Shown here one piece after another: positions 1-64,000 of a DNA stretch of 64,000 bases. Source of the stretch: Eubacterium sp. (GTDB taxonomy: Bacteria; Bacillota; Clostridia; Lachnospirales; Lachnospiraceae). The position numbers and the translations under genes were made by a program. Every line of letters begins with the position of its first letter. The stretch's first letter is position 1. The stretch covers positions 1 to 64,000 of the forward strand of contig JAEFAB010000026.1 of NCBI GenBank assembly GCA_016292095.1, in the 5' to 3' direction. The notes under the pieces are model-generated. The model was not told the origin of the DNA. It saw only the letters and a program-made list of their open reading frames with translations, and searched no databases.

Positions 1-742
1 CGGTGGAAAGGGAGAAGATTATCCTTTAACAATCGGTTCTCACTCATTCATCGATACTTTTGAAGAACAGTTAGTTGGAAAGAAAGTTGGCGACGAAGTA
101 GAAGTTAACGTTACTTTCCCGGAACAGTATCAGGCAGAAGAATTAGCCGGTAAGCCTGCAATGTTCAAAGTAACAATCAAGGAAGTTAAGGTTAAGGAAT
201 ATCCTGAAATTGATGATGATTTCGCACAGGATGTTTCAGAATTTGATACATTAGATGAGTATAAGGCTGACATCAAGAAGAATCTTGAAGAACAGAAAGC
301 ACAGGATGCTGAAAGAGAAAAAGAAAGTGCTGTAATCGAAGCAATCGTTAAGGATTCTGAAATGGAAATTCCTGAAAAGATGGTTGAAGCACAGGCTGAA
401 CAGATGATCGAAGAATTTGCACAGAACATCGCTATGCAGGGAATGTCATTTGATCAGTACTTACAGTTCACAGGCGGAACTGTTGAACAGATGAAAGAAC
501 AGGTTAAGCCACAGGCTCAGGCAAGAATCGAAACAAGCCTTGTATTAGATGCAATCGTAGCTGCTGAAGGAATTGAAGCAACTGACGAAGAATACAAAGA
601 TGAAATTGCAAAGATGGCTGAACAGTACAAGATGGAAGCTGACAAATTGGAAGGATACCTTTCAGAAGATGATCAGAAGAACATCAAGAAAGATATTTGT
701 GCTAAGAAGGCAGCAAAATTTGCTGTTGAACAGTCTAAATAA
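1..742 (+). CDS. tig: Trigger factor, C-terminal part (cut by window start)
   Basis: Ribosome-associated chaperone and peptidyl-prolyl isomerase that meets nascent chains at the exit tunnel. The open frame begins at base 2 without a start codon, so the N-terminal ribosome-binding domain lies outside the window. The first ~55 residues are the end of the FKBP-type PPIase domain (GSHSFIDTFEEQLVGKK, then EVNVTFPEQYQAEELAGK). The rest is the long acidic helical C-terminal chaperone domain. It stops 57 bp before clpP, the usual tig-clpP-clpX order in Firmicutes. A later in-frame ATG at 161 is internal to the domain and is not the start. Identification is secure. Confidence 0.95.
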   Translation, partial: GGKGEDYPLTIGSHSFIDTFEEQLVGKKVGDEVEVNVTFPEQYQAEELAGKPAMFKVTIKEVKVKEYPEIDDDFAQDVSEFDTLDEYKADIKKNLEEQKAQDAEREKESAVIEAIVKDSEMEIPEKMVEAQAEQMIEEFAQNIAMQGMSFDQYLQFTGGTVEQMKEQVKPQAQARIETSLVLDAIVAAEGIEATDEEYKDEIAKMAEQYKMEADKLEGYLSEDDQKNIKKDICAKKAAKFAVEQSK

Positions 743-799
743 TTCGTTATAACAAGACAAAATAAACAGGTTTAAAAATCAGAATAGGGAGGTGTCATT

Positions 800-1381
800 A
801 TGGCATTAATACCTTACGTCATTGAGCAGAACTCCAGAGGAGAACGCTCTTATGACATTTACTCAAGATTATTAAAAGACCGTATCATTTTCCTTGGAGA
901 AGAAATCAATGATGCAGTGGCAAGTACAGTTGTTGCACAGTTGCTGTTCCTTGAATCCGAAGATCCGGGAAAAGATATTCATATGTACATTAACAGTCCG
1001 GGAGGTTCCGTTACTGCAGGTATGGCAATTTACGATACAATGAACTACATTAAATGTGATGTATCAACAACATGTATCGGAATGGCTGCCAGCATGGGAG
1101 CATTCCTCCTGTCCAGTGGTGCAAAGGGAAAACGATTTGCACTTCCGAATGCTGAAGTGATGATTCACCAGCCTCTTGGTGGAGCACAGGGTCAGGCAAC
1201 GGAAATTCAGATTGCAGCAGAACACATTTTGAAGACAAAGAAAAAGTTAAATGAAATCTTAGCTGCAAATTCAGGACAGAATATTGAAGTGGTTGAAAAA
1301 GATACCGACAGAGATAACTGGATGTCTGCTGATGAAGCAAAGGCATACGGATTGATTGATGAAGTAATCAGAGAAAGATAG
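800..1381 (+). CDS. clpP: ATP-dependent Clp protease proteolytic subunit
   Basis: Serine peptidase that forms the double-ring chamber of ClpXP and degrades unfolded, tagged and regulatory proteins in the cytoplasm. At 193 aa it has the standard length. The catalytic triad is visible as Ser98 (in GMAASMGAF), His123 (in MIHQPLGG) and Asp172 (in DTDRDNW). The N-terminal [23 protein letters not shown] is the axial-pore segment of a canonical ClpP. The ATG at 800 follows a GGGAGGTG Shine-Dalgarno. It lies between tig and clpX and is separated from clpX by a small hairpin. No CtsR-type operator was seen directly upstream. Confidence 0.98.
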
Positions 1382-1395
1382 TAATGAAAGCAATA

Positions 1396-1420
1396 AAGGC
1401 ACCGCAGATTGTGGTGCCTT
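1396..1420 (+). terminator. Intercistronic hairpin between clpP and clpX (attenuator-like)
   Basis: Perfect 8-bp inverted repeat AAGGCACC / GGTGCCTT with a 9-base loop, 12 bases after the clpP stop. The following bases (GTGTTGC) are not a proper U-tract, so full termination is unlikely. It may partially attenuate readthrough into clpX or protect the clpP mRNA 3' end. The role is inferred. Confidence 0.45.
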
Positions 1421-1445
1421 GTGTTGCAAGTTTAGAGAGGTTTTT

Positions 1446-2717
1446 ATGGCTAACAAGAATGTAGAAAAATATTGCTGTTCCTTCTGTGGAAAGACAGAGG
1501 ACCAGGTAAGAAGATTGATTCAGGGACCGGGAGATGCGTTCATTTGTGATGAATGTGTTGAACTTTGTGCAAGCATTGTGGAAGAAGAAGTTTACGGAAA
1601 GCACAGCAGTGAACCGGAAGAAATCAACTTATTAAAGCCAAAGGAAATAAAAGCATTTTTGGACCAGTATGTAATTGGTCAGGAAGATGCAAAAAAAGTA
1701 TTATCTGTAGCAGTATATAATCATTACAAGAGAGTTCTTGCAGGACAAGATTTAGATGTAGAACTTCAGAAAACAAATATCCTTTTACTTGGACCAACAG
1801 GATCCGGAAAGACATATCTTGCACAGACTCTTGCTAAAATTTTGAATGTGCCGTTTGCGATTGCAGATGCCACAACATTGACAGAAGCAGGTTACGTCGG
1901 TGAAGACGTTGAAAACATTTTATTGAAACTGATTCAGGCTGCAGATTATGATATTGAACGCGCAGAACACGGTATTATTTATATCGATGAAATAGATAAG
2001 ATTACAAAGAAATCTGAAAACGTGTCTATTACAAGAGACGTTTCCGGTGAGGGTGTTCAGCAGGCACTCTTAAAGATTTTGGAAGGTACGGAAGCATCCG
2101 TTCCGCCACAGGGTGGAAGAAAGCATCCGCAGCAGGATTTAATTCCGATTGATACCACGAATATTTTATTTATTTGCGGTGGTGCTTTTGCCGGTCTGGA
2201 AAAAATCATTGAAAGACGTTTGGATAAGAGTTCCATTGGTTTCAATTCTGAAGTGAAAATTAAGACTGATGCTGTGGCAGATGAATTATTCAAGCAGGTA
2301 ATGCCACAGGATTTGACAAAGTTCGGTTTGATTCCGGAATTTATCGGACGTGTGCCGGTTACAGTTGCGTTAGACTTCCTGGATGAAGCAGCGCTCGGAA
2401 GAATTCTTACCGAACCAAAGAATGCTTTGGTAAAACAGTACAAGAAATTGTTTGAATTAGATGGCGTAAACTTAGAGTTTACAGAAGATGCAGTGGAAGC
2501 AGTTGCAAAGAAAGCGGTTGAAAGAAAGACCGGTGCGAGAGGACTTCGTGCAATTGTTGAAAGTGCAGTAATGGATACAATGTACGAAACACCATCGGAT
2601 GAATCCATTACAGATTGTATCGTTAATGCAGATGTAATCAACGGATTGGCGGATCCGGAATTACGTTACGATAACGTGGGGAAAAAAGCAGGAAAGAAAA
2701 AAAGTAAAACCGCCTAA
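1446..2717 (+). CDS. clpX: ATP-dependent Clp protease ATP-binding subunit ClpX
   Basis: AAA+ unfoldase that recognises substrates, unfolds them and feeds them to ClpP. The N-terminal zinc-binding domain is clear (CSFCGK and CDECVELC, about residues 10-38). It is followed by Walker A GPTGSGKT, Walker [11 protein letters not shown], the pore loop GYVGEDVE, and the IGF-loop region that docks on ClpP. I chose the ATG at 1446, 7 bases after GAGAGG, which gives 423 aa. A TTG 27 bases upstream would add a non-conserved CCKFREVF and sits on the clpP-clpX hairpin. Lon follows 12 bp downstream, so the two are probably co-transcribed. Confidence 0.97.
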
Positions 2718-2729
2718 TAAGGAGTATAC

Positions 2730-5045
2730 ATGTCAGAAAAAATTTACAGGCTTCCGGCAATTCCACTTCGTGGATTGACAATTCTGCCGGGGACTACAGT
2801 TCATTTTGATATCAGTAGAAAATCCTCAATCATGGCTGCAGAAACAGCAATGGTTAATGGGGTGCGTTTATTTGTTGTAACACAGAAAGACCCGGTGGAA
2901 GAAACACCGGGTTTTGATGGCATATATCGTGTAGGAACGCTGGTAACCATTAAGCAGTTAAGCAAATTGCCGGACAATGTTGTTCGTGTGATGGTGGAAG
3001 CAGAGAAAAAAGCTGAAGTACTTGAATTTGTGGACGAAAACGAATATTTGGAAGCAAGGGTAGTACCGAAGAGTTTTGAAGAAATTGAATTAAACGACAA
3101 TCAGGAAGAAGCCTTCTTAAGAGAATTAAAGGAAATGCTGAAAGAATTTGATTCTTCTACACACGAATTGCCGGTTTCTGCGTTGCAGAGTTTAATGAAC
3201 ATTTCCAAATTGGAAGAACTGATGCTGCAGTCAATGATGCGCATCAAAGTGGGATTTAAAACCAAACAGGAATTTTTAGAGGCAGACGGAACAATTGAAC
3301 GCTTTGAAGTGGTTGCTAAGTTTTTGAATAAGGAAAATGAAATTGGAATTATTCGAAATGAAATTGTTACCAAGGTAAAAGAGCGTCTGGATAAAAATCA
3401 GCGGGAGCACATTCTTCGGGAACAGATGCAGGTGATCCGGGAAGAACTGGGAGACGACTATATGTCAGGAGCAGACGACCTGGAAGAAAAAATTGATGCA
3501 TTGGATGCTCCGGAGGAAGTCAAAGAAAAGTTGTACAAAGAGCTGAAACGCTATAAGTCTTTTGGCGGAAATGCTGTGGAAACCAACGTGATTCGTACTT
3601 ATATTGAGACAATGTTGGAACTTCCTTGGAATACAGTGACAGAAGAAAATCCGGACCTTGATAATGCACAGCAGATTTTAGACCGTGACCATTATGGGCT
3701 GGAAAAAGTAAAGGCAAGAGTGCTGGAATTTTTGGCAGTCCGTGTTCTTACGGAAGCAAAGGGCAACAGCCCGATTGTTTGTCTGGTGGGACCTCCGGGA
3801 ACCGGTAAGACATCCATTGCAAAATCCGTAGCGGAAGCGTTAAATAAAAACTATGTCCGCATCAGTCTCGGTGGAGTGGATGACGAATCGGAAATTCGAG
3901 GACATCGAAAGACTTACGTTGGTGCAATGCCGGGTAGAATTGCGAATGCCTTGAAACAGGCCAAGAGTTCCAATCCACTGATTTTATTTGATGAAATTGA
4001 TAAACTGGGGCGTGGAATTCATGGAGATCCGGCTTCCGCATTATTGGAAGTAATGGATTCAGAGCAGAATTTTGCCTTCCGGGACAATTATTTGGAAGTG
4101 CCGGTTGATTTGTCCAAGGTGTTGTTTATTGCTACGGCAAATGATATGAATACCATTCCTCTTCCGTTAATTGACCGTATGGAAATTATTGAAGTGGAAG
4201 GTTATACGGACAATGAAAAATTCCATATTGCAAAAGAACATCTGTTGGCAAAGGAATACGAGAAAAACGGAATTCGAAAGAGTCAGTTGAATATTACAGA
4301 TGAAGCATTGAATTCCATGATTAAATATTACACAAGAGAAGCCGGGGTACGTCAGCTGGACCGTGAGATTTCAGAAATATGTCGTAAGGCAGCCCGTTTC
4401 CTTGTACAGGATGGAAAGAAACATTTGAAGGTTACTTCCAAAAACATTGAAAAGTATTTGGGCAAGAAAAAGTTTGATATCGAACTTGCCAATGAAAAAG
4501 ATGATATCGGAATCGTTCGTGGTCTTGCATGGACAGCAGTCGGTGGAACGACTCTTCAGATTGAAGTGAATACAATGCCTGGAAAAGGGGAACTTCGAAT
4601 TACCGGACAGTTGGGAGATGTCATGAAAGAATCTGCACAGATTGCGCTGAGTTATGTGCGTAGCATTGCTGCAGATTACGGTGTGGATAAAGAGTTCTTT
4701 GCTGAAAATGATTTACATATTCATGTGCCGGAAGGGGCGGTGCCAAAGGACGGACCGTCTGCGGGAATTACTATGGCTACAGCAATTTTATCGGCCATTA
4801 GCGGCATTCCGGTTTACTGTAAGGTTGCCATGACAGGAGAAATCAATCTTCGCGGAAAGGTTATGCCAATCGGCGGATTGAAAGAAAAACTTCTTGCTGC
4901 AAAGAATGCCGGAATTGAAAAAGTTCTTGTTCCGAAGAAAAATCTGCCGGATGTAGATGAGATTTCCGAAGAAATCAAAGATGGAATGGAGATTGTTTTT
5001 GTGGAACAGATGAATCAGGTTCTGAAACATGCATTAGTAAAATAA
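2730..5045 (+). CDS. lon: Endopeptidase La (Lon protease)
   Basis: ATP-dependent cytoplasmic serine protease of 771 aa, the normal LonA length. The order is an N-terminal substrate-binding domain (~1-200), a helical linker, an AAA+ module with Walker A GPPGTGKTS near residues 354-362 and Walker B ILFDEIDK, then the protease domain with the Ser-Lys dyad Ser677 (KDGPSAG) and Lys720 (GGLKEK). There is no transmembrane insertion, so this is LonA and not LonB. The ATG at 2730 follows AAGGAG. It lies 12 bp after clpX and 10 bp before the engB GTPase gene, the same lon-engB pairing seen in other Firmicutes. Confidence 0.98.
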   Translation: MSEKIYRLPAIPLRGLTILPGTTVHFDISRKSSIMAAETAMVNGVRLFVVTQKDPVEETPGFDGIYRVGTLVTIKQLSKLPDNVVRVMVEAEKKAEVLEFVDENEYLEARVVPKSFEEIELNDNQEEAFLRELKEMLKEFDSSTHELPVSALQSLMNISKLEELMLQSMMRIKVGFKTKQEFLEADGTIERFEVVAKFLNKENEIGIIRNEIVTKVKERLDKNQREHILREQMQVIREELGDDYMSGADDLEEKIDALDAPEEVKEKLYKELKRYKSFGGNAVETNVIRTYIETMLELPWNTVTEENPDLDNAQQILDRDHYGLEKVKARVLEFLAVRVLTEAKGNSPIVCLVGPPGTGKTSIAKSVAEALNKNYVRISLGGVDDESEIRGHRKTYVGAMPGRIANALKQAKSSNPLILFDEIDKLGRGIHGDPASALLEVMDSEQNFAFRDNYLEVPVDLSKVLFIATANDMNTIPLPLIDRMEIIEVEGYTDNEKFHIAKEHLLAKEYEKNGIRKSQLNITDEALNSMIKYYTREAGVRQLDREISEICRKAARFLVQDGKKHLKVTSKNIEKYLGKKKFDIELANEKDDIGIVRGLAWTAVGGTTLQIEVNTMPGKGELRITGQLGDVMKESAQIALSYVRSIAADYGVDKEFFAENDLHIHVPEGAVPKDGPSAGITMATAILSAISGIPVYCKVAMTGEINLRGKVMPIGGLKEKLLAAKNAGIEKVLVPKKNLPDVDEISEEIKDGMEIVFVEQMNQVLKHALVK

Positions 5046-5055
5046 AGGAAATGTT

Positions 5056-5649
5056 ATGAAAATTAAAAGTGTTGAATTGGAAACAGTCTGTGGGGTAACC
5101 AGTAAACTGCCGGAAAATGAGTTGGTGGAAATCGCTTTTGCGGGAAAGTCCAATGTGGGAAAGTCTTCTTTAATTAACGGACTTGTAAATCGTAAGGCGT
5201 TAGCTAGAACATCTTCCCAACCGGGAAAAACACAGACAATTAACTTTTACAATGTGAATAAAGAATTATATTTTGTAGACTTGCCGGGATACGGCTATGC
5301 AAAGGTTTCTTTGAAAGAAAAGGAACAGTGGGGCAAAATGATTGAACGCTATCTGAATCGTTCACAGATGCTAAAGGCGATTTTCCTGTTGATTGATATT
5401 CGCCATGAGCCGTCTAAAAATGATGTGAACATGTATCAGTGGGTTCTTGCCAACGGATTTGAGCCAATCATTATTGCCACGAAAATGGATAAGATTAAAA
5501 GAAGTCAGTTGCAGAAAAACATTAAAGTGATTAAGGATACACTTCAGGTTGTTCCGGGAACAACAGTAATTCCTTTTTCTGCACAGACCAAGCAGGGAAG
5601 AGAAGAAATTCTTAACCTAATCGAAGAAATAGTTACAGATAATCAGTAG
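5056..5649 (+). CDS. ysxC: Ribosome biogenesis GTP-binding protein YsxC/EngB
   Basis: Small essential GTPase of the TrmE-Era-EngA-YihA superfamily that acts in 50S subunit assembly. At 197 aa it has family length. G-motifs are visible: G1 GKSNVGKSS (about residues 30-38), G3 DLPGYGYAKV, G4 TKMDK and a G5-like PFSAQT. The start ATG is preceded by AAAGGAAATG. It lies 10 bp after lon and is presumably in the same transcript. No irregularity was seen. Confidence 0.96.
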   Translation: MKIKSVELETVCGVTSKLPENELVEIAFAGKSNVGKSSLINGLVNRKALARTSSQPGKTQTINFYNVNKELYFVDLPGYGYAKVSLKEKEQWGKMIERYLNRSQMLKAIFLLIDIRHEPSKNDVNMYQWVLANGFEPIIIATKMDKIKRSQLQKNIKVIKDTLQVVPGTTVIPFSAQTKQGREEILNLIEEIVTDNQ

Positions 5650-5685
5650 GGAGTACAGAGTGCTCCGGTTGATAGGAGAGAAAAA

Positions 5686-6210
5686 ATGGCGCTGGCAGCA
5701 GAAACATTATATAAATTAATTATTATGTATATGCTCAACAAGGTAGAATTTCCTCTGACCAATACTCAGATTGCACAGTTTTTTCTGGACGAGGAATATA
5801 CCAGTTATTTTAATGTACAAAAAGCAATTAACGAATTAATCGAAGACGGATTTGTGTTTTTGAATGTGAACCGAAACACATCATACTATCACCTGACCTC
5901 GGAAGGGAGGGAAAGCCTGAAGTTTTTCGAAAACCGAATTCCGGGAAGTATTATTGATGATGTGGATATGTTTCTTGTAAACAATCGTTATGAATTGCGA
6001 AATGAGGTTGGAACGGTATCGGATTATTACCGAACATCCAATGGAGAATATGTGGTTCATTGTCAGGTAAAAGAAGGGGAGTCTACATTGATTGAAGTTA
6101 ATATTGCGACTCCGGATCGACAGATTGCTTCGAAAATGTGTGCGTCCTGGGAGGATATGGATCGTTCTCAGGAAATATATCAGTTTATTATGAACAAATT
6201 AACATCATAG
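5686..6210 (+). CDS. DUF4364 family protein, probable winged-helix regulator
   Basis: 174-aa cytoplasmic protein. The first ~70 residues (YKLIIMYMLNKVEFPLTN, then a helix ending in LIEDGFVFLNVN and the STSYYHLTSEG wing-like strand) read as a PadR/MarR-type winged helix-turn-helix. The C-terminal half is beta-rich (DYYRTSNGEYVVHCQV). I recognise the DUF4364 pattern, which is common in Clostridia, but know of no defined target. The ATG at 5686 follows GGAGAG. It is the last gene of the tig-clp-lon operon before a strong terminator, so it may be a regulator tied to proteostasis or simply read through. Confidence 0.75.
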   Translation: MALAAETLYKLIIMYMLNKVEFPLTNTQIAQFFLDEEYTSYFNVQKAINELIEDGFVFLNVNRNTSYYHLTSEGRESLKFFENRIPGSIIDDVDMFLVNNRYELRNEVGTVSDYYRTSNGEYVVHCQVKEGESTLIEVNIATPDRQIASKMCASWEDMDRSQEIYQFIMNKLTS

Positions 6211-6220
6211 AAAGAATTTA

Positions 6221-6257
6221 AAAAAGCAGCTATGGTTCTAAACCGTAGCTGCTTTTT
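6221..6257. terminator. Bidirectional rho-independent terminator
   Basis: Perfect 12-bp arms AAAAAGCAGCTA / TAGCTGCTTTTT with an inner GGTT/AACC extension and T-runs on both strands. It lies between the convergent DUF4364 gene (+) and the small membrane protein gene (-), so it can serve both. Confidence 0.92.
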
Positions 6258-6266
6258 GTTACGTTT

Positions 6267-6527
6267 CTATTTATCATTTCTAAAAGTGGAAACAGCAGAA
6301 ACAATCCCTGCAATCCAAAAAATAAATGTGAAAATGATAATATCTTTTCGATTTTCTTTTGCCATCATATAATCGATATATGTCAGAAATGAAAACCAAA
6401 ATACATAAAATGCAATGCTCGCTAGAGTTGATAGGATTGAAGTGAATCTGTCTAAAATATTTCCTTGATCCAATTCCTCTTCCGCTTCCGTTGGGACATC
6501 ATCACTCTTGAGCTTTTTTAACTCCAA
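6267..6527 (-). CDS. Small two-helix membrane protein, unknown function
   Basis: 86 aa if it starts at the TTG ending at 6527, 18 bases after the malic enzyme stop. An acidic N-terminal ~25 residues precede two hydrophobic helices (roughly residues 33-53 and 63-80), with ENRKD between them and FRNDK at the end. I do not recognise the family. The Shine-Dalgarno is weak (AAAAAAGA) and there is no in-frame ATG, so the start is uncertain and translation may be coupled to the upstream gene. It is probably co-transcribed with malic enzyme and ends at the bidirectional terminator. Confidence 0.6.
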   Translation of the reverse strand: MELKKLKSDDVPTEAEEELDQGNILDRFTSILSTLASIAFYVFWFSFLTYIDYMMAKENRKDIIIFTFIFWIAGIVSAVSTFRNDK

Positions 6528-6545
6528 TCTTTTTTATCAGACTAA

Positions 6546-7697
6546 TTACTTAATGTTATCTTTTACAGCCCGGCTAACAGCTTCTGCAACGTTCGGATCA
6601 AAAGCTTCCGGCATAATGTTATCTTCGCTGAGTTCAGATTCAGGAACAGCATTTGCAATTGCAAGAGCAGCAGCAAGCTTCATATCTTCTGTAATCTGCT
6701 TTGCGCGTCCTTCTAAAGCACCCTTGAAAATTCCAGGGAAAGCAACAACGTTGTTAACCTGGTTCGGGAAGTCTGAACGTCCTGTACCAACGACACGCGC
6801 TCCGGCCTTCTTTGCGAGGTCCGGCATGATTTCAGGAGTAGGATTTGCCATTGCGAAAAGGATCGCGTCCTTATTCATAGAAGCAACCATTTCTTCTGTA
6901 ACAACACCCGGAAGAGAAACACCGATAAAGATATCAGCCCCCTTTAAAGCATCTGCTAAAGAACCGGTCTTGTTTTCAGGATTGATTAAAGCAATCATTT
7001 CTTCACGAGCCCAGTTCATATTGGCACAAGATTTATTTAAGATACCGTAACGTCCGCAAAGAGTTAAATCCTTGAAACCGTATCTTAATAATAACTTTGT
7101 AATAGCGATACCGGCAGAACCGTCACCGTTGATTACAACCTTACAATTTTCTTTTTCTTTTCCAACAACCTTTAATGCGTTGATGACACCGGCTAATACA
7201 ACGATAGCAGTACCGTGCTGGTCATCATGGAAAACAGGAATGTCTAAACGTTCCTTTAATTTATTTTCAATCTCAAAACAACGTGGAGCTGAAATATCTT
7301 CTAAGTTGATTCCACCGAAACCTGGTGCCATACGAACAACAGTTTCAACGATTTCGTCAGGATCCTGAGTGTCAAGACAAATAGGAACTGCGTTTACACC
7401 ACCGAATTCTTTGAATAATACTGCTTTACCTTCCATTACAGGCATCGCTGCTTTTGGTCCGATGTTTCCAAGACCTAAAACGGCACTACCGTCAGATACA
7501 ACAGCAATAGTATTTGCTTTCCAAGTGTATTTGTAAACATCTTCCGGATTGTCTGCAATTCTACGACAAGGTTCTGCAACACCCGGTGTATAAGCGATGG
7601 ATAAATCTTCACGGCTTTTAACCGGACATTTGGTTTCAGTGCTTAACTTTCCAACTAAGTCAGCATGCATCTTTAATGATTTTTCATCAGTTGTCAT
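6546..7697 (-). CDS. NAD(P)-dependent malic enzyme
   Basis: Oxidative decarboxylation of malate to pyruvate with reduction of NAD(P). At 383 aa it is the short bacterial form (YtsJ/MaeA-like) without the phosphotransacetylase tail of MaeB. Recognisable segments are the catalytic Tyr/Lys region ([28 protein letters not shown]), the metal site ([23 protein letters not shown]) and the Rossmann nucleotide site ([11 protein letters not shown]). The ATG at 7697 has a GGAGG ribosome site; a longer reading from 7748 adds 17 non-conserved residues. Cofactor preference cannot be read from the sequence. A perfect palindrome lies in its leader. Confidence 0.93.
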
Positions 7698-7727
7698 GAT
7701 TGTACCTCCATATAATTCAAATTGGCT

Positions 7728-7744
7728 GTTCAAAGGATTTGAAC
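7728..7744. promoter_or_regulatory. Palindrome in malic enzyme leader (candidate operator)
   Basis: GTTCAAA GGA TTTGAAC is a perfect 7-bp inverted repeat with a 3-base centre, about 30 bases upstream of the malic enzyme start codon. Its size and symmetry fit a dimeric repressor site. No regulator gene is adjacent and I cannot name a family for the motif. Confidence 0.4.
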
Positions 7745-7835
7745 ACACTTTTATTAGGATAGCACATTTTTTGTAATAGAAAAAGAGAAAAATTGCCGAA
7801 AAAACAGAGGGAAAAGCCGAATTCGTAATGAATTC

Positions 7836-7864
7836 TTTCTATTTACAATAAAATGTGTTATAAT
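7836..7864 (+). promoter_or_regulatory. Probable sigma-A promoter of rho
   Basis: -10 TATAAT at 7859-7864 with a weak -35 TTTCTA 17 bases upstream. It leaves a ~100-base untranslated leader before rho. The -10 is perfect; the -35 is poor. Confidence 0.55.
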
Positions 7865-7970
7865 TTCCCGGTAAACATTCGATAACTTTTCTTTGAGGAA
7901 ATCCCTCATAATACCCAATGATGTAATAAAGAAATTATATATAGAAACAAACAGGAAAGGAAATGTTGTA

Positions 7971-9368
7971 ATGAGAGAAAGATTAAATACACTTCCGGTG
8001 GCAGAACTTCGTGAAATTGCAAAGAGCAATGGGATTAAGTCTGTTACCAGTTTGAGAAAACAACAATTAATCGATATGATTCTGGAAGAAAATGAACGGA
8101 AAAACGGAGAAAATGCTGAGGCGGTATCTGAAGAGGAACATACTGCGGAAGAAACAGAGAAGCAGAGCGAGAGAAAAGGAAACCGTCGCCACAGTAAAAG
8201 AGACGTGGAACATAAGGATGAAGTTCCGAATGAAACGGGAATTACCCGTACGGGAATTCTGGAGGTTATGCCGGACGGATTTGGATTTATTCGTTGCGAT
8301 AATTATTTGCCGGGAGAAGATGATGTTTACGTTGCACCGTCCCAGATTAAACGATTCCGTTTAAAGACCGGAGATTTTGTCACAGGACGAGTTCGCGAAA
8401 AGAGAGAAAACGAAAAGTTCGGAGCGCTTTATTATGTGGATCAGGTGAATGGAGAAGGATTGGATAAAGTTCTTGCCAGACCGAACTTTGAAGATTTGAC
8501 GCCGATTTTCCCAAATGAACGTCTGCATTTGGAAACCGATGGGCATAGTAAGGCAATGAGAATTGTTGATTTAATCAGCCCAATCGGAAAGGGACAGCGT
8601 GGAATGATTGTTTCTCCGCCAAAGGCAGGTAAGACTACTTTATTAAAGGAAACAGCAAAAGCAATTCTGGAAAATAATCCGGAAATGGAAATTATTATAT
8701 TATTAATTGATGAGCGTCCGGAGGAAGTAACGGACATTAAAGAAGCGATTCAGGGAGACAATGTAGAAGTTATTTACTCCACCTTTGATGAACTTCCGGA
8801 ACATCACAAACGTGTTTCGGAAATGGTTATTGAAAGAGCTAAACGGTTGGTGGAACATGGAAAAGACGTGGTCATCCTGTTAGACAGTATTACGAGACTT
8901 GCCAGAGCTTACAATATGACTGTTCCACCAAGTGGACGAACTTTGTCCGGCGGATTGGATCCGGCTGCGTTGCATATGCCGAAACGGTTTTTCGGCGCTG
9001 CCAGAAATATGAGAGAGGGCGGCAGTCTTACAATTCTTGCAACAGCATTGGTTGATACGGGTAGTAAGATGGACGACGTAGTATATGAAGAATTCAAGGG
9101 GACCGGTAATATGGAACTGGTGCTTGATCGTAAATTGTCAGAACGAAGAATCTTCCCGGCGGTGGATATTACAAAATCCGGTACGAGAAGAGAAGATTTG
9201 TTGCTGACGTCGGAAGAACTGGGAGCTTCCTATATTATTCGTAAGGAAATGAACAGTATGCGAAAAGAAGATGCAGTGGAGCAGGTAATTGATTTGTTTG
9301 CTAAGACAAAGAACAATCAGGAATTCATTGCAAAGGTGAATCGAATTCGCCCGAATTACAGCAGCTAG
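7971..9368 (+). CDS. rho: Transcription termination factor Rho
   Basis: Hexameric RNA-dependent ATPase helicase that terminates transcription. The protein is 465 aa. It has an N-terminal SAP-like Rho_N helix bundle ([17 protein letters not shown]), then a charged insert of ~60 residues ([16 protein letters not shown] and following). The cold-shock RNA-binding domain follows ([14 protein letters not shown]), then the RecA-type core with Walker A PPKAGKTT (about residue 217) and Walker [11 protein letters not shown]. The ATG at 7971 has AGGAAAGG upstream; an upstream in-frame extension from 7893 overlaps the leader and is rejected. It has its own promoter and is separated from rpmE by another. 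Confidence 0.97.
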
Positions 9369-9397
9369 AATGGATGATTTTCCATAGAAAAAAACGC

Positions 9398-9426
9398 TTG
9401 CATAACGAAACATACTATGCTACAAT
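9398..9426 (+). promoter_or_regulatory. Sigma-A promoter of rpmE
   Basis: TTGCAT (9398-9403), 17-base spacer, TACAAT (9421-9426). The predicted start is near 9433, giving a ~100-base leader rich in inverted repeats. Confidence 0.8.
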
Positions 9427-9431
9427 ATAAA

Positions 9432-9530
9432 GGCTGTTGAGTTGTCGAACAAAGTTCGGGATATTCGACAATATTCGAAGCGAAGACGAATTGGCGTTGC
9501 CAATGAGAAAAAATATATTATAATGAGGTG
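9432..9530 (+). ncRNA. Structured 5' leader of rpmE (candidate ribosomal-protein leader)
   Basis: Three consecutive inverted repeats fill the leader: TTGTCGAA (9442-9449) / TTCGACAA (9464-9471); ATTCG (9473-9477) / CGAAT (9487-9491); TTGGC (9491-9495) / GCCAA (9499-9503). An alternative GAAC/GTTC pairing sits inside the first loop. The ribosome site GAGGTG (9525-9530) follows. The arrangement suggests autoregulation by L31; L31 leader RNAs have been proposed in several bacterial groups. No terminator is seen, so control would be at translation. Confidence 0.55.
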
Positions 9531-9536
9531 AATGTA

Positions 9537-9737
9537 ATGAGAGAAGGAATCCATCCAGATTACTATGAAGCAACCGTTACATGTAACTGTGGTAACACAT
9601 TCGTAACAGGTTCAACAAAGAAAGACATCCATGTAGAAATTTGTTCAGCGTGCCATCCTTTCTATACAGGACAGCAGAAGGCTGCTTCAGCACGTGGTAG
9701 AATTGAAAAGTTCAACAAGAAATATGGAATGAAATAA
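9537..9737 (+). CDS. rpmE: 50S ribosomal protein L31, zinc-binding type
   Basis: Ribosomal protein of the large subunit, 66 aa, standard length. Zinc-ligand cysteines are present (TCNCGN near the N-terminus and [11 protein letters not shown] in the middle), so this is the C+ form used when zinc is available. It ends in the usual basic FNKKYGMK. The ATG at 9537 lies 6 bases after GAGGTG. A GTG at 9528 overlaps that ribosome site and is rejected. It is transcribed from its own promoter and followed by a terminator. Confidence 0.97.
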
Positions 9738-9751
9738 GTTTTAAGAATAAC

Positions 9752-9790
9752 AGGTTGAGGAGTGATGATTTCTCAACCTCTTTTCTTATT
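9752..9790 (+). terminator. Terminator after rpmE
   Basis: Perfect 8-bp stem AGGTTGAG / CTCAACCT with a 12-base loop, followed by a T-rich run (CTTTTCTTATTTT). Confidence 0.85.
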
Positions 9791-9807
9791 TTAGAATAGG
9801 TGTAGAG

Positions 9808-10878
9808 ATGGAAAATAAAGAGAAAGATACATGTAATAAGTTATATCCTTCCGGCATCGGAGGACAGGCTGTATTAGAAGGCATTATGATGCGAAACAAA
9901 GGGGATTATGCCGTGGCCGTTCGTAAATCCGATGATGAAATTGAAGTTGATGTTCAACAGTATAAAGGATTAACCGAGGGGAAGAAAATAATCGGGTTGC
10001 CGTTTATTCGCGGAGTATTTAATTTTGTGGACTCCATGATTCTTGGAATTAAAACCCTGACTTATTCAGCCAGCTTTTTTGATGAAGAGGAAGAAGAGCC
10101 GGGAAAATTTGAAACCTGGTTGTTGGATAAACTGGGAGAAAAAGCGGAAAAGGTTGTGATGACTTTTACCGTGCTGTTCTCTGTTGTTTTGGCAGTAGGT
10201 CTGTTTATGTTATTGCCTTTGTTTATTGCGGATTTATGTGAACGTTATATTCCGGCAGTGGGAGCACGTCAGGTTCCGGTTATTGAAGGGGTTGTTAAAA
10301 TTGTAATCTTCATCGGATATCTTCTGTTGATTTCGCTGATGAACGATATTAAAAGAACCTTCATGTATCATGGAGCAGAACATAAATGTATCAATTGTAT
10401 TGAAAACGGAAAAGAATTGTCTGTTGATAATGTAAGAGACAGTTCAAGATTTCATAAACGTTGCGGAACCAGTTTTATGCTGATTGTTCTTGTAATCAGT
10501 ATAGTTATTTTTATTCTGGTGCAGACCAAAACAATCTGGCTTCGTTATTTGATTCGAATTCTTTTAATTCCGGTTATCGCAGGAATTTCCTACGAGTTTA
10601 TTAAACTGGCCGGAAGAAGTACCAATCCGGTTGTAAATCTCTTGAGCAAACCGGGATTGTGGATGCAGAAGATTACAACGAAGGAACCAACGGACGATAT
10701 GATTGAAGTGGCAATTGCAGCGGTTGAAGCTGTTTTTGACTGGAAACAATATCTTCGTGAAAATGGAATTGAACTGGAAGAAGACCGCAGAAAAAGAGAA
10801 GAAGAAGCTCGTGTACTTGCAAAGTTGAAAGAAACACACGGGGAAGGTAAAGGTTCAGGATACAATTGGAAATTTTAG
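9808..10878 (+). CDS. YqhQ-like DUF1385 membrane protein (predicted metal-dependent enzyme)
   Basis: 356-aa integral membrane protein. The N-terminal IGGQAVLEGIMMRNK is the DUF1385 signature. Hydrophobic segments occur at about residues 110-135, 155-175, 220-250 and around 255. Between them is MYHGAEHKCINCIE and RFHKRCGTSF, a His/Glu/Cys cluster that could bind metal. The C-terminal ~60 residues are charged and helical. Biochemical function is unknown for the family. It sits in the conserved rpmE-yqhQ-prmC-prfA order of Clostridia and overlaps prmC by 13 bases, so the genes are probably translationally coupled. Confidence 0.85.
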   Translation: MENKEKDTCNKLYPSGIGGQAVLEGIMMRNKGDYAVAVRKSDDEIEVDVQQYKGLTEGKKIIGLPFIRGVFNFVDSMILGIKTLTYSASFFDEEEEEPGKFETWLLDKLGEKAEKVVMTFTVLFSVVLAVGLFMLLPLFIADLCERYIPAVGARQVPVIEGVVKIVIFIGYLLLISLMNDIKRTFMYHGAEHKCINCIENGKELSVDNVRDSSRFHKRCGTSFMLIVLVISIVIFILVQTKTIWLRYLIRILLIPVIAGISYEFIKLAGRSTNPVVNLLSKPGLWMQKITTKEPTDDMIEVAIAAVEAVFDWKQYLRENGIELEEDRRKREEEARVLAKLKETHGEGKGSGYNWKF

Positions 10879-11708
10879 CAAAAAATGTGTTAAAAGAAGG
10901 GGAGCAATTACTGCAACAGGCAGAAATTGCAGACTACAAAATTGATAATATGCTCTTGGCAGAACATTTTCTGGGGGTGACCAGAAACAGTCTTTTTCTA
11001 AGACCGGATTTGACGGTTTCAGAAGAAAAAAGTCAGGAGTACCTGGAGGCGGTTCGGCGCAGATGCACCAAGATTCCGTTACAGCATATTACCGGAGTAC
11101 AGGAGTTCATGGGACTGGAGTTTTCGGTGAATGAGCATGTGCTGATTCCGAGACAGGATACGGAAGTGTTGGTGGAAAAAGTTCTGAGCGATATAAAAAA
11201 CATTCCGTCGGTAACGGTACTGGATATGTGTACCGGCTCCGGATGTATTGCGATTTCCATTGCAAAACTTTCAGACAATGCACAGGTCAGTGCTGCTGAT
11301 ATTTCGGAGAAAGCATTGCAGAAGGCAAAAGAAAACAATCAAAAAAACGGAACCGCGGTTCAATTGATTCACTCGGATTTGTTTGAAAAGATTGAAGGAA
11401 CCTTTGATGTGATTGTATCTAATCCGCCCTATATCAGAACTGCAGTGATTCAGGAACTGATGGAAGAAGTAAAAGATCACGATCCGTGGATTGCCCTGGA
11501 CGGGCATGAAGATGGGCTGGACTTTTACAGGGAAATTACGAAAGAAGCAAAAAAACATTTAAACCCTGAAGGAAAGATTTATTATGAAATTGGATTTGAT
11601 CAGGGCGCAGATGTTCAAAAGATATTAGAACAAAACGGGTTCCGGGACATTCACATCTTAAAGGATTTGTCCGGGAATGACAGAGTTGTTTATGGAGGAA
11701 TAAAATAA
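10866..11708 (+). CDS. prmC: Peptide chain release factor N5-glutamine methyltransferase
   Basis: SAM-dependent enzyme that methylates the glutamine of the GGQ motif in release factors. The protein is 280 aa. It has an N-terminal helical substrate-recognition domain, then the Rossmann methyltransferase with [15 protein letters not shown] (SAM loop) and the catalytic NPPY in VSNPPYIR. The start is a TTG at 10866 inside the end of yqhQ, with TCAGGA just upstream; no closer ATG fits. Its stop overlaps the prfA start by one base (TAATG), so enzyme and substrate are produced together. Confidence 0.95.
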
Positions 11709-12781
11709 TGTTTGATAAGTTGGAAGATATTTTACAAAGATATGAAGAAATTATGGAACAGATTAATGATCCAAACGTTGTAAATGATCAGAACAATTAT
11801 AGAAAAATCATGAAAGAGCAAAGTGATCTTGCTCCAATCGTTGAAGCATATAAAGCATATAAGGAAGCAAAACAGACGGTTGAAGACAGCCTGATGATTT
11901 TGGATGAAGAGTCTGATGATGAATTAAGAGAACTTGCCAAAGAAGAAATGAATGAGGCAAAGAATCAGATTGCTAAATTGGAAGAAGAATTAAAGATTCT
12001 TTTATTGCCAAAGGATGAAAATGATGACAAGAACGTTGTTGTTGAAATCCGTGGTGGTGCAGGTGGAGATGAAGCTGCGTTGTTTGCAGCAGAACTTTAC
12101 AGAATGTACTGCATGTACGCAGAATCCATGCGTTGGAAAACAGAATTAGTAGATATTAATGAAAACGGAATCGGTGGATTCAAGGAAGTTGTATTTATGG
12201 TAAACGGTCAGGGCGCTTACTCCAAGTTGAAGTATGAGAGTGGGGTACACCGTGTACAGCGAGTTCCGGTTACCGAGTCCGGCGGAAGAATTCATACGTC
12301 TACAGCGACTGTAGCAGTAATGCCGGAAGCAGAAGAAGTAGATGTTGAAATCGATATGAATGATTGCCGTTTTGATGTGTTTAGAGCATCCGGTAACGGT
12401 GGACAGTGTGTCAATACAACAGACTCTGCTGTACGTTTAACACATATCCCAACCGGAATCGTGATTTCATGTCAGGATGAAAAATCCCAGTTGAAGAATA
12501 AAGATAAGGCATTGAAAGTACTTCGTGCAAGACTTTATGAATTAGAATTACAGAAAAAGCAGGATGAAGAATCTGCAGCCAGAAAGAGTCAGATTGGTAC
12601 CGGAGACCGTTCCGAAAAGATTCGTACTTACAACTTCCCACAGGGAAGAGTAACAGACCACCGAATCAAGTACACTTCACACCGTTTGGAACAGATTTTA
12701 AATGGTGATATTGCAGAGATTATTGACAGTTGTATTGCAGCAGATCAGGCTGCAAAATTAGCACAGGTAAATGAAGAGTAA
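11708..12781 (+). CDS. prfA: Peptide chain release factor 1
   Basis: Reads UAA and UAG stop codons and triggers peptide release. At 357 aa it has family length. The catalytic GGQ is at residues 231-233 (SGNGGQCVN). The tripeptide region for RF1 codon recognition reads P-V-T ([14 protein letters not shown]), matching the PxT class and not the SPF of RF2. The start is coupled to prmC by TAATG. A promoter for the next operon begins only 3 bases after its stop. Confidence 0.97.
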
Positions 12782-12784
12782 TAG

Positions 12785-12813
12785 TTGTTTCAAGAACACT
12801 TTTTTGATATAAT
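12785..12813 (+). promoter_or_regulatory. Sigma-A promoter of the cpsBCD-like module
   Basis: TTGTTT (12785-12790), 17-base spacer, perfect TATAAT (12808-12813). The ribosome site AGGAGG at 12829 follows, so the leader is only ~20 bases. Confidence 0.75.
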
Positions 12814-12840
12814 TATCTCGGTGTGCGTAGGAGGAAACCT

Positions 12841-13572
12841 ATGACAAATATGACGGATTTACACAACCATATTTTGTTTGGTGTCGATGATGGTGCGGAT
12901 ACGTTGGAGACTTCCATGGAGATTATAAAAAGGGAGTATGAGCAGGGCGTTCGCAATATTATTTTCACTCCGCATTTTCACTTTGGAGAGTGCATGCCAA
13001 ACAAAAAACTGGTAGAAGACAATTTTGAAAAAATAAAAGCAGCAGTGGCAAAGGTTTATCCGGATATGTCCTTATATCTTGGAAATGAAATCATGGCGTG
13101 CAATGATATGATTGCATTGCTGGATCGTGGAGATATTAGAACCCTGGCAGGAAGTCGATATGTGCTGGTGGAATTTTATCCCGGAGTCAGAGCCGCAGAG
13201 TTGGAAAAATATCTGAGAGATTTGTTAAATGGTGGTTATATACCAATCATTGCCCATTGCGAAAGATACAGTTGCCTTCGAAAACGAATCGGTGTACTGA
13301 ACAAAGAACTGCTGAAACACTTTATTGAAATGGGGGCTTACCTTCAGGTTAATGCATCCAGTGTTTTCGGAAGAGATAAAAAGTTTATTCGGAGACTGAT
13401 TGAAGAAAATATGCTTTACTTTGTCGGAACAGATGCGCACAGTACCGGGAAACGAGGTGTTTTCTGGAAAGAGTGTCTGGCGCAGCTGGAAAAGAAATGC
13501 AGTCCGGGATACATTCAATGGCTTTGCGTTGAAAATCCTAAAAAAGTTATTGCAGACGAATATATGAATTGA
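12841..13572 (+). CDS. CpsB/YwqE-type protein-tyrosine phosphatase (PHP domain)
   Basis: Manganese-dependent phosphatase of the polymerase/histidinol-phosphatase fold that dephosphorylates the cognate BY-kinase. The protein is 243 aa. Metal-binding motifs are visible: DLHNHILFGVDDG at the N-terminus, FTPHFH, IIAHCERY and a GTDAHS near the C-terminus. The ATG at 12841 has a perfect AGGAGG; the upstream GTG overlaps that site. It lies directly before the chain-length adaptor and kinase genes, the usual wzb-wzc-like regulatory triad for exopolysaccharide assembly. Confidence 0.92.
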   Translation: MTNMTDLHNHILFGVDDGADTLETSMEIIKREYEQGVRNIIFTPHFHFGECMPNKKLVEDNFEKIKAAVAKVYPDMSLYLGNEIMACNDMIALLDRGDIRTLAGSRYVLVEFYPGVRAAELEKYLRDLLNGGYIPIIAHCERYSCLRKRIGVLNKELLKHFIEMGAYLQVNASSVFGRDKKFIRRLIEENMLYFVGTDAHSTGKRGVFWKECLAQLEKKCSPGYIQWLCVENPKKVIADEYMN

Positions 13573-13583
13573 GAGGACTAAAA

Positions 13584-14390
13584 ATGGACGTAGAAAACAG
13601 CAGAAACGAGATAGAAATTGACCTTCGAGGATTATTTACGGCAATCTTAAACCGTATGATGATTATTATTCTTGTAGGAATTCTGGTTGGTGGTATTGTA
13701 TTTGCCTACACAGAATACTTTGTTGATGAACAGTATGTAGCGAAAACAAAGGTATATATTATTACCCATCAGGATCCGAATTCCGAAGGACTTACTACCA
13801 ATGACCTTGCTTTTGCATCATATCTTGCAAACGACTATCAGGTGTTATTGACCAGTGATCCTGTATTGCAGGAAGTGAAGGATGAATTAGACCTTGAGCA
13901 GAGCATTGAAGCTTTAGCGGGAATGATTGAGGTTGAATTGATTGAAGATACCCGTGTCATGGAAATTTCCGTTACAAGTACGGATCCGAAACTTGCACAG
14001 AAGATTGCAAATAAGGTTCGTGACGTGGCCAATGAAAAGACCAAGAACGTTATGGAAGGAATTGAAGCGGTAAATGCTATCGATGAAGCGAAACTTCCGA
14101 CCAGTCCATCCAGTCCGAATGTTGAAAAGAACACCATGCTTGGTTTTGTATTAGGCTTTGGATTATCTATTCTTGTCGTTGTTGTAATGTTCATTTTGGA
14201 TGATACAATTAAGAATCCGGATGATATTGAAAAGCACTTAGGTTTAAGTGTTCTTGCAGCAATTCCGTTGAAGAGCGCCGATTCGAAGGGCGGTTACGGA
14301 TATGGCTACGGTTATGGATACGGACATGCTCCGAATGCGAATAATAAAAAATCTGACAGTGATGACACTGCGGAAAAACAGAATAAATAA
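13584..14390 (+). CDS. CpsC/YveK-type chain-length determinant (BY-kinase adaptor)
   Basis: Membrane adaptor of the Wzz family that activates the separate cytoplasmic tyrosine kinase and controls polysaccharide length. The protein is 268 aa with transmembrane helices at about residues 20-40 and 185-205 flanking an external alpha/beta domain. The proline-rich LPTSPSSPNVEK precedes the second helix as expected. The cytoplasmic tail contains five consecutive Gly-Tyr pairs (about residues 235-244), matching a similar tail on the kinase. The ATG at 13584 follows GAGAGGA. Confidence 0.92.
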   Translation: MDVENSRNEIEIDLRGLFTAILNRMMIIILVGILVGGIVFAYTEYFVDEQYVAKTKVYIITHQDPNSEGLTTNDLAFASYLANDYQVLLTSDPVLQEVKDELDLEQSIEALAGMIEVELIEDTRVMEISVTSTDPKLAQKIANKVRDVANEKTKNVMEGIEAVNAIDEAKLPTSPSSPNVEKNTMLGFVLGFGLSILVVVVMFILDDTIKNPDDIEKHLGLSVLAAIPLKSADSKGGYGYGYGYGYGHAPNANNKKSDSDDTAEKQNK

Positions 14391-14406
14391 GGAGGGAGTA
14401 TAGAAG

Positions 14407-15129
14407 ATGTTAAATATTAATCTTGAAAAAGTTGCAGATTTAGATTTCAAAACAAGAGAAGCCTATAAAACCCTCCGAACGAACGTACAGTTCTGTGGAG
14501 ATGATGTTAAGGTAATATCATTGACCAGTTGTATTCCGAATGAAGGAAAATCCATGGTTGCTTTTAACCTTGCGATTTCCATTGCGGATTCCGGTAAAAA
14601 GGTATTGTTTATTGATGCCGACTTACGTAAGTCCGTTTTGATTGGTCGTTATAAGATTAATAAGGCCATCAAAGGTTTGACACAGTTCCTTTCCGGGGTT
14701 GCGGAATTGGATGAAGTGAAATATGCAACCAATATTGAAAATCTGGATATGATTATTTCCGGACCGGTACCACCAAATCCGGCGGAATTGTTAAATGGAA
14801 AGAAGTTTGATGAACTGGTAGCAGCTGCCAGAGAAAACTATGATTATGTAATTATCGATACACCGCCAATCGGACAGGTTATCGATCCAGCCATTGTTGC
14901 ACCGAAGACAGATGGTGTTATTTTCCTGATTTCACAGTCAAACATCAGTTACAAGTATGCACAGAAGCAGATTGAACAGATGAAAAAATCAGGATGTAAG
15001 CTTTTAGGTGCAGTATTGAATAAAGTTGATCCGGAAGATAAGGGAAGCTACTACAGTGGTTATTATCAGAAGGGATACGGTTCAAATTACGGTTATGGTT
15101 ATGGACATAACAAAGGATATTATAAATAA
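14407..15129 (+). CDS. CpsD-type bacterial tyrosine kinase (BY-kinase)
   Basis: Autophosphorylating cytoplasmic tyrosine kinase of the P-loop MinD/ParA class, 240 aa. It has Walker A PNEGKSMVAFNLA, Walker A' VLFIDADLRKS and Walker B YVIIDTPPIG. The last ~26 residues are a Gly-Tyr cluster with about ten tyrosines, the autophosphorylation tail. The ATG follows GGAGGGAG, 16 bp after the adaptor gene. A terminator follows immediately, and no glycosyltransferase, flippase or polymerase gene is in the window. The kinase module may therefore act on a distant polysaccharide locus or on other proteins. Confidence 0.94.
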   Translation: MLNINLEKVADLDFKTREAYKTLRTNVQFCGDDVKVISLTSCIPNEGKSMVAFNLAISIADSGKKVLFIDADLRKSVLIGRYKINKAIKGLTQFLSGVAELDEVKYATNIENLDMIISGPVPPNPAELLNGKKFDELVAAARENYDYVIIDTPPIGQVIDPAIVAPKTDGVIFLISQSNISYKYAQKQIEQMKKSGCKLLGAVLNKVDPEDKGSYYSGYYQKGYGSNYGYGYGHNKGYYK

Positions 15130-15136
15130 GTTTTGA

Positions 15137-15171
15137 AAAAAACACCTGTGAATGTCCATGGGTGTTTTTTG
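15137..15171 (+). terminator. Terminator after BY-kinase gene
   Basis: 10-bp stem AAAAAACACC / GGTGTTTTTT with a 14-base loop and a T-run. It separates the kinase operon from the HPr-kinase-like island. Confidence 0.85.
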
Positions 15172-15193
15172 TAATATGAAGCAAGGAGAGTCA

Positions 15194-15940
15194 ATGAAAG
15201 AGACAGAAGGAATTCCACAAAAAGAGCGTTATGAAATTGCAGATTTGCGGGTTCTCATGACCACATATTACAGACGGATGCAGGAAAAAGCGAAGAAGTA
15301 TCTGGCGAAGGAAACCTGGGATGAAGATCAGGCAGATATTGAGATTGCTTTGACGAAGGAACGATTGCAGGAAGTCAATGAAGAGTCGGAACAGAAAATG
15401 CCGTTAGAGAGCTGGGAATATATCGGAACCGGGGAGGTTTTTCATCGCAAGGTGTTGTCTTTTCACGGGTGTATGCTTCATGCATCAGCGGTAATGGTGG
15501 ACGGTTACGTGTATTTGTTTTCGGCTGACAGCGGAACGGGAAAGTCGACCCATACTGCTTTGTGGAAACAATACTTCGGTGATAAAGCGGTTATTGTCAA
15601 TGACGACAAGCCAACACTGCGTTGTATTGACGGATGTTGGTATGTTTTCGGAACGCCTTGGAGCGGGAAAACGAATTTAAATACCAATACCAGAGGAAAA
15701 CTGGGGGCGATTGTTTTTTTGGAACGCTCGAAAGAAAATTGGATTCGGGAAATTTCAGTGGCTGATGCCATTCCAAAATATATGAAACAGACGGTTAGAA
15801 CTGCAAAGAATGAAGAACGGATGGAATTGATTCTGAAGCACATGGAGGAAATTCTTGTAGATACGCCGTTGTATCAGATGGGATGTAACATTAGTGAAGA
15901 GGCAGTGAAAACAGCTTACGAAAAAATCAGAAGAGTATAG
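15194..15940 (+). CDS. HPr kinase-like P-loop protein (RiPP/exporter-associated)
   Basis: 248-aa cytoplasmic protein. The C-terminal two-thirds resemble the HprK/PEP-carboxykinase fold: HASAVMVDGYVYLFS, then Walker A SADSGTGKSTH at about residues 110-120, then VIVNDDKPTLR (the acidic Mg site), and GTPWSGKTNLN. It lacks the N-terminal half of true HprK and the HPr-binding signature, so it is unlikely to phosphorylate HPr. Related stand-alone kinases occur in lasso and other RiPP clusters beside PqqD-like proteins, and a PqqD-like gene follows 9 bp later. The ATG at 15194 has AAGGAGAG; a longer reading from 15152 starts in the preceding terminator. Confidence 0.8.
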   Translation: MKETEGIPQKERYEIADLRVLMTTYYRRMQEKAKKYLAKETWDEDQADIEIALTKERLQEVNEESEQKMPLESWEYIGTGEVFHRKVLSFHGCMLHASAVMVDGYVYLFSADSGTGKSTHTALWKQYFGDKAVIVNDDKPTLRCIDGCWYVFGTPWSGKTNLNTNTRGKLGAIVFLERSKENWIREISVADAIPKYMKQTVRTAKNEERMELILKHMEEILVDTPLYQMGCNISEEAVKTAYEKIRRV

Positions 15941-15949
15941 GGAAATAGA

Positions 15950-16213
15950 ATGAAGATTAAAGATGGATTTATTTTAAGAAATATTGCCGGAAATTATGTT
16001 GTGGTTCCGGTGGGGGCGGAGAATATTGATTTTAACGGAATGATTAGTTTAAATCAGTCCGGTGCTTTTCTTTTTGAAAAACTGCAGCAGGAGATTACAA
16101 AAGAGGAATTAATTCAGGAAGTACTTTCTGTTTATGATGTTTCTGAAGAACAGGCAAAACAGGATGTTGAAATGTTTATTCAAAAGGCCAAAGAGGAGGG
16201 ATTGTTTGAATAA
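15950..16213 (+). CDS. PqqD family protein (RiPP recognition element)
   Basis: 87-aa protein matching the PqqD winged-helix fold: DGFILRNIAGNYVVVPVG, then a hydrophobic NGMISLNQSGAFLFEKL and the helix EELIQEVLSVYDVSEEQ ending in VEMFIQKAKEEGL. PqqD-like proteins bind leader peptides and deliver them to modifying enzymes. No precursor peptide or classical modifying enzyme (radical SAM, YcaO, cyclase) is adjacent. It is tightly packed with the HprK-like gene (9 bp) and the peptidase gene (8-base overlap), so the products probably act together. Confidence 0.85.
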   Translation: MKIKDGFILRNIAGNYVVVPVGAENIDFNGMISLNQSGAFLFEKLQQEITKEELIQEVLSVYDVSEEQAKQDVEMFIQKAKEEGLFE

Positions 16214-16670
16214 AGTAGTTTCAATGGATGAAATGATGCCAATTATAAAGAGTCAATTGGAAGACGGTGGAAAAGCGACGTTTACCCCGAAAGGGAAAAG
16301 TATGCTTCCGTTGCTTCGGGATGGAATGGATCGGGTTACAATCGCTAAGCCGGTTTTTCCACTGAAAAAATATGATATCGTTTTATATCAGAGGAATAAC
16401 GGGGACTATGTCCTTCATCGAATTGTAGAAACCGGACAGGGAACCTATGTCCTTCGGGGAGACGGACAGTATGTGAAAGAATACGGTGTGGAGGAACGGC
16501 AGATTATCGGTGTGGTAAAGCACTTTATGAGAGAAGGGAAAACCTATTCCTGCAAAGGATTTCTGTATGGGCTTTCCGTAAGAATCTGGTGCCATACGGT
16601 ATCCATTCGAAAGAACTATAGAAGAGGGAGACGGATTTTAGGCAGGATCAAGCGTAAAATCTTTGGATAA
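16206..16670 (+). CDS. S24/S26 family signal-peptidase-like protein (SipW type)
   Basis: 154-aa peptidase-fold protein. The nucleophile motif is KGKSMLPLLRDGM with Ser32, and the general base appears as His71 in YVLHRIVE. That Ser-His arrangement is typical of the ER/SipW type and not of the Ser-Lys SPase I. A GDGQY segment matches the third conserved box. There is no N-terminal transmembrane helix, which is unusual for a signal peptidase; a hydrophobic stretch occurs only near residues 120-135. The TTG at 16206 lies 5 bases after GGAGGG; the ATG at 16224 lacks a ribosome site. It may cleave a leader before export by the next gene's transporter. Confidence 0.78.
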   Translation: MNKVVSMDEMMPIIKSQLEDGGKATFTPKGKSMLPLLRDGMDRVTIAKPVFPLKKYDIVLYQRNNGDYVLHRIVETGQGTYVLRGDGQYVKEYGVEERQIIGVVKHFMREGKTYSCKGFLYGLSVRIWCHTVSIRKNYRRGRRILGRIKRKIFG

Positions 16671-16672
16671 AG

Positions 16673-18373
16673 ATGAAAGAATCAAAGGGATTATATTGGA
16701 TTATTAATCATAGTAAGGGTTATCGAGGTAAGATTATTGCCTTAAGTCTGTTTAATGTTCTTCTGGCACTTGCCAACACTTCTCTGGCAGTTGTCAGCAA
16801 ATATGCATTGGATGCGGCGCAAAAAGCGGCAGAGGTACCACAGGGTGATGTACGCTCCCATTATATTAAGATGGTTGTGGTTTTCGGTGTGGTTTTATTT
16901 CTGATTATTGTGGGAAGAATTGCCTTGAGAATTATTAATCAGAGTTTAAACATCCGAACTCAGGCAGGACTTGAAATGGAAATGCGCTCGGAGCTGTTTT
17001 CAGGAATTCTATCCAAGCGGTTTGAAAAAATCAATTCCTATCACAGTGGGGAACTGATGAACCGAATTACCAGTGATATCAAGATTATTACAGATGGAAT
17101 GACCGGAATTATTCCGGATATGATTTATTATATTACCCAGTTTGTCGGTGCTTTTGTCGTATTGATTTCCTTCGATTGGAAATTCACGCTGGTATTTTTG
17201 GTGGGTGGAAGTTTAGTTTCGGCGGTAACATTGCTGTTTAGAAAGAAATTGAAAAATCTCCACAAAGAAGTTCAGGAAACCGACGGAAAAGTCCGTTCTT
17301 TCTATCAGGAAGCGATTGAGAGCTTGTTGGTGGTAAAGACTTTTGGCGTGGAAGAACAGTTTTCCCAAAAAGGGGATCAGCTGCAGGATATAAATTATCG
17401 GGCAAAGATGAAACGAAGAACCATCAGCATTCTTGCCAATGCCGGTTTTTCTTTTGTGTTTAATGCCGGATATTTCTTTGCATTGATTTGGTGTGCGTTG
17501 CAGGTTTGCTGGAAAACAATGTCCTTTGGTACATTGACTGCTGTGTTGCAGCTCGTTTCCCAGTTGCAAATGCCGTTTGTGAACGTAACCAAGGTCATTC
17601 CGCAGTATTATGCAATTGTGGCCTCTGCAGAACGAATTATCGAAATTGAAAATGTAGAAGAAGAACTTCGCAGCAGAGAAGCCATTGATGTGGATGATTA
17701 TTACAGAAGATTAAAAGAAATCAAGTTTGAAAATATAAAATTCAATTATGGCAGAGAAAGCGTTTTGGAAGAAGGAAATGCTTCCCTGAAGAAAGGTGAT
17801 TTTGTCGCACTTCGCGGAATTTCCGGAATCGGTAAAAGTACACTGATGAAAATGCTTCTTGGTGTCTTTAATCCAAAGGAAGGAACCATTCGTCTCTTCT
17901 ATGATGATGGTAGTTTTCAGGATGCCGGAACGGATACAAGAGGATTGTTCTCATACGTTCCCCAGGGAAACTATTTGTTCAGCGGAACGTTGCGGGAGAA
18001 TATTTTAATGGTCAATCCAAATGCCACTGAGGCGGAAATTGAAGATGCACTGCGAACCAGCGATATTTTGGATTTTGTGAAAAAATTGCCGGATGGATTG
18101 GATACGGTTATTGGTGAAAAAGGCCTGGGTATTTCTGAAGGACAGGCACAAAGACTTGCGATTGCCAGAGCGTTGTTGAGTAACGCGCCGATTATCCTGC
18201 TGGATGAGGCAACTTCAGCGTTGGATGCGAAAACAGAGGAGCATGTGCTTAACAACATTCAGAAGTTGCAAAAAAAGACCTGTATTATTATCACTCACAA
18301 GAAAGCAGCGTTGCAGGTATGTAATAGAGAATTTATTATCGACAATAAGAAATTGACTTGTATTGTCCGTTAG
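16673..18373 (+). CDS. ABC exporter, fused membrane and ATPase domains
   Basis: 566-aa half-transporter of the type I exporter class. About six transmembrane segments lie between residues 20 and 320. The ATPase follows with Walker A ISGIGKST, Q-loop YVPQGNYLF, signature ISEGQAQR (a variant of LSGGQ), Walker B IILLDEATSALD and H-loop IITHKK. There is no N-terminal C39 peptidase domain, so leader cleavage, if any, would need another enzyme such as the preceding S26-type peptidase. It starts 2 bases after the peptidase gene and lies 20 bp before the barnase-like gene. It probably functions as a homodimer. The substrate is unknown. Confidence 0.93.
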   Translation: MKESKGLYWIINHSKGYRGKIIALSLFNVLLALANTSLAVVSKYALDAAQKAAEVPQGDVRSHYIKMVVVFGVVLFLIIVGRIALRIINQSLNIRTQAGLEMEMRSELFSGILSKRFEKINSYHSGELMNRITSDIKIITDGMTGIIPDMIYYITQFVGAFVVLISFDWKFTLVFLVGGSLVSAVTLLFRKKLKNLHKEVQETDGKVRSFYQEAIESLLVVKTFGVEEQFSQKGDQLQDINYRAKMKRRTISILANAGFSFVFNAGYFFALIWCALQVCWKTMSFGTLTAVLQLVSQLQMPFVNVTKVIPQYYAIVASAERIIEIENVEEELRSREAIDVDDYYRRLKEIKFENIKFNYGRESVLEEGNASLKKGDFVALRGISGIGKSTLMKMLLGVFNPKEGTIRLFYDDGSFQDAGTDTRGLFSYVPQGNYLFSGTLRENILMVNPNATEAEIEDALRTSDILDFVKKLPDGLDTVIGEKGLGISEGQAQRLAIARALLSNAPIILLDEATSALDAKTEEHVLNNIQKLQKKTCIIITHKKAALQVCNREFIIDNKKLTCIVR

Positions 18374-18393
18374 AGGAAAGGAAAGAAAGAGTA

Positions 18394-19026
18394 ATGAAAA
18401 AAGGAATCGTTTTAAAATCGTCTATGCGGGTGTTGGCAGTGTTACTGGCATTGGTCATGACATTGTTTACAGGATGTACCTTTAGCGAAAACAGTAGCCA
18501 ACAGAGTCGGACGGAACAACAGATTGTATCCATTGAGCGAGATACGACGGTAAAACAAAACAATAAGCAAAAGAGCGAAAAGCAGAAGCAGACAAAACAG
18601 CAGAAAAAAACTGAAAAGCAGACGAAAAAAAAGACAGAGAAAAAGAAGTCTAAGAGCGAAGAACCGGAACAGAAACATTCCAAGGAAGTGGACAAGAACG
18701 GTTCTTACACTTCTGCAGAAGATGTGGCTAATTACATTCACCAATATGGAAAACTTCCAAATAACTTTATTACAAAGAATGAAGCAAAGCAGTTAGGCTG
18801 GCAGGGGGGTTCCGTAGAACGTTACGCACCGGGGAAATGTATTGGCGGAGACTACTTTGGAAACTATGAAGGAAAGCTTCCAAAGGCAGCAGGAAGAAAG
18901 TACTATGAATGTGACATCGATACGCTAGGTGCGGATGAGAGAGGTCCGAAGCGATTGATTTATTCAACCGACGGATTAATTTTCTATACGGAAAATCATT
19001 ATGCAAGTTTCAGACAATTATATTAA
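18394..19026 (+). CDS. Secreted lipoprotein with barnase-family ribonuclease domain
   Basis: 210-aa protein. Residues 1-27 are a signal peptide ending in a lipobox (LFTGC, Cys28). Residues ~29-105 are a low-complexity Lys/Gln/Glu/Thr linker. Residues ~106-210 match barnase closely: YGKLPNNFITKNEAKQLGW, APGKCIGGDYFGN, then the catalytic Glu172 (YECDI), Arg187 (KRLIYS) and His202 (NHYASF), spaced as in barnase. It is therefore a guanyl-preferring RNase tethered outside the membrane. The barstar-like gene follows 15 bp later. The ATG at 18394 has AGGAAAG upstream. The combination of lipid anchor and long charged linker is unusual for a barnase. Confidence 0.93.
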   Translation: MKKGIVLKSSMRVLAVLLALVMTLFTGCTFSENSSQQSRTEQQIVSIERDTTVKQNNKQKSEKQKQTKQQKKTEKQTKKKTEKKKSKSEEPEQKHSKEVDKNGSYTSAEDVANYIHQYGKLPNNFITKNEAKQLGWQGGSVERYAPGKCIGGDYFGNYEGKLPKAAGRKYYECDIDTLGADERGPKRLIYSTDGLIFYTENHYASFRQLY

Positions 19027-19041
19027 TTGAGGAGAAGGACA

Positions 19042-19311
19042 ATGGATTATGTTTTAGATTTTCAGGGAATCAATGATTTGAAAGAAATTCACGGAATGTT
19101 GGCAGATGTATTTGAATTCCCGAAATATTACGGAAAAAATCTGGATGGATTTTATGATTTAATGTCTTCCAGAATTAATGATATGAAGATTATCGTGCGC
19201 AATTCCCAAAAGGAAGATGAGCGATTGAATGAGTATCTGAATCAACTGAAAGCGGTGTTGTTGGATTTGGAAAACGAATGTGAGAACATCCTTGTGGAGA
19301 TTGAAAGCTAA
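19042..19311 (+). CDS. Barstar-family ribonuclease inhibitor
   Basis: 89-aa cytoplasmic protein, the length of barstar (90 aa). Key interface residues fall at the barstar positions: Tyr29, Tyr30, Gly31, Asn33, Asp35 and Asp39 in KYYGKNLDGFYDLM. Trp38 is replaced by Tyr. It should bind and block the RNase active site and protect the cell from RNase that is not exported. The ATG at 19042 follows GAGGAGAAGG; the TTG at 19027 overlaps this site. It ends the transcript that includes the barnase gene. Confidence 0.93.
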   Translation: MDYVLDFQGINDLKEIHGMLADVFEFPKYYGKNLDGFYDLMSSRINDMKIIVRNSQKEDERLNEYLNQLKAVLLDLENECENILVEIES

Positions 19312-19355
19312 TGAAAAAAGAGCCGGTATGATTGCATGGAAAAGCAGTATCGGAT

Positions 19356-19384
19356 TTGTAAAAAGATGCCATCTATTATATAAT
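19356..19384 (+). promoter_or_regulatory. Sigma-A promoter of glmM
   Basis: TTGTAA (19356-19361), 17-base spacer, TATAAT (19379-19384), followed by a ~30-base leader to the glmM start. Confidence 0.75.
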
Positions 19385-19422
19385 AGTAAGGATGGAGATA
19401 TTCTAAACAATGGAGGAGAATT

Positions 19423-20772
19423 ATGGGCAAATATTTTGGAACAGACGGATTTAGAGGAGAAGCAAACGTAAATCTTACAGCAATGCATGCATTTAAAGTG
19501 GGACGTTTTCTTGGTTGGTATTATGGACGTTATCATAAGTGTTCCGTAGCAATCGGAAAGGATACCCGTCGAAGCAGTTATATGTTTGAAGATGCTTTAT
19601 CAGCAGGTTTAACATCTACAGGAGCAGATGTTTACTTGTTGCATGTTACGACAACACCAAGTGTTTCTTATGTTGTCAGCACAGAGGATTTCGATTGCGG
19701 TATTATGATTTCAGCCAGCCACAACCCATTCTATGACAATGGAATTAAGTTGTTAAATGGCAAGGGTGAAAAAATGGAACAGGAAATCATCGATCAGATT
19801 GAGGAATATATTGATGCAGATTTTGACAGTATTCCATATGCAGTAGGCGAAAAGATTGGTAGAACTGTGGATTACTTCGCAGGAAGAAACCGTTACATGG
19901 GATATTTAATGACATTGGCAAAGCATTCCTTTAGAAATATTAAAGTTGGATTGGATTGTTCTAACGGAAGTGCTTCTGCAATTGCAAAAAGTGTATTTGA
20001 TGCGTTAGGCGCTGAAACACATGTTATTCATGCAGAACCAAACGGAACAAATATCAACATGGGCTGTGGTTCAACACATATTGAAGAACTTCAGAAATTC
20101 GTTATTGGAAATCATTTAGATATTGGTTTTGCATATGATGGCGATGCAGATCGTTGTTTCTGTGTAGATGATGAAGGTCATATTGTAAACGGAGATTTAA
20201 TTCTTTATGTTTGCGGTACTTACATGAAAGAAAACGGCGAACTGGACAACAATACCGTTGTTACAACCATTATGTCTAACATTGGTCTTTACAAAGCATT
20301 CGATGCCATGGGAATTGATTATGAAAAGACGGATGTGGGTGACAAGTACGTTTATGAATGCATGAGAAATAATAACTATCGTCTTGGTGGAGAAGAATCC
20401 GGACATATTATTTTCAGTAAATATGCTACAACAGGAGACGGTATTTTAACATCCATTAAGTTAATGGAAGTTATGCTTTCATCCAAGAAAAAAATGTCAG
20501 AGCTGATTAATCCGGTAACAATTTATCCACAGGTATTAAAGAATATCAGAGTGGCAAGCAAGCCGGAAGCAAGAGCTGATGCAGACGTTCAGAAGGCAGT
20601 GGATGCCGTAACAGAAAAACTGGGAGACAACGGTAGAATTTTAGTTCGTGAAAGCGGAACAGAACCGGTGATCCGTGTTATGGTGGAAGCAAAAACAGAG
20701 CAGGAAGCGGAAGCTTATGTGGATGAAGTGATTGCAGTAATTAAAGAAAAAGGTCATGCCGTTGAAAAATAA
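19423..20772 (+). CDS. glmM: Phosphoglucosamine mutase
   Basis: Converts glucosamine-6-phosphate to glucosamine-1-phosphate for UDP-GlcNAc and cell-wall synthesis. At 449 aa it has family length. The phosphoserine loop is MISASHNPFYDNG, the metal loop is DGDADRCF, the sugar-binding loop is GGEESGH, and the phosphate-binding loop is RESGTEPVIRVM. The N-terminal GKYFGTDGFRGEAN is the family hallmark. The ATG has TGGAGGAG upstream. The VanZ-like gene overlaps its 3' end by 17 bases. Confidence 0.97.
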   Translation: MGKYFGTDGFRGEANVNLTAMHAFKVGRFLGWYYGRYHKCSVAIGKDTRRSSYMFEDALSAGLTSTGADVYLLHVTTTPSVSYVVSTEDFDCGIMISASHNPFYDNGIKLLNGKGEKMEQEIIDQIEEYIDADFDSIPYAVGEKIGRTVDYFAGRNRYMGYLMTLAKHSFRNIKVGLDCSNGSASAIAKSVFDALGAETHVIHAEPNGTNINMGCGSTHIEELQKFVIGNHLDIGFAYDGDADRCFCVDDEGHIVNGDLILYVCGTYMKENGELDNNTVVTTIMSNIGLYKAFDAMGIDYEKTDVGDKYVYECMRNNNYRLGGEESGHIIFSKYATTGDGILTSIKLMEVMLSSKKKMSELINPVTIYPQVLKNIRVASKPEARADADVQKAVDAVTEKLGDNGRILVRESGTEPVIRVMVEAKTEQEAEAYVDEVIAVIKEKGHAVEK

Positions 20773-21304
20773 CAGATTACATACGAAGGGAAAAGTCTTG
20801 GGCGTTCGAATGGTGTTATTTTGTCTCATCCTTTGGTGGATGATTACAATTTTTGGTTTTTCTTCAGCGACAGCGACAGAATCATCATCGTTAAGTGATA
20901 AAATTACAGAACGGATTGTAAAAATCATTGAACCGGACTTTTCAGAACTCAGTACAGAACAGCAGGAAGAATTGTTTAATAAAGTTAGCTTTTGTGTCCG
21001 AAAGACAGGGCATTTTGGAGAATATGCAATTCTCGGACTGCTGGTGGGAGGATTCCTGCTTACCTTTGATTGGATTGGACAGAAGATTAGACGAATCTTG
21101 TTTTCTGAGGGATTTGGAATTCTATATGCAGTGACGGATGAATTTCATCAGGGATTTGTAGATGGAAGAAGTCCTCAGGTACGGGATGTGATTATCGATG
21201 CCTTGGGCTTTTTGCTGGCGTTATGTTTTATAATCCTTCTGATTTCGATTCATCAGGTCAGGAGAAAAAACTCCAAAGAAAAGGAACAGAATTTAGTGTC
21301 ATAA
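20756..21304 (+). CDS. VanZ-like family membrane protein
   Basis: 182 aa. Transmembrane segments lie at about residues 17-37, 95-112, 118-135 and 145-165. The central KVSFCVRKTGHFGEYAILGLL and AVTDEFHQGFVDGRSPQVRDVIIDALG are the VanZ-domain signatures (His/Glu and DEFHQ motifs). VanZ was named for low-level teicoplanin resistance, but most homologues have no proven role. The start lies inside the end of glmM (AAAGGTC before ATG), so it is likely coupled to it. A cell-envelope role is plausible from context. Confidence 0.85.
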   Translation: MPLKNNRLHTKGKVLGVRMVLFCLILWWMITIFGFSSATATESSSLSDKITERIVKIIEPDFSELSTEQQEELFNKVSFCVRKTGHFGEYAILGLLVGGFLLTFDWIGQKIRRILFSEGFGILYAVTDEFHQGFVDGRSPQVRDVIIDALGFLLALCFIILLISIHQVRRKNSKEKEQNLVS

Positions 21305-21316
21305 GAGGTAAATAAA

Positions 21317-22369
21317 ATGAGAGAATGGGAAAAATATATTAGAAAAGTAACACCATATACTCCGGGAGAACAGCCGAACAAAGAGAATATGGTAAAGCTG
21401 AATACCAATGAGTGTCCGTATCCACCATCACCAAAGGTGGATGAAATTATGAACAATTTCAATACGGACTTATTACGATTATATCCGGCTCCGGATGTAG
21501 GACCGTTGGTACGTGCCATTGCTCATTATTACGGTGTTTCAGAAAAACAGGTTTTTGTCGGCGTAGGTTCCGATGATGTTTTGGGAATGGCTTTTCTGAC
21601 ATTCTTTAATTCAGAGAAACCAATCTTATTCCCGGACATTACGTATTCTTTTTATGATGTGTGGGCAGAGTTGTTCCGCATTCCATATCAGACTATTCCG
21701 GTAAATGACCGTTTTGAAATTAATATTGAAGATTATAAGATCCCAAACGGTGGGGTGATTTTTGCAAATCCAAATGCACCGACAGCGATTGAAATGCCAT
21801 TGGACTCTATTGAGAAACTGATTCAGGACAATCAGGACTCGATTGTGATTGTGGATGAAGCTTATGCAGATTTCGGCACAGTAACCGCAAGAGATTTACT
21901 GCCAAAGTACGAAAATCTTCTGGTTACCGGAACATTTTCGAAATCAAGAGCTATGGCAGGAGCGAGAATCGGATTCGCCATCGGTAGTGAAGAACTGATT
22001 ACGGCAATGCAGAATGTTAAATTCGCATACAATTCCTATACTATGAATCAGCCGGCGATTTTAGCAGGCGTGGAAGCAATTAATGATGATGCTTATTTCA
22101 GAACTATTCGCGATAAGATTGTTGCAACCAGAGAAAACGCAAAGAAGAAGCTTGCAGAAATGGGCTTTGAAGGAACAGAGTCCAGAACAAACTTCCTGTT
22201 TGTAACACACAAGACAGTACCTGCAAAAGAAATTTTTGATTTCTTAAAGAGCAAGGATATTTATGTCAGATACTGGAATAAACCGAGAATTAACAATTAC
22301 TTGCGAATTACCGTCGGAACTGATGAGGAGATGGAAAAACTATATCAGGCATTAGCTGAAATATTATAA
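21317..22369 (+). CDS. hisC: Histidinol-phosphate aminotransferase (PLP-dependent)
   Basis: Fold-type I aminotransferase, 350 aa. The N-terminal VKLNTNECPYPPSPKV and LRLYPAPD are typical of HisC. The PLP-binding lysine is in TFSKSRAMAGARIGFAIG. Asn/Asp/Tyr ligands are in ANPNAPTA and IVDEAYADF. No other histidine gene is nearby, so it is an orphan hisC, and a related substrate (for example an aromatic amino acid or threonine-phosphate decarboxylase activity) cannot be excluded. It lies 12 bp after the VanZ-like gene and ends at a terminator. Confidence 0.88.
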   Translation: MREWEKYIRKVTPYTPGEQPNKENMVKLNTNECPYPPSPKVDEIMNNFNTDLLRLYPAPDVGPLVRAIAHYYGVSEKQVFVGVGSDDVLGMAFLTFFNSEKPILFPDITYSFYDVWAELFRIPYQTIPVNDRFEINIEDYKIPNGGVIFANPNAPTAIEMPLDSIEKLIQDNQDSIVIVDEAYADFGTVTARDLLPKYENLLVTGTFSKSRAMAGARIGFAIGSEELITAMQNVKFAYNSYTMNQPAILAGVEAINDDAYFRTIRDKIVATRENAKKKLAEMGFEGTESRTNFLFVTHKTVPAKEIFDFLKSKDIYVRYWNKPRINNYLRITVGTDEEMEKLYQALAEIL

Positions 22370-22377
22370 AGAATATA

Positions 22378-22416
22378 AAAAACCTGCATTGGTCATACCA
22401 ATACAGGTTTTTATTT
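22378..22416 (+). terminator. Terminator after hisC
   Basis: Interrupted stem AAACCTG (ca) TTGG / CCAA (ta) CAGGTTT followed by a T-rich run. Confidence 0.88.
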
Positions 22417-22465
22417 TTGGGAGGCACTCATCATAAAAAATTTAACAAATAGTTTACATAATGTC

Positions 22466-22494
22466 TTAACTTTTCTAAAAAAATAGTGTAAAAT
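22466..22494 (+). promoter_or_regulatory. Sigma-A promoter of clpB
   Basis: TTAACT (22466-22471), 17-base spacer, TAAAAT (22489-22494). The CIRCE element begins 4 bases after the -10, over the expected transcription start. Confidence 0.7.
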
Positions 22495-22498
22495 AGAA

Positions 22499-22525
22499 TT
22501 AGCAGTCAACAAAGGAGAGTGCTAA
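22499..22525. promoter_or_regulatory. CIRCE operator (HrcA binding site) of clpB
   Basis: TTAGCAGTC, nine bases, GAGTGCTAA. Against the CIRCE consensus (TTAGCACTC-N9-GAGTGCTAA) there is a single change in the left arm. Spacing and right arm are exact. It sits at the transcription start, where HrcA would block initiation until heat shock. No hrcA gene is in the window. Confidence 0.9.
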
Positions 22526-22584
22526 TCGCTCTTTTGGGGAGAGGTTAAGACTGCGAGATAAAAAGTATTAAGGAGGTCCATGTG

Positions 22585-25161
22585 ATGAATATTAGTAAGT
22601 TTACACAGAAGTCCCTGGAGGCGGTTCAGAACTGTGAAAAGGTTGCTGCAGAATATGGAAACCAGGAAATAGATCAGGAACATTTAATATATAGTTTGAT
22701 TTCCCTGGAAGACAGCTTAATTACCAAGTTGATTGAGAAAATGGAAATTCAGGCACAACTGTTTTCAAACAGAGTTTTGCAGTTGATTGAAAAGAGACCA
22801 AAGGTGCAGGGAGGAAGCCCATACATTAGTCAGTCTCTGAACAGTGTATTAGTTTCTGCAGAAGATGAGGCAAAGCGAATGGGAGACGAATATGTTTCCG
22901 TTGAGCATCTTTTCCTGCAGTTAATCGGAAAGCCGAATAAAGAGGTGGCAAATCTCTTTAAAGAAATGGGGATTACAAGAGAAAAGTTTTTGGAGGCATT
23001 GCAGTCTGTTCGCGGAAACGTGAAAGTAACTTCCGATAATCCGGAAGGAACCTATGATGCATTGGCAAAGTACGGACAGGATTTGGTGGAAAGAGCCAGA
23101 GAGCAGAAACTGGATCCGGTAATTGGACGTGATGCGGAAATTCGAAATGTGATTCGTATTTTGTCCAGAAAGACAAAGAACAATCCGGTGCTGATTGGAG
23201 AACCCGGTGTAGGTAAAACCGCAGCAGTAGAAGGGTTAGCACAGAGAATTGTCCGAGGCGATGTACCGGAAGGATTAAAGGATAAGAAAGTGTTCGCATT
23301 GGATTTAGGTTCCATGCTTGCCGGAGCAAAGTACCGAGGCGAATTTGAAGAACGTCTGAAGGCTGTGTTGGAAGAGGTAAAAGGAAGCAATGGAGAAATC
23401 ATTCTTTTCATTGATGAACTCCATACCATAGTAGGAGCCGGAAAAACAGACGGCGCGATGGATGCCGGAAATATGTTAAAACCAATGCTTGCCAGAGGAG
23501 AACTGCATTGCATCGGTGCTACAACCTTGGATGAGTACAGAGAGTACATTGAGAAAGATAAGGCGTTAGAGCGAAGATTTCAGCCGGTGTTGGTGAACGA
23601 GCCAACAGTGGAAGATACCATTTCCATTCTACGTGGATTGAAAGAACGCTATGAAGTATTCCACGGTGTTAAAATTCAGGATGGTGCACTGGTAAGTGCG
23701 GCAACCCTTTCAGACCGTTACATTACAGACCGATTTTTGCCGGATAAAGCAATTGATCTGGTGGATGAAGCCTGTGCATTGATCAAGACAGAAATGGATT
23801 CTATGCCGACAGAAGTGGATGAACTGCGACGGAAAGTCATGCAGATGGAAATTGAAGAAGCTGCATTGAAGAAAGAAACGGATAATCTCAGCAAAGAACG
23901 TCTGGAAGAATTGCAGAAAGAACTGGCCGAAGAACGGGACGAATTAAACAGCAGAATGGCACAGTGGGAGAATGAAAAGAACTCCGTAAACCGTTTGCAG
24001 GAACTGAGAGAACAGGTTGAAACTGTAAAGAAAGAAATCGAAAAGGCACAAAGTGCTTACGATTTAAATCGTGCAGCCGAATTGCAGTACGGACAGCTTC
24101 CGCAATTGGAAAAACAGCTGGAAGAAGAGGAACAGCGCACGAAAGAAAAAGATTTAAGTCTTGTTCGTGAAGCAGTTACCGAAGAGGAAATTTCAAGAAT
24201 TATTTCTCGCTGGACCGGAATTCCGGTTTCAAAATTGTCGGAAACTGAACGAGAAAAGACCTTGCATTTGGATGAACAGCTTCATAAACGTGTGATTGGA
24301 CAGGATGAAGCTGTAACAAAAATTACAGAATCCATTATTCGTTCTAAAGCTGGAATTAAAGATCCGGGAAAACCAATCGGTTCCTTCTTGTTCCTTGGAC
24401 CAACCGGTGTCGGAAAAACCGAACTGGCAAAATCCCTGGCGGAAAATCTTTTTGATGATGAAAGCAATATGGTCCGCATTGATATGAGTGAATACATGGA
24501 GAAGCACAGTGTATCCAGATTAATCGGAGCGCCTCCGGGATATGTTGGCTATGATGAAGGCGGTCAGCTCACCGAAGCGGTACGAAGAAAACCTTATTCC
24601 GTTGTCTTATTTGACGAAGTGGAAAAGGCGCATCCGGACGTATTCAATGTATTGCTTCAGGTGTTGGATGATGGCCGTATTACAGATTCTCAGGGAAGAA
24701 CGGTGGACTTTAAAAACACCATTCTCATTATGACATCTAACCTTGGTTCTGCATATTTGCTGGAAGGCATTGATGAGCAGGGCAATATCAAGGCTGAAAA
24801 CGAACAACAGGTTATGGAAGAATTACGGATGAACTTCCGACCGGAATTTTTGAACCGCTTGGATGAAATTATTATGTTCAAGCCGTTAACAAGAGAGAAC
24901 ATTGGTGGCATTGTTGATTTGGTTGTGAAAGAATTAAATGAACGTCTGGAAGATAAAGAGTTGGCAGTGGAACTTACCGATGCGGCAAAGAAATTTGTGG
25001 CAGACAATGGTTACGATCCGATTTACGGAGCAAGACCACTGAAGCGTTATATCCAGAAAAATGTGGAAACACTTGCTGCCAGAGTGATTCTGGAAGGAAA
25101 GGTTCATGTAGGAGATACCATTGTTTTTGATGTGGTAGATGGAAAATTGGTTGTGAAATAA
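22585..25161 (+). CDS. clpB: ATP-dependent chaperone ClpB (Hsp100 disaggregase)
   Basis: Hexameric AAA+ disaggregase working with DnaK, 858 aa. It has an N-domain (~1-145), AAA1 with Walker [10 protein letters not shown] and Walker [11 protein letters not shown], the long coiled-coil middle domain (about 405-530, rich in Glu/Lys/Leu), and AAA2 with Walker [10 protein letters not shown] and pore loop [10 protein letters not shown]. The middle domain and the absence of a ClpP-docking loop separate it from ClpA and ClpC. The ATG at 22585 follows AGGAGG by 8 bases. Transcription appears to be controlled by the CIRCE element upstream. Confidence 0.96.
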
Positions 25162-25186
25162 TATGTAAAGGAAAAGTAATATATGA

Positions 25187-25224
25187 AAAAGTCAGGAGAT
25201 TGTTTTAATTCTCCTGACTTTATT
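25187..25224. terminator. Bidirectional terminator between clpB and a minus-strand gene
   Basis: Perfect 10-bp stem AAGTCAGGAG / CTCCTGACTT with T-rich flanks on both strands. It serves clpB (+) and the convergent membrane-protein gene (-). Confidence 0.9.
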
Positions 25225-25225
25225 G

Positions 25226-25636
25226 TTATTCTAAATCAAATTTTATATTTTTACTTTTTTTGTGACCGGCAGATAACTTTTCGTCGATAGAAATGCATCG
25301 ACAAACAACTTCACCAAATCCGTACAAAATAGATGTGGTAAAAATAGTGCCAAGTAACAAAATAAAAACGACCTTAAGCTTGTAAGTGATTTCTAAAAAA
25401 AGCATTTCTTTGACAAGATCTTCTTTATTTTCGGAAGTGTCGGAGGTGTCGGAGATGCTATCGGCAGACTCGGCACCGGTTATTGTGTCGTTCAATTGCC
25501 TATAACGCGGATTTGAATTAAGTAAACCGGTAGGTTCACTTATAATAAAAATAATAATTGCTATAATGCAAATTGAGGCGTAAATGAGCGACATGATTTT
25601 TATAATGGTACCAACTGAAAAATTTCCTTTAATCAT
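25226..25636 (-). CDS. Small membrane protein, unknown function
   Basis: 136 aa with two hydrophobic segments (about residues 8-34 and 84-107). The loop between them is Ser/Thr/Asp/Glu-rich (ITGAESADSISDTSDTSENK) and probably external. The C-terminus is basic (GHKKSKNIKF). I do not recognise a family. The ATG at 25636 has AAAGGAG; the longer reading from 25768 adds a Pro-Tyr-rich stretch that overlaps the promoter region and is rejected. It has its own strong promoter and terminator, so it is a monocistronic gene. Confidence 0.7.
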   Translation of the reverse strand: MIKGNFSVGTIIKIMSLIYASICIIAIIIFIISEPTGLLNSNPRYRQLNDTITGAESADSISDTSDTSENKEDLVKEMLFLEITYKLKVVFILLLGTIFTTSILYGFGEVVCRCISIDEKLSAGHKKSKNIKFDLE

Positions 25637-25679
25637 AAATAACTCCTTTCCTTTATAAATAGTGAATGATTTTAACTTA

Positions 25680-25708
25680 AGTATATTAGAGGGGAAAATC
25701 GTAGTCAA
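25680..25708 (-). promoter_or_regulatory. Sigma-A promoter of the 136-aa membrane protein gene
   Basis: On the minus strand TTGACT (25708-25703), 17-base spacer, TATACT (25685-25680). Near-consensus. Confidence 0.8.
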
Positions 25709-25755
25709 CAATTCAGAAAGAAAAGGATAAGGATAAGGGTAAGGGAAATAAAAAG

Positions 25756-25784
25756 TTGAGAAAAACATACTACAATGATATACT
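25756..25784 (+). promoter_or_regulatory. Sigma-A promoter of the small multidrug export-like operon
   Basis: TTGAGA (25756-25761), 17-base spacer, TATACT (25779-25784). It is divergent from the promoter at 25680-25708, with ~50 bases between the two -35 boxes. Confidence 0.75.
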
Positions 25785-25822
25785 TTATAAGGTTATTAAG
25801 TATTGAAAAGTTAGGAGAAATT

Positions 25823-26302
25823 ATGTCGAAACCAATTAAGTATCTTATTGTATTTTTAATATCAATGGTTCCAATCGTGGAAATCAGAGGAGCTGCACCG
25901 GTAGGGCTGAACACCTATCACTTGCCGGTATTGCAGACATATATTGTTGCAATTCTTGGAAATATGCTTCCGGTACCTTTTATTTTCTTTTTTGCAAGAA
26001 AAATTCTTGTGTGGGGAAAAGATAAGAAAGTGATTGGAAAGTTCTTTACTTTTTGTTTAACAAAAGGAGAAAAGGGTGGTCAGAAACTGACAGAAAAGGC
26101 GGGGCGTGGCCTTTATTTCGCATTGTTCTTATTTGTTGGAATTCCACTTCCGGGAACAGGTGCCTGGACAGGAACATTGGCAGCAAGCATTTTGGATATG
26201 GATTTTAAGAAGAGCGTGGCGGCTTGTATGGCAGGGGTGGTTCTTGCCGGTATCATTATGGGAGCCGGAATTACAGGTCTTTTAAAAGTGATTGGATTCT
26301 AA
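25823..26302 (+). CDS. COG2426 small multidrug export-like membrane protein
   Basis: 159-aa integral membrane protein with about four hydrophobic helices. The N-terminal VFLISMVPIVEIRGAAPVGL and the central VGIPLPGTGAWTGTLAAS are the signatures of the Sm_multidrug_ex family (PF06695). The family name comes from limited data; the transported substrate is unknown. The ATG at 25823 follows TAGGAGAA; the upstream in-frame extension from 25775 overlaps the -10 box. It is the first gene of a short operon with two small genes behind it. Confidence 0.85.
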   Translation: MSKPIKYLIVFLISMVPIVEIRGAAPVGLNTYHLPVLQTYIVAILGNMLPVPFIFFFARKILVWGKDKKVIGKFFTFCLTKGEKGGQKLTEKAGRGLYFALFLFVGIPLPGTGAWTGTLAASILDMDFKKSVAACMAGVVLAGIIMGAGITGLLKVIGF

Positions 26303-26314
26303 AAGGAGAAGAAG

Positions 26315-26701
26315 ATGGCTAAAAACTATTATGGAATGAACAAGAATAATAAAATGATGTCAAACCGAGGCGACCAGTATGTGCCGGAAGGTTTTGGGAA
26401 AATTGTAATGATGATTACTGCACCCGCAGCAATTTTATCAGTAACTTCTGTTTTAATGCTGTTTCTTCTGAGAGGAAATGCACAGGGAATTGCTATGGCA
26501 GTGGCGTTGATTTCCTTTGCAATTGCTTTCGTAGGAAGTATTCTGTTGGTGGTGGATGTGGTTCGGTTTAATCGCAAACAATCCAAACAGTTTGACAAGG
26601 AAGCAGGTCCGAAGCAGCTGGATATTATGCGAATCGTTCATATGATCATTGGAATGATTGGTGGAATTATTATTGGTTATTTAATATGGGGGATAAGATA
26701 A
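26315..26701 (+). CDS. Small membrane protein with three predicted helices
   Basis: 128 aa. A polar N-terminus rich in Asn/Met/Lys is followed by hydrophobic segments at about residues 30-52, 58-82 and 107-126. Between the last two is a basic cytoplasmic loop (RFNRKQSKQFDKEAGPKQ). I do not recognise a family. The ATG follows AAAGGAGAAG, 12 bp after the COG2426 gene. Its stop overlaps the next start by one base (TAATG), so the small genes are translationally coupled. Confidence 0.7.
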   Translation: MAKNYYGMNKNNKMMSNRGDQYVPEGFGKIVMMITAPAAILSVTSVLMLFLLRGNAQGIAMAVALISFAIAFVGSILLVVDVVRFNRKQSKQFDKEAGPKQLDIMRIVHMIIGMIGGIIIGYLIWGIR

Positions 26702-26880
26702 TGGGAGATTTACCAAAGGATCCGGTAATGCTTTTAAGTGTGGTAAATACAAACTTGAGAGATTACTATTCAAATCTGGATGAATTTTGCAAAGCAAAAG
26801 ATGTGGAAAAAGAAACACTGGTGGAAAAATTACGCTCAATTAATTATGAGTACAATGAAGAAACAAATCAGTTTGTGTAG
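26701..26880 (+). CDS. DUF4250 domain-containing small protein
   Basis: 59-aa soluble protein: LPKDPVMLLSVVNTNLRDYY then a helix with LDEFCKAKDVEKETLVEKL and YEYNEETNQF. This is the DUF4250 pattern, small proteins of unknown function common in Clostridia. The ATG at 26701 overlaps the previous stop, with GGGGG 8 bases upstream. An alternative ATG at 26686 would add five residues. It ends the operon. Confidence 0.8.
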   Translation: MGDLPKDPVMLLSVVNTNLRDYYSNLDEFCKAKDVEKETLVEKLRSINYEYNEETNQFV

Positions 26881-26926
26881 GATGGGGGATTTGATGCATC
26901 AGGGTTATAGTCTGTCGGATAAAATA

Positions 26927-26969
26927 GACAAAAAAAACGGTATTAGCAATGATGTTGCTGATACCGTTT
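26927..26969 (-). terminator. Terminator of gltA (also usable from the + side)
   Basis: 15-bp stem with one G-U pair (26935-26949 with 26955-26969). On the minus strand it is followed by eight T residues, so it is primarily the citrate synthase terminator. The + side has a weaker T-rich run. Confidence 0.9.
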
Positions 26970-26978
26970 CTGTGCTTT

Positions 26979-28361
26979 TTATCGTTCTGTCAAAGGAATA
27001 TAATCATGTTTCTTAATTACATTCTTATATGCCGGACGAATAATCTTTCCGGCGTTAATGAGCTCTTCAATACGATGAGCACTCCATCCTGCCATACGAG
27101 CAGAAGCAAACATTGGTGTGTAAAGGGCATCCGGAAGTCCTAACATGGAATAAACAAATCCGCTGTAGAAGTCTACGTTGGCACTAACCACCTTATTTCT
27201 GCGGTGACCCTTGGAAATAATCGCAGGAGCAAGGCGTTCCACATTCTGATAAAGTTGGAATTCGTCCATGCGTCCTTTTTCTTTTGCAAGCTTTTCTGTT
27301 AAGCCCTTCAACAGCTTAGCTCTAGGATCGGAAATTGCATAAACAGCATGACCTATACCGTAAATTAAACCGGACTTGTCAAATAATTTCTTATCTACAA
27401 GGCCCTGAAGATAGCTGGAAATTTCTTCATCATCATCCCAGTTATCAATAGTGTCTTTCATATGATCGAACATCTGCTTTACCTTAATATTTGCACCACC
27501 GTGCTTTGGTCCTTTCAGAGAACCTAAGGATGCGGCAATGGCAGAGTAAGTATCTGTTCCTGAAGAAGAAACAACGTGGTTGGTGAAGGTAGAATTGTTA
27601 CCACCACCGTGCTCTGCATGAAGAACTAATGCCAAGTCCAACAATTTTGCTTCCAAGTGTGTATAAGAGCCATCTGGTCTTAATAAACGTAAAATATTTT
27701 CTGCCGTGGATAAATTAAGGTCCGGATTGATAATATGTAAATTACCACCATTGTGATAGTGCTCGTGAACCTGATAACCATAAACTGACATTAATGGAAC
27801 GCGGGCAATCAGACTTAAACTCTGGCGTAAAACATTGGAAATGGATGTATCATCTGGATTTTCATCCCAAGCATAGAGGGAGAGCACACAACGAGCCAAA
27901 AGGTTCATCATATCACGTCCCGGTGCTTTCATAATAATATCTCGAACGAAACTGGTTGGAAGTGTACGATACTGAGCCAATACCTGATTGAAGTTCTCCA
28001 AACGTTTTTGTGTAGGTAATTCTCCGAAAAGAAGAAGATAAGTTGTTTCTTCAAAACCAAAACGGTCTTCTGCCAAAAAACCCTGAACAATATCTTCAAT
28101 GTCAATTCCACGATAGTAAAGTTTTCCCTCACAAGGAACTGATTTACCGTCAATAATGTCAAAAGAATGTACGTCACCGATTTCCGTCAGACCGGTTAAA
28201 ACACCTTTTCCGGTAATACGGTCACGCAAGCCTCTTTTTACATCATAAGTATCATATAAATTGGGATCAATAGAAGAATTGGTTACACAACGGTCAGCAT
28301 ATTTGTTAATCTGAGTTGTTAAAGCATCTTCACTCATCCCGGTATATTTTTCTAATAACAT
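26979..28361 (-). CDS. gltA: Citrate synthase
   Basis: Condenses acetyl-CoA and oxaloacetate to citrate. The protein is 460 aa, a longer clostridial form. Catalytic His regions are visible as LHAEHGGGNNST, GPKHGGANIKV and GIGHAVYAISDPR. The fingerprint YRGIDIEDI is near residue 85. The ATG at 28361 has AAAGGAG. It has its own promoter and terminator. With malic enzyme and glutamate dehydrogenase also in the window, it fits a partial TCA route feeding glutamate in a fermenter. A 2-methylcitrate synthase activity cannot be excluded from sequence alone. Confidence 0.94.
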   Translation of the reverse strand: MLLEKYTGMSEDALTTQINKYADRCVTNSSIDPNLYDTYDVKRGLRDRITGKGVLTGLTEIGDVHSFDIIDGKSVPCEGKLYYRGIDIEDIVQGFLAEDRFGFEETTYLLLFGELPTQKRLENFNQVLAQYRTLPTSFVRDIIMKAPGRDMMNLLARCVLSLYAWDENPDDTSISNVLRQSLSLIARVPLMSVYGYQVHEHYHNGGNLHIINPDLNLSTAENILRLLRPDGSYTHLEAKLLDLALVLHAEHGGGNNSTFTNHVVSSSGTDTYSAIAASLGSLKGPKHGGANIKVKQMFDHMKDTIDNWDDDEEISSYLQGLVDKKLFDKSGLIYGIGHAVYAISDPRAKLLKGLTEKLAKEKGRMDEFQLYQNVERLAPAIISKGHRRNKVVSANVDFYSGFVYSMLGLPDALYTPMFASARMAGWSAHRIEELINAGKIIRPAYKNVIKKHDYIPLTER

Positions 28362-28408
28362 AAACAGTCTCCTTTATTCAAAAGTCTATTTTTCCTCGAC
28401 AATCAAAT

Positions 28409-28437
28409 ATTTTACCATAAATTGAAAGATTTCTCAA
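28409..28437 (-). promoter_or_regulatory. Sigma-A promoter of gltA
   Basis: On the minus strand TTGAGA (28437-28432), 17-base spacer, TAAAAT (28414-28409), ~45 bases before the gltA start. Confidence 0.7.
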
Positions 28438-28603
28438 ATTGCATAGGATGTAGTTCACGGATAATTTGATAAAAAAGTGCAATTGGAATAAGAACTGGCG
28501 TAGAAGAATAAAACATTTTGTGGTAAAATGAAGGGTGGACTGCTATGAGATTTAATCTTTCAGCAGGAAACAAGACAAGTGAAAGAACAATCAGGAGTCA
28601 AAC

Positions 28604-29926
28604 ATGGATTTATTTGATTACGCCAGAAATCTACACAGTGAAAAAGAATCTCCGCTTGCCAGCAGGCTTCGACCAAGAACTTTGGAAGAAGTGGTAGGAC
28701 AGGAGCATATCATTGGAAAAGATAAATTATTATATAGAGCAATTAAGGCAGATAAGATCAGTTCTGTTATTTTTTATGGACCGCCGGGGACTGGAAAGAC
28801 TACATTGGCAAAGGTGATTGCTAATACTACTAGTGCGGAATTTACGCAGTTAAATGCTACCGTTGCAGGAAAAAAAGATATGGAAGCAGTTGTAGCACAG
28901 GCAAAGCAGACAGTAGCAATGAACGGTAGAAAGACGATTTTGTTTGTAGATGAAATTCATCGTTTTAACAAGGGACAGCAGGACTACTTACTTCCCTTTG
29001 TGGAAGATGGAACGGTGGTGCTGATTGGGGCAACTACGGAAAATCCTTATTTTGAAGTCAACACTGCGTTGATTTCCCGTTCTATCATTTTTGAGTTGAA
29101 ACCATTGTCCTATGACAATATTAAAACGCTGATTGAACGGGCTGTTTATGATAAAGAGCGAGGAATGGGCGTCTATAATGCAGAAATATCAGAAGATGCA
29201 AAAAACTTTTTGGCAGGAGTTGCAAACGGTGATGCTAGAACAGCACTCAATGCAGTAGAACTTGGTGTGTTGACAACAGATCCGTCAGAAGACGGAAAAA
29301 TCCATATTACCCTGGAAGTGGCGGAACAATGTGTTCAAAAAAGAGCGTTGCGCTATGACAAGGGGGGAGACAATCATTACGATACGATTTCCGCATTTAT
29401 AAAAAGTATGCGAGGATCTGACCCGGATGCAGCGGTTTATTATCTGGCAAAAATGTTATATGCCGGTGAAAGCGTTGACTTTATTGCACGAAGAATTATG
29501 ATTTGTGCAGCGGAAGATGTGGGAATGGCAGATCCAAATGCGTTGGTTGTGGCAAATGCAGCAGCACAGGCTGTGCATCAGGTGGGGATGCCGGAGTCTC
29601 AGATTATTTTATCAGAGGCTGCTATTTATGTGGCAACGGCACCGAAGAGCAATGCAGCATGCAATGCAATCTTTGCTGCTACAGAAAAAGTAAAGAATAC
29701 AATTACCGCACCGGTTCCGACACATTTGCAGGATGCTCATTATGGTGGGGCTGCTAAACTGGGACATGGCATCGGATATCAATATGCCCATGACTTCCCG
29801 AATCATTATGTGAAGCAACAGTATCTTCCGGACGGTTTAACCGATTGTGTATTTTATGAACCGGGAGATTTGGGATACGAAGTGAAAGTAAAAGAGCATT
29901 TCAAAAAAATCAAAGGAGATGCTTAA
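28604..29926 (+). CDS. rarA: Replication-associated recombination protein A (RarA/MgsA)
   Basis: AAA+ ATPase of the clamp-loader clade acting at stalled replication forks, 440 aa. The N-terminal LASRLRPRTLEEVVGQEHI is typical. Walker A is YGPPGTGKTT, Walker B FVDEIHRFNKGQQD, sensor 1 GATTENPYFEVN. The C-terminal tetramerisation domain carries MRGSDPDAAVYYLAKML and the PKSNA/YGGAAKLGHGIGYQYAHD signature. The ATG at 28604 follows CAGGAG. The gap before it (28362-28603) holds the divergent gltA promoter and no other clear feature apart from a weak TAAAAT -10 near 28512. Confidence 0.95.
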   Translation: MDLFDYARNLHSEKESPLASRLRPRTLEEVVGQEHIIGKDKLLYRAIKADKISSVIFYGPPGTGKTTLAKVIANTTSAEFTQLNATVAGKKDMEAVVAQAKQTVAMNGRKTILFVDEIHRFNKGQQDYLLPFVEDGTVVLIGATTENPYFEVNTALISRSIIFELKPLSYDNIKTLIERAVYDKERGMGVYNAEISEDAKNFLAGVANGDARTALNAVELGVLTTDPSEDGKIHITLEVAEQCVQKRALRYDKGGDNHYDTISAFIKSMRGSDPDAAVYYLAKMLYAGESVDFIARRIMICAAEDVGMADPNALVVANAAAQAVHQVGMPESQIILSEAAIYVATAPKSNAACNAIFAATEKVKNTITAPVPTHLQDAHYGGAAKLGHGIGYQYAHDFPNHYVKQQYLPDGLTDCVFYEPGDLGYEVKVKEHFKKIKGDA

Positions 29927-29957
29927 TCAGATAGACAAAGAGTAAAGAGGTACAATT

Positions 29958-32900
29958 GTGAAACTTTTGATGGAAAAACTGGCATCAGGAAATGCAAATT
30001 ATGAAACGCCTGATGTGGAAATTTCAGAAAACAGAATTGCCGTGGAACTGCACGGTGGAGAAACCGTAGAAGGAGAAATCACAATAACCGGAAAGAATGG
30101 ACTTCCGGTAAAAGGTGTGGCTTTTTCAACGGATGACCACGTGACCTTTGAGAACAATCAGTTTTACGGAGTGAATAATATATTACGCTATAAAATCAGC
30201 GGTAAAAATCTGTACGAAGGACAGGTCTGCAGCGGAACAATCAGCGTGATTACCACCGGTGGTGATTTTGCTATTCCGTTTGGGATTACAATTAAAAAAG
30301 ATGAAGTGACATCGGCAGGTGGAAGCGTCAATACATTGCAGGATTTTCTTCAGCTTGTTCAGGAAAGCTATGATGAAGCGTTGCTTTTATTTATGTCCAA
30401 AGAATTCAGAACCTATTTCCTGAAAAAGGACAGCTATGGATATACTTTGTATAATCAGCTGATGAAAAATCATAACAGACATATTGCTATGGAAGAATTT
30501 CTGGTGGGAATGGGACTGAAAAAGCGCGTTACCATTCTGACGAAAGAAAATCTGAAAGAATTTACAAATATTGAAGACAATTATGCAGATGTAGTTGAAA
30601 TACATAAGAATACCTGGGGATACGTTGACTTAGACGTAACCGTAGAAGGAGAATTCTTTTATAACTGTAAGGACAAGGTTAGCAGTGAAGAGTTCAACGG
30701 CAGAATTGCAGAATATAAATACTATATCAATGCAGCAAAACTTCACGGTGGAAGCAATCACGGAAGAATTACCTTTAAGAACGTCCACGAGTGTATCGTG
30801 TATGATGTGATTATTGTTAATCAGAAAGACAGCATTGAAGAGTATATCAGTGAAAAAAGAAATAACATGGGGCTGATTAAGAATTATCTGGATTTCCGTA
30901 CCGGTAAAATCGACAGCTTTAAGTGGATGGATGAAATGAGCAGAATGGCAGATGAACGTCTTTCTTCCAATGGAAAAGATGTGGTAGGTCTTCTGGCAAA
31001 GGCTCATATTGCCATTGTTCAAAACCAGAATGAAGAAGCATCTTCATACTTAAATGAAGTTTCAGGAATTCTTGCGCTGAATAAAGAATACAGCGTAGAA
31101 GAATATTGCTTCTATCTTTATTTAAAAACTTTGCAGAAAAACAATCCGAATTATACCAGTGATATTAAGGATGAAATTAAGCAGTACTACGAAGGCGGAC
31201 ATGATACATGGCAGTTGCTTTGGATGCTCTTTTATATGGATGAACGATTTGAAGAAAATCCAAGTTTGAAATATACCATGATTAAGCGTCTGTTCGGAGA
31301 TGGATGCTATAGTCCGGTAATGTATTACGAAGCGGCTAATATTATTGCCAAGCAGCCGGAGCTTTTACGAATTATCAATAAGTTTGAAATTCAGGTGTTA
31401 AACTTTGCCGGAAAATATCATATGGCAAATGAAGAATTGGCGAAGCAGGTTGCGGAACTGATGGTAAAGGAAAAGACTTTCCAGACAACGTACTTCCAAA
31501 TCCTGACCCGTTTTTATGAAGACACGAAACAGGATGAAGTGCTGGGGGCAATCTGTTCCATGATTATCAATGGAGAAAAGAAGCAGCCGGAATACTTTAA
31601 GTGGTTGGAATTGGGCGTGCTCCATGACCTGAAGATTACCAATTTATATGAATATTACATTTACTCTTCGGACGTAACACAGTACAAACCGTTCGAACAG
31701 TCTGTATACAAATATTTCTCCTACGGTACAGATACTTTAGGAGAAAATAAAGATTATTTCTATGCGAATCTGATTATCAATATGAAGGATGATCCGATGT
31801 TTGCAAAATTCAGAGATGGATTGGAACGATATGCAACAGAACAGCTTCTGATGGGAAGAAATAATCGTTTCCTTCGTGTGATTTACAACATGGTTCTCAC
31901 AAAGGATTTTGTTGTAGATGATATGGAAAGTAAATTGTCTCAGGTATTGAACACCTATGAGATTAGAGTGGACAATGAAAATATTAAATCTGTTGTTGTT
32001 TGTCACAAAGAAATGGAACATGTACAAATGGTTTCCGTGACAAACAAGAATGCGTATGTTCAGATTTATACAAAGAATCCGGTTATCGTCTTTGTAGACG
32101 GAAACGGAAACATTATGTCCAAAGTATCCTATGAGCTGGAACAGATGAAGATTGACATTCATCTGGAAGAACAGCGTTCCAACGATTTGGACGTCCTTCG
32201 TTATGTAGAAGAGATTATGGAACATCCGTTAGACCATCAGGGAGAAGTGGTGGAATTAAAGAGAGCTGTGGAAATGCAGGGAATCTCAAAACAGTACGAA
32301 CTTGCATTAAAAGAATTCATTGTGGATTACTACTATAAGGGATTTGACAAGGGCGATTTGGATATTTATCTTCTCTCATTAAATATGGAAGAATTATCCA
32401 TTCCATCCAGAAATAAGGTGATGGAAGTCCTCATTGAAAGAAATATGATTGAGATGGTGTACCCATATGTTGTACGCTATGGCTATCAGGGCATTGAAGT
32501 TGAATTATTGAAGAAGATGTGTCTGGAACTGGTAGAACGGGAGGAAATGAAGGACAACAAGTTGTTGGCCGAAATCTGTGGTGTTGTATTCCGAAACGGA
32601 TGCAGAGAAGACAGCATTCTGGTCTATCTCGGAAAATACTACGAGGCAGGTTCTTTGGAACTGCAGCAGCTATTCCTTTCCATTCAGGCAAAGAAAATTG
32701 AAGATAATACGCTGGCAGAAAGACTGTTGATTCAGTATATTTTTGAGGCAAGCACTTATGATGGTATTTACAATATCTACCGGGAATATTTAAAATATCC
32801 AACCAATTCCATGGTGCGCAGAGCTTTCTATACCTATGTAACATTCAATTACTTTATTAAGAAAGTGCAGTGCCCGGATATTGTTTGGGAAATTCTGGAA

Positions 32901-33491
32901 CAGGAATACAGCAATGGTTTCCAGACCACATTAATTACAAAAATTGCTTTTGTGGAAATTCTTTCCAAGAAGGATGAGTTGACAGAAAAGGAAATTGAAA
33001 TCGCAAAGAAACTCATTGGTGATTTGGCAAAGAATCATATTAATCTGGACTTCTATAAGAAATTCAATAAATGGTTTAAAGTACCATTTGATTTGATTGA
33101 TAAAACAATCATTGACTTCAGAACAAATCCAAAGCATAAAGTTTACATTGATTATCAAATCAAGACTGCTGAAGGGCATACGAAACGGGTCAATGAAGAA
33201 ATGCGCAGCATTTATCAGGGAATCTTCACTAAAGAAATTATTATGTTCTATGGAGAAGAAATTAATTACAGCATTAAAGAATATTCTGATGAAGTCCCGA
33301 ACGGAAAAGTTTTGGACAATTATTCAGTTCGAATTACAGATAAAAATACCTACAATGACGAGACCAGATTCGGCATGATTAACGGCATGATGATTTGCAG
33401 AAATCTCGGCAGAAATGAAGCGGCAAGAGAAATTATGCAGTCCTATGAACTGGATCGAATTGCCGGAAAAGATTTGTTTAAACTGTTGTAG
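29958..33491 (+). CDS. DUF5717 family protein, large, unknown function
   Basis: 1177 aa, cytoplasmic by appearance (no signal peptide or transmembrane helix). The first ~120 residues are beta-rich (ENRIAVELHGGETVEGEI, then VTFENNQFYG), resembling an Ig-like sandwich. The rest is mostly helical and acidic with Tyr/Glu-rich repeats, suggesting TPR-like or solenoid structure. A second beta-rich insert occurs near residues 670-720 (VSVTNKNAYVQIYTKNPVIVF). I recognise it as DUF5717, which I know only from Lachnospiraceae. The start is GTG at 29958, 7 bases after AAAGAGG. It is followed 14 bp later by an Hsp70-like DUF5716 gene. Confidence 0.75.
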   Translation: MKLLMEKLASGNANYETPDVEISENRIAVELHGGETVEGEITITGKNGLPVKGVAFSTDDHVTFENNQFYGVNNILRYKISGKNLYEGQVCSGTISVITTGGDFAIPFGITIKKDEVTSAGGSVNTLQDFLQLVQESYDEALLLFMSKEFRTYFLKKDSYGYTLYNQLMKNHNRHIAMEEFLVGMGLKKRVTILTKENLKEFTNIEDNYADVVEIHKNTWGYVDLDVTVEGEFFYNCKDKVSSEEFNGRIAEYKYYINAAKLHGGSNHGRITFKNVHECIVYDVIIVNQKDSIEEYISEKRNNMGLIKNYLDFRTGKIDSFKWMDEMSRMADERLSSNGKDVVGLLAKAHIAIVQNQNEEASSYLNEVSGILALNKEYSVEEYCFYLYLKTLQKNNPNYTSDIKDEIKQYYEGGHDTWQLLWMLFYMDERFEENPSLKYTMIKRLFGDGCYSPVMYYEAANIIAKQPELLRIINKFEIQVLNFAGKYHMANEELAKQVAELMVKEKTFQTTYFQILTRFYEDTKQDEVLGAICSMIINGEKKQPEYFKWLELGVLHDLKITNLYEYYIYSSDVTQYKPFEQSVYKYFSYGTDTLGENKDYFYANLIINMKDDPMFAKFRDGLERYATEQLLMGRNNRFLRVIYNMVLTKDFVVDDMESKLSQVLNTYEIRVDNENIKSVVVCHKEMEHVQMVSVTNKNAYVQIYTKNPVIVFVDGNGNIMSKVSYELEQMKIDIHLEEQRSNDLDVLRYVEEIMEHPLDHQGEVVELKRAVEMQGISKQYELALKEFIVDYYYKGFDKGDLDIYLLSLNMEELSIPSRNKVMEVLIERNMIEMVYPYVVRYGYQGIEVELLKKMCLELVEREEMKDNKLLAEICGVVFRNGCREDSILVYLGKYYEAGSLELQQLFLSIQAKKIEDNTLAERLLIQYIFEASTYDGIYNIYREYLKYPTNSMVRRAFYTYVTFNYFIKKVQCPDIVWEILEQEYSNGFQTTLITKIAFVEILSKKDELTEKEIEIAKKLIGDLAKNHINLDFYKKFNKWFKVPFDLIDKTIIDFRTNPKHKVYIDYQIKTAEGHTKRVNEEMRSIYQGIFTKEIIMFYGEEINYSIKEYSDEVPNGKVLDNYSVRITDKNTYNDETRFGMINGMMICRNLGRNEAAREIMQSYELDRIAGKDLFKLL

Positions 33492-33505
33492 GGTAGGAGG
33501 ATGTT

Positions 33506-34735
33506 TTGGTTAAAGGTACAATTTTAGGAATAGATTTTTCAAAAGACTATACACAGTTAGCGTTCATTGATGAAAACGGAAATCCGGAATCCATCAGCTT
33601 TGGAACCGAAGACAATTATCTGATTCCTTCTGTGGTTTGTTACCACAAAAATCTGAAGGAATGGTATGCCGGAGAAGAAGCTGTAAACAAAGCGGAAATT
33701 CCGGACTGTGTCAGTTATGACTGTCTGCCGGAAATGCTTTTGGAAGACAGTGATGAGAAAAGCATTGAGATTATGAGTGCATACTTTTCTTATCTGTTGA
33801 AGATGGCTGAAAAACGATGTGATAATCAATCGGTAAAGAATATCCTGATTACCGTGGAAGAAGTAACCCCTTCTTTGGTGGAAGCATTAACGGAAACCTT
33901 GTTCCGGTTGGGATATGAAGAAGGAGATTTCCGCATCATCAGTCATTCGGAAAGTTTTGTATATTACGTGTTGAATCAGAATAAAGACATTTGGATTAAC
34001 CGGGTTTACTTCCTTTCTTTCACCAAAGAAAAACTAGTAAATCGACAGTTGAAAGTAATTCACGGACGAGGCCCATCCATTGCTTATGTGGAAGTAGATG
34101 ACCTTTCGGAACTGTTAACCTATGAACAGGTGAAGGAAAATCCAAGACATGCAGATGAAGTATTGTTTGATTATTTGGATGAAGCGTTTAAACATAATGT
34201 GGTTTCCGGAATCTACCTGTCCGGAGACGGGTTCTACGAAGAAGACTGGGAAAAATCTTTGTCTTTGATGTGTAGAAACAGAAGAGTTTTCAAAGGGAAC
34301 AACCTGATTGTGAAAGGTGCAGCTTTGGGAGCAAAGGAATTTTTCCATATTCCAAATCTGGAAAACTATTTGATTTCCTGCAAAGGCCGTACCAGAGTAA
34401 AAGTTACTATGGCGGTAAAATACAAGGAAAGAGATAATACCATTACCCTTTCTAATGTAGGGGATTACTGGTCTCAGGCAAAGTCCAAGGCAGAATGTAT
34501 TATGGAATCTCCAACCAAAGCATATTTTGAAGTGAACGATTTGTTGAAACAGCAAAAAGACGGTTTTGAACTGGATCTGACCGGATTTCCGGAAAGACCA
34601 CCGAAGACTACAAGAATCGAAGTGAACTTCAGATATCTGGATGAAAACAAATTTGAAATAGTCATTAAGGATTTGGGATTCGGAGAATTATTTAAGAGTT
34701 CAGGAATGGAGGTAAGTAAAATCTACGAACTGTAG
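33506..34735 (+). CDS. DUF5716 family protein with Hsp70/actin-like ATPase fold
   Basis: 409 aa. The N-terminus ILGIDFSKDYTQLAFIDENG is the phosphate-1 loop of Hsp70/actin ATPases. RIISHSESFVYYVL corresponds to the Hsp70 NEPTAAAL region, IYLSGDGFYEEDWEKSL to the adenosine motif, and VKGAALGAKEFF to the following helix. The C-terminal ~110 residues are beta-rich and could be a substrate or partner domain, but they do not look like a DnaK peptide-binding domain. The start is TTG at 33506 with GGTAGGAGG upstream. It is tightly linked to the DUF5717 gene and the TPR gene. Function is unknown; a nucleotide-switched chaperone or scaffold is inferred. Confidence 0.75.
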   Translation: MVKGTILGIDFSKDYTQLAFIDENGNPESISFGTEDNYLIPSVVCYHKNLKEWYAGEEAVNKAEIPDCVSYDCLPEMLLEDSDEKSIEIMSAYFSYLLKMAEKRCDNQSVKNILITVEEVTPSLVEALTETLFRLGYEEGDFRIISHSESFVYYVLNQNKDIWINRVYFLSFTKEKLVNRQLKVIHGRGPSIAYVEVDDLSELLTYEQVKENPRHADEVLFDYLDEAFKHNVVSGIYLSGDGFYEEDWEKSLSLMCRNRRVFKGNNLIVKGAALGAKEFFHIPNLENYLISCKGRTRVKVTMAVKYKERDNTITLSNVGDYWSQAKSKAECIMESPTKAYFEVNDLLKQQKDGFELDLTGFPERPPKTTRIEVNFRYLDENKFEIVIKDLGFGELFKSSGMEVSKIYEL

Positions 34736-34749
34736 GTTTTATAGGAAAC

Positions 34750-35529
34750 ATGAATAAAATTGCATTATGTACCATACATACGGATAAACCGTATTACATT
34801 AAAGAAATCAACAGAAATATCTATTCCATTGAAGAATTGGCTTACTATTTGTTCAATTACCTGTATCTCGTAGAAGAAGGTTTTTTCAATGAAGGGTTGC
34901 TGGCATATATTGAGGATGAATTGAATCAGCCATCCATTGCGGCAGGGTTGAGAACAATTAATGATAATAAAGGAAGCCTAGGAGAAAAGGTTGCCTTTGT
35001 GATTAAGAATTCCGGATATTATTCCGAAAGAGAATCGGAAAAACTGGAAAACCATCTGGTAATGCTTAGTTCCAAAACAGCAGCAGAGCGTGTGAAAGCC
35101 AAAGCAGATATGCTGATGGATACCGGAAAATACAATATGGCAATTAATTACTATAACAGCATTTTGAAAAAGTCTGTGAACAAAGAATTGCCGGAGCGTT
35201 TTTACGGAGATGTCTACAATAATCTTGCCGTGGCGTATACCAGGTTATTTGAATATGAAGAAGCGGCAGCAGCATTTCGTTGTGCATACCGTTTGAATAA
35301 TTCCAGCGAGTCTTTGGAATCCTTACTTCTTTGTTCGCTGTTGGAAGGGGATGAGGAACGTCTGAAAATCGATCAGAAAAAATACGGTATCTCAGATACC
35401 GTAGTCAATCGACTTCGTTCCGAGATTATCCGAAGAAAAGTTCACATCCAATCTGAGTGGGATGAAGCGAACGAAGGAGACTACGTGAAAAAGTGCAAGA
35501 AGGAATACGTAGTGGAAATCAATAGTTAA
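34750..35529 (+). CDS. TPR-containing protein of the DUF5716/5717 locus
   Basis: 259 aa, soluble. Residues 1-90 form a helical domain (YSIEELAYYLFNYLYLVEEGFFNE) that I do not recognise. Residues ~115-200 read as tetratricopeptide repeats (ADMLMDTGKYNMAINYYNSIL, then NNLAVAYTRLFEYEEAAAAF). The C-terminus is charged. The ATG at 34750 has TAGGAAAC upstream and lies 14 bp after DUF5716. TPR proteins commonly dock onto Hsp70-class proteins, so it may be a co-chaperone of its neighbour (inference). The transcript ends before the valS T-box. Confidence 0.7.
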   Translation: MNKIALCTIHTDKPYYIKEINRNIYSIEELAYYLFNYLYLVEEGFFNEGLLAYIEDELNQPSIAAGLRTINDNKGSLGEKVAFVIKNSGYYSERESEKLENHLVMLSSKTAAERVKAKADMLMDTGKYNMAINYYNSILKKSVNKELPERFYGDVYNNLAVAYTRLFEYEEAAAAFRCAYRLNNSSESLESLLLCSLLEGDEERLKIDQKKYGISDTVVNRLRSEIIRRKVHIQSEWDEANEGDYVKKCKKEYVVEINS

Positions 35530-35569
35530 GATTGCTGTTGACAAAAGCAGCTTATAAATTTAATATATT

Positions 35570-35842
35570 AGGTATGTATAAATGCAGTGAACAAGAGGAG
35601 TAGCAACAAACCTTTTCCAGAGAGCAGGGGATGGTGGAAGCCTTGTAAAGAAGTGGTTGTGAAGGTAGCTTGGGAGCAGAAGTGACAAAGCTTTATTGTG
35701 TGTAGTTGCTTCCGGTTCGTCCCCGTTACAGGATATGATGAGTGATCAAGAAGGTGGTACCGCGAGCGTATGTTTCGCCCTTCTTAGCGGTACCTGCATA
35801 GATAATTAAGAATCGTGCCGATACCATTTGGCACGATTTTTT
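35570..35842 (+). promoter_or_regulatory. T-box riboswitch leader of valS
   Basis: The T-box core AAGGTGGTACCGCG is at 35751-35764, with complementary antiterminator bases downstream (CGCCCTT and GCGGTACC near 35777-35794). The stem I distal loop GGATGGTGGAAGCC is near 35628-35641. A candidate valine specifier codon GTA is at 35665-35667, tentative. The competing terminator is AATCGTGCC / GGCACGATT followed by TTTTTT (35811-35842). Uncharged tRNA-Val should promote readthrough into valS. Confidence 0.93.
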
Positions 35843-35873
35843 GTGTCGAAAATCACTTAAAAGGAGAGAAAAA

Positions 35874-38522
35874 ATGAAAAAGGAAATTGCAAAGAATTAC
35901 AGTCCGGCTGATATCGAAGATAAGTTATATCAGAAGTGGACAGAAAAGAAGTATTTTCATGCGGAGGCTGACAGAAGTAAAAAACCATTTACGATTGTAA
36001 TGCCACCTCCAAATATTACAGGACAGTTACACATGGGTCATGCATTGGACAATACAATGCAGGATATTTTAGTACGTTTTAAAAGAATGCAGGGATACAA
36101 TGCATTATGGCAGCCGGGAACAGACCATGCATCCATTGCTACAGAAGTAAAGATTATCAATGCTCTGAAAGAACAGGGAATTGAAAAGGATGATCTCGGA
36201 AGAGAAGGATTCCTTGAAAAAGCATGGGATTGGAAAGAAGAATACGGCGGAAGAATTATCAATCAGTTAAAGAAGCTTGGTGCATCTGCAGATTGGGACA
36301 GAGAACGTTTTACAATGGATGAAGGATGTTCCCACGCAGTAAATGATGTATTCGTAAAGCTTTATAATAAGAAATTAATTTACAAGGGTTCCAGATTAAT
36401 TAACTGGTGTCCGGTTTGTCAGACATCTATCAGTGATGCGGAAGTAGAGCACGTTGATATGAATGGTCATTTCTGGCATATTAACTATCCGGTTGCGGGG
36501 GAAGAAGGAAGATTTCTTGAAATCGCAACAACCCGTCCGGAAACAATGTTAGGTGATACTGCCGTTGCTGTTAACGCAGAAGATGACAGATATAAAGACT
36601 TAATCGGAAAGATGGTAGAACTCCCTTTAACAGGAAGACAGATTCCGGTTATTGCCGACGAACACGCGGATATGGAAAAAGGAACCGGTGTCGTAAAGAT
36701 TACACCTGCTCATGACCCGAACGATTATGAAGTTGGTAAGAGACATAACTTGGAAGAAATCAACATCTTAAACGATGACGGAAGCATTAACGACCTTGGC
36801 GGAAAGTATGCCGGTATGGATCGTTATGAAGCAAGAAAAGCAATCCTGAAAGACTTAGATGATTTAGGTCTTTTGGTTGAAACAGAAGATATTACACACA
36901 GCGTTGGTACTCATGACAGATGTAAGACTGCCATTGAACCGATGATTAAGCCACAGTGGTTCGTTGCCATGAAGGAATTGGCGCAGCCTGCAATTGATGC
37001 CGTTAAGAATGGCGAATTGAAATTAATTCCGGAAAGAATGGATAAGACATACTATAACTGGTTAGATAATATCAGAGACTGGTGTATCTCAAGACAGTTG
37101 TGGTGGGGACACAGAATACCTGCTTATTATTGTCAGGATTGTGGAGAAGTAGTTGTATCAGCAACAGCTCCGGAAGTATGTCCGAAATGTGGAAAGAATC
37201 ACTTAAAACAGGATGAAGATACATTGGATACATGGTTCTCATCAGCTCTTTGGCCATTCTCTACTTTAGGTTGGCCGGAAAAGACAGATGCTTATGATTA
37301 CTTCTATCCGACAGATGTTCTTGTAACAGGTTATGATATTATCTTCTTCTGGGTAATCCGTATGGTATTCTCAGGAATTGAGCATACAGGAAAACTTCCG
37401 TTCCATACCGTATTATTCCACGGTTTGGTTCGTGATGATCAGGGAAGAAAGATGTCCAAGTCTCTTGGAAACGGAATTGACCCATTGGAAGTAATTGATA
37501 AGTACGGTGCTGATGCATTAAGATTTACTCTGATTACAGGTAATGCACCGGGTAATGATATGAGATTCTACTGGGAAAGAGTAGAAGCATCCAGAAACTT
37601 TGCCAATAAGGTATGGAATGCATCCAGATTTATCCAGATGAACCTTCCGGAAAAAAACATTGATTTGTCTAAGAAGCCGGAAAACTTAACAGATGCGGAT
37701 AAGTGGATCTTAGCAAAAGGAAACAAATTGGCACAGGATGTGACAGAAAACCTTGATAAATACGAACTTGGTATTGCAGCCGACAAAATCTACGATTTCA
37801 TTTGGGAAGAATTTTGTGACTGGTATATTGAAATGGTTAAGCCAAGATTGTACAATGATAATGATGACACAAAATATGCAGCACTTTGGACATTGAAGAA
37901 AGTTTTAATCGACGGATTGAAATTACTTCATCCATATATGCCGTTTATTACAGAAGAAATCTTCTGCAATCTTCAGGATAAAGAAGAATCTATTATGATT
38001 TCTTCATGGCCAAAATATGAAGAAGAATATGCTTTTGAAGCAGAAGAAACCGCAGTAGAAACCATTAAGGAAGCTGTACGTGCCATCCGTAACAGACGTT
38101 CTGAAATGAATGTTGCACCTTCCAAGAAAGCAAAAGTATTTGTTGTTTCCGAAGATGAAACTGTAAGAAATATTTTTGAAAGCGGTAAGGTATTCTTTGC
38201 AACTTTAGGATATGCCAGTGAAGTATTAATTCAGAACAACACAGACGGTATTGAAGAAAATGCTGTTTCTGTTGTAATTCCAAAGGCGACAATCTATATG
38301 CCGTTTGCTGAATTAGTAGATGTATCCAAGGAAATTGAACGTCTTGAAAAAGAAGTTGAAAAGCTGAACAAAGAATTGGCTCGTGTAAACGGTATGCTTG
38401 GAAATCCGAATTTCGTAAACAAAGCACCGGAAAAGAAAATCAACGAAGAAAAAGAAAAGAAAGCAAAATACGAGCAGATGATGGAACAGGTTACTGCACA
38501 GTTGGAGCAGCTTAAAAAGTAA
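35874..38522 (+). CDS. valS: Valine--tRNA ligase
   Basis: Class I aminoacyl-tRNA synthetase, 882 aa. The HIGH motif appears as HMGH ([13 protein letters not shown]), the KMSKS motif as [10 protein letters not shown] near residue 525, and the CP1 editing domain lies between ([27 protein letters not shown]). The C-terminal coiled coil ([17 protein letters not shown]) is typical of ValRS. The ATG at 35874 has AAAAGGAGAG; the upstream in-frame reading lies in the T-box terminator. Expression is controlled by the T-box leader. Confidence 0.98.
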
Positions 38523-38534
38523 AAGGAGAACAAG

Positions 38535-38678
38535 ATGATTAATTTTGAAGAAGAAATTAAAAAGTTTCATCCGAGTTTAGAAATAGAAGAAGCGGAAGAC
38601 GCAATCTACAATAATAATATTTCTGACATTACAGATATTATGATTGACATGGTAAAAGGATTGAAAGGCGAAGAATAG
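38535..38678 (+). CDS. 47-aa acidic protein downstream of valS, unknown
   Basis: A short gene: ATG at 38535, 7 bases after AAAGGAG, ending at TAG 38678. The product is acidic and helical (MINFEEEIKKFHPSLEIEE, then DITDIMIDMVKG). It lies 12 bp after valS and 18 bp before the zinc-ribbon TPR gene, with a good ribosome site. The reading frame uses the same codon style as its neighbours, so I consider it real. No known family is recognised. Confidence 0.65.
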   Translation: MINFEEEIKKFHPSLEIEEAEDAIYNNNISDITDIMIDMVKGLKGEE

Positions 38679-38696
38679 TAAAGGGTGAGTGAATAA

Positions 38697-40190
38697 ATGA
38701 TATGTTATAACTGTGGAAGCGTCCTCACAAACAGTGATTTCTGCGGGAATTGCGGTATGGACGTGAGTGTTTATAAAAGAATAGTCAGATTATCAAACAC
38801 TTACTATAACGCCGGTCTTACAAAAGCCAGAAATAGAGATTTATCCGGAGCCGTTGATACATTGCGTCGAAGCGTTAAGCTGAATAAGCGAAACATTGAT
38901 GCGAGAAACCTTCTGGGTTTGGTCTATTTTGAAATGGGTGAGACTGTTCAGGCATTTTCTGAGTGGGTAATGAGTACGAATATTCAGCCGGACAACAACC
39001 CGGCAGATAAATATCTTCTTGCTATCCAACAGGAAAAGAGTAAGGTCGATGAACTGAACAGAACAATTAAAAAATTTAATGTTGCATTAAATTATGCAAA
39101 GCACGATACAGATGATATGGCGATTATCCAGTTGAAGAAAGTTCTGAATCAGAATCCAAAGCTGGTCAAAGCATCTCAGCTTTTGTGCCTGCTCTATATG
39201 AAACAGGGACAGTACGAACGTGCAAAGAGAACAATTAAAAAGTCCTTAAAGGTGGACAAGTGTAATCCGTTAAGTATTCGCTATCTTCGTGAGATTAACG
39301 AATATATGGATGAAGAACGCAAGAATGATCCGGAAACAAGAATGGAACGAAGAAGAAACCTTCGTGGGGTTCTTGTTGACAGGGAGTATTTAAGCGGTAA
39401 TGATGTGATTATTCCAAATAACAACTTCAAGGAAGCGGTGACCGGAGCACAGGGAATCCTTCATTTGATTATTGGTTTGTTAGTTGGTGCAGCGTTGGTA
39501 TACTTTATCGTAACTCCGGCTAGAATGTCTAAAGTTACAGAAGACAAAAACGAGGCTGCGGTAGAATACAAGCGTGAAATGGCAATTAAAGACTCGACTT
39601 ACGATTCTCTGGAATCAGAGTATAATGCCCTGAAAGAAGAATACGATATTTTGTCGGATGAAAAGGGCAGTGCCGATGAACATCAGAAAACTGTAAACAA
39701 TAACTACAAATATCTTTTGTCTGCAGTACAGTCTTATCTGAATAACAATACAGACAAGAGTGTTGAGGCATTGAATAAGATTAATACAAAAGATGGAATG
39801 GATATGGATAACTTCCAGGCAGTATATGATAAGCTGACGAAAGAGTTGTCAACAAAGATGGCTTCCAATGCCTATGAAGAAGGATTTTCTGCTTATGAAA
39901 ATCAGGATTATGAAAAGGCAATTGCACAGTTTAAGAAGTGCATCGAAATTGATAAGAACAATGATGATGCTTATTATTATATGGCTTGGGCATATAAGAA
40001 TTCCGGGGATGAAAAGAATGCTAAGAAGTATTTCGGTAAGATTGCATCAGACTTCCCGAATTCAGACCATTACAGTGTAGCAAAGTCTCAGGCTTCAGAC
40101 GGAGAATCCAATGAAGATTCCGGTGAGAACGAAGACTCAGCGGGAGAAGATTTGGACGAAGGTGAAGACGGAGATTTTGGTGAAGAATAA
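38697..40190 (+). CDS. Membrane protein with zinc ribbon, TPR repeats and acidic tail
   Basis: 497 aa. Residues 1-25 form a zinc ribbon (CYNCGS, CGNCGM). Residues ~30-200 are tetratricopeptide repeats (NARNLLGLVYFEMGETVQAF-like units). One transmembrane helix lies at about 257-276 (ILHLIIGLLVGAALVYFIV). The outer part has a coiled coil (~295-330), a further TPR pair (YEEGFSAYENQDYEKAIAQF, DAYYYMAWAYKNSGD) and an acidic Glu/Asp tail. The protein thus has TPR modules on both sides of the membrane. It may be a scaffold linking cytoplasmic and surface complexes (inference). The ATG at 38697 has GGGTGAG. A terminator follows. Confidence 0.8.
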   Translation: MICYNCGSVLTNSDFCGNCGMDVSVYKRIVRLSNTYYNAGLTKARNRDLSGAVDTLRRSVKLNKRNIDARNLLGLVYFEMGETVQAFSEWVMSTNIQPDNNPADKYLLAIQQEKSKVDELNRTIKKFNVALNYAKHDTDDMAIIQLKKVLNQNPKLVKASQLLCLLYMKQGQYERAKRTIKKSLKVDKCNPLSIRYLREINEYMDEERKNDPETRMERRRNLRGVLVDREYLSGNDVIIPNNNFKEAVTGAQGILHLIIGLLVGAALVYFIVTPARMSKVTEDKNEAAVEYKREMAIKDSTYDSLESEYNALKEEYDILSDEKGSADEHQKTVNNNYKYLLSAVQSYLNNNTDKSVEALNKINTKDGMDMDNFQAVYDKLTKELSTKMASNAYEEGFSAYENQDYEKAIAQFKKCIEIDKNNDDAYYYMAWAYKNSGDEKNAKKYFGKIASDFPNSDHYSVAKSQASDGESNEDSGENEDSAGEDLDEGEDGDFGEE

Positions 40191-40211
40191 TAACACCAAA
40201 TATATTTTACG

Positions 40212-40246
40212 AAAGAGAAGAATGAATGAATTCTTCTCTTTTTTTG
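40212..40246 (+). terminator. Terminator upstream of spoIIA operon
   Basis: Perfect 11-bp stem AAAGAGAAGAA / TTCTTCTCTTT, 8-base loop, then seven further T residues. It separates the TPR gene from spoIIAA. Confidence 0.9.
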
Positions 40247-40263
40247 TTGGAAAAGGAGGATGT

Positions 40264-40581
40264 ATGAAAAATAAGCAGGCGTTATACAAAGTGGGAAACG
40301 GAGAATTACTGATTATGCTCCCGAAAGAATTTGACCACCACAGTGCAAGGCAAATTACGGAACAGTCGGATTGGTATATTGTTTCAGCCAATGTGAGTAA
40401 AATTGTATTTGATTTTCAGAATACGGATTTTATGGACAGCTCCGGTGTGGGAACCGTAATTGGAAGGTACAAGCTGATGAAGGGCAGGGGGAAGGTTCAG
40501 GCATTAAATGTGAACCCGTCCATTGACCGGATTTTAACCATATCCGGATTATACAAAATAATGGAAAGGATAGAGAACTAA
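40264..40581 (+). CDS. spoIIAA: Anti-sigma F factor antagonist SpoIIAA
   Basis: STAS-domain protein, 105 aa. Dephosphorylated SpoIIAA binds SpoIIAB and frees sigma F in the forespore. The phosphorylatable serine is in FMDSSGVGTVIGRY. The N-terminal beta strands and C-terminal NPSIDRILTISGLYKIM match the family. The ATG at 40264 follows AAAGGAGGA; the longer reading from 40111 runs through the terminator. It is the first gene of the sporulation block. No convincing sigma-H promoter was found upstream. Confidence 0.95.
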   Translation: MKNKQALYKVGNGELLIMLPKEFDHHSARQITEQSDWYIVSANVSKIVFDFQNTDFMDSSGVGTVIGRYKLMKGRGKVQALNVNPSIDRILTISGLYKIMERIEN

Positions 40582-40593
40582 ACAGGAGGAATT

Positions 40594-41052
40594 ATGGAAA
40601 ACAAAGTATTTAAAAATCATATGCAATTAGAAATGGATGCGGTTTCGGAAAATGAAGCCTTGGCAAGGATTGCCGTGTCCGGATTTTTGTCCTCTGTGGA
40701 TCCGACCTTGGAGGAACTGGATGAAATCAAAACTGCAGTGTCGGAAGCAATTACCAATTCAATTATTCATGGTTACGAGGAAAAGAAAGGAACGATTCTT
40801 CTTCGGGGCAGGTTGACCTCGGAGAAGAAGGAAAGTACCCTGCATCTGGAAATTGAAGATTACGGAAAAGGAATTGCGAACGTGGAAGAAGCGAGAGAAC
40901 CTCTCTTTACAACGAAACCGGAAGAGGACCGGGCCGGTATGGGATTTATGTTCATGGAAATGTTTATGGACAGCTTGGAGATTGAGTCCGTTCCCGGCGA
41001 AGGAACAAAAATCAGAATGTTGAAAAAATTAAAAAAGAACAGGGTAGTGTAG
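40594..41052 (+). CDS. spoIIAB: Anti-sigma F factor SpoIIAB (serine kinase)
   Basis: GHKL-fold kinase, 152 aa, that holds sigma F inactive and phosphorylates SpoIIAA. The N-box is EIKTAVSEAITNSIIHGY, the G1 box is IEDYGKGI and the G2 box is AGMGFMFMEMFMD. It lies 12 bp after spoIIAA with CAGGAGG before the ATG. Start and length agree with the family. Confidence 0.96.
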   Translation: MENKVFKNHMQLEMDAVSENEALARIAVSGFLSSVDPTLEELDEIKTAVSEAITNSIIHGYEEKKGTILLRGRLTSEKKESTLHLEIEDYGKGIANVEEAREPLFTTKPEEDRAGMGFMFMEMFMDSLEIESVPGEGTKIRMLKKLKKNRVV

Positions 41053-41060
41053 AAAAACAA

Positions 41061-41768
41061 ATGGAACATATGGAATTAGTAAAGAGAGCTTACGCAGGAG
41101 ATAAATTATCCAGAGAAAAACTAATCGAAAGGAATCAGGGGTTAATATGGAGTGTTGTAAAGCGATTTCAAAACAGAGGTTACGACAGAGAAGATTTGTT
41201 TCAAATCGGATGCATTGGTTTAATGAAAGCAATCGACCGGTTTGATATGAAATTCGAAGTGGCATTTTCAACCTATGCCGTTCCAATGATTACAGGGGAA
41301 ATCAAGCGTTTTTTGAGAGATGACGGACTGGTCAAGGTAAGTCGGCGAATAAAAGAAAATCAGGGGAAAATTCGAGTGAACCGGCAGAAATATGTACAGC
41401 AGTATGGAGAAGAGCCAAGCCTTGGTTGGCTTAGTCAGGAGTGTTGTCTGGATCGGGAAGAAATTGTCAGCGCCATGGCGTGTCAGGGACAATACATATC
41501 TTATGAAGAAACGGATTTTCAGGGGCGACCGATTTTAGAACGAATTGCTTCGGGAGAAGATTTTACCGGGCAGATTGAAGAACGGTTAACCGTTAATCAG
41601 GCCTTGGAGCAACTGGACCAGATTGAACAGCGAATCATACGATTACGATATTATGAAAACAAAACACAAAGGGAGGTGGGGAATATTTTGTCGCTTCCGC
41701 AAGTTCGGATTTCACGGATGGAGAAACGGATTATGGAAAAAATGCGATATGCTTTAATTCAGATTTGA
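41061..41768 (+). CDS. sigF: RNA polymerase sigma factor SigF (forespore)
   Basis: Sporulation sigma factor of group 3, 235 aa. Region 2 reads LIERNQGLIWSVVKRF, DLFQIGCIGLMKAIDRFD and FSTYAVPMITGEIKRFLRDDG. Region 3 contains VSRRIKEN, and region 4 has LDQIEQRIIRLRYYENKTQREVG with the helix-turn-helix. The first ATG (41061) has no clear ribosome site; an ATG nine bases on (41070) is possible. Translation may be coupled to spoIIAB, which ends 8 bases earlier. Confidence 0.94.
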   Translation: MEHMELVKRAYAGDKLSREKLIERNQGLIWSVVKRFQNRGYDREDLFQIGCIGLMKAIDRFDMKFEVAFSTYAVPMITGEIKRFLRDDGLVKVSRRIKENQGKIRVNRQKYVQQYGEEPSLGWLSQECCLDREEIVSAMACQGQYISYEETDFQGRPILERIASGEDFTGQIEERLTVNQALEQLDQIEQRIIRLRYYENKTQREVGNILSLPQVRISRMEKRIMEKMRYALIQI

Positions 41769-41829
41769 AAAAATAATATTATTGATTGTTTTTGGGAATA
41801 AAAGTAAAAGAATCGTTCACAATAGTGGT

Positions 41830-42465
41830 ATGAGCAGGGAAATATTATATGTAAAATTAGAGCAGTCAAAGGAAGTGGAAAATTCCAGAGTGACGCTGGG
41901 AGAACTTGCCACATTGCAGTGTAAAAACAGTGAAGTACTCCGAAGAATTTCCGGAAAAGTGATATTGGAAGATTCTTCCCATGGGAAAGAACGGTATGTT
42001 GTATCCATTGTTGAAATTATCGATTTGATTAATAAGCTGGTAGACAATGTGATTGTTCAGAATTTGGGAGAAACCGAATGTGTTGTTGAATTTCAAAAAA
42101 CAATGCAACCCAACAAAATGCTGGAGTGGAGTAAGGTGGCACTGATTTGCATCATCCTTTTTTTCGGCGCCGGCTTTTCCATTATGTCTTTTAACAATGA
42201 CGTGGATGTGAAAAATATGTTTCGGATACTTGCTGCACGGTTTTATAGAAATCAGAATCTGGCGGAAAGACTTTTGGAACTTAGTTACTCCATAGGAATC
42301 GGTGTCGGAATTCTGGTATTTTACAATCATTTCTCGAATAAAAAATTGTCCAAAGACCCAACACCGATTGAAGTAGAGATGAGAAAATATGAGAAAGAAA
42401 TTAATCTAACGCTCATTGAGGAATATGGAAGGGTACAGGAACAAAAGGAAAAGAAGAAATCATGA
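41830..42465 (+). CDS. spoVAA: Stage V sporulation protein AA
   Basis: Membrane component of the SpoVA channel that moves dipicolinic acid into and out of the spore. The protein is 211 aa from the ATG at 41830. The N-terminal soluble part reads EILYVKLEQSKEV and VTLGELATLQ, aligning with SpoVAA of Bacillus. Two hydrophobic helices lie at about residues 115-133 and 170-185. The ribosome site is poor. A TTG at 41782 would add 16 residues that are not family-like. It overlaps spoVAB by ATGA. Confidence 0.85.
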   Translation: MSREILYVKLEQSKEVENSRVTLGELATLQCKNSEVLRRISGKVILEDSSHGKERYVVSIVEIIDLINKLVDNVIVQNLGETECVVEFQKTMQPNKMLEWSKVALICIILFFGAGFSIMSFNNDVDVKNMFRILAARFYRNQNLAERLLELSYSIGIGVGILVFYNHFSNKKLSKDPTPIEVEMRKYEKEINLTLIEEYGRVQEQKEKKKS

Positions 42466-42872
42466 TTGCATATGTGTTTTTAATGATTATAGGATTTAGC
42501 GGAGGGGCTCTTGTTGCGGCGGGAGTCTGCGCGTTGATTACATCGACAGGAATTGTTACACGAATGGCGGATCAAAGCCATACAGCTGCATTTATCAGAA
42601 CTTATGAAACAATAATTACTTTGGGGGCGGTTTTCTGGAATTTGTTTTGGATATATTCAATCCCGATTCGGATGTCGCTGACTGTAGCTGTTTTGATTGG
42701 CTTGTTCCAGGGCGTGTTTGTTGGCTGCCTGGCAGTTTCGTTGGCAGAGGCTCTGGATGGAATCGCTATCTTTTCAAGGAGAGTGAAATTATATCAGGGT
42801 GTGGGAATGATTATTTTGTTTACTGCATTGGGGAAATCAATTTTTGCAGTGGTTCAGTTCCTATTCCTATAA
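42462..42872 (+). CDS. spoVAB: Stage V sporulation protein AB
   Basis: 136-aa integral membrane protein with four hydrophobic segments (about 1-30, 45-62, 70-92 and 110-133). GFSGGALVAAGVCALITSTGIVTR and GCLAVSLAEALDGIAIFSRR are family-like. It is part of the SpoVA channel set. Its start overlaps the spoVAA stop (ATGA), and the SpoVAC gene follows 11 bp later, so the genes are translationally coupled. Confidence 0.9.
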   Translation: MIAYVFLMIIGFSGGALVAAGVCALITSTGIVTRMADQSHTAAFIRTYETIITLGAVFWNLFWIYSIPIRMSLTVAVLIGLFQGVFVGCLAVSLAEALDGIAIFSRRVKLYQGVGMIILFTALGKSIFAVVQFLFL

Positions 42873-42883
42873 AGGAGGAAACG

Positions 42884-43333
42884 ATGATTAGTGAAGAAGA
42901 AAAGAAACAGTACAATGACTATGTAAAACAGATTACACCCAATAATAACCTGTTTCGAAATGTGTGGAATGCTTTTTGGATTGGCGGAATGATCTGTCTT
43001 TTAGGACAGGGAATTCTTTCCTTGTATCAGTTTTGGGGGCTGAAGCAGGAAGACGCAACGTATTGGACTACAATCACGCTGATTTTATTAAGCGTTGTTC
43101 TGACAGGTCTTGGTATTTATCCGAAACTTGCAAAATATGGTGGTGCAGGAACGTTGGTACCGATTACCGGATTTGCCAATGGTGTTGCTGCTTCGGCAAT
43201 TGAGTTTCGGATGGAAGGTGAAGTACTGGGATTAGGGGCAAAAATTTTTACCATTGCAGGACCGGTAATTCTTTATGGGATTTTATCCAGTTGGATTGCC
43301 GGAGGACTGTATTGGCTGGTTAAAACGTTTTAA
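42884..43333 (+). CDS. spoVAC: Stage V sporulation protein AC
   Basis: 149-aa membrane protein thought to be the mechanosensitive subunit of the SpoVA dipicolinate channel. The N-terminal soluble KKQYNDYVKQITPNNNLFRNVWNAF is highly typical. Further motifs are FWIGGMICLLGQG, KYGGAGTLVPITGFANGVAASAIEF and the FTIAGPVILYG helix. The ATG at 42884 follows AAAGGAGG. A 138-base gap precedes the next small gene, so the operon may end or be re-initiated here. Confidence 0.95.
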   Translation: MISEEEKKQYNDYVKQITPNNNLFRNVWNAFWIGGMICLLGQGILSLYQFWGLKQEDATYWTTITLILLSVVLTGLGIYPKLAKYGGAGTLVPITGFANGVAASAIEFRMEGEVLGLGAKIFTIAGPVILYGILSSWIAGGLYWLVKTF

Positions 43334-43471
43334 TATCTTAATTGTGGTGGAACCATGATAGAAAAGTTAATAAAAGATTAAGGTATTCAAGGATTGTTCA
43401 AATTTTTCCATAAATTCGCTTCACATTTGTAGATTACAATAGACCTAGCGTATGGAAGGAGGAATAAGTCG

Positions 43472-43669
43472 ATGCCGGATGAAAAACAAATCGTCGAAAA
43501 GAAATTGGGATGTCCCATAGAAGAGTTTGTCATCAGAGAGTTAGAATTTTTCGAAAAGAACAAAATTAAGAAATGTGAAAGAAAGAATCCTTTTTTAGAA
43601 TTCACAAGGGAAGATTTTTACTTTTTAAAGAGATACTGCATTGACCATAACCTTGCAATCATCTATTAG
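43472..43669 (+). CDS. 65-aa unknown protein between spoVAC and spoVAD
   Basis: Short soluble protein, Lys/Glu/Phe-rich (ELEFFEKNKIKKCERKNPF, then YFLKRYCIDHNLAIIY), with two cysteines. ATG at 43472 has a strong AAGGAGG ten bases upstream. It is followed by a very strong terminator, so it could be its own transcript inside the spoVA region. I do not recognise a family. Given its position, a sporulation or germination role is possible (inference). Confidence 0.65.
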   Translation: MPDEKQIVEKKLGCPIEEFVIRELEFFEKNKIKKCERKNPFLEFTREDFYFLKRYCIDHNLAIIY

Positions 43670-43708
43670 AAGGATAGGAACGCAAAACAAATTATTTTGC
43701 CCCCCAAT

Positions 43709-43753
43709 ACCTCTTATCGTCACAGAAAATTTCTGTGGTGATGAGAGGTTTTT
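43709..43753 (+). terminator. Strong terminator between the 65-aa gene and spoVAD
   Basis: Stem of up to 17-18 pairs with three G-U pairs (43709-43726 with 43732-43749), then TTTTTATTTT. It would isolate spoVAD-spoVAE from the upstream spoVA genes unless they have their own promoter. Confidence 0.88.
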
Positions 43754-43819
43754 ATTTTGTATATTTTTCAAAAGAATGGAAAAACTATTTAAAAAGAAAA
43801 GATAGGCAGGTTATAGGAT

Positions 43820-44830
43820 ATGGGGAAAATGATTGGAAAACAAAGTATTCAGTTTGAAGAACCACCGTACCTTTTAGAAGGAGCTTCTGTTGTGGGACCG
43901 AAAGAAGGAGAAGGACCTTTGGGAAAATATTTTGATGTGGTGGAGCAGGATCCCATGATGGGACAGGATTCCTGGGAACAGGCAGAGAGTCTCTTTCAAA
44001 AAGAAGCCGTGCAGAAAGTGCTGGTGAAAGCAAAGGTTCCAAAGGATTCGGTTCGGTATATTTTTGCGGGAGATTTACTGGGGCAGTTGATTGGCACGAC
44101 TTTTGGCATTATGGAATATGAAATCCCTTTGTTTGGGATTTACGGAGCTTGCTCAACCATGGGGGAGGCTTTAAGTCTGGCGGCAATCATGGTGGAAGCG
44201 GGGAATGCGGACCGGGTCATTGCAATGACTTCCAGCCACTTTGCCAGTGCTGAACGTCAATTTCGATTTCCGTTAGAGTACGGAAAACAAAGGCCTTTTT
44301 CCGCCACCTGGACCGTTACAGGTTCCGGAGCGGTGATTGTAGGAAAGGAACGGGGTTTTGCAAAGATTACGGGAATTACCACCGGAAGAATTGTGGACTT
44401 CGGGGTAAAGGATGCACAGAACATGGGAGCATGTATGGCACCGGCAGCAGCAGATGTACTGTACAATCATTTTCAGGATTTCCAATGTTCCCCTTCAGAC
44501 TATGACAAAATCATTACCGGAGATTTGGGATTGGTTGGAAAGACGATTCTGTTCGAACTTTTAAATCAAAAAGGATATGACATTTCCAAAGTGCACATGG
44601 ATTGTGGTGTGGAAATGTTTGATGCTTCCCGTCAGGATACCCATGCAGGTGGAAGCGGATGTGCCTGTGCTGCCACAGTACTTTGTGGATATATTTTTCA
44701 TCAGTTAAAGAAGCAAGCCTTTCGCAAGATTTTGTTTATTCCGACAGGAGCCTTATTGTCCACCATTAGTTTTAATGAAGGAAATCCGGTGCCGGGAATT
44801 GCACATTGTGTGCAGATAGAAAGTTGTTAA
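43820..44830 (+). CDS. spoVAD: Stage V sporulation protein AD
   Basis: Thiolase-fold protein of 336 aa that binds dipicolinic acid and supports its uptake into the forespore. Family features are the IYGACSTMGEALSLAAIMVEAGNADRV region, VTGSGAVIVG, a central DLGLVGKTIL, and HAGGSGCACAATVLCGYI near the C-terminus. The ATG at 43820 has a modest TAGGAT. It precedes spoVAE by 9 bp. Confidence 0.95.
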   Translation: MGKMIGKQSIQFEEPPYLLEGASVVGPKEGEGPLGKYFDVVEQDPMMGQDSWEQAESLFQKEAVQKVLVKAKVPKDSVRYIFAGDLLGQLIGTTFGIMEYEIPLFGIYGACSTMGEALSLAAIMVEAGNADRVIAMTSSHFASAERQFRFPLEYGKQRPFSATWTVTGSGAVIVGKERGFAKITGITTGRIVDFGVKDAQNMGACMAPAAADVLYNHFQDFQCSPSDYDKIITGDLGLVGKTILFELLNQKGYDISKVHMDCGVEMFDASRQDTHAGGSGCACAATVLCGYIFHQLKKQAFRKILFIPTGALLSTISFNEGNPVPGIAHCVQIESC

Positions 44831-44839
44831 GGGGGAACT

Positions 44840-45193
44840 ATGATTTTTTTAAAAGCGTTTTTAGTAGGAGGATTGATTTGTGCGTGTGTGCAAATCTTTA
44901 TCGATAAAACAAATTGGACACCTGCAAGAATTATGGTTGGCATTGTTTGTATGGGTGTTGTGCTGAGTGCCATTGGTGTTTATCAGCCGATTGCGGACTT
45001 TGCAGGGGCGGGTGCTACGGTACCGCTATTGGGATTCGGACATAATCTTTGGAAAGGGATAAAAGAGGCTATTGATGAAAATGGAATCCTGGGATTGTTT
45101 CTGGGAGGCTTTAAGGCAAGTGCTGTGGGAATCAGTGCAGCATTGGTATTCAGCTATGTTTTTTCTCATGTGTTTAAATCAAAAATGCCCTAA
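44840..45193 (+). CDS. spoVAE: Stage V sporulation protein AE (SpoVAEb)
   Basis: 117-aa membrane protein with about four hydrophobic segments. AFLVGGLICACVQIFIDKTNWTPARIMV and AGAGATVPLLGFGHNLWKGIKEAI are typical of SpoVAEb. It forms the channel with SpoVAC. The ATG follows AAGGGGGAAC. It ends the sporulation block. No gerA-type or spoVAF gene follows. Confidence 0.94.
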   Translation: MIFLKAFLVGGLICACVQIFIDKTNWTPARIMVGIVCMGVVLSAIGVYQPIADFAGAGATVPLLGFGHNLWKGIKEAIDENGILGLFLGGFKASAVGISAALVFSYVFSHVFKSKMP

Positions 45194-46836
<1,643 letters not shown>

Positions 46837-46852
46837 TATTTAGTGCTTATTC

Positions 46853-46886
46853 AAAAGCCGAATCCTTAACGGGGTTCGGCTTTTTT
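46853..46886 (+). terminator. Terminator after gdhA
   Basis: Stem AAAAGCCGAAtCC / GGgGTTCGGCTTTT with a 5-base loop and a T-run. Clear rho-independent terminator. Confidence 0.93.
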
Positions 46887-47006
46887 GTGTTATGAACAGC
46901 TAATCTATGGTATAAATATTAATATAAAAAATTTTTTTAAAACAATGCAATAAAACAAATCAATAATGCGTAGTCTCTAGTAAATAAATGAAAGGAGGAG
47001 ATTTCT

Positions 47007-47471
47007 ATGAGAAAATCTTCAAAAAAATTATTAGTAGCATTATTGTCAGTTTGTTTAATGAGCATGTCAGCCGTTCCTGTTTTAGGAGAGGAAACAACTG
47101 TTGTTGAAAGTACTACAAAAGTAGTGAAACAGCAGAAGCAGGAAAAGAAAGTTGAAAAGGCTAAGAAAACAACGAAAAAGGTTCGTGTTAAGAAGTCTAA
47201 AGTGAAAGTTGCAAAGGCAACAGTCAACAAGAACAAGGTCATTATCAAGTTCAGAGGAAAAGTTTCTTATGAAAACGTAACTGTTTCTGTACAGAATGAA
47301 GATGGACAGGAAATGGAAGTTAAGGTTTTAAAGAAGACAAAAAGCCAGATGAAGTTGAAAGTAAATGGTCTTGAAAAAGGAAAGACTTATACAGTAACAG
47401 TAACCGGAATCAAGAAGAAAAAAGATAAAGAATTCGGATATGTAAAAACTACATTCAAAAAGAAAAAATAA
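47007..47471 (+). CDS. Secreted Lys-rich protein upstream of ECF sigma factor
   Basis: 154 aa. Signal peptide at residues 1-27 (LLVALLSVCLMSMSAVPVLGEE). The mature part is very Lys-rich: a charged linker (~28-65) and then a small beta-rich domain like a fibronectin type III fold (VIIKFRGKVSYENVTVSVQN to KTYTVTVTGIKKK). I do not recognise a specific family. The ATG follows AAAGGAGGAG. It lies 27 bp before the sigma gene and is probably in the same operon, perhaps as part of the signal being monitored. The 170-base upstream gap is AT-rich, with no clear promoter. Confidence 0.75.
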   Translation: MRKSSKKLLVALLSVCLMSMSAVPVLGEETTVVESTTKVVKQQKQEKKVEKAKKTTKKVRVKKSKVKVAKATVNKNKVIIKFRGKVSYENVTVSVQNEDGQEMEVKVLKKTKSQMKLKVNGLEKGKTYTVTVTGIKKKKDKEFGYVKTTFKKKK

Positions 47472-47498
47472 GAAAATGCAAAGCGGAGGGTTTTGCGA

Positions 47499-48044
47499 AT
47501 GAGTAAGTCGAAAGCAAAAGTTATCATAGATGAAGCAATCTTTGCGAAGATTGCTTCCGGAGATAGCGAGGCAATGAAAGAGCTTTATGAATTATCCTAT
47601 AAGCCAATATTTGCCTTGTTGCTTTCCCTTACGCAAAATTATGAAGATGCAGAAGATTTATTGCAGGAAACCTTTATCAAAATCGGTCAGGGAGCACATT
47701 TATACGTTGCCTACGGAAATCCGATGGCGTGGATGATGAAGATTGCAAAAAATTTATATCTTTCAAAGAAACGTTCGGAGGCAAACAAGTCGAGTGTTTC
47801 ATTGGAAGAAATAGGATGTGAAATACCCTTTGAACAAATATCCCGTTTGGAAGACCGAATGGCAGTGGAAAATTTGTTTCGGATTTTAGACCGGGAAGAA
47901 CGAAGCATAATCGTTCTTCATTTGGTGGAAGGATTCAAATTTAAAGAAATTGCTCAAATATTAGAAAAACCATTAGGAACTGTATTGGCAAAGTATAATC
48001 GTGGATTGAAAAAAATGAAAAAGCAGTCGAGGGAAGAACAGTGA
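47499..48044 (+). CDS. ECF-type RNA polymerase sigma factor
   Basis: 181 aa with sigma region 2 (MKELYELSYKPIFALLLSL, then YEDAEDLLQETFIKI) and region 4 (LDREERSIIVLHLVEGFKFKEIAQIL with a helix-turn-helix ending GTVLAKYNRGLKKM). No region 3, so it is an ECF sigma factor. The ATG at 47499 lies 10 bases after GGAGGG; the TTG at 47493 is rejected. The anti-sigma gene overlaps the stop (GTGA). It should direct a surface or envelope regulon; its target promoters could not be defined from the window. Confidence 0.92.
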   Translation: MSKSKAKVIIDEAIFAKIASGDSEAMKELYELSYKPIFALLLSLTQNYEDAEDLLQETFIKIGQGAHLYVAYGNPMAWMMKIAKNLYLSKKRSEANKSSVSLEEIGCEIPFEQISRLEDRMAVENLFRILDREERSIIVLHLVEGFKFKEIAQILEKPLGTVLAKYNRGLKKMKKQSREEQ

Positions 48045-49042
48045 AAAAGAATGATGATTTAAAGAAAAAATTGAATATCGGATTTGAACAACTGGCTCCG
48101 AAAATTGACCTTGATGCTGTATCATTGGAGGCGCAGAGACGACTGAGTGAGCATGAAGAAGAGGAAATCTTTGGAGTGAAAAAGAAAAAAGGATTTGGCA
48201 GATTTTATCGCTATTCTCTTGTGTGTTCGGTAATGTTGTTGATGATCTTCTCGATGGTTTTCGTAAACAATACCAATGGTTATACAAGGGTGCTGATTCA
48301 GGTCAATCCGGCAATGGAATTGTTGGTGAAAAACAATTGCGTGGAAAAGATTGAAGCCAAGAACGAAGATGGAAAAGAGATTGTTCAGCGGATAAAAGTG
48401 GGAGAAACTTTAGATGAAACAGTAGATGATATCCTCCAGGAAATTGAAAAAGAGCATTATTTCGAAAAGAATCATAATGTTTATATTACTGTTTCAGGAA
48501 ATAAAAAGGCAGCCATTGAAAAACAGGTCAAAAAGCAGGCGCAAAAGACCATTGATGAAATGGGTGTACAGGTTCTTGTGAAAGTCGAAGAAAAGCCGGA
48601 AAACGAAAGTACTTCAAAGGATAACGAGGTTACGACAGAGAAAAAGGTTGAGATGAATACAGGTGAAACGAAAACGAAAGAAACGGTAACCGGGAACAGT
48701 AAGGAAAAGAAGCACAAAAAAGTTGCGGAGAAATCGAAAAAGGCAGAAAAGGAGACAACTGCTTCAAACAGTTTGGAAACAACAACAGAGAAAGAGGTTG
48801 TAAAACAGGATCAAACAGAAAAAGAATCTTCCGAAGTGACTTCAAAAAAGAACAAAGCCATGAAGAAGAAAACGGAGAAAAAGAAAAAAGCTAAAAAGAC
48901 AAAGAAAAAGAAGAAAGACACATCTCCGAAAGGAAAAACAAAGAAGCAGGAAAACAGTCAGAAGAGCAAGGAAACAAAGGAATCCGGAAAAACGAACAAA
49001 ACAGCTGCGAATAAATCTGAGAATCAAAAAAGAAAAGAGTAG
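48041..49042 (+). CDS. Transmembrane anti-sigma factor with RsgI-like outer domain
   Basis: 333 aa. A short cytoplasmic part (1-57), one transmembrane helix (~59-75), then an outer domain matching the RsgI core: RVLIQVNPAMELLVKNN and KIEAKNEDGKEI, residues ~80-185. Asn89-Pro90 lies at the position of the Asn-Pro autocleavage bond described for RsgI proteins. The remaining ~145 residues are an extreme Lys/Glu/Thr/Ser tail that could bind wall polymers. The cytoplasmic part does not resemble the RsgI N-domain, in keeping with an ECF partner. The GTG start overlaps the sigma stop. Confidence 0.85.
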   Translation: MKKNDDLKKKLNIGFEQLAPKIDLDAVSLEAQRRLSEHEEEEIFGVKKKKGFGRFYRYSLVCSVMLLMIFSMVFVNNTNGYTRVLIQVNPAMELLVKNNCVEKIEAKNEDGKEIVQRIKVGETLDETVDDILQEIEKEHYFEKNHNVYITVSGNKKAAIEKQVKKQAQKTIDEMGVQVLVKVEEKPENESTSKDNEVTTEKKVEMNTGETKTKETVTGNSKEKKHKKVAEKSKKAEKETTASNSLETTTEKEVVKQDQTEKESSEVTSKKNKAMKKKTEKKKKAKKTKKKKKDTSPKGKTKKQENSQKSKETKESGKTNKTAANKSENQKRKE

Positions 49043-49079
49043 AAATTGTTAAAGCAAAAACTTCTAAATTGCAAGAGGG

Positions 49080-49118
49080 TACCCTCTTTACCGAGAGAAC
49101 GGTAGAGAGGGTATTTTT
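49080..49118 (+). terminator. Terminator after anti-sigma gene
   Basis: 14-bp stem with a G-U pair (TACCCTCTTTACCG with CGGTAGAGAGGGTA), 6-base loop, then TTTTT. Confidence 0.92.
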
Positions 49119-49132
49119 GGCTCTTCCTCCTT

Positions 49133-49161
49133 TTGTTATTTTGTGGTAATTTATTTATAAT
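49133..49161 (+). promoter_or_regulatory. Sigma-A-like promoter of the 663-aa secreted protein
   Basis: TTGTTA (49133-49138), 17-base spacer, TATAAT (49156-49161), about 95 bases before the start codon. It is not obviously an ECF promoter. Confidence 0.6.
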
Positions 49162-49258
49162 GGACTTGGGAGTCAATGTATATTTTTTGAATTGAACAAT
49201 AACAATTTATAAAATGTAAGGATTATTATAATTATATAATCAAAGTGAGGTAAAGAAT

Positions 49259-51250
49259 ATGAAAAAAAAGAGAAAAATAGTAGCAACAATACTGGTTATG
49301 GCGATGGCAATTTGCAGTATTACAGGCTATCAGAAAAAGGTACAAGCTGAGGGGACAAATGTTAACTATTCAAACTGGTCCTTCTCACAGGGGGGACAGT
49401 ATATACCTAGTCAGGCTGGAAATGAAGGTTACATCGGTTCTGTAACAATGAACGGAACAAACGAACTGATTTCTGGTTGGTTAAAGGGAAATGGACAGGA
49501 AGGCGCTGAAAATAATCCGTCTGTTGGACAGACACAGTCAGCTACTCAGGCATCTAAGGGATTTACAATCAATATTGAAAATACAGGCTGGGATGCTCAG
49601 TGGAACTTTAGCCCATATAGAATTAACCCATGGTCTGTTCAGGCATTTGTTGATGTTCCTGCTCTTGCAGGACATGATTACAAAGTGGAATTCACTGCGT
49701 CAGCAGACGAAAAGAAATATGCATACGTTGCATTCGGTGGAACTATTAAAACAGACGAAGGTGATGTTGCTGTAGCACCATATGGCGAAGATGAAGTATC
49801 AGGAGACAGACAGGTTATTGCACTTGGAACAACAGATAAAACATTTACTTACACTTTTACAAACTGGGAGGGACTAGATTCATTTAAGGCTACGATTATG
49901 CTGGGAGCATTTGATGCACAGCAGGATCTTGCAGGAAATGAGATTTCAGACGTTGTAACTGCTGTTGAAAATGGATGGCATGGTAATGTGTATGTAAGTG
50001 ATTTCACTGTTACAGATTTGGGCGAAAATCCAGAATATGAAACTACTACGGAAGAAACAACTGTAGAAAAGGAAACGAATGCCGAAGGTGTTTGGGGGGC
50101 TTATTTCGGTGCACGAGATGGTTCTGGGAATGTAGGTGTTGATGGTTATTTGGCAAAAAATGAAGATGATGCATGGACCACAAATGTAAAAGACTTTGGT
50201 TGGATCGGTGTCTGGGGCGGACTGGTTTCCAAAGAAGTAAACATCAAAGCCGGTGGAGAGTACGAATTAAAGTTTAATATGAAATCTAGCGAGGTAGATA
50301 AATTCGTATATTTGGAAGTTGACAATGAAGAAAAGAAAATTTTCGGAGATTGGATTTTCCTTCCGGCGGGTCAAGACGTTGAATATGATAAAAAGTTTAT
50401 AACCAATGAGGATGCAGGTACGATTTACTTTGGATTTGGCGGTGATTTTGGGAATGTCGATACTTTTATGCAGGGAACTGATGCCAAAGAACGTTATGAT
50501 TTATTAGGTAGTAATTATAAAAATATTCTTTCAAATGATTGTGGTGGTGATTACAGTTCAGACTCAATCATTAGCTGTGAAAACTTTAGTTTAACAGAAA
50601 GTGCCAGACCGACAGATTCTGCGTTGATGGGGCTTTCTTATGTGGACAATGGAATTAAAGTAATGTGGGAAGAGACAGAAGAACAGAAGAACAGCGGCCA
50701 GACCTACAGTATTTATTTGGATAATGCTCTTGTATTTGAAAAAGTTCCTTGCGACACATACACGATTAAAAATGTATCTGCTGGAAGGCATGTTGTAAAA
50801 ATTGTTGCGGAATTAAAGGGGTTGTCCTCAAAAGGCGGAGAGTTACTTATTTATGTTCCGGAAAATGGTAGTGAAGAGACAACAACAAAGGCAGAACTTA
50901 CTTCGAAAGAAACTACAACAACAGCGAAGCCGGTAAAAATACAGCCTCAAAAAGTTAATGTTGGAACTGTTAAGGTTCAGAAAGCAACAAAGAAAAAATC
51001 AGCGAAGAAAGCAACGGTTGTTCTTGGCAGAGTAAACGGTGCTACAGGTTATGAAGTACAGGTCGCAGGAACAAAATCTTTTAAGAAGGTTCTCGTAAGT
51101 AAGAAGTACAAAAAGATTTCCTTTACAGTAAGTTCGAAGAAACTCAAGAAGGCGAAGAAATTATTTGTCAGAGCAAGAGCATACGTTGTGAAGAAGGGAA
51201 CTGCTTATACAGGAAATTGGTCCAAGGCTAAGAAAATTAAAATAAAATAG
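49259..51250 (+). CDS. Secreted modular protein with two carbohydrate-binding-like domains
   Basis: 663 aa with a signal peptide (1-~31, cleavage near VQAEG). Two similar beta-sandwich modules follow (~35-250 and ~275-440), each with a GW-rich core and a (E/V)YKVEF-like strand (ISLKDHDYKVEF-type: GHDYKVEFTAS and GGEYELKFNMKS). They resemble CBM4/9-type domains. Next come an Fn3-like domain (~455-540), a Thr/Glu linker and a Lys-rich Fn3-like C-terminal domain (~565-663). No catalytic domain is seen. The Lys-rich end may attach to acidic wall polymers. The ATG has GTGAGG. It lies beside the ECF/anti-sigma pair. Confidence 0.75.
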   Translation: MKKKRKIVATILVMAMAICSITGYQKKVQAEGTNVNYSNWSFSQGGQYIPSQAGNEGYIGSVTMNGTNELISGWLKGNGQEGAENNPSVGQTQSATQASKGFTINIENTGWDAQWNFSPYRINPWSVQAFVDVPALAGHDYKVEFTASADEKKYAYVAFGGTIKTDEGDVAVAPYGEDEVSGDRQVIALGTTDKTFTYTFTNWEGLDSFKATIMLGAFDAQQDLAGNEISDVVTAVENGWHGNVYVSDFTVTDLGENPEYETTTEETTVEKETNAEGVWGAYFGARDGSGNVGVDGYLAKNEDDAWTTNVKDFGWIGVWGGLVSKEVNIKAGGEYELKFNMKSSEVDKFVYLEVDNEEKKIFGDWIFLPAGQDVEYDKKFITNEDAGTIYFGFGGDFGNVDTFMQGTDAKERYDLLGSNYKNILSNDCGGDYSSDSIISCENFSLTESARPTDSALMGLSYVDNGIKVMWEETEEQKNSGQTYSIYLDNALVFEKVPCDTYTIKNVSAGRHVVKIVAELKGLSSKGGELLIYVPENGSEETTTKAELTSKETTTTAKPVKIQPQKVNVGTVKVQKATKKKSAKKATVVLGRVNGATGYEVQVAGTKSFKKVLVSKKYKKISFTVSSKKLKKAKKLFVRARAYVVKKGTAYTGNWSKAKKIKIK

Positions 51251-51262
51251 TAATTTGATATG

Positions 51263-51316
51263 AAAACTGTAAAAGCAATGTCATTTCGATGTGATATTGT
51301 TTTTGCAGTTTTTTTA
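51263..51316 (+). terminator. Terminator after 663-aa secreted protein gene
   Basis: Long imperfect stem with outer arms AAAACTG (51263-51269) and CAGTTTT (51306-51312), followed by a T-run. Confidence 0.8.
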
Positions 51317-51400
51317 ATGAAAAATAAATCTTCTTATGATAAAATTATAGTAGTTGTAGTGAACGGATAAAAATGAATATCGAATTATGGAGGTGATGCT

Positions 51401-53233
51401 ATGAAAAAAACAAAGGGGCTTGCAATTGTTTGCAGTGCAGTGCTTGTTTTAACATCAACTTTATCGGGAGTTCAAGTGAGAGCCGATAAAGAAGGAAACA
51501 AATTACCATTTGAATTACAAGCACCAAAGTATACTGCTGTATTTCTTTTAGGAACAGACTCCAACACATCAATGAGCTATGCTTACAGCATGGAAGAAGA
51601 TATGTGTTCTTTTCTTGCAAAGCAGGATACGGACAATGATGCATATTTGGCAGAGCTTAAGGAATGCGGATATGATGAGTTGTGGGTAAATTTGCAAATG
51701 GATTGGGCGATTGATGATCCAACAGATTGGAAGTATACGACTTATTGGGATACTGATGGAATGGATAATGACTATAATTACAGAGTAGATCCCTGGTCTG
51801 TTCTTGACGAAAGGGTATATCCAAAAACAGTGAATGAATTTTGGTTTTTACGTGGGTTTAATAGTTCAGAGTGGAATGGCAGTGGAGTGACACCGGGACT
51901 GAAATCTGTCCTGAAAACAGGGCAGTATCAGGTGACAGAGACCGATGAAGACGGTGTGTGTGGAATTAATATTGATTGGTCGCAACATACCTTGTACGTG
52001 AAATCACGGTATCGGGTAACCGCCAGAGCAGAGGGAATGGATGATCAATATACATTTTCTGAATGGTCTGATGTTTCGTCCTATGGAAAGAACGCAAATT
52101 CCATTCCGGTTTATAACAAGAGCAAGGTAAATCCTCCGGATGTTTCCAATTTAAGAATTGCTTCTGATGAAGACTATAATGGTGCACCGGTGGCGTATGT
52201 AACACTATCAGTTCCGGATGCGTTGAGAAAAGCAAGTGTGGATTTGGAAGTTAATGGTGGAACAATTCGACTTGAAATGGAAGGGCGTGTCCAAGGAACA
52301 ACTACTTGGAAAGGAATTGGCGGAGAGTTTGAAATCAAGTCTGGAGATATGTGGATTCCATTGATTTATCTTCAGGAAGACAAACAAATTCATGAAGGAA
52401 CGCCAATTGAACTGAGATTCCGTTATTGGTGTAAACAGAATGAACAATGGGGGGCAGAAGAATTAACAAACTTCTATACCGATTATTCCAAGATTTTAAA
52501 AATCAATACACCGGAAATTCCGGGTGTAAACCATGGTACGGGAACCGGGGATAATCCAGGAAAGACAAATCCGAAGGACGAAGGAAACATTTCATCAGCC
52601 AATGTAGGTGCTTCAAAAAATCAGGTTAGTAAGTTTGTTACAAATCTGAAAAATGACAACGATCCAAAGGGAACCAGTTTCAGCTTCCTTCTTGGAAAGC
52701 AGAAAAAAGCGCAGAAAAATGCTATTACATTAACTTGGAAAAAGGCAAAGAATGCATCTTACTACATGGTATATGGTGCAAAATGTGGAAAGAAAAATCA
52801 TTATGCACCAATTCAGACGGTGAAGACAAACAGTTTTACACAAAAAGGGCTGGCAAAAGGAACCTATTATAAATATCTGATTGCGGCTTTTGATAAGAAT
52901 GATAAGTTACTAGGAATGTCTAATACAATCCATGTAGCTACGAAAGGTGGAAAAGTTTGCAACTATAAGAAAGTAACCAGTGCAGCGAAAAAATCAAAGG
53001 TGAAATTGAAGAAGAAGGGTGCAACTTTTAAATTGAAAGGAAAAGGAATCAAAGAATCAAAGAAACTGAAGGTTAACGTACATCGAAAGATTCGTTATGA
53101 ATCAGAAAATAAAGCGATTGCAACGGTAGACCAATCAGGAAAAATCAAGGCAATGAAAAAAGGAAAATGTGTTGTTTATGTATACGCACAAAATGGTGCA
53201 TATCAGAAAGTTACAGTCACTGTAGCAAAATAG
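51401..53233 (+). CDS. Secreted protein with Fn3-like and BIG2-like Lys-rich C-terminus
   Basis: 610 aa with a signal peptide (1-~28). The first ~380 residues form acidic, Tyr/Trp-rich beta domains without a recognised family (KYTAVFLLGTDSNTSM, LDERVYPKTVNEFWFLRGF). After a Gly/Asn/Pro linker (~375-405) comes an Fn3-like domain (NAITLTWKKAKNASYYMVYG, ~445-520). A Lys-rich BIG2-like domain follows (YESENKAIATVDQSGKIKAM, ~560-610), a common bacterial Ig-like fold. The ATG has GGAGGTG. It is probably a surface protein of the same regulon as its neighbours, which is inferred from position and composition. Confidence 0.75.
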   Translation: MKKTKGLAIVCSAVLVLTSTLSGVQVRADKEGNKLPFELQAPKYTAVFLLGTDSNTSMSYAYSMEEDMCSFLAKQDTDNDAYLAELKECGYDELWVNLQMDWAIDDPTDWKYTTYWDTDGMDNDYNYRVDPWSVLDERVYPKTVNEFWFLRGFNSSEWNGSGVTPGLKSVLKTGQYQVTETDEDGVCGINIDWSQHTLYVKSRYRVTARAEGMDDQYTFSEWSDVSSYGKNANSIPVYNKSKVNPPDVSNLRIASDEDYNGAPVAYVTLSVPDALRKASVDLEVNGGTIRLEMEGRVQGTTTWKGIGGEFEIKSGDMWIPLIYLQEDKQIHEGTPIELRFRYWCKQNEQWGAEELTNFYTDYSKILKINTPEIPGVNHGTGTGDNPGKTNPKDEGNISSANVGASKNQVSKFVTNLKNDNDPKGTSFSFLLGKQKKAQKNAITLTWKKAKNASYYMVYGAKCGKKNHYAPIQTVKTNSFTQKGLAKGTYYKYLIAAFDKNDKLLGMSNTIHVATKGGKVCNYKKVTSAAKKSKVKLKKKGATFKLKGKGIKESKKLKVNVHRKIRYESENKAIATVDQSGKIKAMKKGKCVVYVYAQNGAYQKVTVTVAK

Positions 53234-53251
53234 TTTTATAAGCATAAAGAA

Positions 53252-53280
53252 AAGTCCCATGAGTTGAACTCATGGGACTT
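53252..53280. terminator. Terminator between secreted protein gene and PBP gene
   Basis: 14-bp perfect arms AAGTCCCATGAGTT / AACTCATGGGACTT around one base. The better T-run is on the minus strand (after the PBP gene); it may also serve the + strand. Confidence 0.88.
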
Positions 53281-53284
53281 CTTG

Positions 53285-55870
53285 TTATTCTTCATCAGAA
53301 TTGCTTTTTGCTTTCTTTTTGGAAGTATCCGCAGATTCTTTTTTCTTAGAAGAGGAATCATCGGATTTCTTTTTACTCTTTTTGGAATCGTCGGATTTTT
53401 CATCATCGTCGGATTTCTTAGAATCCTCATCCTCGTCATCATCATCGTCATAGTAGTAGTCTGAATTGGAATAGCTGGATCCGGAATGATACGTACATTT
53501 ATCCGGCTGTGTTCCCTTGGCGAAATACTCTGACTTGGAAGTAGGACAAACGCCCTTAATGGCTGCCTTTCCTGAGGAAGAGCAGATATCGTATTTCTTA
53601 ACATCTGAACTCATCTTGAAATTCTTTTTCTTGTACTTTTTCTTTTCGTTGATGCGGTTCATGATTTTTGCCCAAAGGCGTTCATGATATGCCTGATCAC
53701 CGGAAAGCTCTTTGTTTTCATCATAACCGGTCCAAATGGAGGCGGTTAAGTAAGGTGTGAAACCACAGAACCATAAGTCGTATGAACTTGATGTGGTACC
53801 TGTTTTTCCGGATACCGGCATACCGTTATCCAACTTACAGGCTGTACCGGTACCTTCGGTAATAACACTGGTCATTCCCTGAGTTAACAGAGAAGCAGTG
53901 GAAGCTTTCAATACTGTTTTGGTTGTAGGGGATGTGTTGTCTAAAATAACATGTCCGTCGCTGTCAATTACCTGAGAGTAGAATACAGGACGAATATAGG
54001 TACCCTGATTTGCAATCGTAGCATAAGCAGCTGTCATCTGAAGGTTTGTAACACCGTGTGTGATACCACCAAGAGCCAGCGCCTGCTGAATATCCGTTGT
54101 AACGGAACCATTCTTTTCAACTTGTTTGTCTACCAAAGTAGTAATACCGAAGTTTCTCAGATAATCAAATCCCAACTGCGGTGTAATTTCTGTTAATACC
54201 TTAACGGCACAAATGTTCATAGACTGTGCAATGGCTTTTCGAACCGTAACGGTTCCTTTATAACCTTTGTACCAGTTGTTTACCGGACGACCGTTGGAAT
54301 AGTTGTATGGCTCATCCACGATGGTGGAAGCCAAGGTGTATCCCATGGTATCAATGGCCGGTGCGTAAGTTGATAAAATTTTAAAGGTTGAACCAGGCTG
54401 TCTCTTCGAGTATGTTGCGCGGTTCATGGAAAGACTGGTGTGCTTTTTACCGCGTCCACCCACAATTGCCTTTACGTAACCGGTGTACTGGTCAATTACC
54501 GTAAAGGAAACCTGAGGTTCCGGTACATAGTATAATGTCTGAATCTGCGAATATCCATCCTCTTCGGATAAGCCCTTTGGATAATATTTCTGTTTTAAAT
54601 GTTTCTTGTAATTTTTCACACAGGCCTTTGCTTCATTCTGTGAATTGAAAAGTAACTGGAAGTCTTTCTGATGACATACGTTGATGTGATAATCTTCGAT
54701 ATCCTGTTCATCATATTCGTCTACGGAACCATCCGGATTCTGAACTGACCAACGCCAGTTAACTGAGTATTTGATGGCATATGGATAGTTGGATGCGTCA
54801 GATAATTCTTCGTCACAGATTTTCTGAATGGAAGAATCCTGAGTGGTATAAATCTTCAACCCACCACTGTAAACTGCGTTGTATGCCTGGGTTTCTGTGT
54901 AACCGCGTTTCGTCTGAAGGTCCTCCATAACCTGTTTCGTTACTTCGTCTACAAAGTAGGAGTATACTTTGTCTTCTTTCTTTTCCAACTGTGTATTCAC
55001 AGTCTGGATTCGCTTATATACTTTGTCTTTTAATGCTTTCTTGTACTGTTTTTCTGTAATGTGTCCGGCTTCAAACATATTCTTCAAAATCTTGTTACGA
55101 CGTTTTGCGTTTTCTTCCGGATTAATAATCGGATTATACTTGGATGGGTTCTGAGTAATGGCTGCAATTACACCGGCTTCGGATGGTGTGATTTCGCTGA
55201 CATCCTTGTTGAAGTAGCGGTGAGATGCTGCCTGAACACCTAAAGTATTGGCTCCAAGGTTAATCGTATTCAGATATGTTTCCAAAATGGTTTCTTTGGA
55301 AGTATTTTTTTCCAACTGAACTGCAAGGTACTGTTCCTGAATCTTTCTCTTTAAAGAAGAAGAAAGAGAATCTTCGGAAGTCCAACTGGTGAAAACGTTA
55401 TTCTTTAAAACCTGCTGGGTAATGGTACTGGCACCTTCTGATACATTTCTTGTGGACAATGCGATAAAAGCTGCACGACCGATACCCTGAATATCAATTC
55501 CGTTATGTTCGTAGTAACGGGCATCTTCGGTATCGATAAACGCCCATTGCAAACATTCCGGAACTTCATCTAATTCCACACGAATACGGTTGGAACCGGA
55601 TGTGATTAATTTGGCAATCTGTTTCTTCTTTGAATCGTATACTGTAGTAGAGTAGGAGGAAGGTAAAATGGATACCTTGTCCAAGGATGGTGCGCTTTCA
55701 ATAATTCCATTAAGAACACCAATTAAAAAGGATGCTCCTATAACTAACAGAATACAAAATACATATAAGAGTCCTTTCAATAAGGAAACCAATGACTTAG
55801 AAAAAAGTTTTCTTTGAACAGAAACTAATTCCTTCTGTTTATCCATCGTTTCTTTATATCCAAAATTCAT
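53285..55870 (-). CDS. Class A penicillin-binding protein (transglycosylase/transpeptidase)
   Basis: 861-aa bifunctional cell-wall synthase. A transmembrane helix is at about residues 27-52. The GT51 glycosyltransferase shows IDTEDARYYEHNGID and EGASTITQQVLKN. The transpeptidase shows SxxK as PGSTFKIL, SxN as AQSMNIC and KTG as SGKTGTT. The last ~80 residues are a low-complexity Asp/Ser/Lys tail. I chose the ATG at 55870 (GGAG seven bases upstream); a longer reading from 55939 adds 23 non-conserved residues. It is separated by terminators and forms a single-gene unit. Confidence 0.95.
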   Translation of the reverse strand: MNFGYKETMDKQKELVSVQRKLFSKSLVSLLKGLLYVFCILLVIGASFLIGVLNGIIESAPSLDKVSILPSSYSTTVYDSKKKQIAKLITSGSNRIRVELDEVPECLQWAFIDTEDARYYEHNGIDIQGIGRAAFIALSTRNVSEGASTITQQVLKNNVFTSWTSEDSLSSSLKRKIQEQYLAVQLEKNTSKETILETYLNTINLGANTLGVQAASHRYFNKDVSEITPSEAGVIAAITQNPSKYNPIINPEENAKRRNKILKNMFEAGHITEKQYKKALKDKVYKRIQTVNTQLEKKEDKVYSYFVDEVTKQVMEDLQTKRGYTETQAYNAVYSGGLKIYTTQDSSIQKICDEELSDASNYPYAIKYSVNWRWSVQNPDGSVDEYDEQDIEDYHINVCHQKDFQLLFNSQNEAKACVKNYKKHLKQKYYPKGLSEEDGYSQIQTLYYVPEPQVSFTVIDQYTGYVKAIVGGRGKKHTSLSMNRATYSKRQPGSTFKILSTYAPAIDTMGYTLASTIVDEPYNYSNGRPVNNWYKGYKGTVTVRKAIAQSMNICAVKVLTEITPQLGFDYLRNFGITTLVDKQVEKNGSVTTDIQQALALGGITHGVTNLQMTAAYATIANQGTYIRPVFYSQVIDSDGHVILDNTSPTTKTVLKASTASLLTQGMTSVITEGTGTACKLDNGMPVSGKTGTTSSSYDLWFCGFTPYLTASIWTGYDENKELSGDQAYHERLWAKIMNRINEKKKYKKKNFKMSSDVKKYDICSSSGKAAIKGVCPTSKSEYFAKGTQPDKCTYHSGSSYSNSDYYYDDDDDEDEDSKKSDDDEKSDDSKKSKKKSDDSSSKKKESADTSKKKAKSNSDEE

Positions 55871-56088
55871 ATTATTCTCCATTCCGCCGTAATACGGCAA
55901 ACATATATAAAGAATGTTTCTGAGAACATTCTTTTCCATGTAAGATTATATCAAAAGCTTTCCATTAAATAAAGTAAAAGTTATCGACAGAATCGGTAGG
56001 ATATTTGGAAAAAATGGGGAAGTATGTTATATTTTTGTGGGACAGTTTTAAAGTAATGGAATGGAACAATGAAAGGTTGGAATTGATT

Positions 56089-56730
56089 GTGAAAGAATAT
56101 TACATTGTCAGTGCTTTCGGACAGGGGGAAATCGTGGAAAAGAAATCGCGGTTTATTGCCCAGGTTTTTCCTATTGAATCCGAAGAAGAAGCACTCCTTT
56201 ATATAGAAGAAATTAAAAAGAAATATTGGGATGCCAGACATAACTGTTATGCTTTTGTTTTAGGAGAAAACAATGAAATCCAGCGTTTCAGTGATGATGG
56301 GGAACCACAGGGAACCGCAGGGAAACCGATTTTGGAAGTATTGAGCGGAAATAATGTGCATAATACGTTGATTGTTGTTACAAGATATTTTGGAGGAACC
56401 TTGCTTGGTACCGGAGGGCTTGTAAGAGCTTACGGCGGTTCGGCAAAAGAAGGATTGAAGAATGCTGTTGTGAAACAGGTTTGCGAAGGGGTGCATTTTG
56501 GCTTGCAGACCGATTACAACAGTATCGGAAAGATTAAATACATTCTGGGGCAGCTGAATGTTCAACCGGAGTCAGAAGAGTATGGAGCGGATGTTATGAT
56601 GCAGATTTCCATGGCAAAAGATTTGTTTGGAGAATTGCAATCCCAGATTACAGATGCCACCAGCGGAAAGGCTGTTTTCTCTGAAATAGAGGAGGCCCCT
56701 TTTTACAGAGAGGTTGAAAGTTTTTTATAA
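56089..56730 (+). CDS. YigZ/IMPACT family protein
   Basis: ~213 aa from the GTG at 56089. The N-terminal UPF0029/Impact domain carries EIVEKKSRFIAQVFP, DARHNCYAFVLG, FSDDGEPQGTAGKPILEVL and VTRYFGGTLLGTGGLVRAYG, the family hallmark. A small C-terminal ferredoxin-like domain follows (YNSIGKIKYILGQ). The function is unproven; YigZ has been tentatively linked to translation or proline peptidase regulation. The start is uncertain: TTG at 56083 and ATG at 56056 are alternatives. Confidence 0.88.
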   Translation: MKEYYIVSAFGQGEIVEKKSRFIAQVFPIESEEEALLYIEEIKKKYWDARHNCYAFVLGENNEIQRFSDDGEPQGTAGKPILEVLSGNNVHNTLIVVTRYFGGTLLGTGGLVRAYGGSAKEGLKNAVVKQVCEGVHFGLQTDYNSIGKIKYILGQLNVQPESEEYGADVMMQISMAKDLFGELQSQITDATSGKAVFSEIEEAPFYREVESFL

Positions 56731-56820
56731 TGTGATAAAATAGGCAAGGCTAATTGAGAAAAACAGAGATAGAGTATATAAGAAGATAGTGTGTTCACAA
56801 AGGTGAACTGAGGAGGAGAA

Positions 56821-58656
56821 ATGAAGCGAGAGGATATTAGAAATATTGCAATTATTGCCCACGTTGACCACGGTAAAACTACATTGGTAGACGAACTGTT
56901 AAAGCAGAGCGGCGTATTTCGTGAAAATCAGGAAGTAGCAGAACGTGTAATGGATTCCAATGATTTGGAAAGAGAACGTGGAATTACCATTCTTTCAAAG
57001 AACACAGCGGTAACTTATAAAAATACAAAGATTAATATTATTGATACACCGGGACATGCGGATTTCGGTGGTGAAGTAGAACGAGTTTTGAAAATGGTTA
57101 ACGGTGTTGTTCTTGTGGTAGATGCTTTTGAAGGGGCAATGCCTCAGACACGTTTCGTTTTAAAGAAAGCCTTGGAACTGGAACTTCCTGTTATTGTTTG
57201 TATCAACAAAATCGACAGACCGGAAGCCAGAGCAGAAGAAGTCATTGATGAAGTATTGGAACTGTTTATTGAATTGGATGCCAATGAAGAACAGTTAGAC
57301 TGTCCGTTTATTTTCGCGTCTGCAAAGAACGGTTTCGCTTCTGCGGATATTGATAAGGAAACAACAGATATGAAAGATCTGTTTGAAACAATTATTGATT
57401 ATATTCCTGCACCGGAAGGGGATCCGGATACTGATCCACAGGTGTTAATCAGTACGATTGACTACAATGAGTATGTGGGACGTATCGGTGTCGGAAAGAT
57501 TGATAACGGTACTTTGAGAGTGAATCAGGATGTAATGCTGATGAACTACCATGAACCGGATAAGAAAAAGAAGGTAAAAATCAGTAAGTTATACGAGTTT
57601 GACGGTTTGAACAAAGTGGAAGTCAATGAAGCTACTGTTGGAGCAATCGTAGCGGTTTCCGGTATTGCAGATGTGCATATTGGTGATACCCTTTGCTCCT
57701 TGGATGATCCAAAGCCGATTCCTTTCCAGAAGATTTCAGAGCCGACAATTTCCATGAACTTCATGGTAAATGATAGTCCGTTGGCAGGACAGGAAGGTAA
57801 ATTTGTAACTTCCCGTCATCTTCGTGACAGACTTTTCAGAGAATTAAATACTGACGTTAGTTTACGTGTTGAAGAAACAGAAGAAATGGATGCTTTCAAA
57901 GTATCCGGCCGTGGAGAACTTCACTTATCCGTATTGATTGAAAATATGAGACGTGAAGGCTACGAATTTGCAGTAAGTAAGGCTGAAGTTATTTACCACA
58001 CCGATGAACGCGGTAAAAAACTGGAGCCGATGGAAATCTGTTATATTGATGTACCGGATGAATTCTCCGGAGCAATCATCGAAAAACTCAGCAACCGTAA
58101 GGGAGAACTTCAGGGAATGGCTCCGACACAGGGTGGATATACCCGTTTGGAATTTGCAATTCCTTCCCGTGGACTGATTGGCTACAGAGGTCAGTTTATG
58201 ACGGATACAAAAGGAAACGGAATTATGAATACCGTGTTTGACGACTACGGCCCATTCAAGGGAGAAATCCAGTATCGTAAACAGGGATCGTTGATTGCTT
58301 TCGAAGCAGGGGAAGCAATTACCTATGGTTTATATAATGCACAGGAACGTGGAACACTGTTTATCGGACCGGGAGAAAAAGTTTATTCCGGAATGGTAGT
58401 GGGACAGACCGGACGTGCAGAAGACATCGAAATCAATGTTTGTAAGACGAAACATTTATCCAATACCAGAACATCCAGCTCCGATGAAGCACTTCGTTTA
58501 GTGCCGAAAAAGGTATTGAGTCTGGAACAGGCTTTGGAATTTATTGATACAGACGAGTTATTGGAAATTACACCGGAAAACTTGAGAATTCGTAAAAAGA
58601 TTCTGGATCCGACATTACGTAAGAGAGACAATATTCGTCGTCAGAATAATAAGTAA
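56821..58656 (+). CDS. typA: Translational GTPase TypA/BipA
   Basis: Ribosome-associated GTPase of the EF-G class, 611 aa, linked to 50S assembly and stress adaptation. G1 is [10 protein letters not shown]2 RGITI, G3 [12 protein letters not shown]4 NKIDRPEAR. Domain III and the BipA-specific C-terminal domain are present ([19 protein letters not shown], then [16 protein letters not shown]). The ATG follows GAGGAGGAG. It has its own terminator. Confidence 0.97.
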
Positions 58657-58664
58657 AAATACAG

Positions 58665-58699
58665 AAGATGAGGATTTGAAAAAATTCTCATCTTTTTTC
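58665..58699 (+). terminator. Terminator after typA
   Basis: Stem AAGATGAG / CTCATCTT with an inner partial pairing, then TTTTTC. The -35 of the next promoter begins immediately after it. Confidence 0.85.
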
Positions 58700-58728
58700 T
58701 TGACAAATAATTGTATTAATTGTACTAT
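58700..58728 (+). promoter_or_regulatory. Strong sigma-A promoter of ABC transporter gene
   Basis: Consensus TTGACA (58700-58705), 17-base spacer, TACTAT (58723-58728). A half operator site overlaps the -10. Confidence 0.88.
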
Positions 58729-58757
58729 TGTATTGTACTAATTGACATAGTACAATA
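58720..58757. promoter_or_regulatory. Operator: repeated TTGTACTA half-sites and 10-bp inverted repeat
   Basis: Half-site TTGTACTA at 58720-58727 overlaps the -10 box. A perfect inverted repeat follows: TATTGTACTA (58731-58740) and TAGTACAATA (58748-58757), separated by 7 bases. The layout is a textbook repressor site covering the transcription start. The regulator is not in the window; GntR/YtrA or TetR-type repressors are possible classes. Confidence 0.8.
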
Positions 58758-58780
58758 CGGATATAGATGAGGGAGTAAAA

Positions 58781-61459
58781 ATGTTAGAAGTAAAAGACTT
58801 AAAAAAGACGTATAAACCGAAAAAAGGTGTAGCGGTCGAAGCATTAAAGGGTGTAAATTTGAAGTTCCCGGAAAAGGGAATGGTTTTCCTGTTAGGAAAA
58901 TCAGGAAGTGGTAAATCCACATTGTTAAATCTTCTGGGAGGCTTGGACCAATATGATGATGGAGAAATATTGATTAAGGGTGTTTCCTCCAAGACTTTTC
59001 GACAGAGTGAATTTGATTCCTACCGAAATACTTACGTTGGTTTCATTTTCCAGGAATATAATGTATTAGAAGAATTTACAGTCGGTGCCAATATTGCACT
59101 GGCAATTGAATTACAGGGTAGAAAAGCTGAAAATGATGAAATCAATGAAATACTTAAAACGGTGGACCTAGAGGGACTTGGTGGAAGAAAACCAAATGAA
59201 TTATCAGGAGGACAGAAGCAGCGTGTGGCAATTGCCAGAGCTTTGGTTAAGAAACCCCAGATTATTATGGCGGATGAGCCGACCGGAGCGTTGGATTCCA
59301 ATACGGGAACTCAGGTGCTGGAGACTTTAAAAAAATTGTCCAAGGAAAAGCTTGTCATTGTTGTTTCTCATGATAGAGAATTTGCGGAGAAGTACGGTGA
59401 CAGAATTATCGAACTGGCAGACGGAGAAGTAATCCGTGATGTGGAAAGAAGTCAGGAGTCGGTGGAATTGCCTGAAAGCGGCATGGAATTTGAACAGGAC
59501 AGTATTGTATTTTCTGAAGGCTATCAGTTGACAGAAGAAGACCGGATTTTAATCAATGAATTCTTAAGCGGAAGAAAAGAAAAAGTAAAAGCTTTTCTGA
59601 AGGGGAAGAAGCAGGGCGGATTTACGGAAACCGATCAGAACAGCATTGTTCATCATGACCGAACCTTTAAACTGATTAAATCAAGATTGCCGTTGATGAA
59701 TGCGGTAAAAATCGGTGCCAGCGGTCTGAAGCATAAAAAGATTCGACTGACTATTACGATTCTGTTATCCTTTGTGGCCTTTTCATTGTTTGCCTTGGCA
59801 GATACATTTGGAAGCTACGACAATGCCAAAACATGCACGGAATCACTGGTGGATTCCAAGGTGAGTTACGTGTCCTTTACGAAGAAAGCTGAAGACAATG
59901 GAAACGGCTATTATTCATCTTATGGAAATTTCACCGATAAAGATGTAAAAAAGATTTCCAAAGAAAATAAAATGAAATTTAAAGGAGTATATGTTCCGGA
60001 TATTGATTGGATGATTTCCAATATTGCGGACGGTGATGCCCTTTCCGAAACAGATGAAGACAGTGCATACTGTACTTACTATTCCGGATTTGTAAATTTA
60101 CAGTTGGAAGATTTGAAAAATTACGGCTATGAATTTGTGGCCGGAACTCTTCCGAAAGAAAAGAATGAAGTGGCAATTTCATCTTACTGTTTTGAAAGTT
60201 TTAAAAAGGCAGGTTATTGTAAGGAACCGGGACAGAAAGGGGAAAAGATTACATCCTATAACGATATGCTGGGCAAAGAACTCCATGTGGGAGATGCGGT
60301 CTATAAGGTTTCCGGAATATATAACAATCACATAGATTTAGGACGTTACGAAATGGTGGGAAAAGAAATCCCTAATGCAACCATGGCAGAAAAATTGGCA
60401 GTATATGCTTTGGGATATGAATTATCGGAAATTAAAGGATACAGTCTGGCAGGAGCATTGGTTGTTTCTGAAGAAAAGATGAATGAAATGCGTCAGAATG
60501 GGATGGAACTTGGAAAAGCTGTTGGGGTAGATTTCGACATCTCCACGGAAAATTTCGGTAGTTGTGCAGAGCGTGTGGCGAAAATGAATCAGATTGACGC
60601 CTCAGTTGTTTCCTGGGTTGACGGTGAGAAGAAAGAATTGAAAGAAGATGAAATCATTCTTTCCTCAGATCTGTGTATAGAAGAACCGAAAGATGGAGTA
60701 AAAGAACTCATTGAAGCAGCAAAAAATCAGGATGGTATTGCTGTAAATCAGTATGAGTATTCCAACGGAAAAGAAAAAGAAATGAAAGTTGTTGGAATAA
60801 TTGATGTTGAAAAATATCCGATTTATAAGGATGTCACAGTAATTTCAGACAAGACTTATAAACCGGAATGGGAATTGTTAAAGGGAACTTATGAATATGT
60901 GGTTGCCCCAATGCCTAAGGATAAAAAAGATATCCGCAATATTGTGGATTATTGTTCTAAGGTGCAGAAACATCAGAAAAATCTGGAACTGGAATATGAA
61001 ATGAGAAATTCGGTTACATTGGAACTAAATACCATTGATGCGGTATTGAAGGCGGTATCGAAAGTATTCTTATATATTGGTTTGGGATTTGCATTATTTG
61101 CTGCACTGATGTTAGCAAACTTTATTGCAACCAGTGTTTCTTATAAGAAACAGGAAATTGGAATCTTAAGAGCTATTGGTGCAAGAAGCAGTGATGTGTT
61201 TAAAATCTTTGCTGCGGAAAGTATGATTATTGCTCTTGTTAATTTCCTTCTGGCATGCATTGCAACGGGTATCGGCGTACATTTCTTAAATTACTACATG
61301 CGTCTAAGCACCGGAGTACTGATTACAATTTTAAATTATGGTCTCAGACAAATCCTGTTGCTGTTGGCAGTAAGTATTGGAGTGGCATTAATTTCAAGTT
61401 TCATTCCGGTATGGAGAATTGCCAGAAAGAAACCAATTGATGCGATTAGAAACAAATAA
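58781..61459 (+). CDS. ABC transporter, ATPase fused to FtsX-type permease
   Basis: 892 aa, MacB/LolD-like. The ATPase (1-~235) has Walker A GKSGSGKST, Q-loop FQEYNVL, signature ELSGGQKQR, Walker B IIMADEPTGALD and a switch His (VVSHD). A linker precedes the first transmembrane helix at ~323-343. A large extracellular region follows (~345-755). Three C-terminal helices of an FtsX domain lie at ~765-885 (YKKQEIGILRAIGARSSDVFKIF). It could export or sense peptides or lipids, as MacB-type systems do (inference). It is regulated by the operator at 58720-58757. Confidence 0.93.
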   Translation: MLEVKDLKKTYKPKKGVAVEALKGVNLKFPEKGMVFLLGKSGSGKSTLLNLLGGLDQYDDGEILIKGVSSKTFRQSEFDSYRNTYVGFIFQEYNVLEEFTVGANIALAIELQGRKAENDEINEILKTVDLEGLGGRKPNELSGGQKQRVAIARALVKKPQIIMADEPTGALDSNTGTQVLETLKKLSKEKLVIVVSHDREFAEKYGDRIIELADGEVIRDVERSQESVELPESGMEFEQDSIVFSEGYQLTEEDRILINEFLSGRKEKVKAFLKGKKQGGFTETDQNSIVHHDRTFKLIKSRLPLMNAVKIGASGLKHKKIRLTITILLSFVAFSLFALADTFGSYDNAKTCTESLVDSKVSYVSFTKKAEDNGNGYYSSYGNFTDKDVKKISKENKMKFKGVYVPDIDWMISNIADGDALSETDEDSAYCTYYSGFVNLQLEDLKNYGYEFVAGTLPKEKNEVAISSYCFESFKKAGYCKEPGQKGEKITSYNDMLGKELHVGDAVYKVSGIYNNHIDLGRYEMVGKEIPNATMAEKLAVYALGYELSEIKGYSLAGALVVSEEKMNEMRQNGMELGKAVGVDFDISTENFGSCAERVAKMNQIDASVVSWVDGEKKELKEDEIILSSDLCIEEPKDGVKELIEAAKNQDGIAVNQYEYSNGKEKEMKVVGIIDVEKYPIYKDVTVISDKTYKPEWELLKGTYEYVVAPMPKDKKDIRNIVDYCSKVQKHQKNLELEYEMRNSVTLELNTIDAVLKAVSKVFLYIGLGFALFAALMLANFIATSVSYKKQEIGILRAIGARSSDVFKIFAAESMIIALVNFLLACIATGIGVHFLNYYMRLSTGVLITILNYGLRQILLLLAVSIGVALISSFIPVWRIARKKPIDAIRNK

Positions 61460-61462
61460 TAC

Positions 61463-61491
61463 TTGCAGGATGATGAAAGTCACATTATAAT
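61463..61491 (+). promoter_or_regulatory. Sigma-A promoter of DUF5688 gene
   Basis: TTGCAG (61463-61468), 17-base spacer, TATAAT (61486-61491). It starts 4 bases after the ABC transporter stop. It shows that the TTG at 61491 cannot be the translation start. Confidence 0.75.
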
Positions 61492-61538
61492 TGAGTGTGT
61501 TAACTGTATCTATGTGTGAACTTCTTGTATTTGAAGTG

Positions 61539-62567
61539 ATGAAAAACGATATGAAATACGAGAGCTTTACAGAAGAAGTTCAAAAGAACTTAACAACGAT
61601 TGTGACGGAAAAAATAGGAGAGGGGACAGTCGTCATTCGAAATGTGTTGAAGAATAACGGCGTGCGGATGAAGGCTGTCAGCATTCTCCGGAAAAATGAA
61701 AATGCGACACCGTCCATTTATTTGAAACAATACTATAACGAGTTCAAAAAAGGGCGGAGCGTAGAAAGTATCTGTAATGAAATTTTTCAGATTTATGAAG
61801 AAAGTTTAAAAGCATTTCGAGAGAATATTAGTTTGGAACAATTATCGGATTTTGAAACAGTACAAGATAAAATTTTTTATCGTTTGATTAACTATGAAAT
61901 GAATCGAAGCCTTTTGGCAGACGTTCCTCATTATCGGTTTCTGGACCTGGCAATCGTATTTTTTATTTGTCTGGATAGTCAGGATGACGGAGTCACCTCT
62001 GTGTTAATCCATCATTTTAATGTGGACGCATGGGGGAAAACCGCAGAGGAAATCAGAGAATGTGCATTAAAAAACACCTGGAAGAAATACCCGGTGTGGA
62101 TACGAAATATGGAAGATGTAATCTCTGATATGATTCTAAAGGATATAAAGGCGACCTACGAAGATCAGGAAGAGGGAATGGTAGAAGAAGACAGCTTCTA
62201 CGGAAACTATGATATTTCCCAGGTGGAACAGGTAATCAAGGAAGAAGTGAAAGAACTGAAAGCAGAAAAGAATATGGAAATGTATGTAATGTCTAACAGC
62301 CACCGATTAAACGGTGCTGCATGCATTACCTATCCGGGAGCTTTGAAACAGTTTGCGGAAGAACATCAAAGTGACCTTTGCATTATTCCAAGTTCCATCC
62401 ATGAGGTGATTTTAGTTCTTGGGACAGATTGGGATATGGAGTGGCTGGACCGAATGATTCGTCAGGTAAACAAAGAAGATTTGGATCCGGTGGAAATTTT
62501 ATCCGATCATGTTTATATATACAGACGGGACCTGGAGAAAATAGTATATCCCGGTGAGGAAAACTAA
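61539..62567 (+). CDS. DUF5688 family protein, unknown function
   Basis: ~342 aa, soluble. The N-terminal part (SFTEEVQKNLTTIVTEKIGEG, NNGVRMKAVSIL, and YLKQYYNEFKKGRSVESICNEIF) matches DUF5688, common in Lachnospiraceae. Later the C-terminal half has MYVMSNSHRLNGAACITYPGALKQFAEEHQSDL and CIIPSSIHEVILV, which resemble a family-specific domain. No catalytic motif is recognised. The start is uncertain: ATG at 61539 (weak GAAGTG) or 61551. It has its own promoter. Confidence 0.75.
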   Translation: MKNDMKYESFTEEVQKNLTTIVTEKIGEGTVVIRNVLKNNGVRMKAVSILRKNENATPSIYLKQYYNEFKKGRSVESICNEIFQIYEESLKAFRENISLEQLSDFETVQDKIFYRLINYEMNRSLLADVPHYRFLDLAIVFFICLDSQDDGVTSVLIHHFNVDAWGKTAEEIRECALKNTWKKYPVWIRNMEDVISDMILKDIKATYEDQEEGMVEEDSFYGNYDISQVEQVIKEEVKELKAEKNMEMYVMSNSHRLNGAACITYPGALKQFAEEHQSDLCIIPSSIHEVILVLGTDWDMEWLDRMIRQVNKEDLDPVEILSDHVYIYRRDLEKIVYPGEEN

Positions 62568-62603
62568 AAAATTCCGAACTCTTTTTGCAAGAAATTCGGA
62601 ATT
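62566..62603 (-). terminator. Terminator of the tRNA-Arg transcript
   Basis: 9-bp stem AATTCCGAA (62570-62578) / TTCGGAATT (62595-62603), followed on the minus strand by TTTTT. It overlaps the DUF5688 stop codon. Confidence 0.8.
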
Positions 62604-62611
62604 AATTAAAG

Positions 62612-62683
62612 TGCACCCGACAGGAATCGAACCTGCATTACCGCCTCCGGAGGGCGGCGTTCTATCCGTTATACTACGGGTGC
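62612..62683 (-). tRNA. tRNA-Arg (anticodon CCG)
   Basis: 72 nt. Acceptor stem GCACCCG / CGGGTGC, then TA, a D-arm with GG in the loop, the anticodon stem CCGCC/GGCGG and loop CTCCGGA giving anticodon CCG, the T-arm TTCGATT loop, and discriminator A. CCA is not encoded. It decodes the rare CGG codon. A promoter lies upstream on the same strand and a terminator downstream. Confidence 0.93.
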
Positions 62684-62691
62684 ATTCTTGT

Positions 62692-62720
62692 ATTTTACAT
62701 TACAAAAAAATAAAAAGCAA
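62692..62720 (-). promoter_or_regulatory. Promoter of tRNA-Arg
   Basis: On the minus strand TTGCTT (62720-62715), 17-base spacer, TAAAAT (62697-62692), 8 bases upstream of the tRNA 5' end. Confidence 0.7.
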
Positions 62721-62761
62721 CAATTAAATAAACCATATTGCCCTATTAAGAAGAGCAAAAG

Positions 62762-62790
62762 TTGAATTTTCAGGGTTTTTTTGTTATGAT
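62762..62790 (+). promoter_or_regulatory. Sigma-A promoter of the 250-aa membrane protein gene
   Basis: TTGAAT (62762-62767), 17-base spacer, TATGAT (62785-62790), about 35 bases before the GTG start. Confidence 0.7.
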
Positions 62791-62825
62791 GTCCTTAATA
62801 TTGTGTTTTAAGGAGATTTTCAAAA

Positions 62826-63578
62826 GTGGATACTGAAGAAAAGAAGTTAACAAGTTCCGAGATTGAGGAGATGCTCAGAGAAGTTGAGGAAATCCACAGA
62901 CCTCGAAGAACAGTCAATCAAAATCGAAAGCCAAAGAAGAGAATACGACTTGACCGTATTATTGCATTTTCCGTTTTAGCATTATTACTGGTAGCTGTTG
63001 TGGTTATCGTTGTAAAGATGTTTAAAGGAAGTCCATTAACAAGTAAAGAAGAGGATACGACAAAGGCATACACATCTTCCCCGTTAGTAGATGATAAATA
63101 TCCTGAAATCACTGAATTGGTACAGAACTATTTGTCAGCATATCTGATTGCAGATGACGAAAAACGAATGAATACCATTCGTGAATGTGTTGTGGATTTG
63201 GATGACCTGAATAACATTAAGCGTCGTGAATATGTGAAAAGCTATTCGGATGTAGAGTGTTACACAAAGGATGGTCCATATGATGATACTTATATCGTTT
63301 ATGCATACTATCAGGTAACTTACAAAAATATTTCGACTGCAGATCCGAATATCACAGTATTCTATGTAATGCGTCAGGGTGAAACAAACAATGTTTACAT
63401 TAAAAACAAAATTCCGGATGACGTAAAAGAATACATTGAACAGATTTCAGCAGATAAAGATGTACAGGCATTATTCAGTGACGTCAACGAAGAGCATGAG
63501 GCAGCAAGAACAAAGGATGAAAACTTGGATAAGTTCCTTTTAAGTTTGGAAAAGAAAGCTGCTACCAAAAAAGAATAG
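62826..63578 (+). CDS. Single-span membrane protein, unknown function
   Basis: 250 aa. The cytoplasmic N-terminus (1-~43) is charged (KKLTSSEIEEMLREVEEI, then NRKPKKRIRLDR). One transmembrane helix lies at ~45-65 (IIAFSVLALLLVAVVVIVV). The outer ~180 residues are soluble, with YLSAYLIADDEKRMNTIRE and a beta-rich SNTF2-like YIVYAYYQVTYKNI segment; it ends acidic/basic. I do not recognise the family with certainty. The start is GTG at 62826 with AAGGAG ten bases upstream. It has its own promoter. A weak hairpin (GGTGTCGG/CCGGCACC, 63592-63611) follows. Confidence 0.75.
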   Translation: MDTEEKKLTSSEIEEMLREVEEIHRPRRTVNQNRKPKKRIRLDRIIAFSVLALLLVAVVVIVVKMFKGSPLTSKEEDTTKAYTSSPLVDDKYPEITELVQNYLSAYLIADDEKRMNTIRECVVDLDDLNNIKRREYVKSYSDVECYTKDGPYDDTYIVYAYYQVTYKNISTADPNITVFYVMRQGETNNVYIKNKIPDDVKEYIEQISADKDVQALFSDVNEEHEAARTKDENLDKFLLSLEKKAATKKE

Positions 63579-63629
63579 GAAAGAATATGGTGGTGTCGGA
63601 TTTCCGGCACCATCTTTATTGGAAAAAAT

Positions 63630-64000
63630 ATGAAAGAAAACAAGTTCAAAAAACAAATTGAAGACCATGAAGAAATTCGAATTAACAAGTATCTCAGTGA
63701 CGCCGGAGTTTGCTCCAGAAGAGAGGCGGATCGTCTGGTGGAACAGGGGAAAATTCTTGTAAACGGAGCTCCGGCAGTCATGGGGCAGAAGATTAAAATT
63801 ACAGATGAAATTCTTGTAAACGGCCAGCGGGTGTCCAGAGAAGAGGAAAGAATTTTAATTGCTTTCAACAAGCCGGTAGGCATTGAATGTACTTCGGATT
63901 TGAAAAATCCGGATAATATCATTCGATATATCGGATATCCGAAACGGATTTATCCTATTGGAAGATTGGACAAAAATTCCCAGGGATTGATTTTACTGAC
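63630..64000 (+). CDS. 23S rRNA pseudouridine synthase, RluF-like (cut by window end)
   Basis: The first 123 residues of an RsuA-family pseudouridine synthase. The N-terminal S4 RNA-binding domain reads IRINKYLSDAGVCSRREADRLVEQG and ILVNGAPAVMG. The catalytic domain begins with AFNKPVGIECTSDLKNPDNI and the catalytic Asp is in IGRLDKNSQGLILL. The NKPVGIECT and DNIIRYI wording is closest to RluF. The ATG at 63630 has a weak TGGAAA. The C-terminus is outside the window. Confidence 0.9.
   Translation, partial: MKENKFKKQIEDHEEIRINKYLSDAGVCSRREADRLVEQGKILVNGAPAVMGQKIKITDEILVNGQRVSREEERILIAFNKPVGIECTSDLKNPDNIIRYIGYPKRIYPIGRLDKNSQGLILL

Follow-up and report, generated by a model that had tools for sequence, protein, structure and literature searches.

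How can an Hsp70 machine lose ATP hydrolysis and yet retain its core? This question is raised by three adjacent genes in a 64,000-nucleotide stretch of DNA from a member of the Lachnospiraceae (the whole analyzed stretch is referred to as the window), which encode a DUF5717 protein, a DUF5716 protein, and a TPR protein. A preliminary description had interpreted DUF5716 as an Hsp70/actin-type ATPase without a classic substrate domain and the trio as a nucleotide-switched chaperone.

Organization and Distribution of the Gene Trio

The three ORFs were confirmed at the positions described before (Table 1), all on the plus strand and with a spacing of 14 bp. Two motifs were read from the sequence upstream of the start codons, AAAGAGG at a distance of 7 nt from the GTG of DUF5717 and AGGAGG at 5 nt from the TTG of DUF5716. 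A promoter scan stayed at chance level (22 found, 23.1 expected). Both DUF proteins are members of their Pfam families: DUF5717 matched PF18984 (DUF5717_N; E 3e-270, 899.2 bits) and PF18983 (DUF5717; E 7e-72, 242.7 bits), each above the gathering cut-off of 25 bits, and DUF5716 matched PF18980 (DUF5716_C; E 3e-88, 295.9 bits, gathering cut-off 34.7). The third protein matched TPR_1 (E 1e-7), and strong matches to its profile were confined to genomes of the Lachnospiraceae. In agreement with the preliminary description, Pfam names no function for either DUF. An NCBIfam search with both proteins returned no families, and among the literature matches listed there was no paper on DUF5716, DUF5717, or a multi-Hsp70 operon; one paper containing “DUF5716” in its text reports a motif scan of human MAX, which has no bearing on the trio.

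Table 1. Genes and predicted domains of the trio (positions in the window).
Feature	Position	Strand	Remarks	Basis
DUF5717 gene	29958..33491	+	GTG start, 1177 aa; Ig-like/solenoid protein, probable scaffold	ORF, Pfam, AF2
Ig-like domain 1 of DUF5717 (residues 20-112)	30015..30293	+		AF2 strands
Ig-like domain 2 of DUF5717 (residues 193-288)	30534..30821	+		AF2 strands
Helical solenoid 1 of DUF5717 (residues 293-664)	30834..31949	+		AF2; lower-ranked Foldseek solenoid matches
Small beta domain between the DUF5717 solenoids (residues 666-729)	31953..32144	+		AF2
Helical solenoid 2 of DUF5717 (residues 743-1047)	32184..33098	+		AF2
C-terminal beta domain of DUF5717 (residues 1049-1125)	33102..33332	+	Inside PF18983	AF2
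DUF5716 gene	33506..34735	+	TTG start, 409 aa; lidless Hsp70-derived protein without catalytic residues	ORF, Pfam, AF2, Foldseek, residue table
Degenerate nucleotide-binding domain of DUF5716 (residues 1-286)	33506..34363	+	Lobe II ~70 residues shorter	
SBD-beta-like sandwich of DUF5716 (residues 288-409)	34367..34732	+	No lid	AF2; profile chain
TPR protein gene	34750..35529	+	ATG start, 259 aa; conserved N-terminal part, then TPR repeats ~117-185	

The presence/absence survey proposed earlier found DUF5716 and DUF5717 by Pfam each in 195 of the 200 sampled genera of the Lachnospiraceae, an apparently gut-dominant family, and with a wider profile both were missing from only two of the 200 genera; in G387 and G417, DUF5717 is present as pieces at contig ends. 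Order and strand of the trio are identical in all 61 neighborhoods (58 resolved by the ORF caller and three by six-frame search), so that the linkage is far beyond chance; a lack of cluster conservation, named earlier as something that would refute the initial interpretation, is clearly contradicted. In the best 80 of 556 named loci, which partly overlap with the 61 neighborhoods, the next gene is a full DUF5716 ORF in 78 cases and a piece reaching the contig end in two, followed by the TPR protein in 75 cases and a cut piece of it in two, with the contig ending earlier in three. The trio is mostly single-copy, and despite the fixed gene order its proteins diverge fast, with median pairwise identities of 27-29% (local BLAST values for pairs passing E 1e-5 and half coverage). 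A fourth gene, whose product has predicted membrane segments forming a hairpin, occurs in 91 of the 200 genera. It lies directly 3' of the TPR gene in 21 of the 61 neighborhoods and was found in 59 of the best 80 of 556 loci; the protein is missing from the genome of the window.

The proposed restriction of both DUFs to the Lachnospiraceae holds for DUF5716 as defined by Pfam (10 of 291 genomes in a sample of the class, all 10 from this family), but a deeper profile also revealed homologs outside the family. G973, a genome labeled as another family, was not accepted as genuine evidence for the trio beyond the Lachnospiraceae. Contamination is more likely, since contig L258 of this genome is of the trio type, its contamination amounts to 5%, and the seven other listed f208 genomes with a match had weak ones only. 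Locus L185, labeled “Muribaculaceae,” was treated as a mislabeled metagenome-assembled genome.

A Lidless Hsp70 Derivative Without Catalytic Residues

Structure prediction of the single protein, also proposed earlier, yielded a confident AF2 model of DUF5716 (pLDDT 91.6, pTM 0.88), whose best PDB match in Foldseek is DnaK (7kru, E 1.4e-20); chains of Ssz1 and the ribosome-associated complex RAC (7x3k, 6sr6, 5mb9) were among the top 50 matches. At the sequence level, the profile of the trio DUF5716 matched residues 2-149 of the DnaK of the same genome (E 1.9e-6), and its DnaK match in the PDB was limited to the first ~155 residues. The window protein did not match PF00012 (HSP70) at E 0.1, whereas its sister ortholog in L241, a locus of another family, did (E 2e-14). 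According to the model, DUF5716 is Hsp70-derived and shares with DnaK the fold of the nucleotide-binding domain (NBD) and of the beta part of the substrate-binding domain (SBD-beta). The view that a classic substrate domain is missing had to be revised, as only the lid (SBD-alpha) is absent: no helix of at least four residues follows residue 280 in the model, and the DnaK lid region is gapped in the profile alignment. The C-terminal domain is connected to the DnaK SBD by a profile chain via the sister paralogs, the direct sequence comparison between the two domains being weak (probability 30%).

The catalytic residues (E. coli DnaK numbering) are lost: among 59 trio DUF5716 sequences, K70, E171, and the GGGT motif occur in none, and T199 and D201 in one each. 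In the sister paralogs described below, every one of these positions is retained (A1, 18/18; A3, 19/19; A4, 16/16). The stretch from D194 to G341, which comprises 143 residues in the DnaK of the same genome and 133-182 in the sister Hsp70 groups, is reduced to 60-80 residues in the trio proteins; in DnaK, this stretch of lobe II holds adenine contacts. The adenosine-side glycines are retained (G341, 58/59; GA, 59/59), and the phosphate-1 acidic residue is an aspartate (49 sequences) or a glutamate (10 sequences). This pattern suggests that ATP catalysis was lost across the whole trio DUF5716 family, while nucleotide binding may persist because of the retained glycines. Of the Hsp70/actin-type ATPase initially postulated, the Hsp70 ancestry is thus upheld, but an active ATPase was rejected on the basis of the residue table. 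A degenerate ATPase fold, the other refuting observation named earlier, applies here with respect to catalysis, and the family-wide loss together with the shortened lobe II argues against a nucleotide-switched chaperone.

Predicted Architecture of DUF5717

The AF2 model of DUF5717 (pLDDT 86.2, pTM 0.56) consists of two beta-rich domains followed by helical solenoids, although with this pTM the relative placement of the domains is uncertain. Foldseek matches to the whole model included chains with Ig-like domains, and the Ig-like N-terminus and helical body described before are both supported. Ranks 1-9 were occupied by chains of the ciliary central apparatus, and lower ranks included CEP192 SPD-2 domains and large scaffolds of the solenoid type, as well as solenoid proteins such as UNC-45 and Naa15, which relate to solenoid 1. 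These likenesses exist per domain only (whole-model TM-scores of 0.04-0.14 in the listed matches), and a profile search of the PDB with DUF5717 returned no matches at E 0.01.

A Multi-Hsp70 Sister Operon in Other Families of the Order

Outside the Lachnospiraceae, 98 genomes of the same order had at least two strong matches; 30 genomes with E > 1e-10 were assumed to represent ordinary Hsp70 cross-matches. In 19 of the 98, the locus was fetched and read, and each of these loci contains a homologous operon, most often with seven to nine genes. This sister operon with intact-looking Hsp70s in other families of the order is a new observation. It encodes DUF5717, which is often split, three lidless Hsp70s that look intact, one of them fused to VWA, a coiled-coil protein ending in a GrpE-like domain (B), the dead Hsp70, the TPR protein, and sometimes a membrane protein. 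The B protein of L241 matched GrpE in Pfam; that of L240 matched no Pfam family at E 0.1. The operon is complete in 14 of the 19 loci. In L239, the Hsp70-VWA and TPR genes are each split into two ORFs and B is short (279 aa, profile E 6e-42); in L249, neither A1 nor a DUF5717 part nor D was recognized; in L250, the contig stops before D; L252 lacks A4 and D; and in L255, A4 and DUF5717 are cut by the fetched stretch and D is missing.

Neither the intact-looking Hsp70s nor the GrpE-like factor belong to the trio neighborhood: in the 61 neighborhoods and the partly overlapping best 80 of 556 loci, no relative of B was found, and the only matches for A1 and A4 were weak ones, namely two ORFs resembling MreB and one of the VWA type. 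A PF00012 search for surviving copies of the lost Hsp70s outside the trio neighborhood covered the window's own genome. In trees calculated from one alignment (97 proteins, 416 columns), the trio proteins were nested among members of the full operon (FastTree support 0.999; SH-aLRT/UFBoot 99.9/100), with support for the trio clade itself of 0.591 in FastTree and 99/100 in the second tree. Since it nests inside the full-operon group, the trio looks like a stripped remnant of a larger, sister-type operon. If the trio descends from an operon that encoded a GrpE-like factor and three intact-looking Hsp70s, this anonymous set of DUF genes becomes open to testing, and full and stripped operons offer a natural comparison for the purpose of the ATP-driven part.

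Putative Function and Relation to Known Systems

We consider it slightly better than even (probability roughly 0.55) that the trio represents the reduced core of a dedicated multi-Hsp70 operon and forms an Ssz1-like scaffold or holdase complex that works without an ATP cycle. Most likely, the lidless, non-catalytic DUF5716 would be a permanent subunit on DUF5717, whose Ig-like domains and solenoids would form a long scaffold, and the TPR protein would serve as adaptor. Through stoichiometric binding, such a complex would keep a client or an assembly bound or in position. Where the fourth protein is present, in a little less than half of the genera, it might tether the complex to the membrane. 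This mode of work would be comparable to that of yeast Ssz1 with Zuo1: in PMC7083937, Ssz1 is described as lacking the lid, binding ATP without being able to hydrolyze it, and needing no classical nucleotide exchange factor. Like Ssz1 in its stable partnership within RAC, DUF5716 appears from sequence and model to be a lidless, non-catalytic Hsp70 with a candidate partner. However, this partner is an Ig-like/solenoid instead of a J protein, and DUF5716 is shorter and bacterial. The resemblance is weakened because no J-domain partner was found for the trio, unlike in RAC. If it holds, the trio would be a bacterial and apparently independent parallel to Ssz1, the two probably having separate origins.

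More tentatively, and at somewhat less than even odds, this reading may be extended to a joint scenario in which other families of the order possess a dedicated multi-Hsp70 assembly machine, of which the Lachnospiraceae kept a nucleotide-independent structural core built on the dead Hsp70. Such a machine would comprise four proteins of the Hsp70 family, all lidless, of which one is dead and another fused to VWA, the GrpE-like coiled-coil factor, the Ig-like/solenoid scaffold, the TPR protein as adaptor, and in some cases an anchor in the membrane.

Several other explanations were weighed against the scaffold or holdase complex. DUF5716 might bind ATP or ADP without hydrolysis, and binding might serve the complex as a sensor or switch its structure once, as suggested by the retained adenosine-side motifs and the phosphate-1 acidic residue and by the ATP binding of Ssz1 (PMC7083937); with the phosphate-2 loop, K70, and E171 lost and the lobe II stretch mostly deleted, this is unlikely. 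A comparably unlikely alternative is a structural assembly of the cell, similar to cytoskeleton or envelope, to which the dead Hsp70 contributes only as a building block. The ciliary, SPD-2, and solenoid matches of DUF5717 and the membrane-hairpin partner would fit this idea, but the fold likeness is confined to single domains. We regard it as improbable that the trio is a co-chaperone of the housekeeping DnaK and delivers clients to it, in the way RAC passes nascent chains on to Ssb. The window's genome does retain DnaK together with one J-domain protein, and a GrpE ORF adjoins dnaK (recognized by eye and by further comparison), and the sister operon couples the same dead Hsp70 to intact-looking Hsp70s, but dnaK is on another contig than the trio. 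Moreover, a J-domain-driven system was rejected, since a Pfam scan of the three trio proteins and of nine sister-operon proteins from L241 and L245 found no DnaJ family. HPD triplets are only sporadic; the trio differs from DnaK systems also in lacking a GrpE partner.

Very improbable is a biological conflict system related to the GAP1-N2 systems (Kaur et al., 2020), for which PMC7159879 lists HSP70, GrpE, a second HSP70, and a beta-sandwich protein (FNIII) combined with TPR or DnaJ. The parts list is similar and the trio diverges fast; however, the likeness concerns the sister operon, which has HSP70 and GrpE together, and not the trio. No GTPase family was found by Pfam in the trio or the nine scanned sister-operon proteins, four Hsp70 genes lie close together in the sister operon, and the distribution is that of a core-genome locus. 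The near-universal spread of a mostly single-copy trio in constant order and the absence of PADLOC matches for its three proteins led us to reject a mobile or defense system. CnuD of the CoCoNuT systems, as portrayed in PMC11090510, likewise combines a degenerate Hsp70-like NBD/SBD with helical repeats but belongs to McrB-type restriction systems, and no McrB-type restriction part was present among the Pfam-scanned proteins. The Hsp70-VWA protein of the sister operon had one partial PADLOC match (PDC-M61B, E 2e-7), which extends over its Hsp70 part.

Gene trio and its surroundings

The three tightly linked ORFs of the preliminary description, coding for DUF5717, DUF5716 and a TPR protein, were recovered on the forward strand at the positions proposed there, with a spacing of 14 bp (see table). 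They are preceded by rarA/mgsA (Pfam). Downstream, a T-box leader (116.7 bits) is followed 3' by an ORF identified by eye as valyl-tRNA synthetase-like, so that the trio probably ends before the leader. The family of the zinc-ribbon/TPR protein encoded after valS occurs in 6 of 61 trio neighbourhoods, the window included. With sporulation-type genes further downstream, the bacterium probably forms spores.

Coordinates and properties of the features discussed
Feature	Location	Strand	Description	Basis
Trio	window 29958-35529	+	three genes	
DUF5717		+	1177 aa, GTG start	Pfam
DUF5716		+	409 aa, TTG start	Pfam
TPR protein		+	259 aa	Pfam
T-box leader	window 35578-35785		downstream of trio	Rfam RF00230
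Zinc-ribbon/TPR protein	window 38697-40190		497 aa; zinc-ribbon-like start, TPR repeats at both ends, probable membrane segment	
spoIIAA-, spoIIAB-, sigF-like ORFs	window 40111-41768			read from translations
Stage V sporulation protein AD	window 43820-44830			NCBIfam
Fourth-gene family	locus L082, 10798-11979		example	
Fourth-gene family	locus L239, 3102-4238		example	

Conservation of the trio

The order DUF5717, DUF5716, TPR on a single strand was read with a simple ORF caller in 58 of 61 neighbourhoods (60 fetched plus the window); in the remaining three, one gene had been missed because antisense ORFs of the caller hid it, and was recovered by six-frame search. Among the best 80 of 556 loci of a named collection, DUF5716 comes next in 78 (plus two cut pieces) and the TPR gene in 75 (plus two cut pieces, with the contig end reached first in three). 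Intergenic gaps have medians of 14 and 17 bp with a few outliers.

Of 291 genomes from the class, the Pfam model DUF5716_C matched ten, each belonging to the window's own family, and the DUF5716 profile matched all 48 own-family genomes of an order sample. Within the family (200 genomes, one per genus), DUF5716_C and DUF5717 were each detected in 195. A broader DUF5717 profile recovered pieces at contig ends in genomes G387 and G417, and with it only G318 and G380 lacked both families. Record titles among the 80 best named loci were mostly Lachnospiraceae or the genera Anaerocolumna, Butyrivibrio, Blautia, Robinsoniella and Lactonifactor; the others were broader (Clostridiales, Clostridium sp.), with one Muribaculaceae. 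The TPR-protein profile matched 116 of 348 genomes of the phylum, with E-values below 1e-60 confined to the four own-family genomes and the weaker matches mapping mostly onto TPR repeats. The trio is a core yet fast-evolving gene set, its proteins having median pairwise identities of 27–29% as compared with 51–85% for six neighbouring families.

A fourth gene of about 400 aa lies directly 3' of the TPR gene in 21 of the 61 neighbourhoods. It was detected in 59 of the 80 best named loci (median gap 18 bp) and in 91 of the 200 genera, a few of these through weak or interrupted matches. Its product carries two hydrophobic segments, predicted to lie in the membrane, in 17 of the 21 members and three in the other four, and its sequence appears to have coiled-coil character. 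No convincing Pfam match was obtained for these members, DUF2207_C being weak in seven, and a search of the window's genome (91% complete) yielded no copy of the gene. At locus L270, in one genome, the family lies within an ORF of 950 aa, which suggests a fusion.

A homologous operon in other families of the order

The DUF5716 profile was run on 295 genomes of the order, 247 of them outside the family, and gave E-values below 1e-10 in 99 of the latter, 98 with two or more matches. Twenty such regions were fetched and read, and 19 (L239-L257) contain an operon homologous to the trio; the twentieth (L258) was rejected as an outside-family carrier, its contig being trio-type and probably contamination. 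The usual gene order is E, C, A1, B, A2, A3, A4, D and sometimes H. In L241, Pfam assigned E to the N-terminal and C to the C-terminal part of DUF5717, A1, A3 and A4 to HSP70 (A4 additionally to VWA), A2 to DUF5716_C and HSP70, B to GrpE (E 7e-11) and D to TPR, whereas B of L240 had no Pfam match. H matches the fourth-gene profile; the H protein of L245 belongs to no Pfam family.

Across the 19 loci, A1 is present in 18, A2 and A3 in 19 each, A4 in 16 (plus one broken and one cut), B in 19 (one short), D in 14 (plus one split) and H in three; DUF5717 parts occur in 18, as separate ORFs E and C in 13, a single ORF in four and a cut piece in one. The gene set is complete in 14. All 16 A4 proteins contain a D[TS]TGSM motif. 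The C-terminus of B aligns with the GrpE of the window's genome (hhalign E 1.3e-5, probability 81). The B profile matched 45 of 291 class genomes, but these appear to be ordinary GrpE: every match listed covers positions 518-606 only, and the ORFs concerned measure 170-335 aa. No full-length B turned up in this sample. These loci thus combine in one operon four Hsp70-family genes, one with a VWA fusion, and a long protein with a GrpE-like end, an arrangement for which a literature search found no description. Many trio loci and several sister loci have a HisC-like gene upstream, and a ValS-like ORF adjoins both types in some cases. In L239 (genome G825), whose full operon is closely related to the trio, the Hsp70-VWA and TPR genes are each two ORFs and the GrpE-like gene is short, reflecting either ongoing decay or assembly error.

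Direction of change

Trees of 59 trio proteins and 19 A2 proteins, with A3 as outgroup, clustered the A2 proteins of L245, L251 and L239 with the trio (0.999 in FastTree, 99.9/100 in IQ-TREE), separate from the remaining 16 (97.1/94). The trio clade itself received 0.591 (FastTree) and 99/100 (IQ-TREE). Since full-operon A2 proteins group with the trio, the common ancestor would most simply have possessed the full operon, the trio forming through loss of A1, B, A3 and A4. H is present in all three loci closest to the trio. The sister-operon profiles were also run on the surroundings of the trio in sets of 61 and 80 loci that overlap in part: B gave no match, A3 recovered nothing but DUF5716, and A1 and A4 weakly hit one VWA-type ORF and two MreB-like ones (named by eye). 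PF00012 matched DnaK in the window's genome and, over a short stretch, a 339 aa ORF that is probably MreB.

Residues, domains and structure models

Alignment with the DnaK of the window's genome (E. coli numbering) showed every tested catalytic residue to be kept in A1 (18 proteins), A3 (19) and A4 (16). In A2, E171 is kept in 4 of 19 proteins and K70, T199 and D201 in none; in trio DUF5716 (n = 59), K70, E171 and GGGT are absent throughout and T199 and D201 occur once each. Adenosine-side residues are retained in the latter (G341 58/59, GA 59/59). From D194 to G341, DnaK has 143 residues and A2 has 133-152, as against 60-80 for the trio, where the gap spans residues 199-227 and 243-278 in the numbering of the window genome's own DnaK. 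The lid region is absent from trio DUF5716 and from A1-A3, and in A4 the VWA domain follows the SBD.

In profile comparisons, the DUF5716 C-terminus matched A2 (E 9e-31) and A3 (4e-14), and A3 in turn matched DnaK (8e-5, probability 62); direct comparison with DnaK was weak (5.7e-4, probability 30), that with A4 and A1 weaker still (0.006), and the control against the A3 NBD gave 0.3. In a PDB search the A2-type profile aligned with DnaK 5-468, the trio profile with only the first ~155 residues.

The AlphaFold2 model of the window's DUF5716 (pLDDT 91.6, pTM 0.88) had DnaK 7kru as best Foldseek match in the PDB (E 1.4e-20, query TM-score 0.62); the top 50 also include Ssz1/RAC chains. We attribute the large RMSD of its matches (7 to 22 A) to differing domain placement. 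The DUF5717 model (pLDDT 86.2, pTM 0.56) comprises a pair of Ig-like domains, a pair of solenoids and two beta domains, one of them small and the other C-terminal. Its Foldseek ranks 1-9 are ciliary central-apparatus chains, followed by solenoid proteins (UNC-45 and Naa15 among them) and by CEP192 SPD-2 domains; whole-model TM-scores of 0.04-0.14 limit the likeness to the domain level. The Ig domains in these entries are of the ASH/MSP type. The DUF5716 list includes the ciliary-apparatus Hsp70A chain 7n6g_6K. Components of the ciliary C1 central pair are among the matches of both models, namely Hsp70A for DUF5716 and chains bearing Ig-like domains for DUF5717. The models would be compatible with a convergent Hsp70 plus Ig-scaffold arrangement as one possibility; the shared matches are a curious parallel and do not constitute evidence of homology beyond Hsp70.

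Proposed mechanism and related systems

We favour a function of the trio as a stoichiometric scaffold or holdase resembling Ssz1. In PMC7083937, Ssz1 is described as having no lid, binding ATP without hydrolysing it and not needing a classical NEF, its rudimentary SBD serving a partner peptide and low-affinity clients. DUF5716 is also lidless and, judged from its residues, probably non-hydrolysing. Its lineage would have lost the lobe II stretch as well as the gene for the GrpE-like protein, and these losses may be causally linked. We infer complex formation, clients and a membrane tether for the trio.

No PADLOC model matches the trio. In its components the sister operon resembles the HSP70/GrpE theme of GAP1-N2 systems outlined in PMC7159879. 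Unlike in those systems, no GTPase was found among the scanned trio and sister-operon proteins, and the distribution of the trio is core rather than patchy. Another degenerate Hsp70-like protein is CnuD of the CoCoNuT systems, according to PMC11090510.
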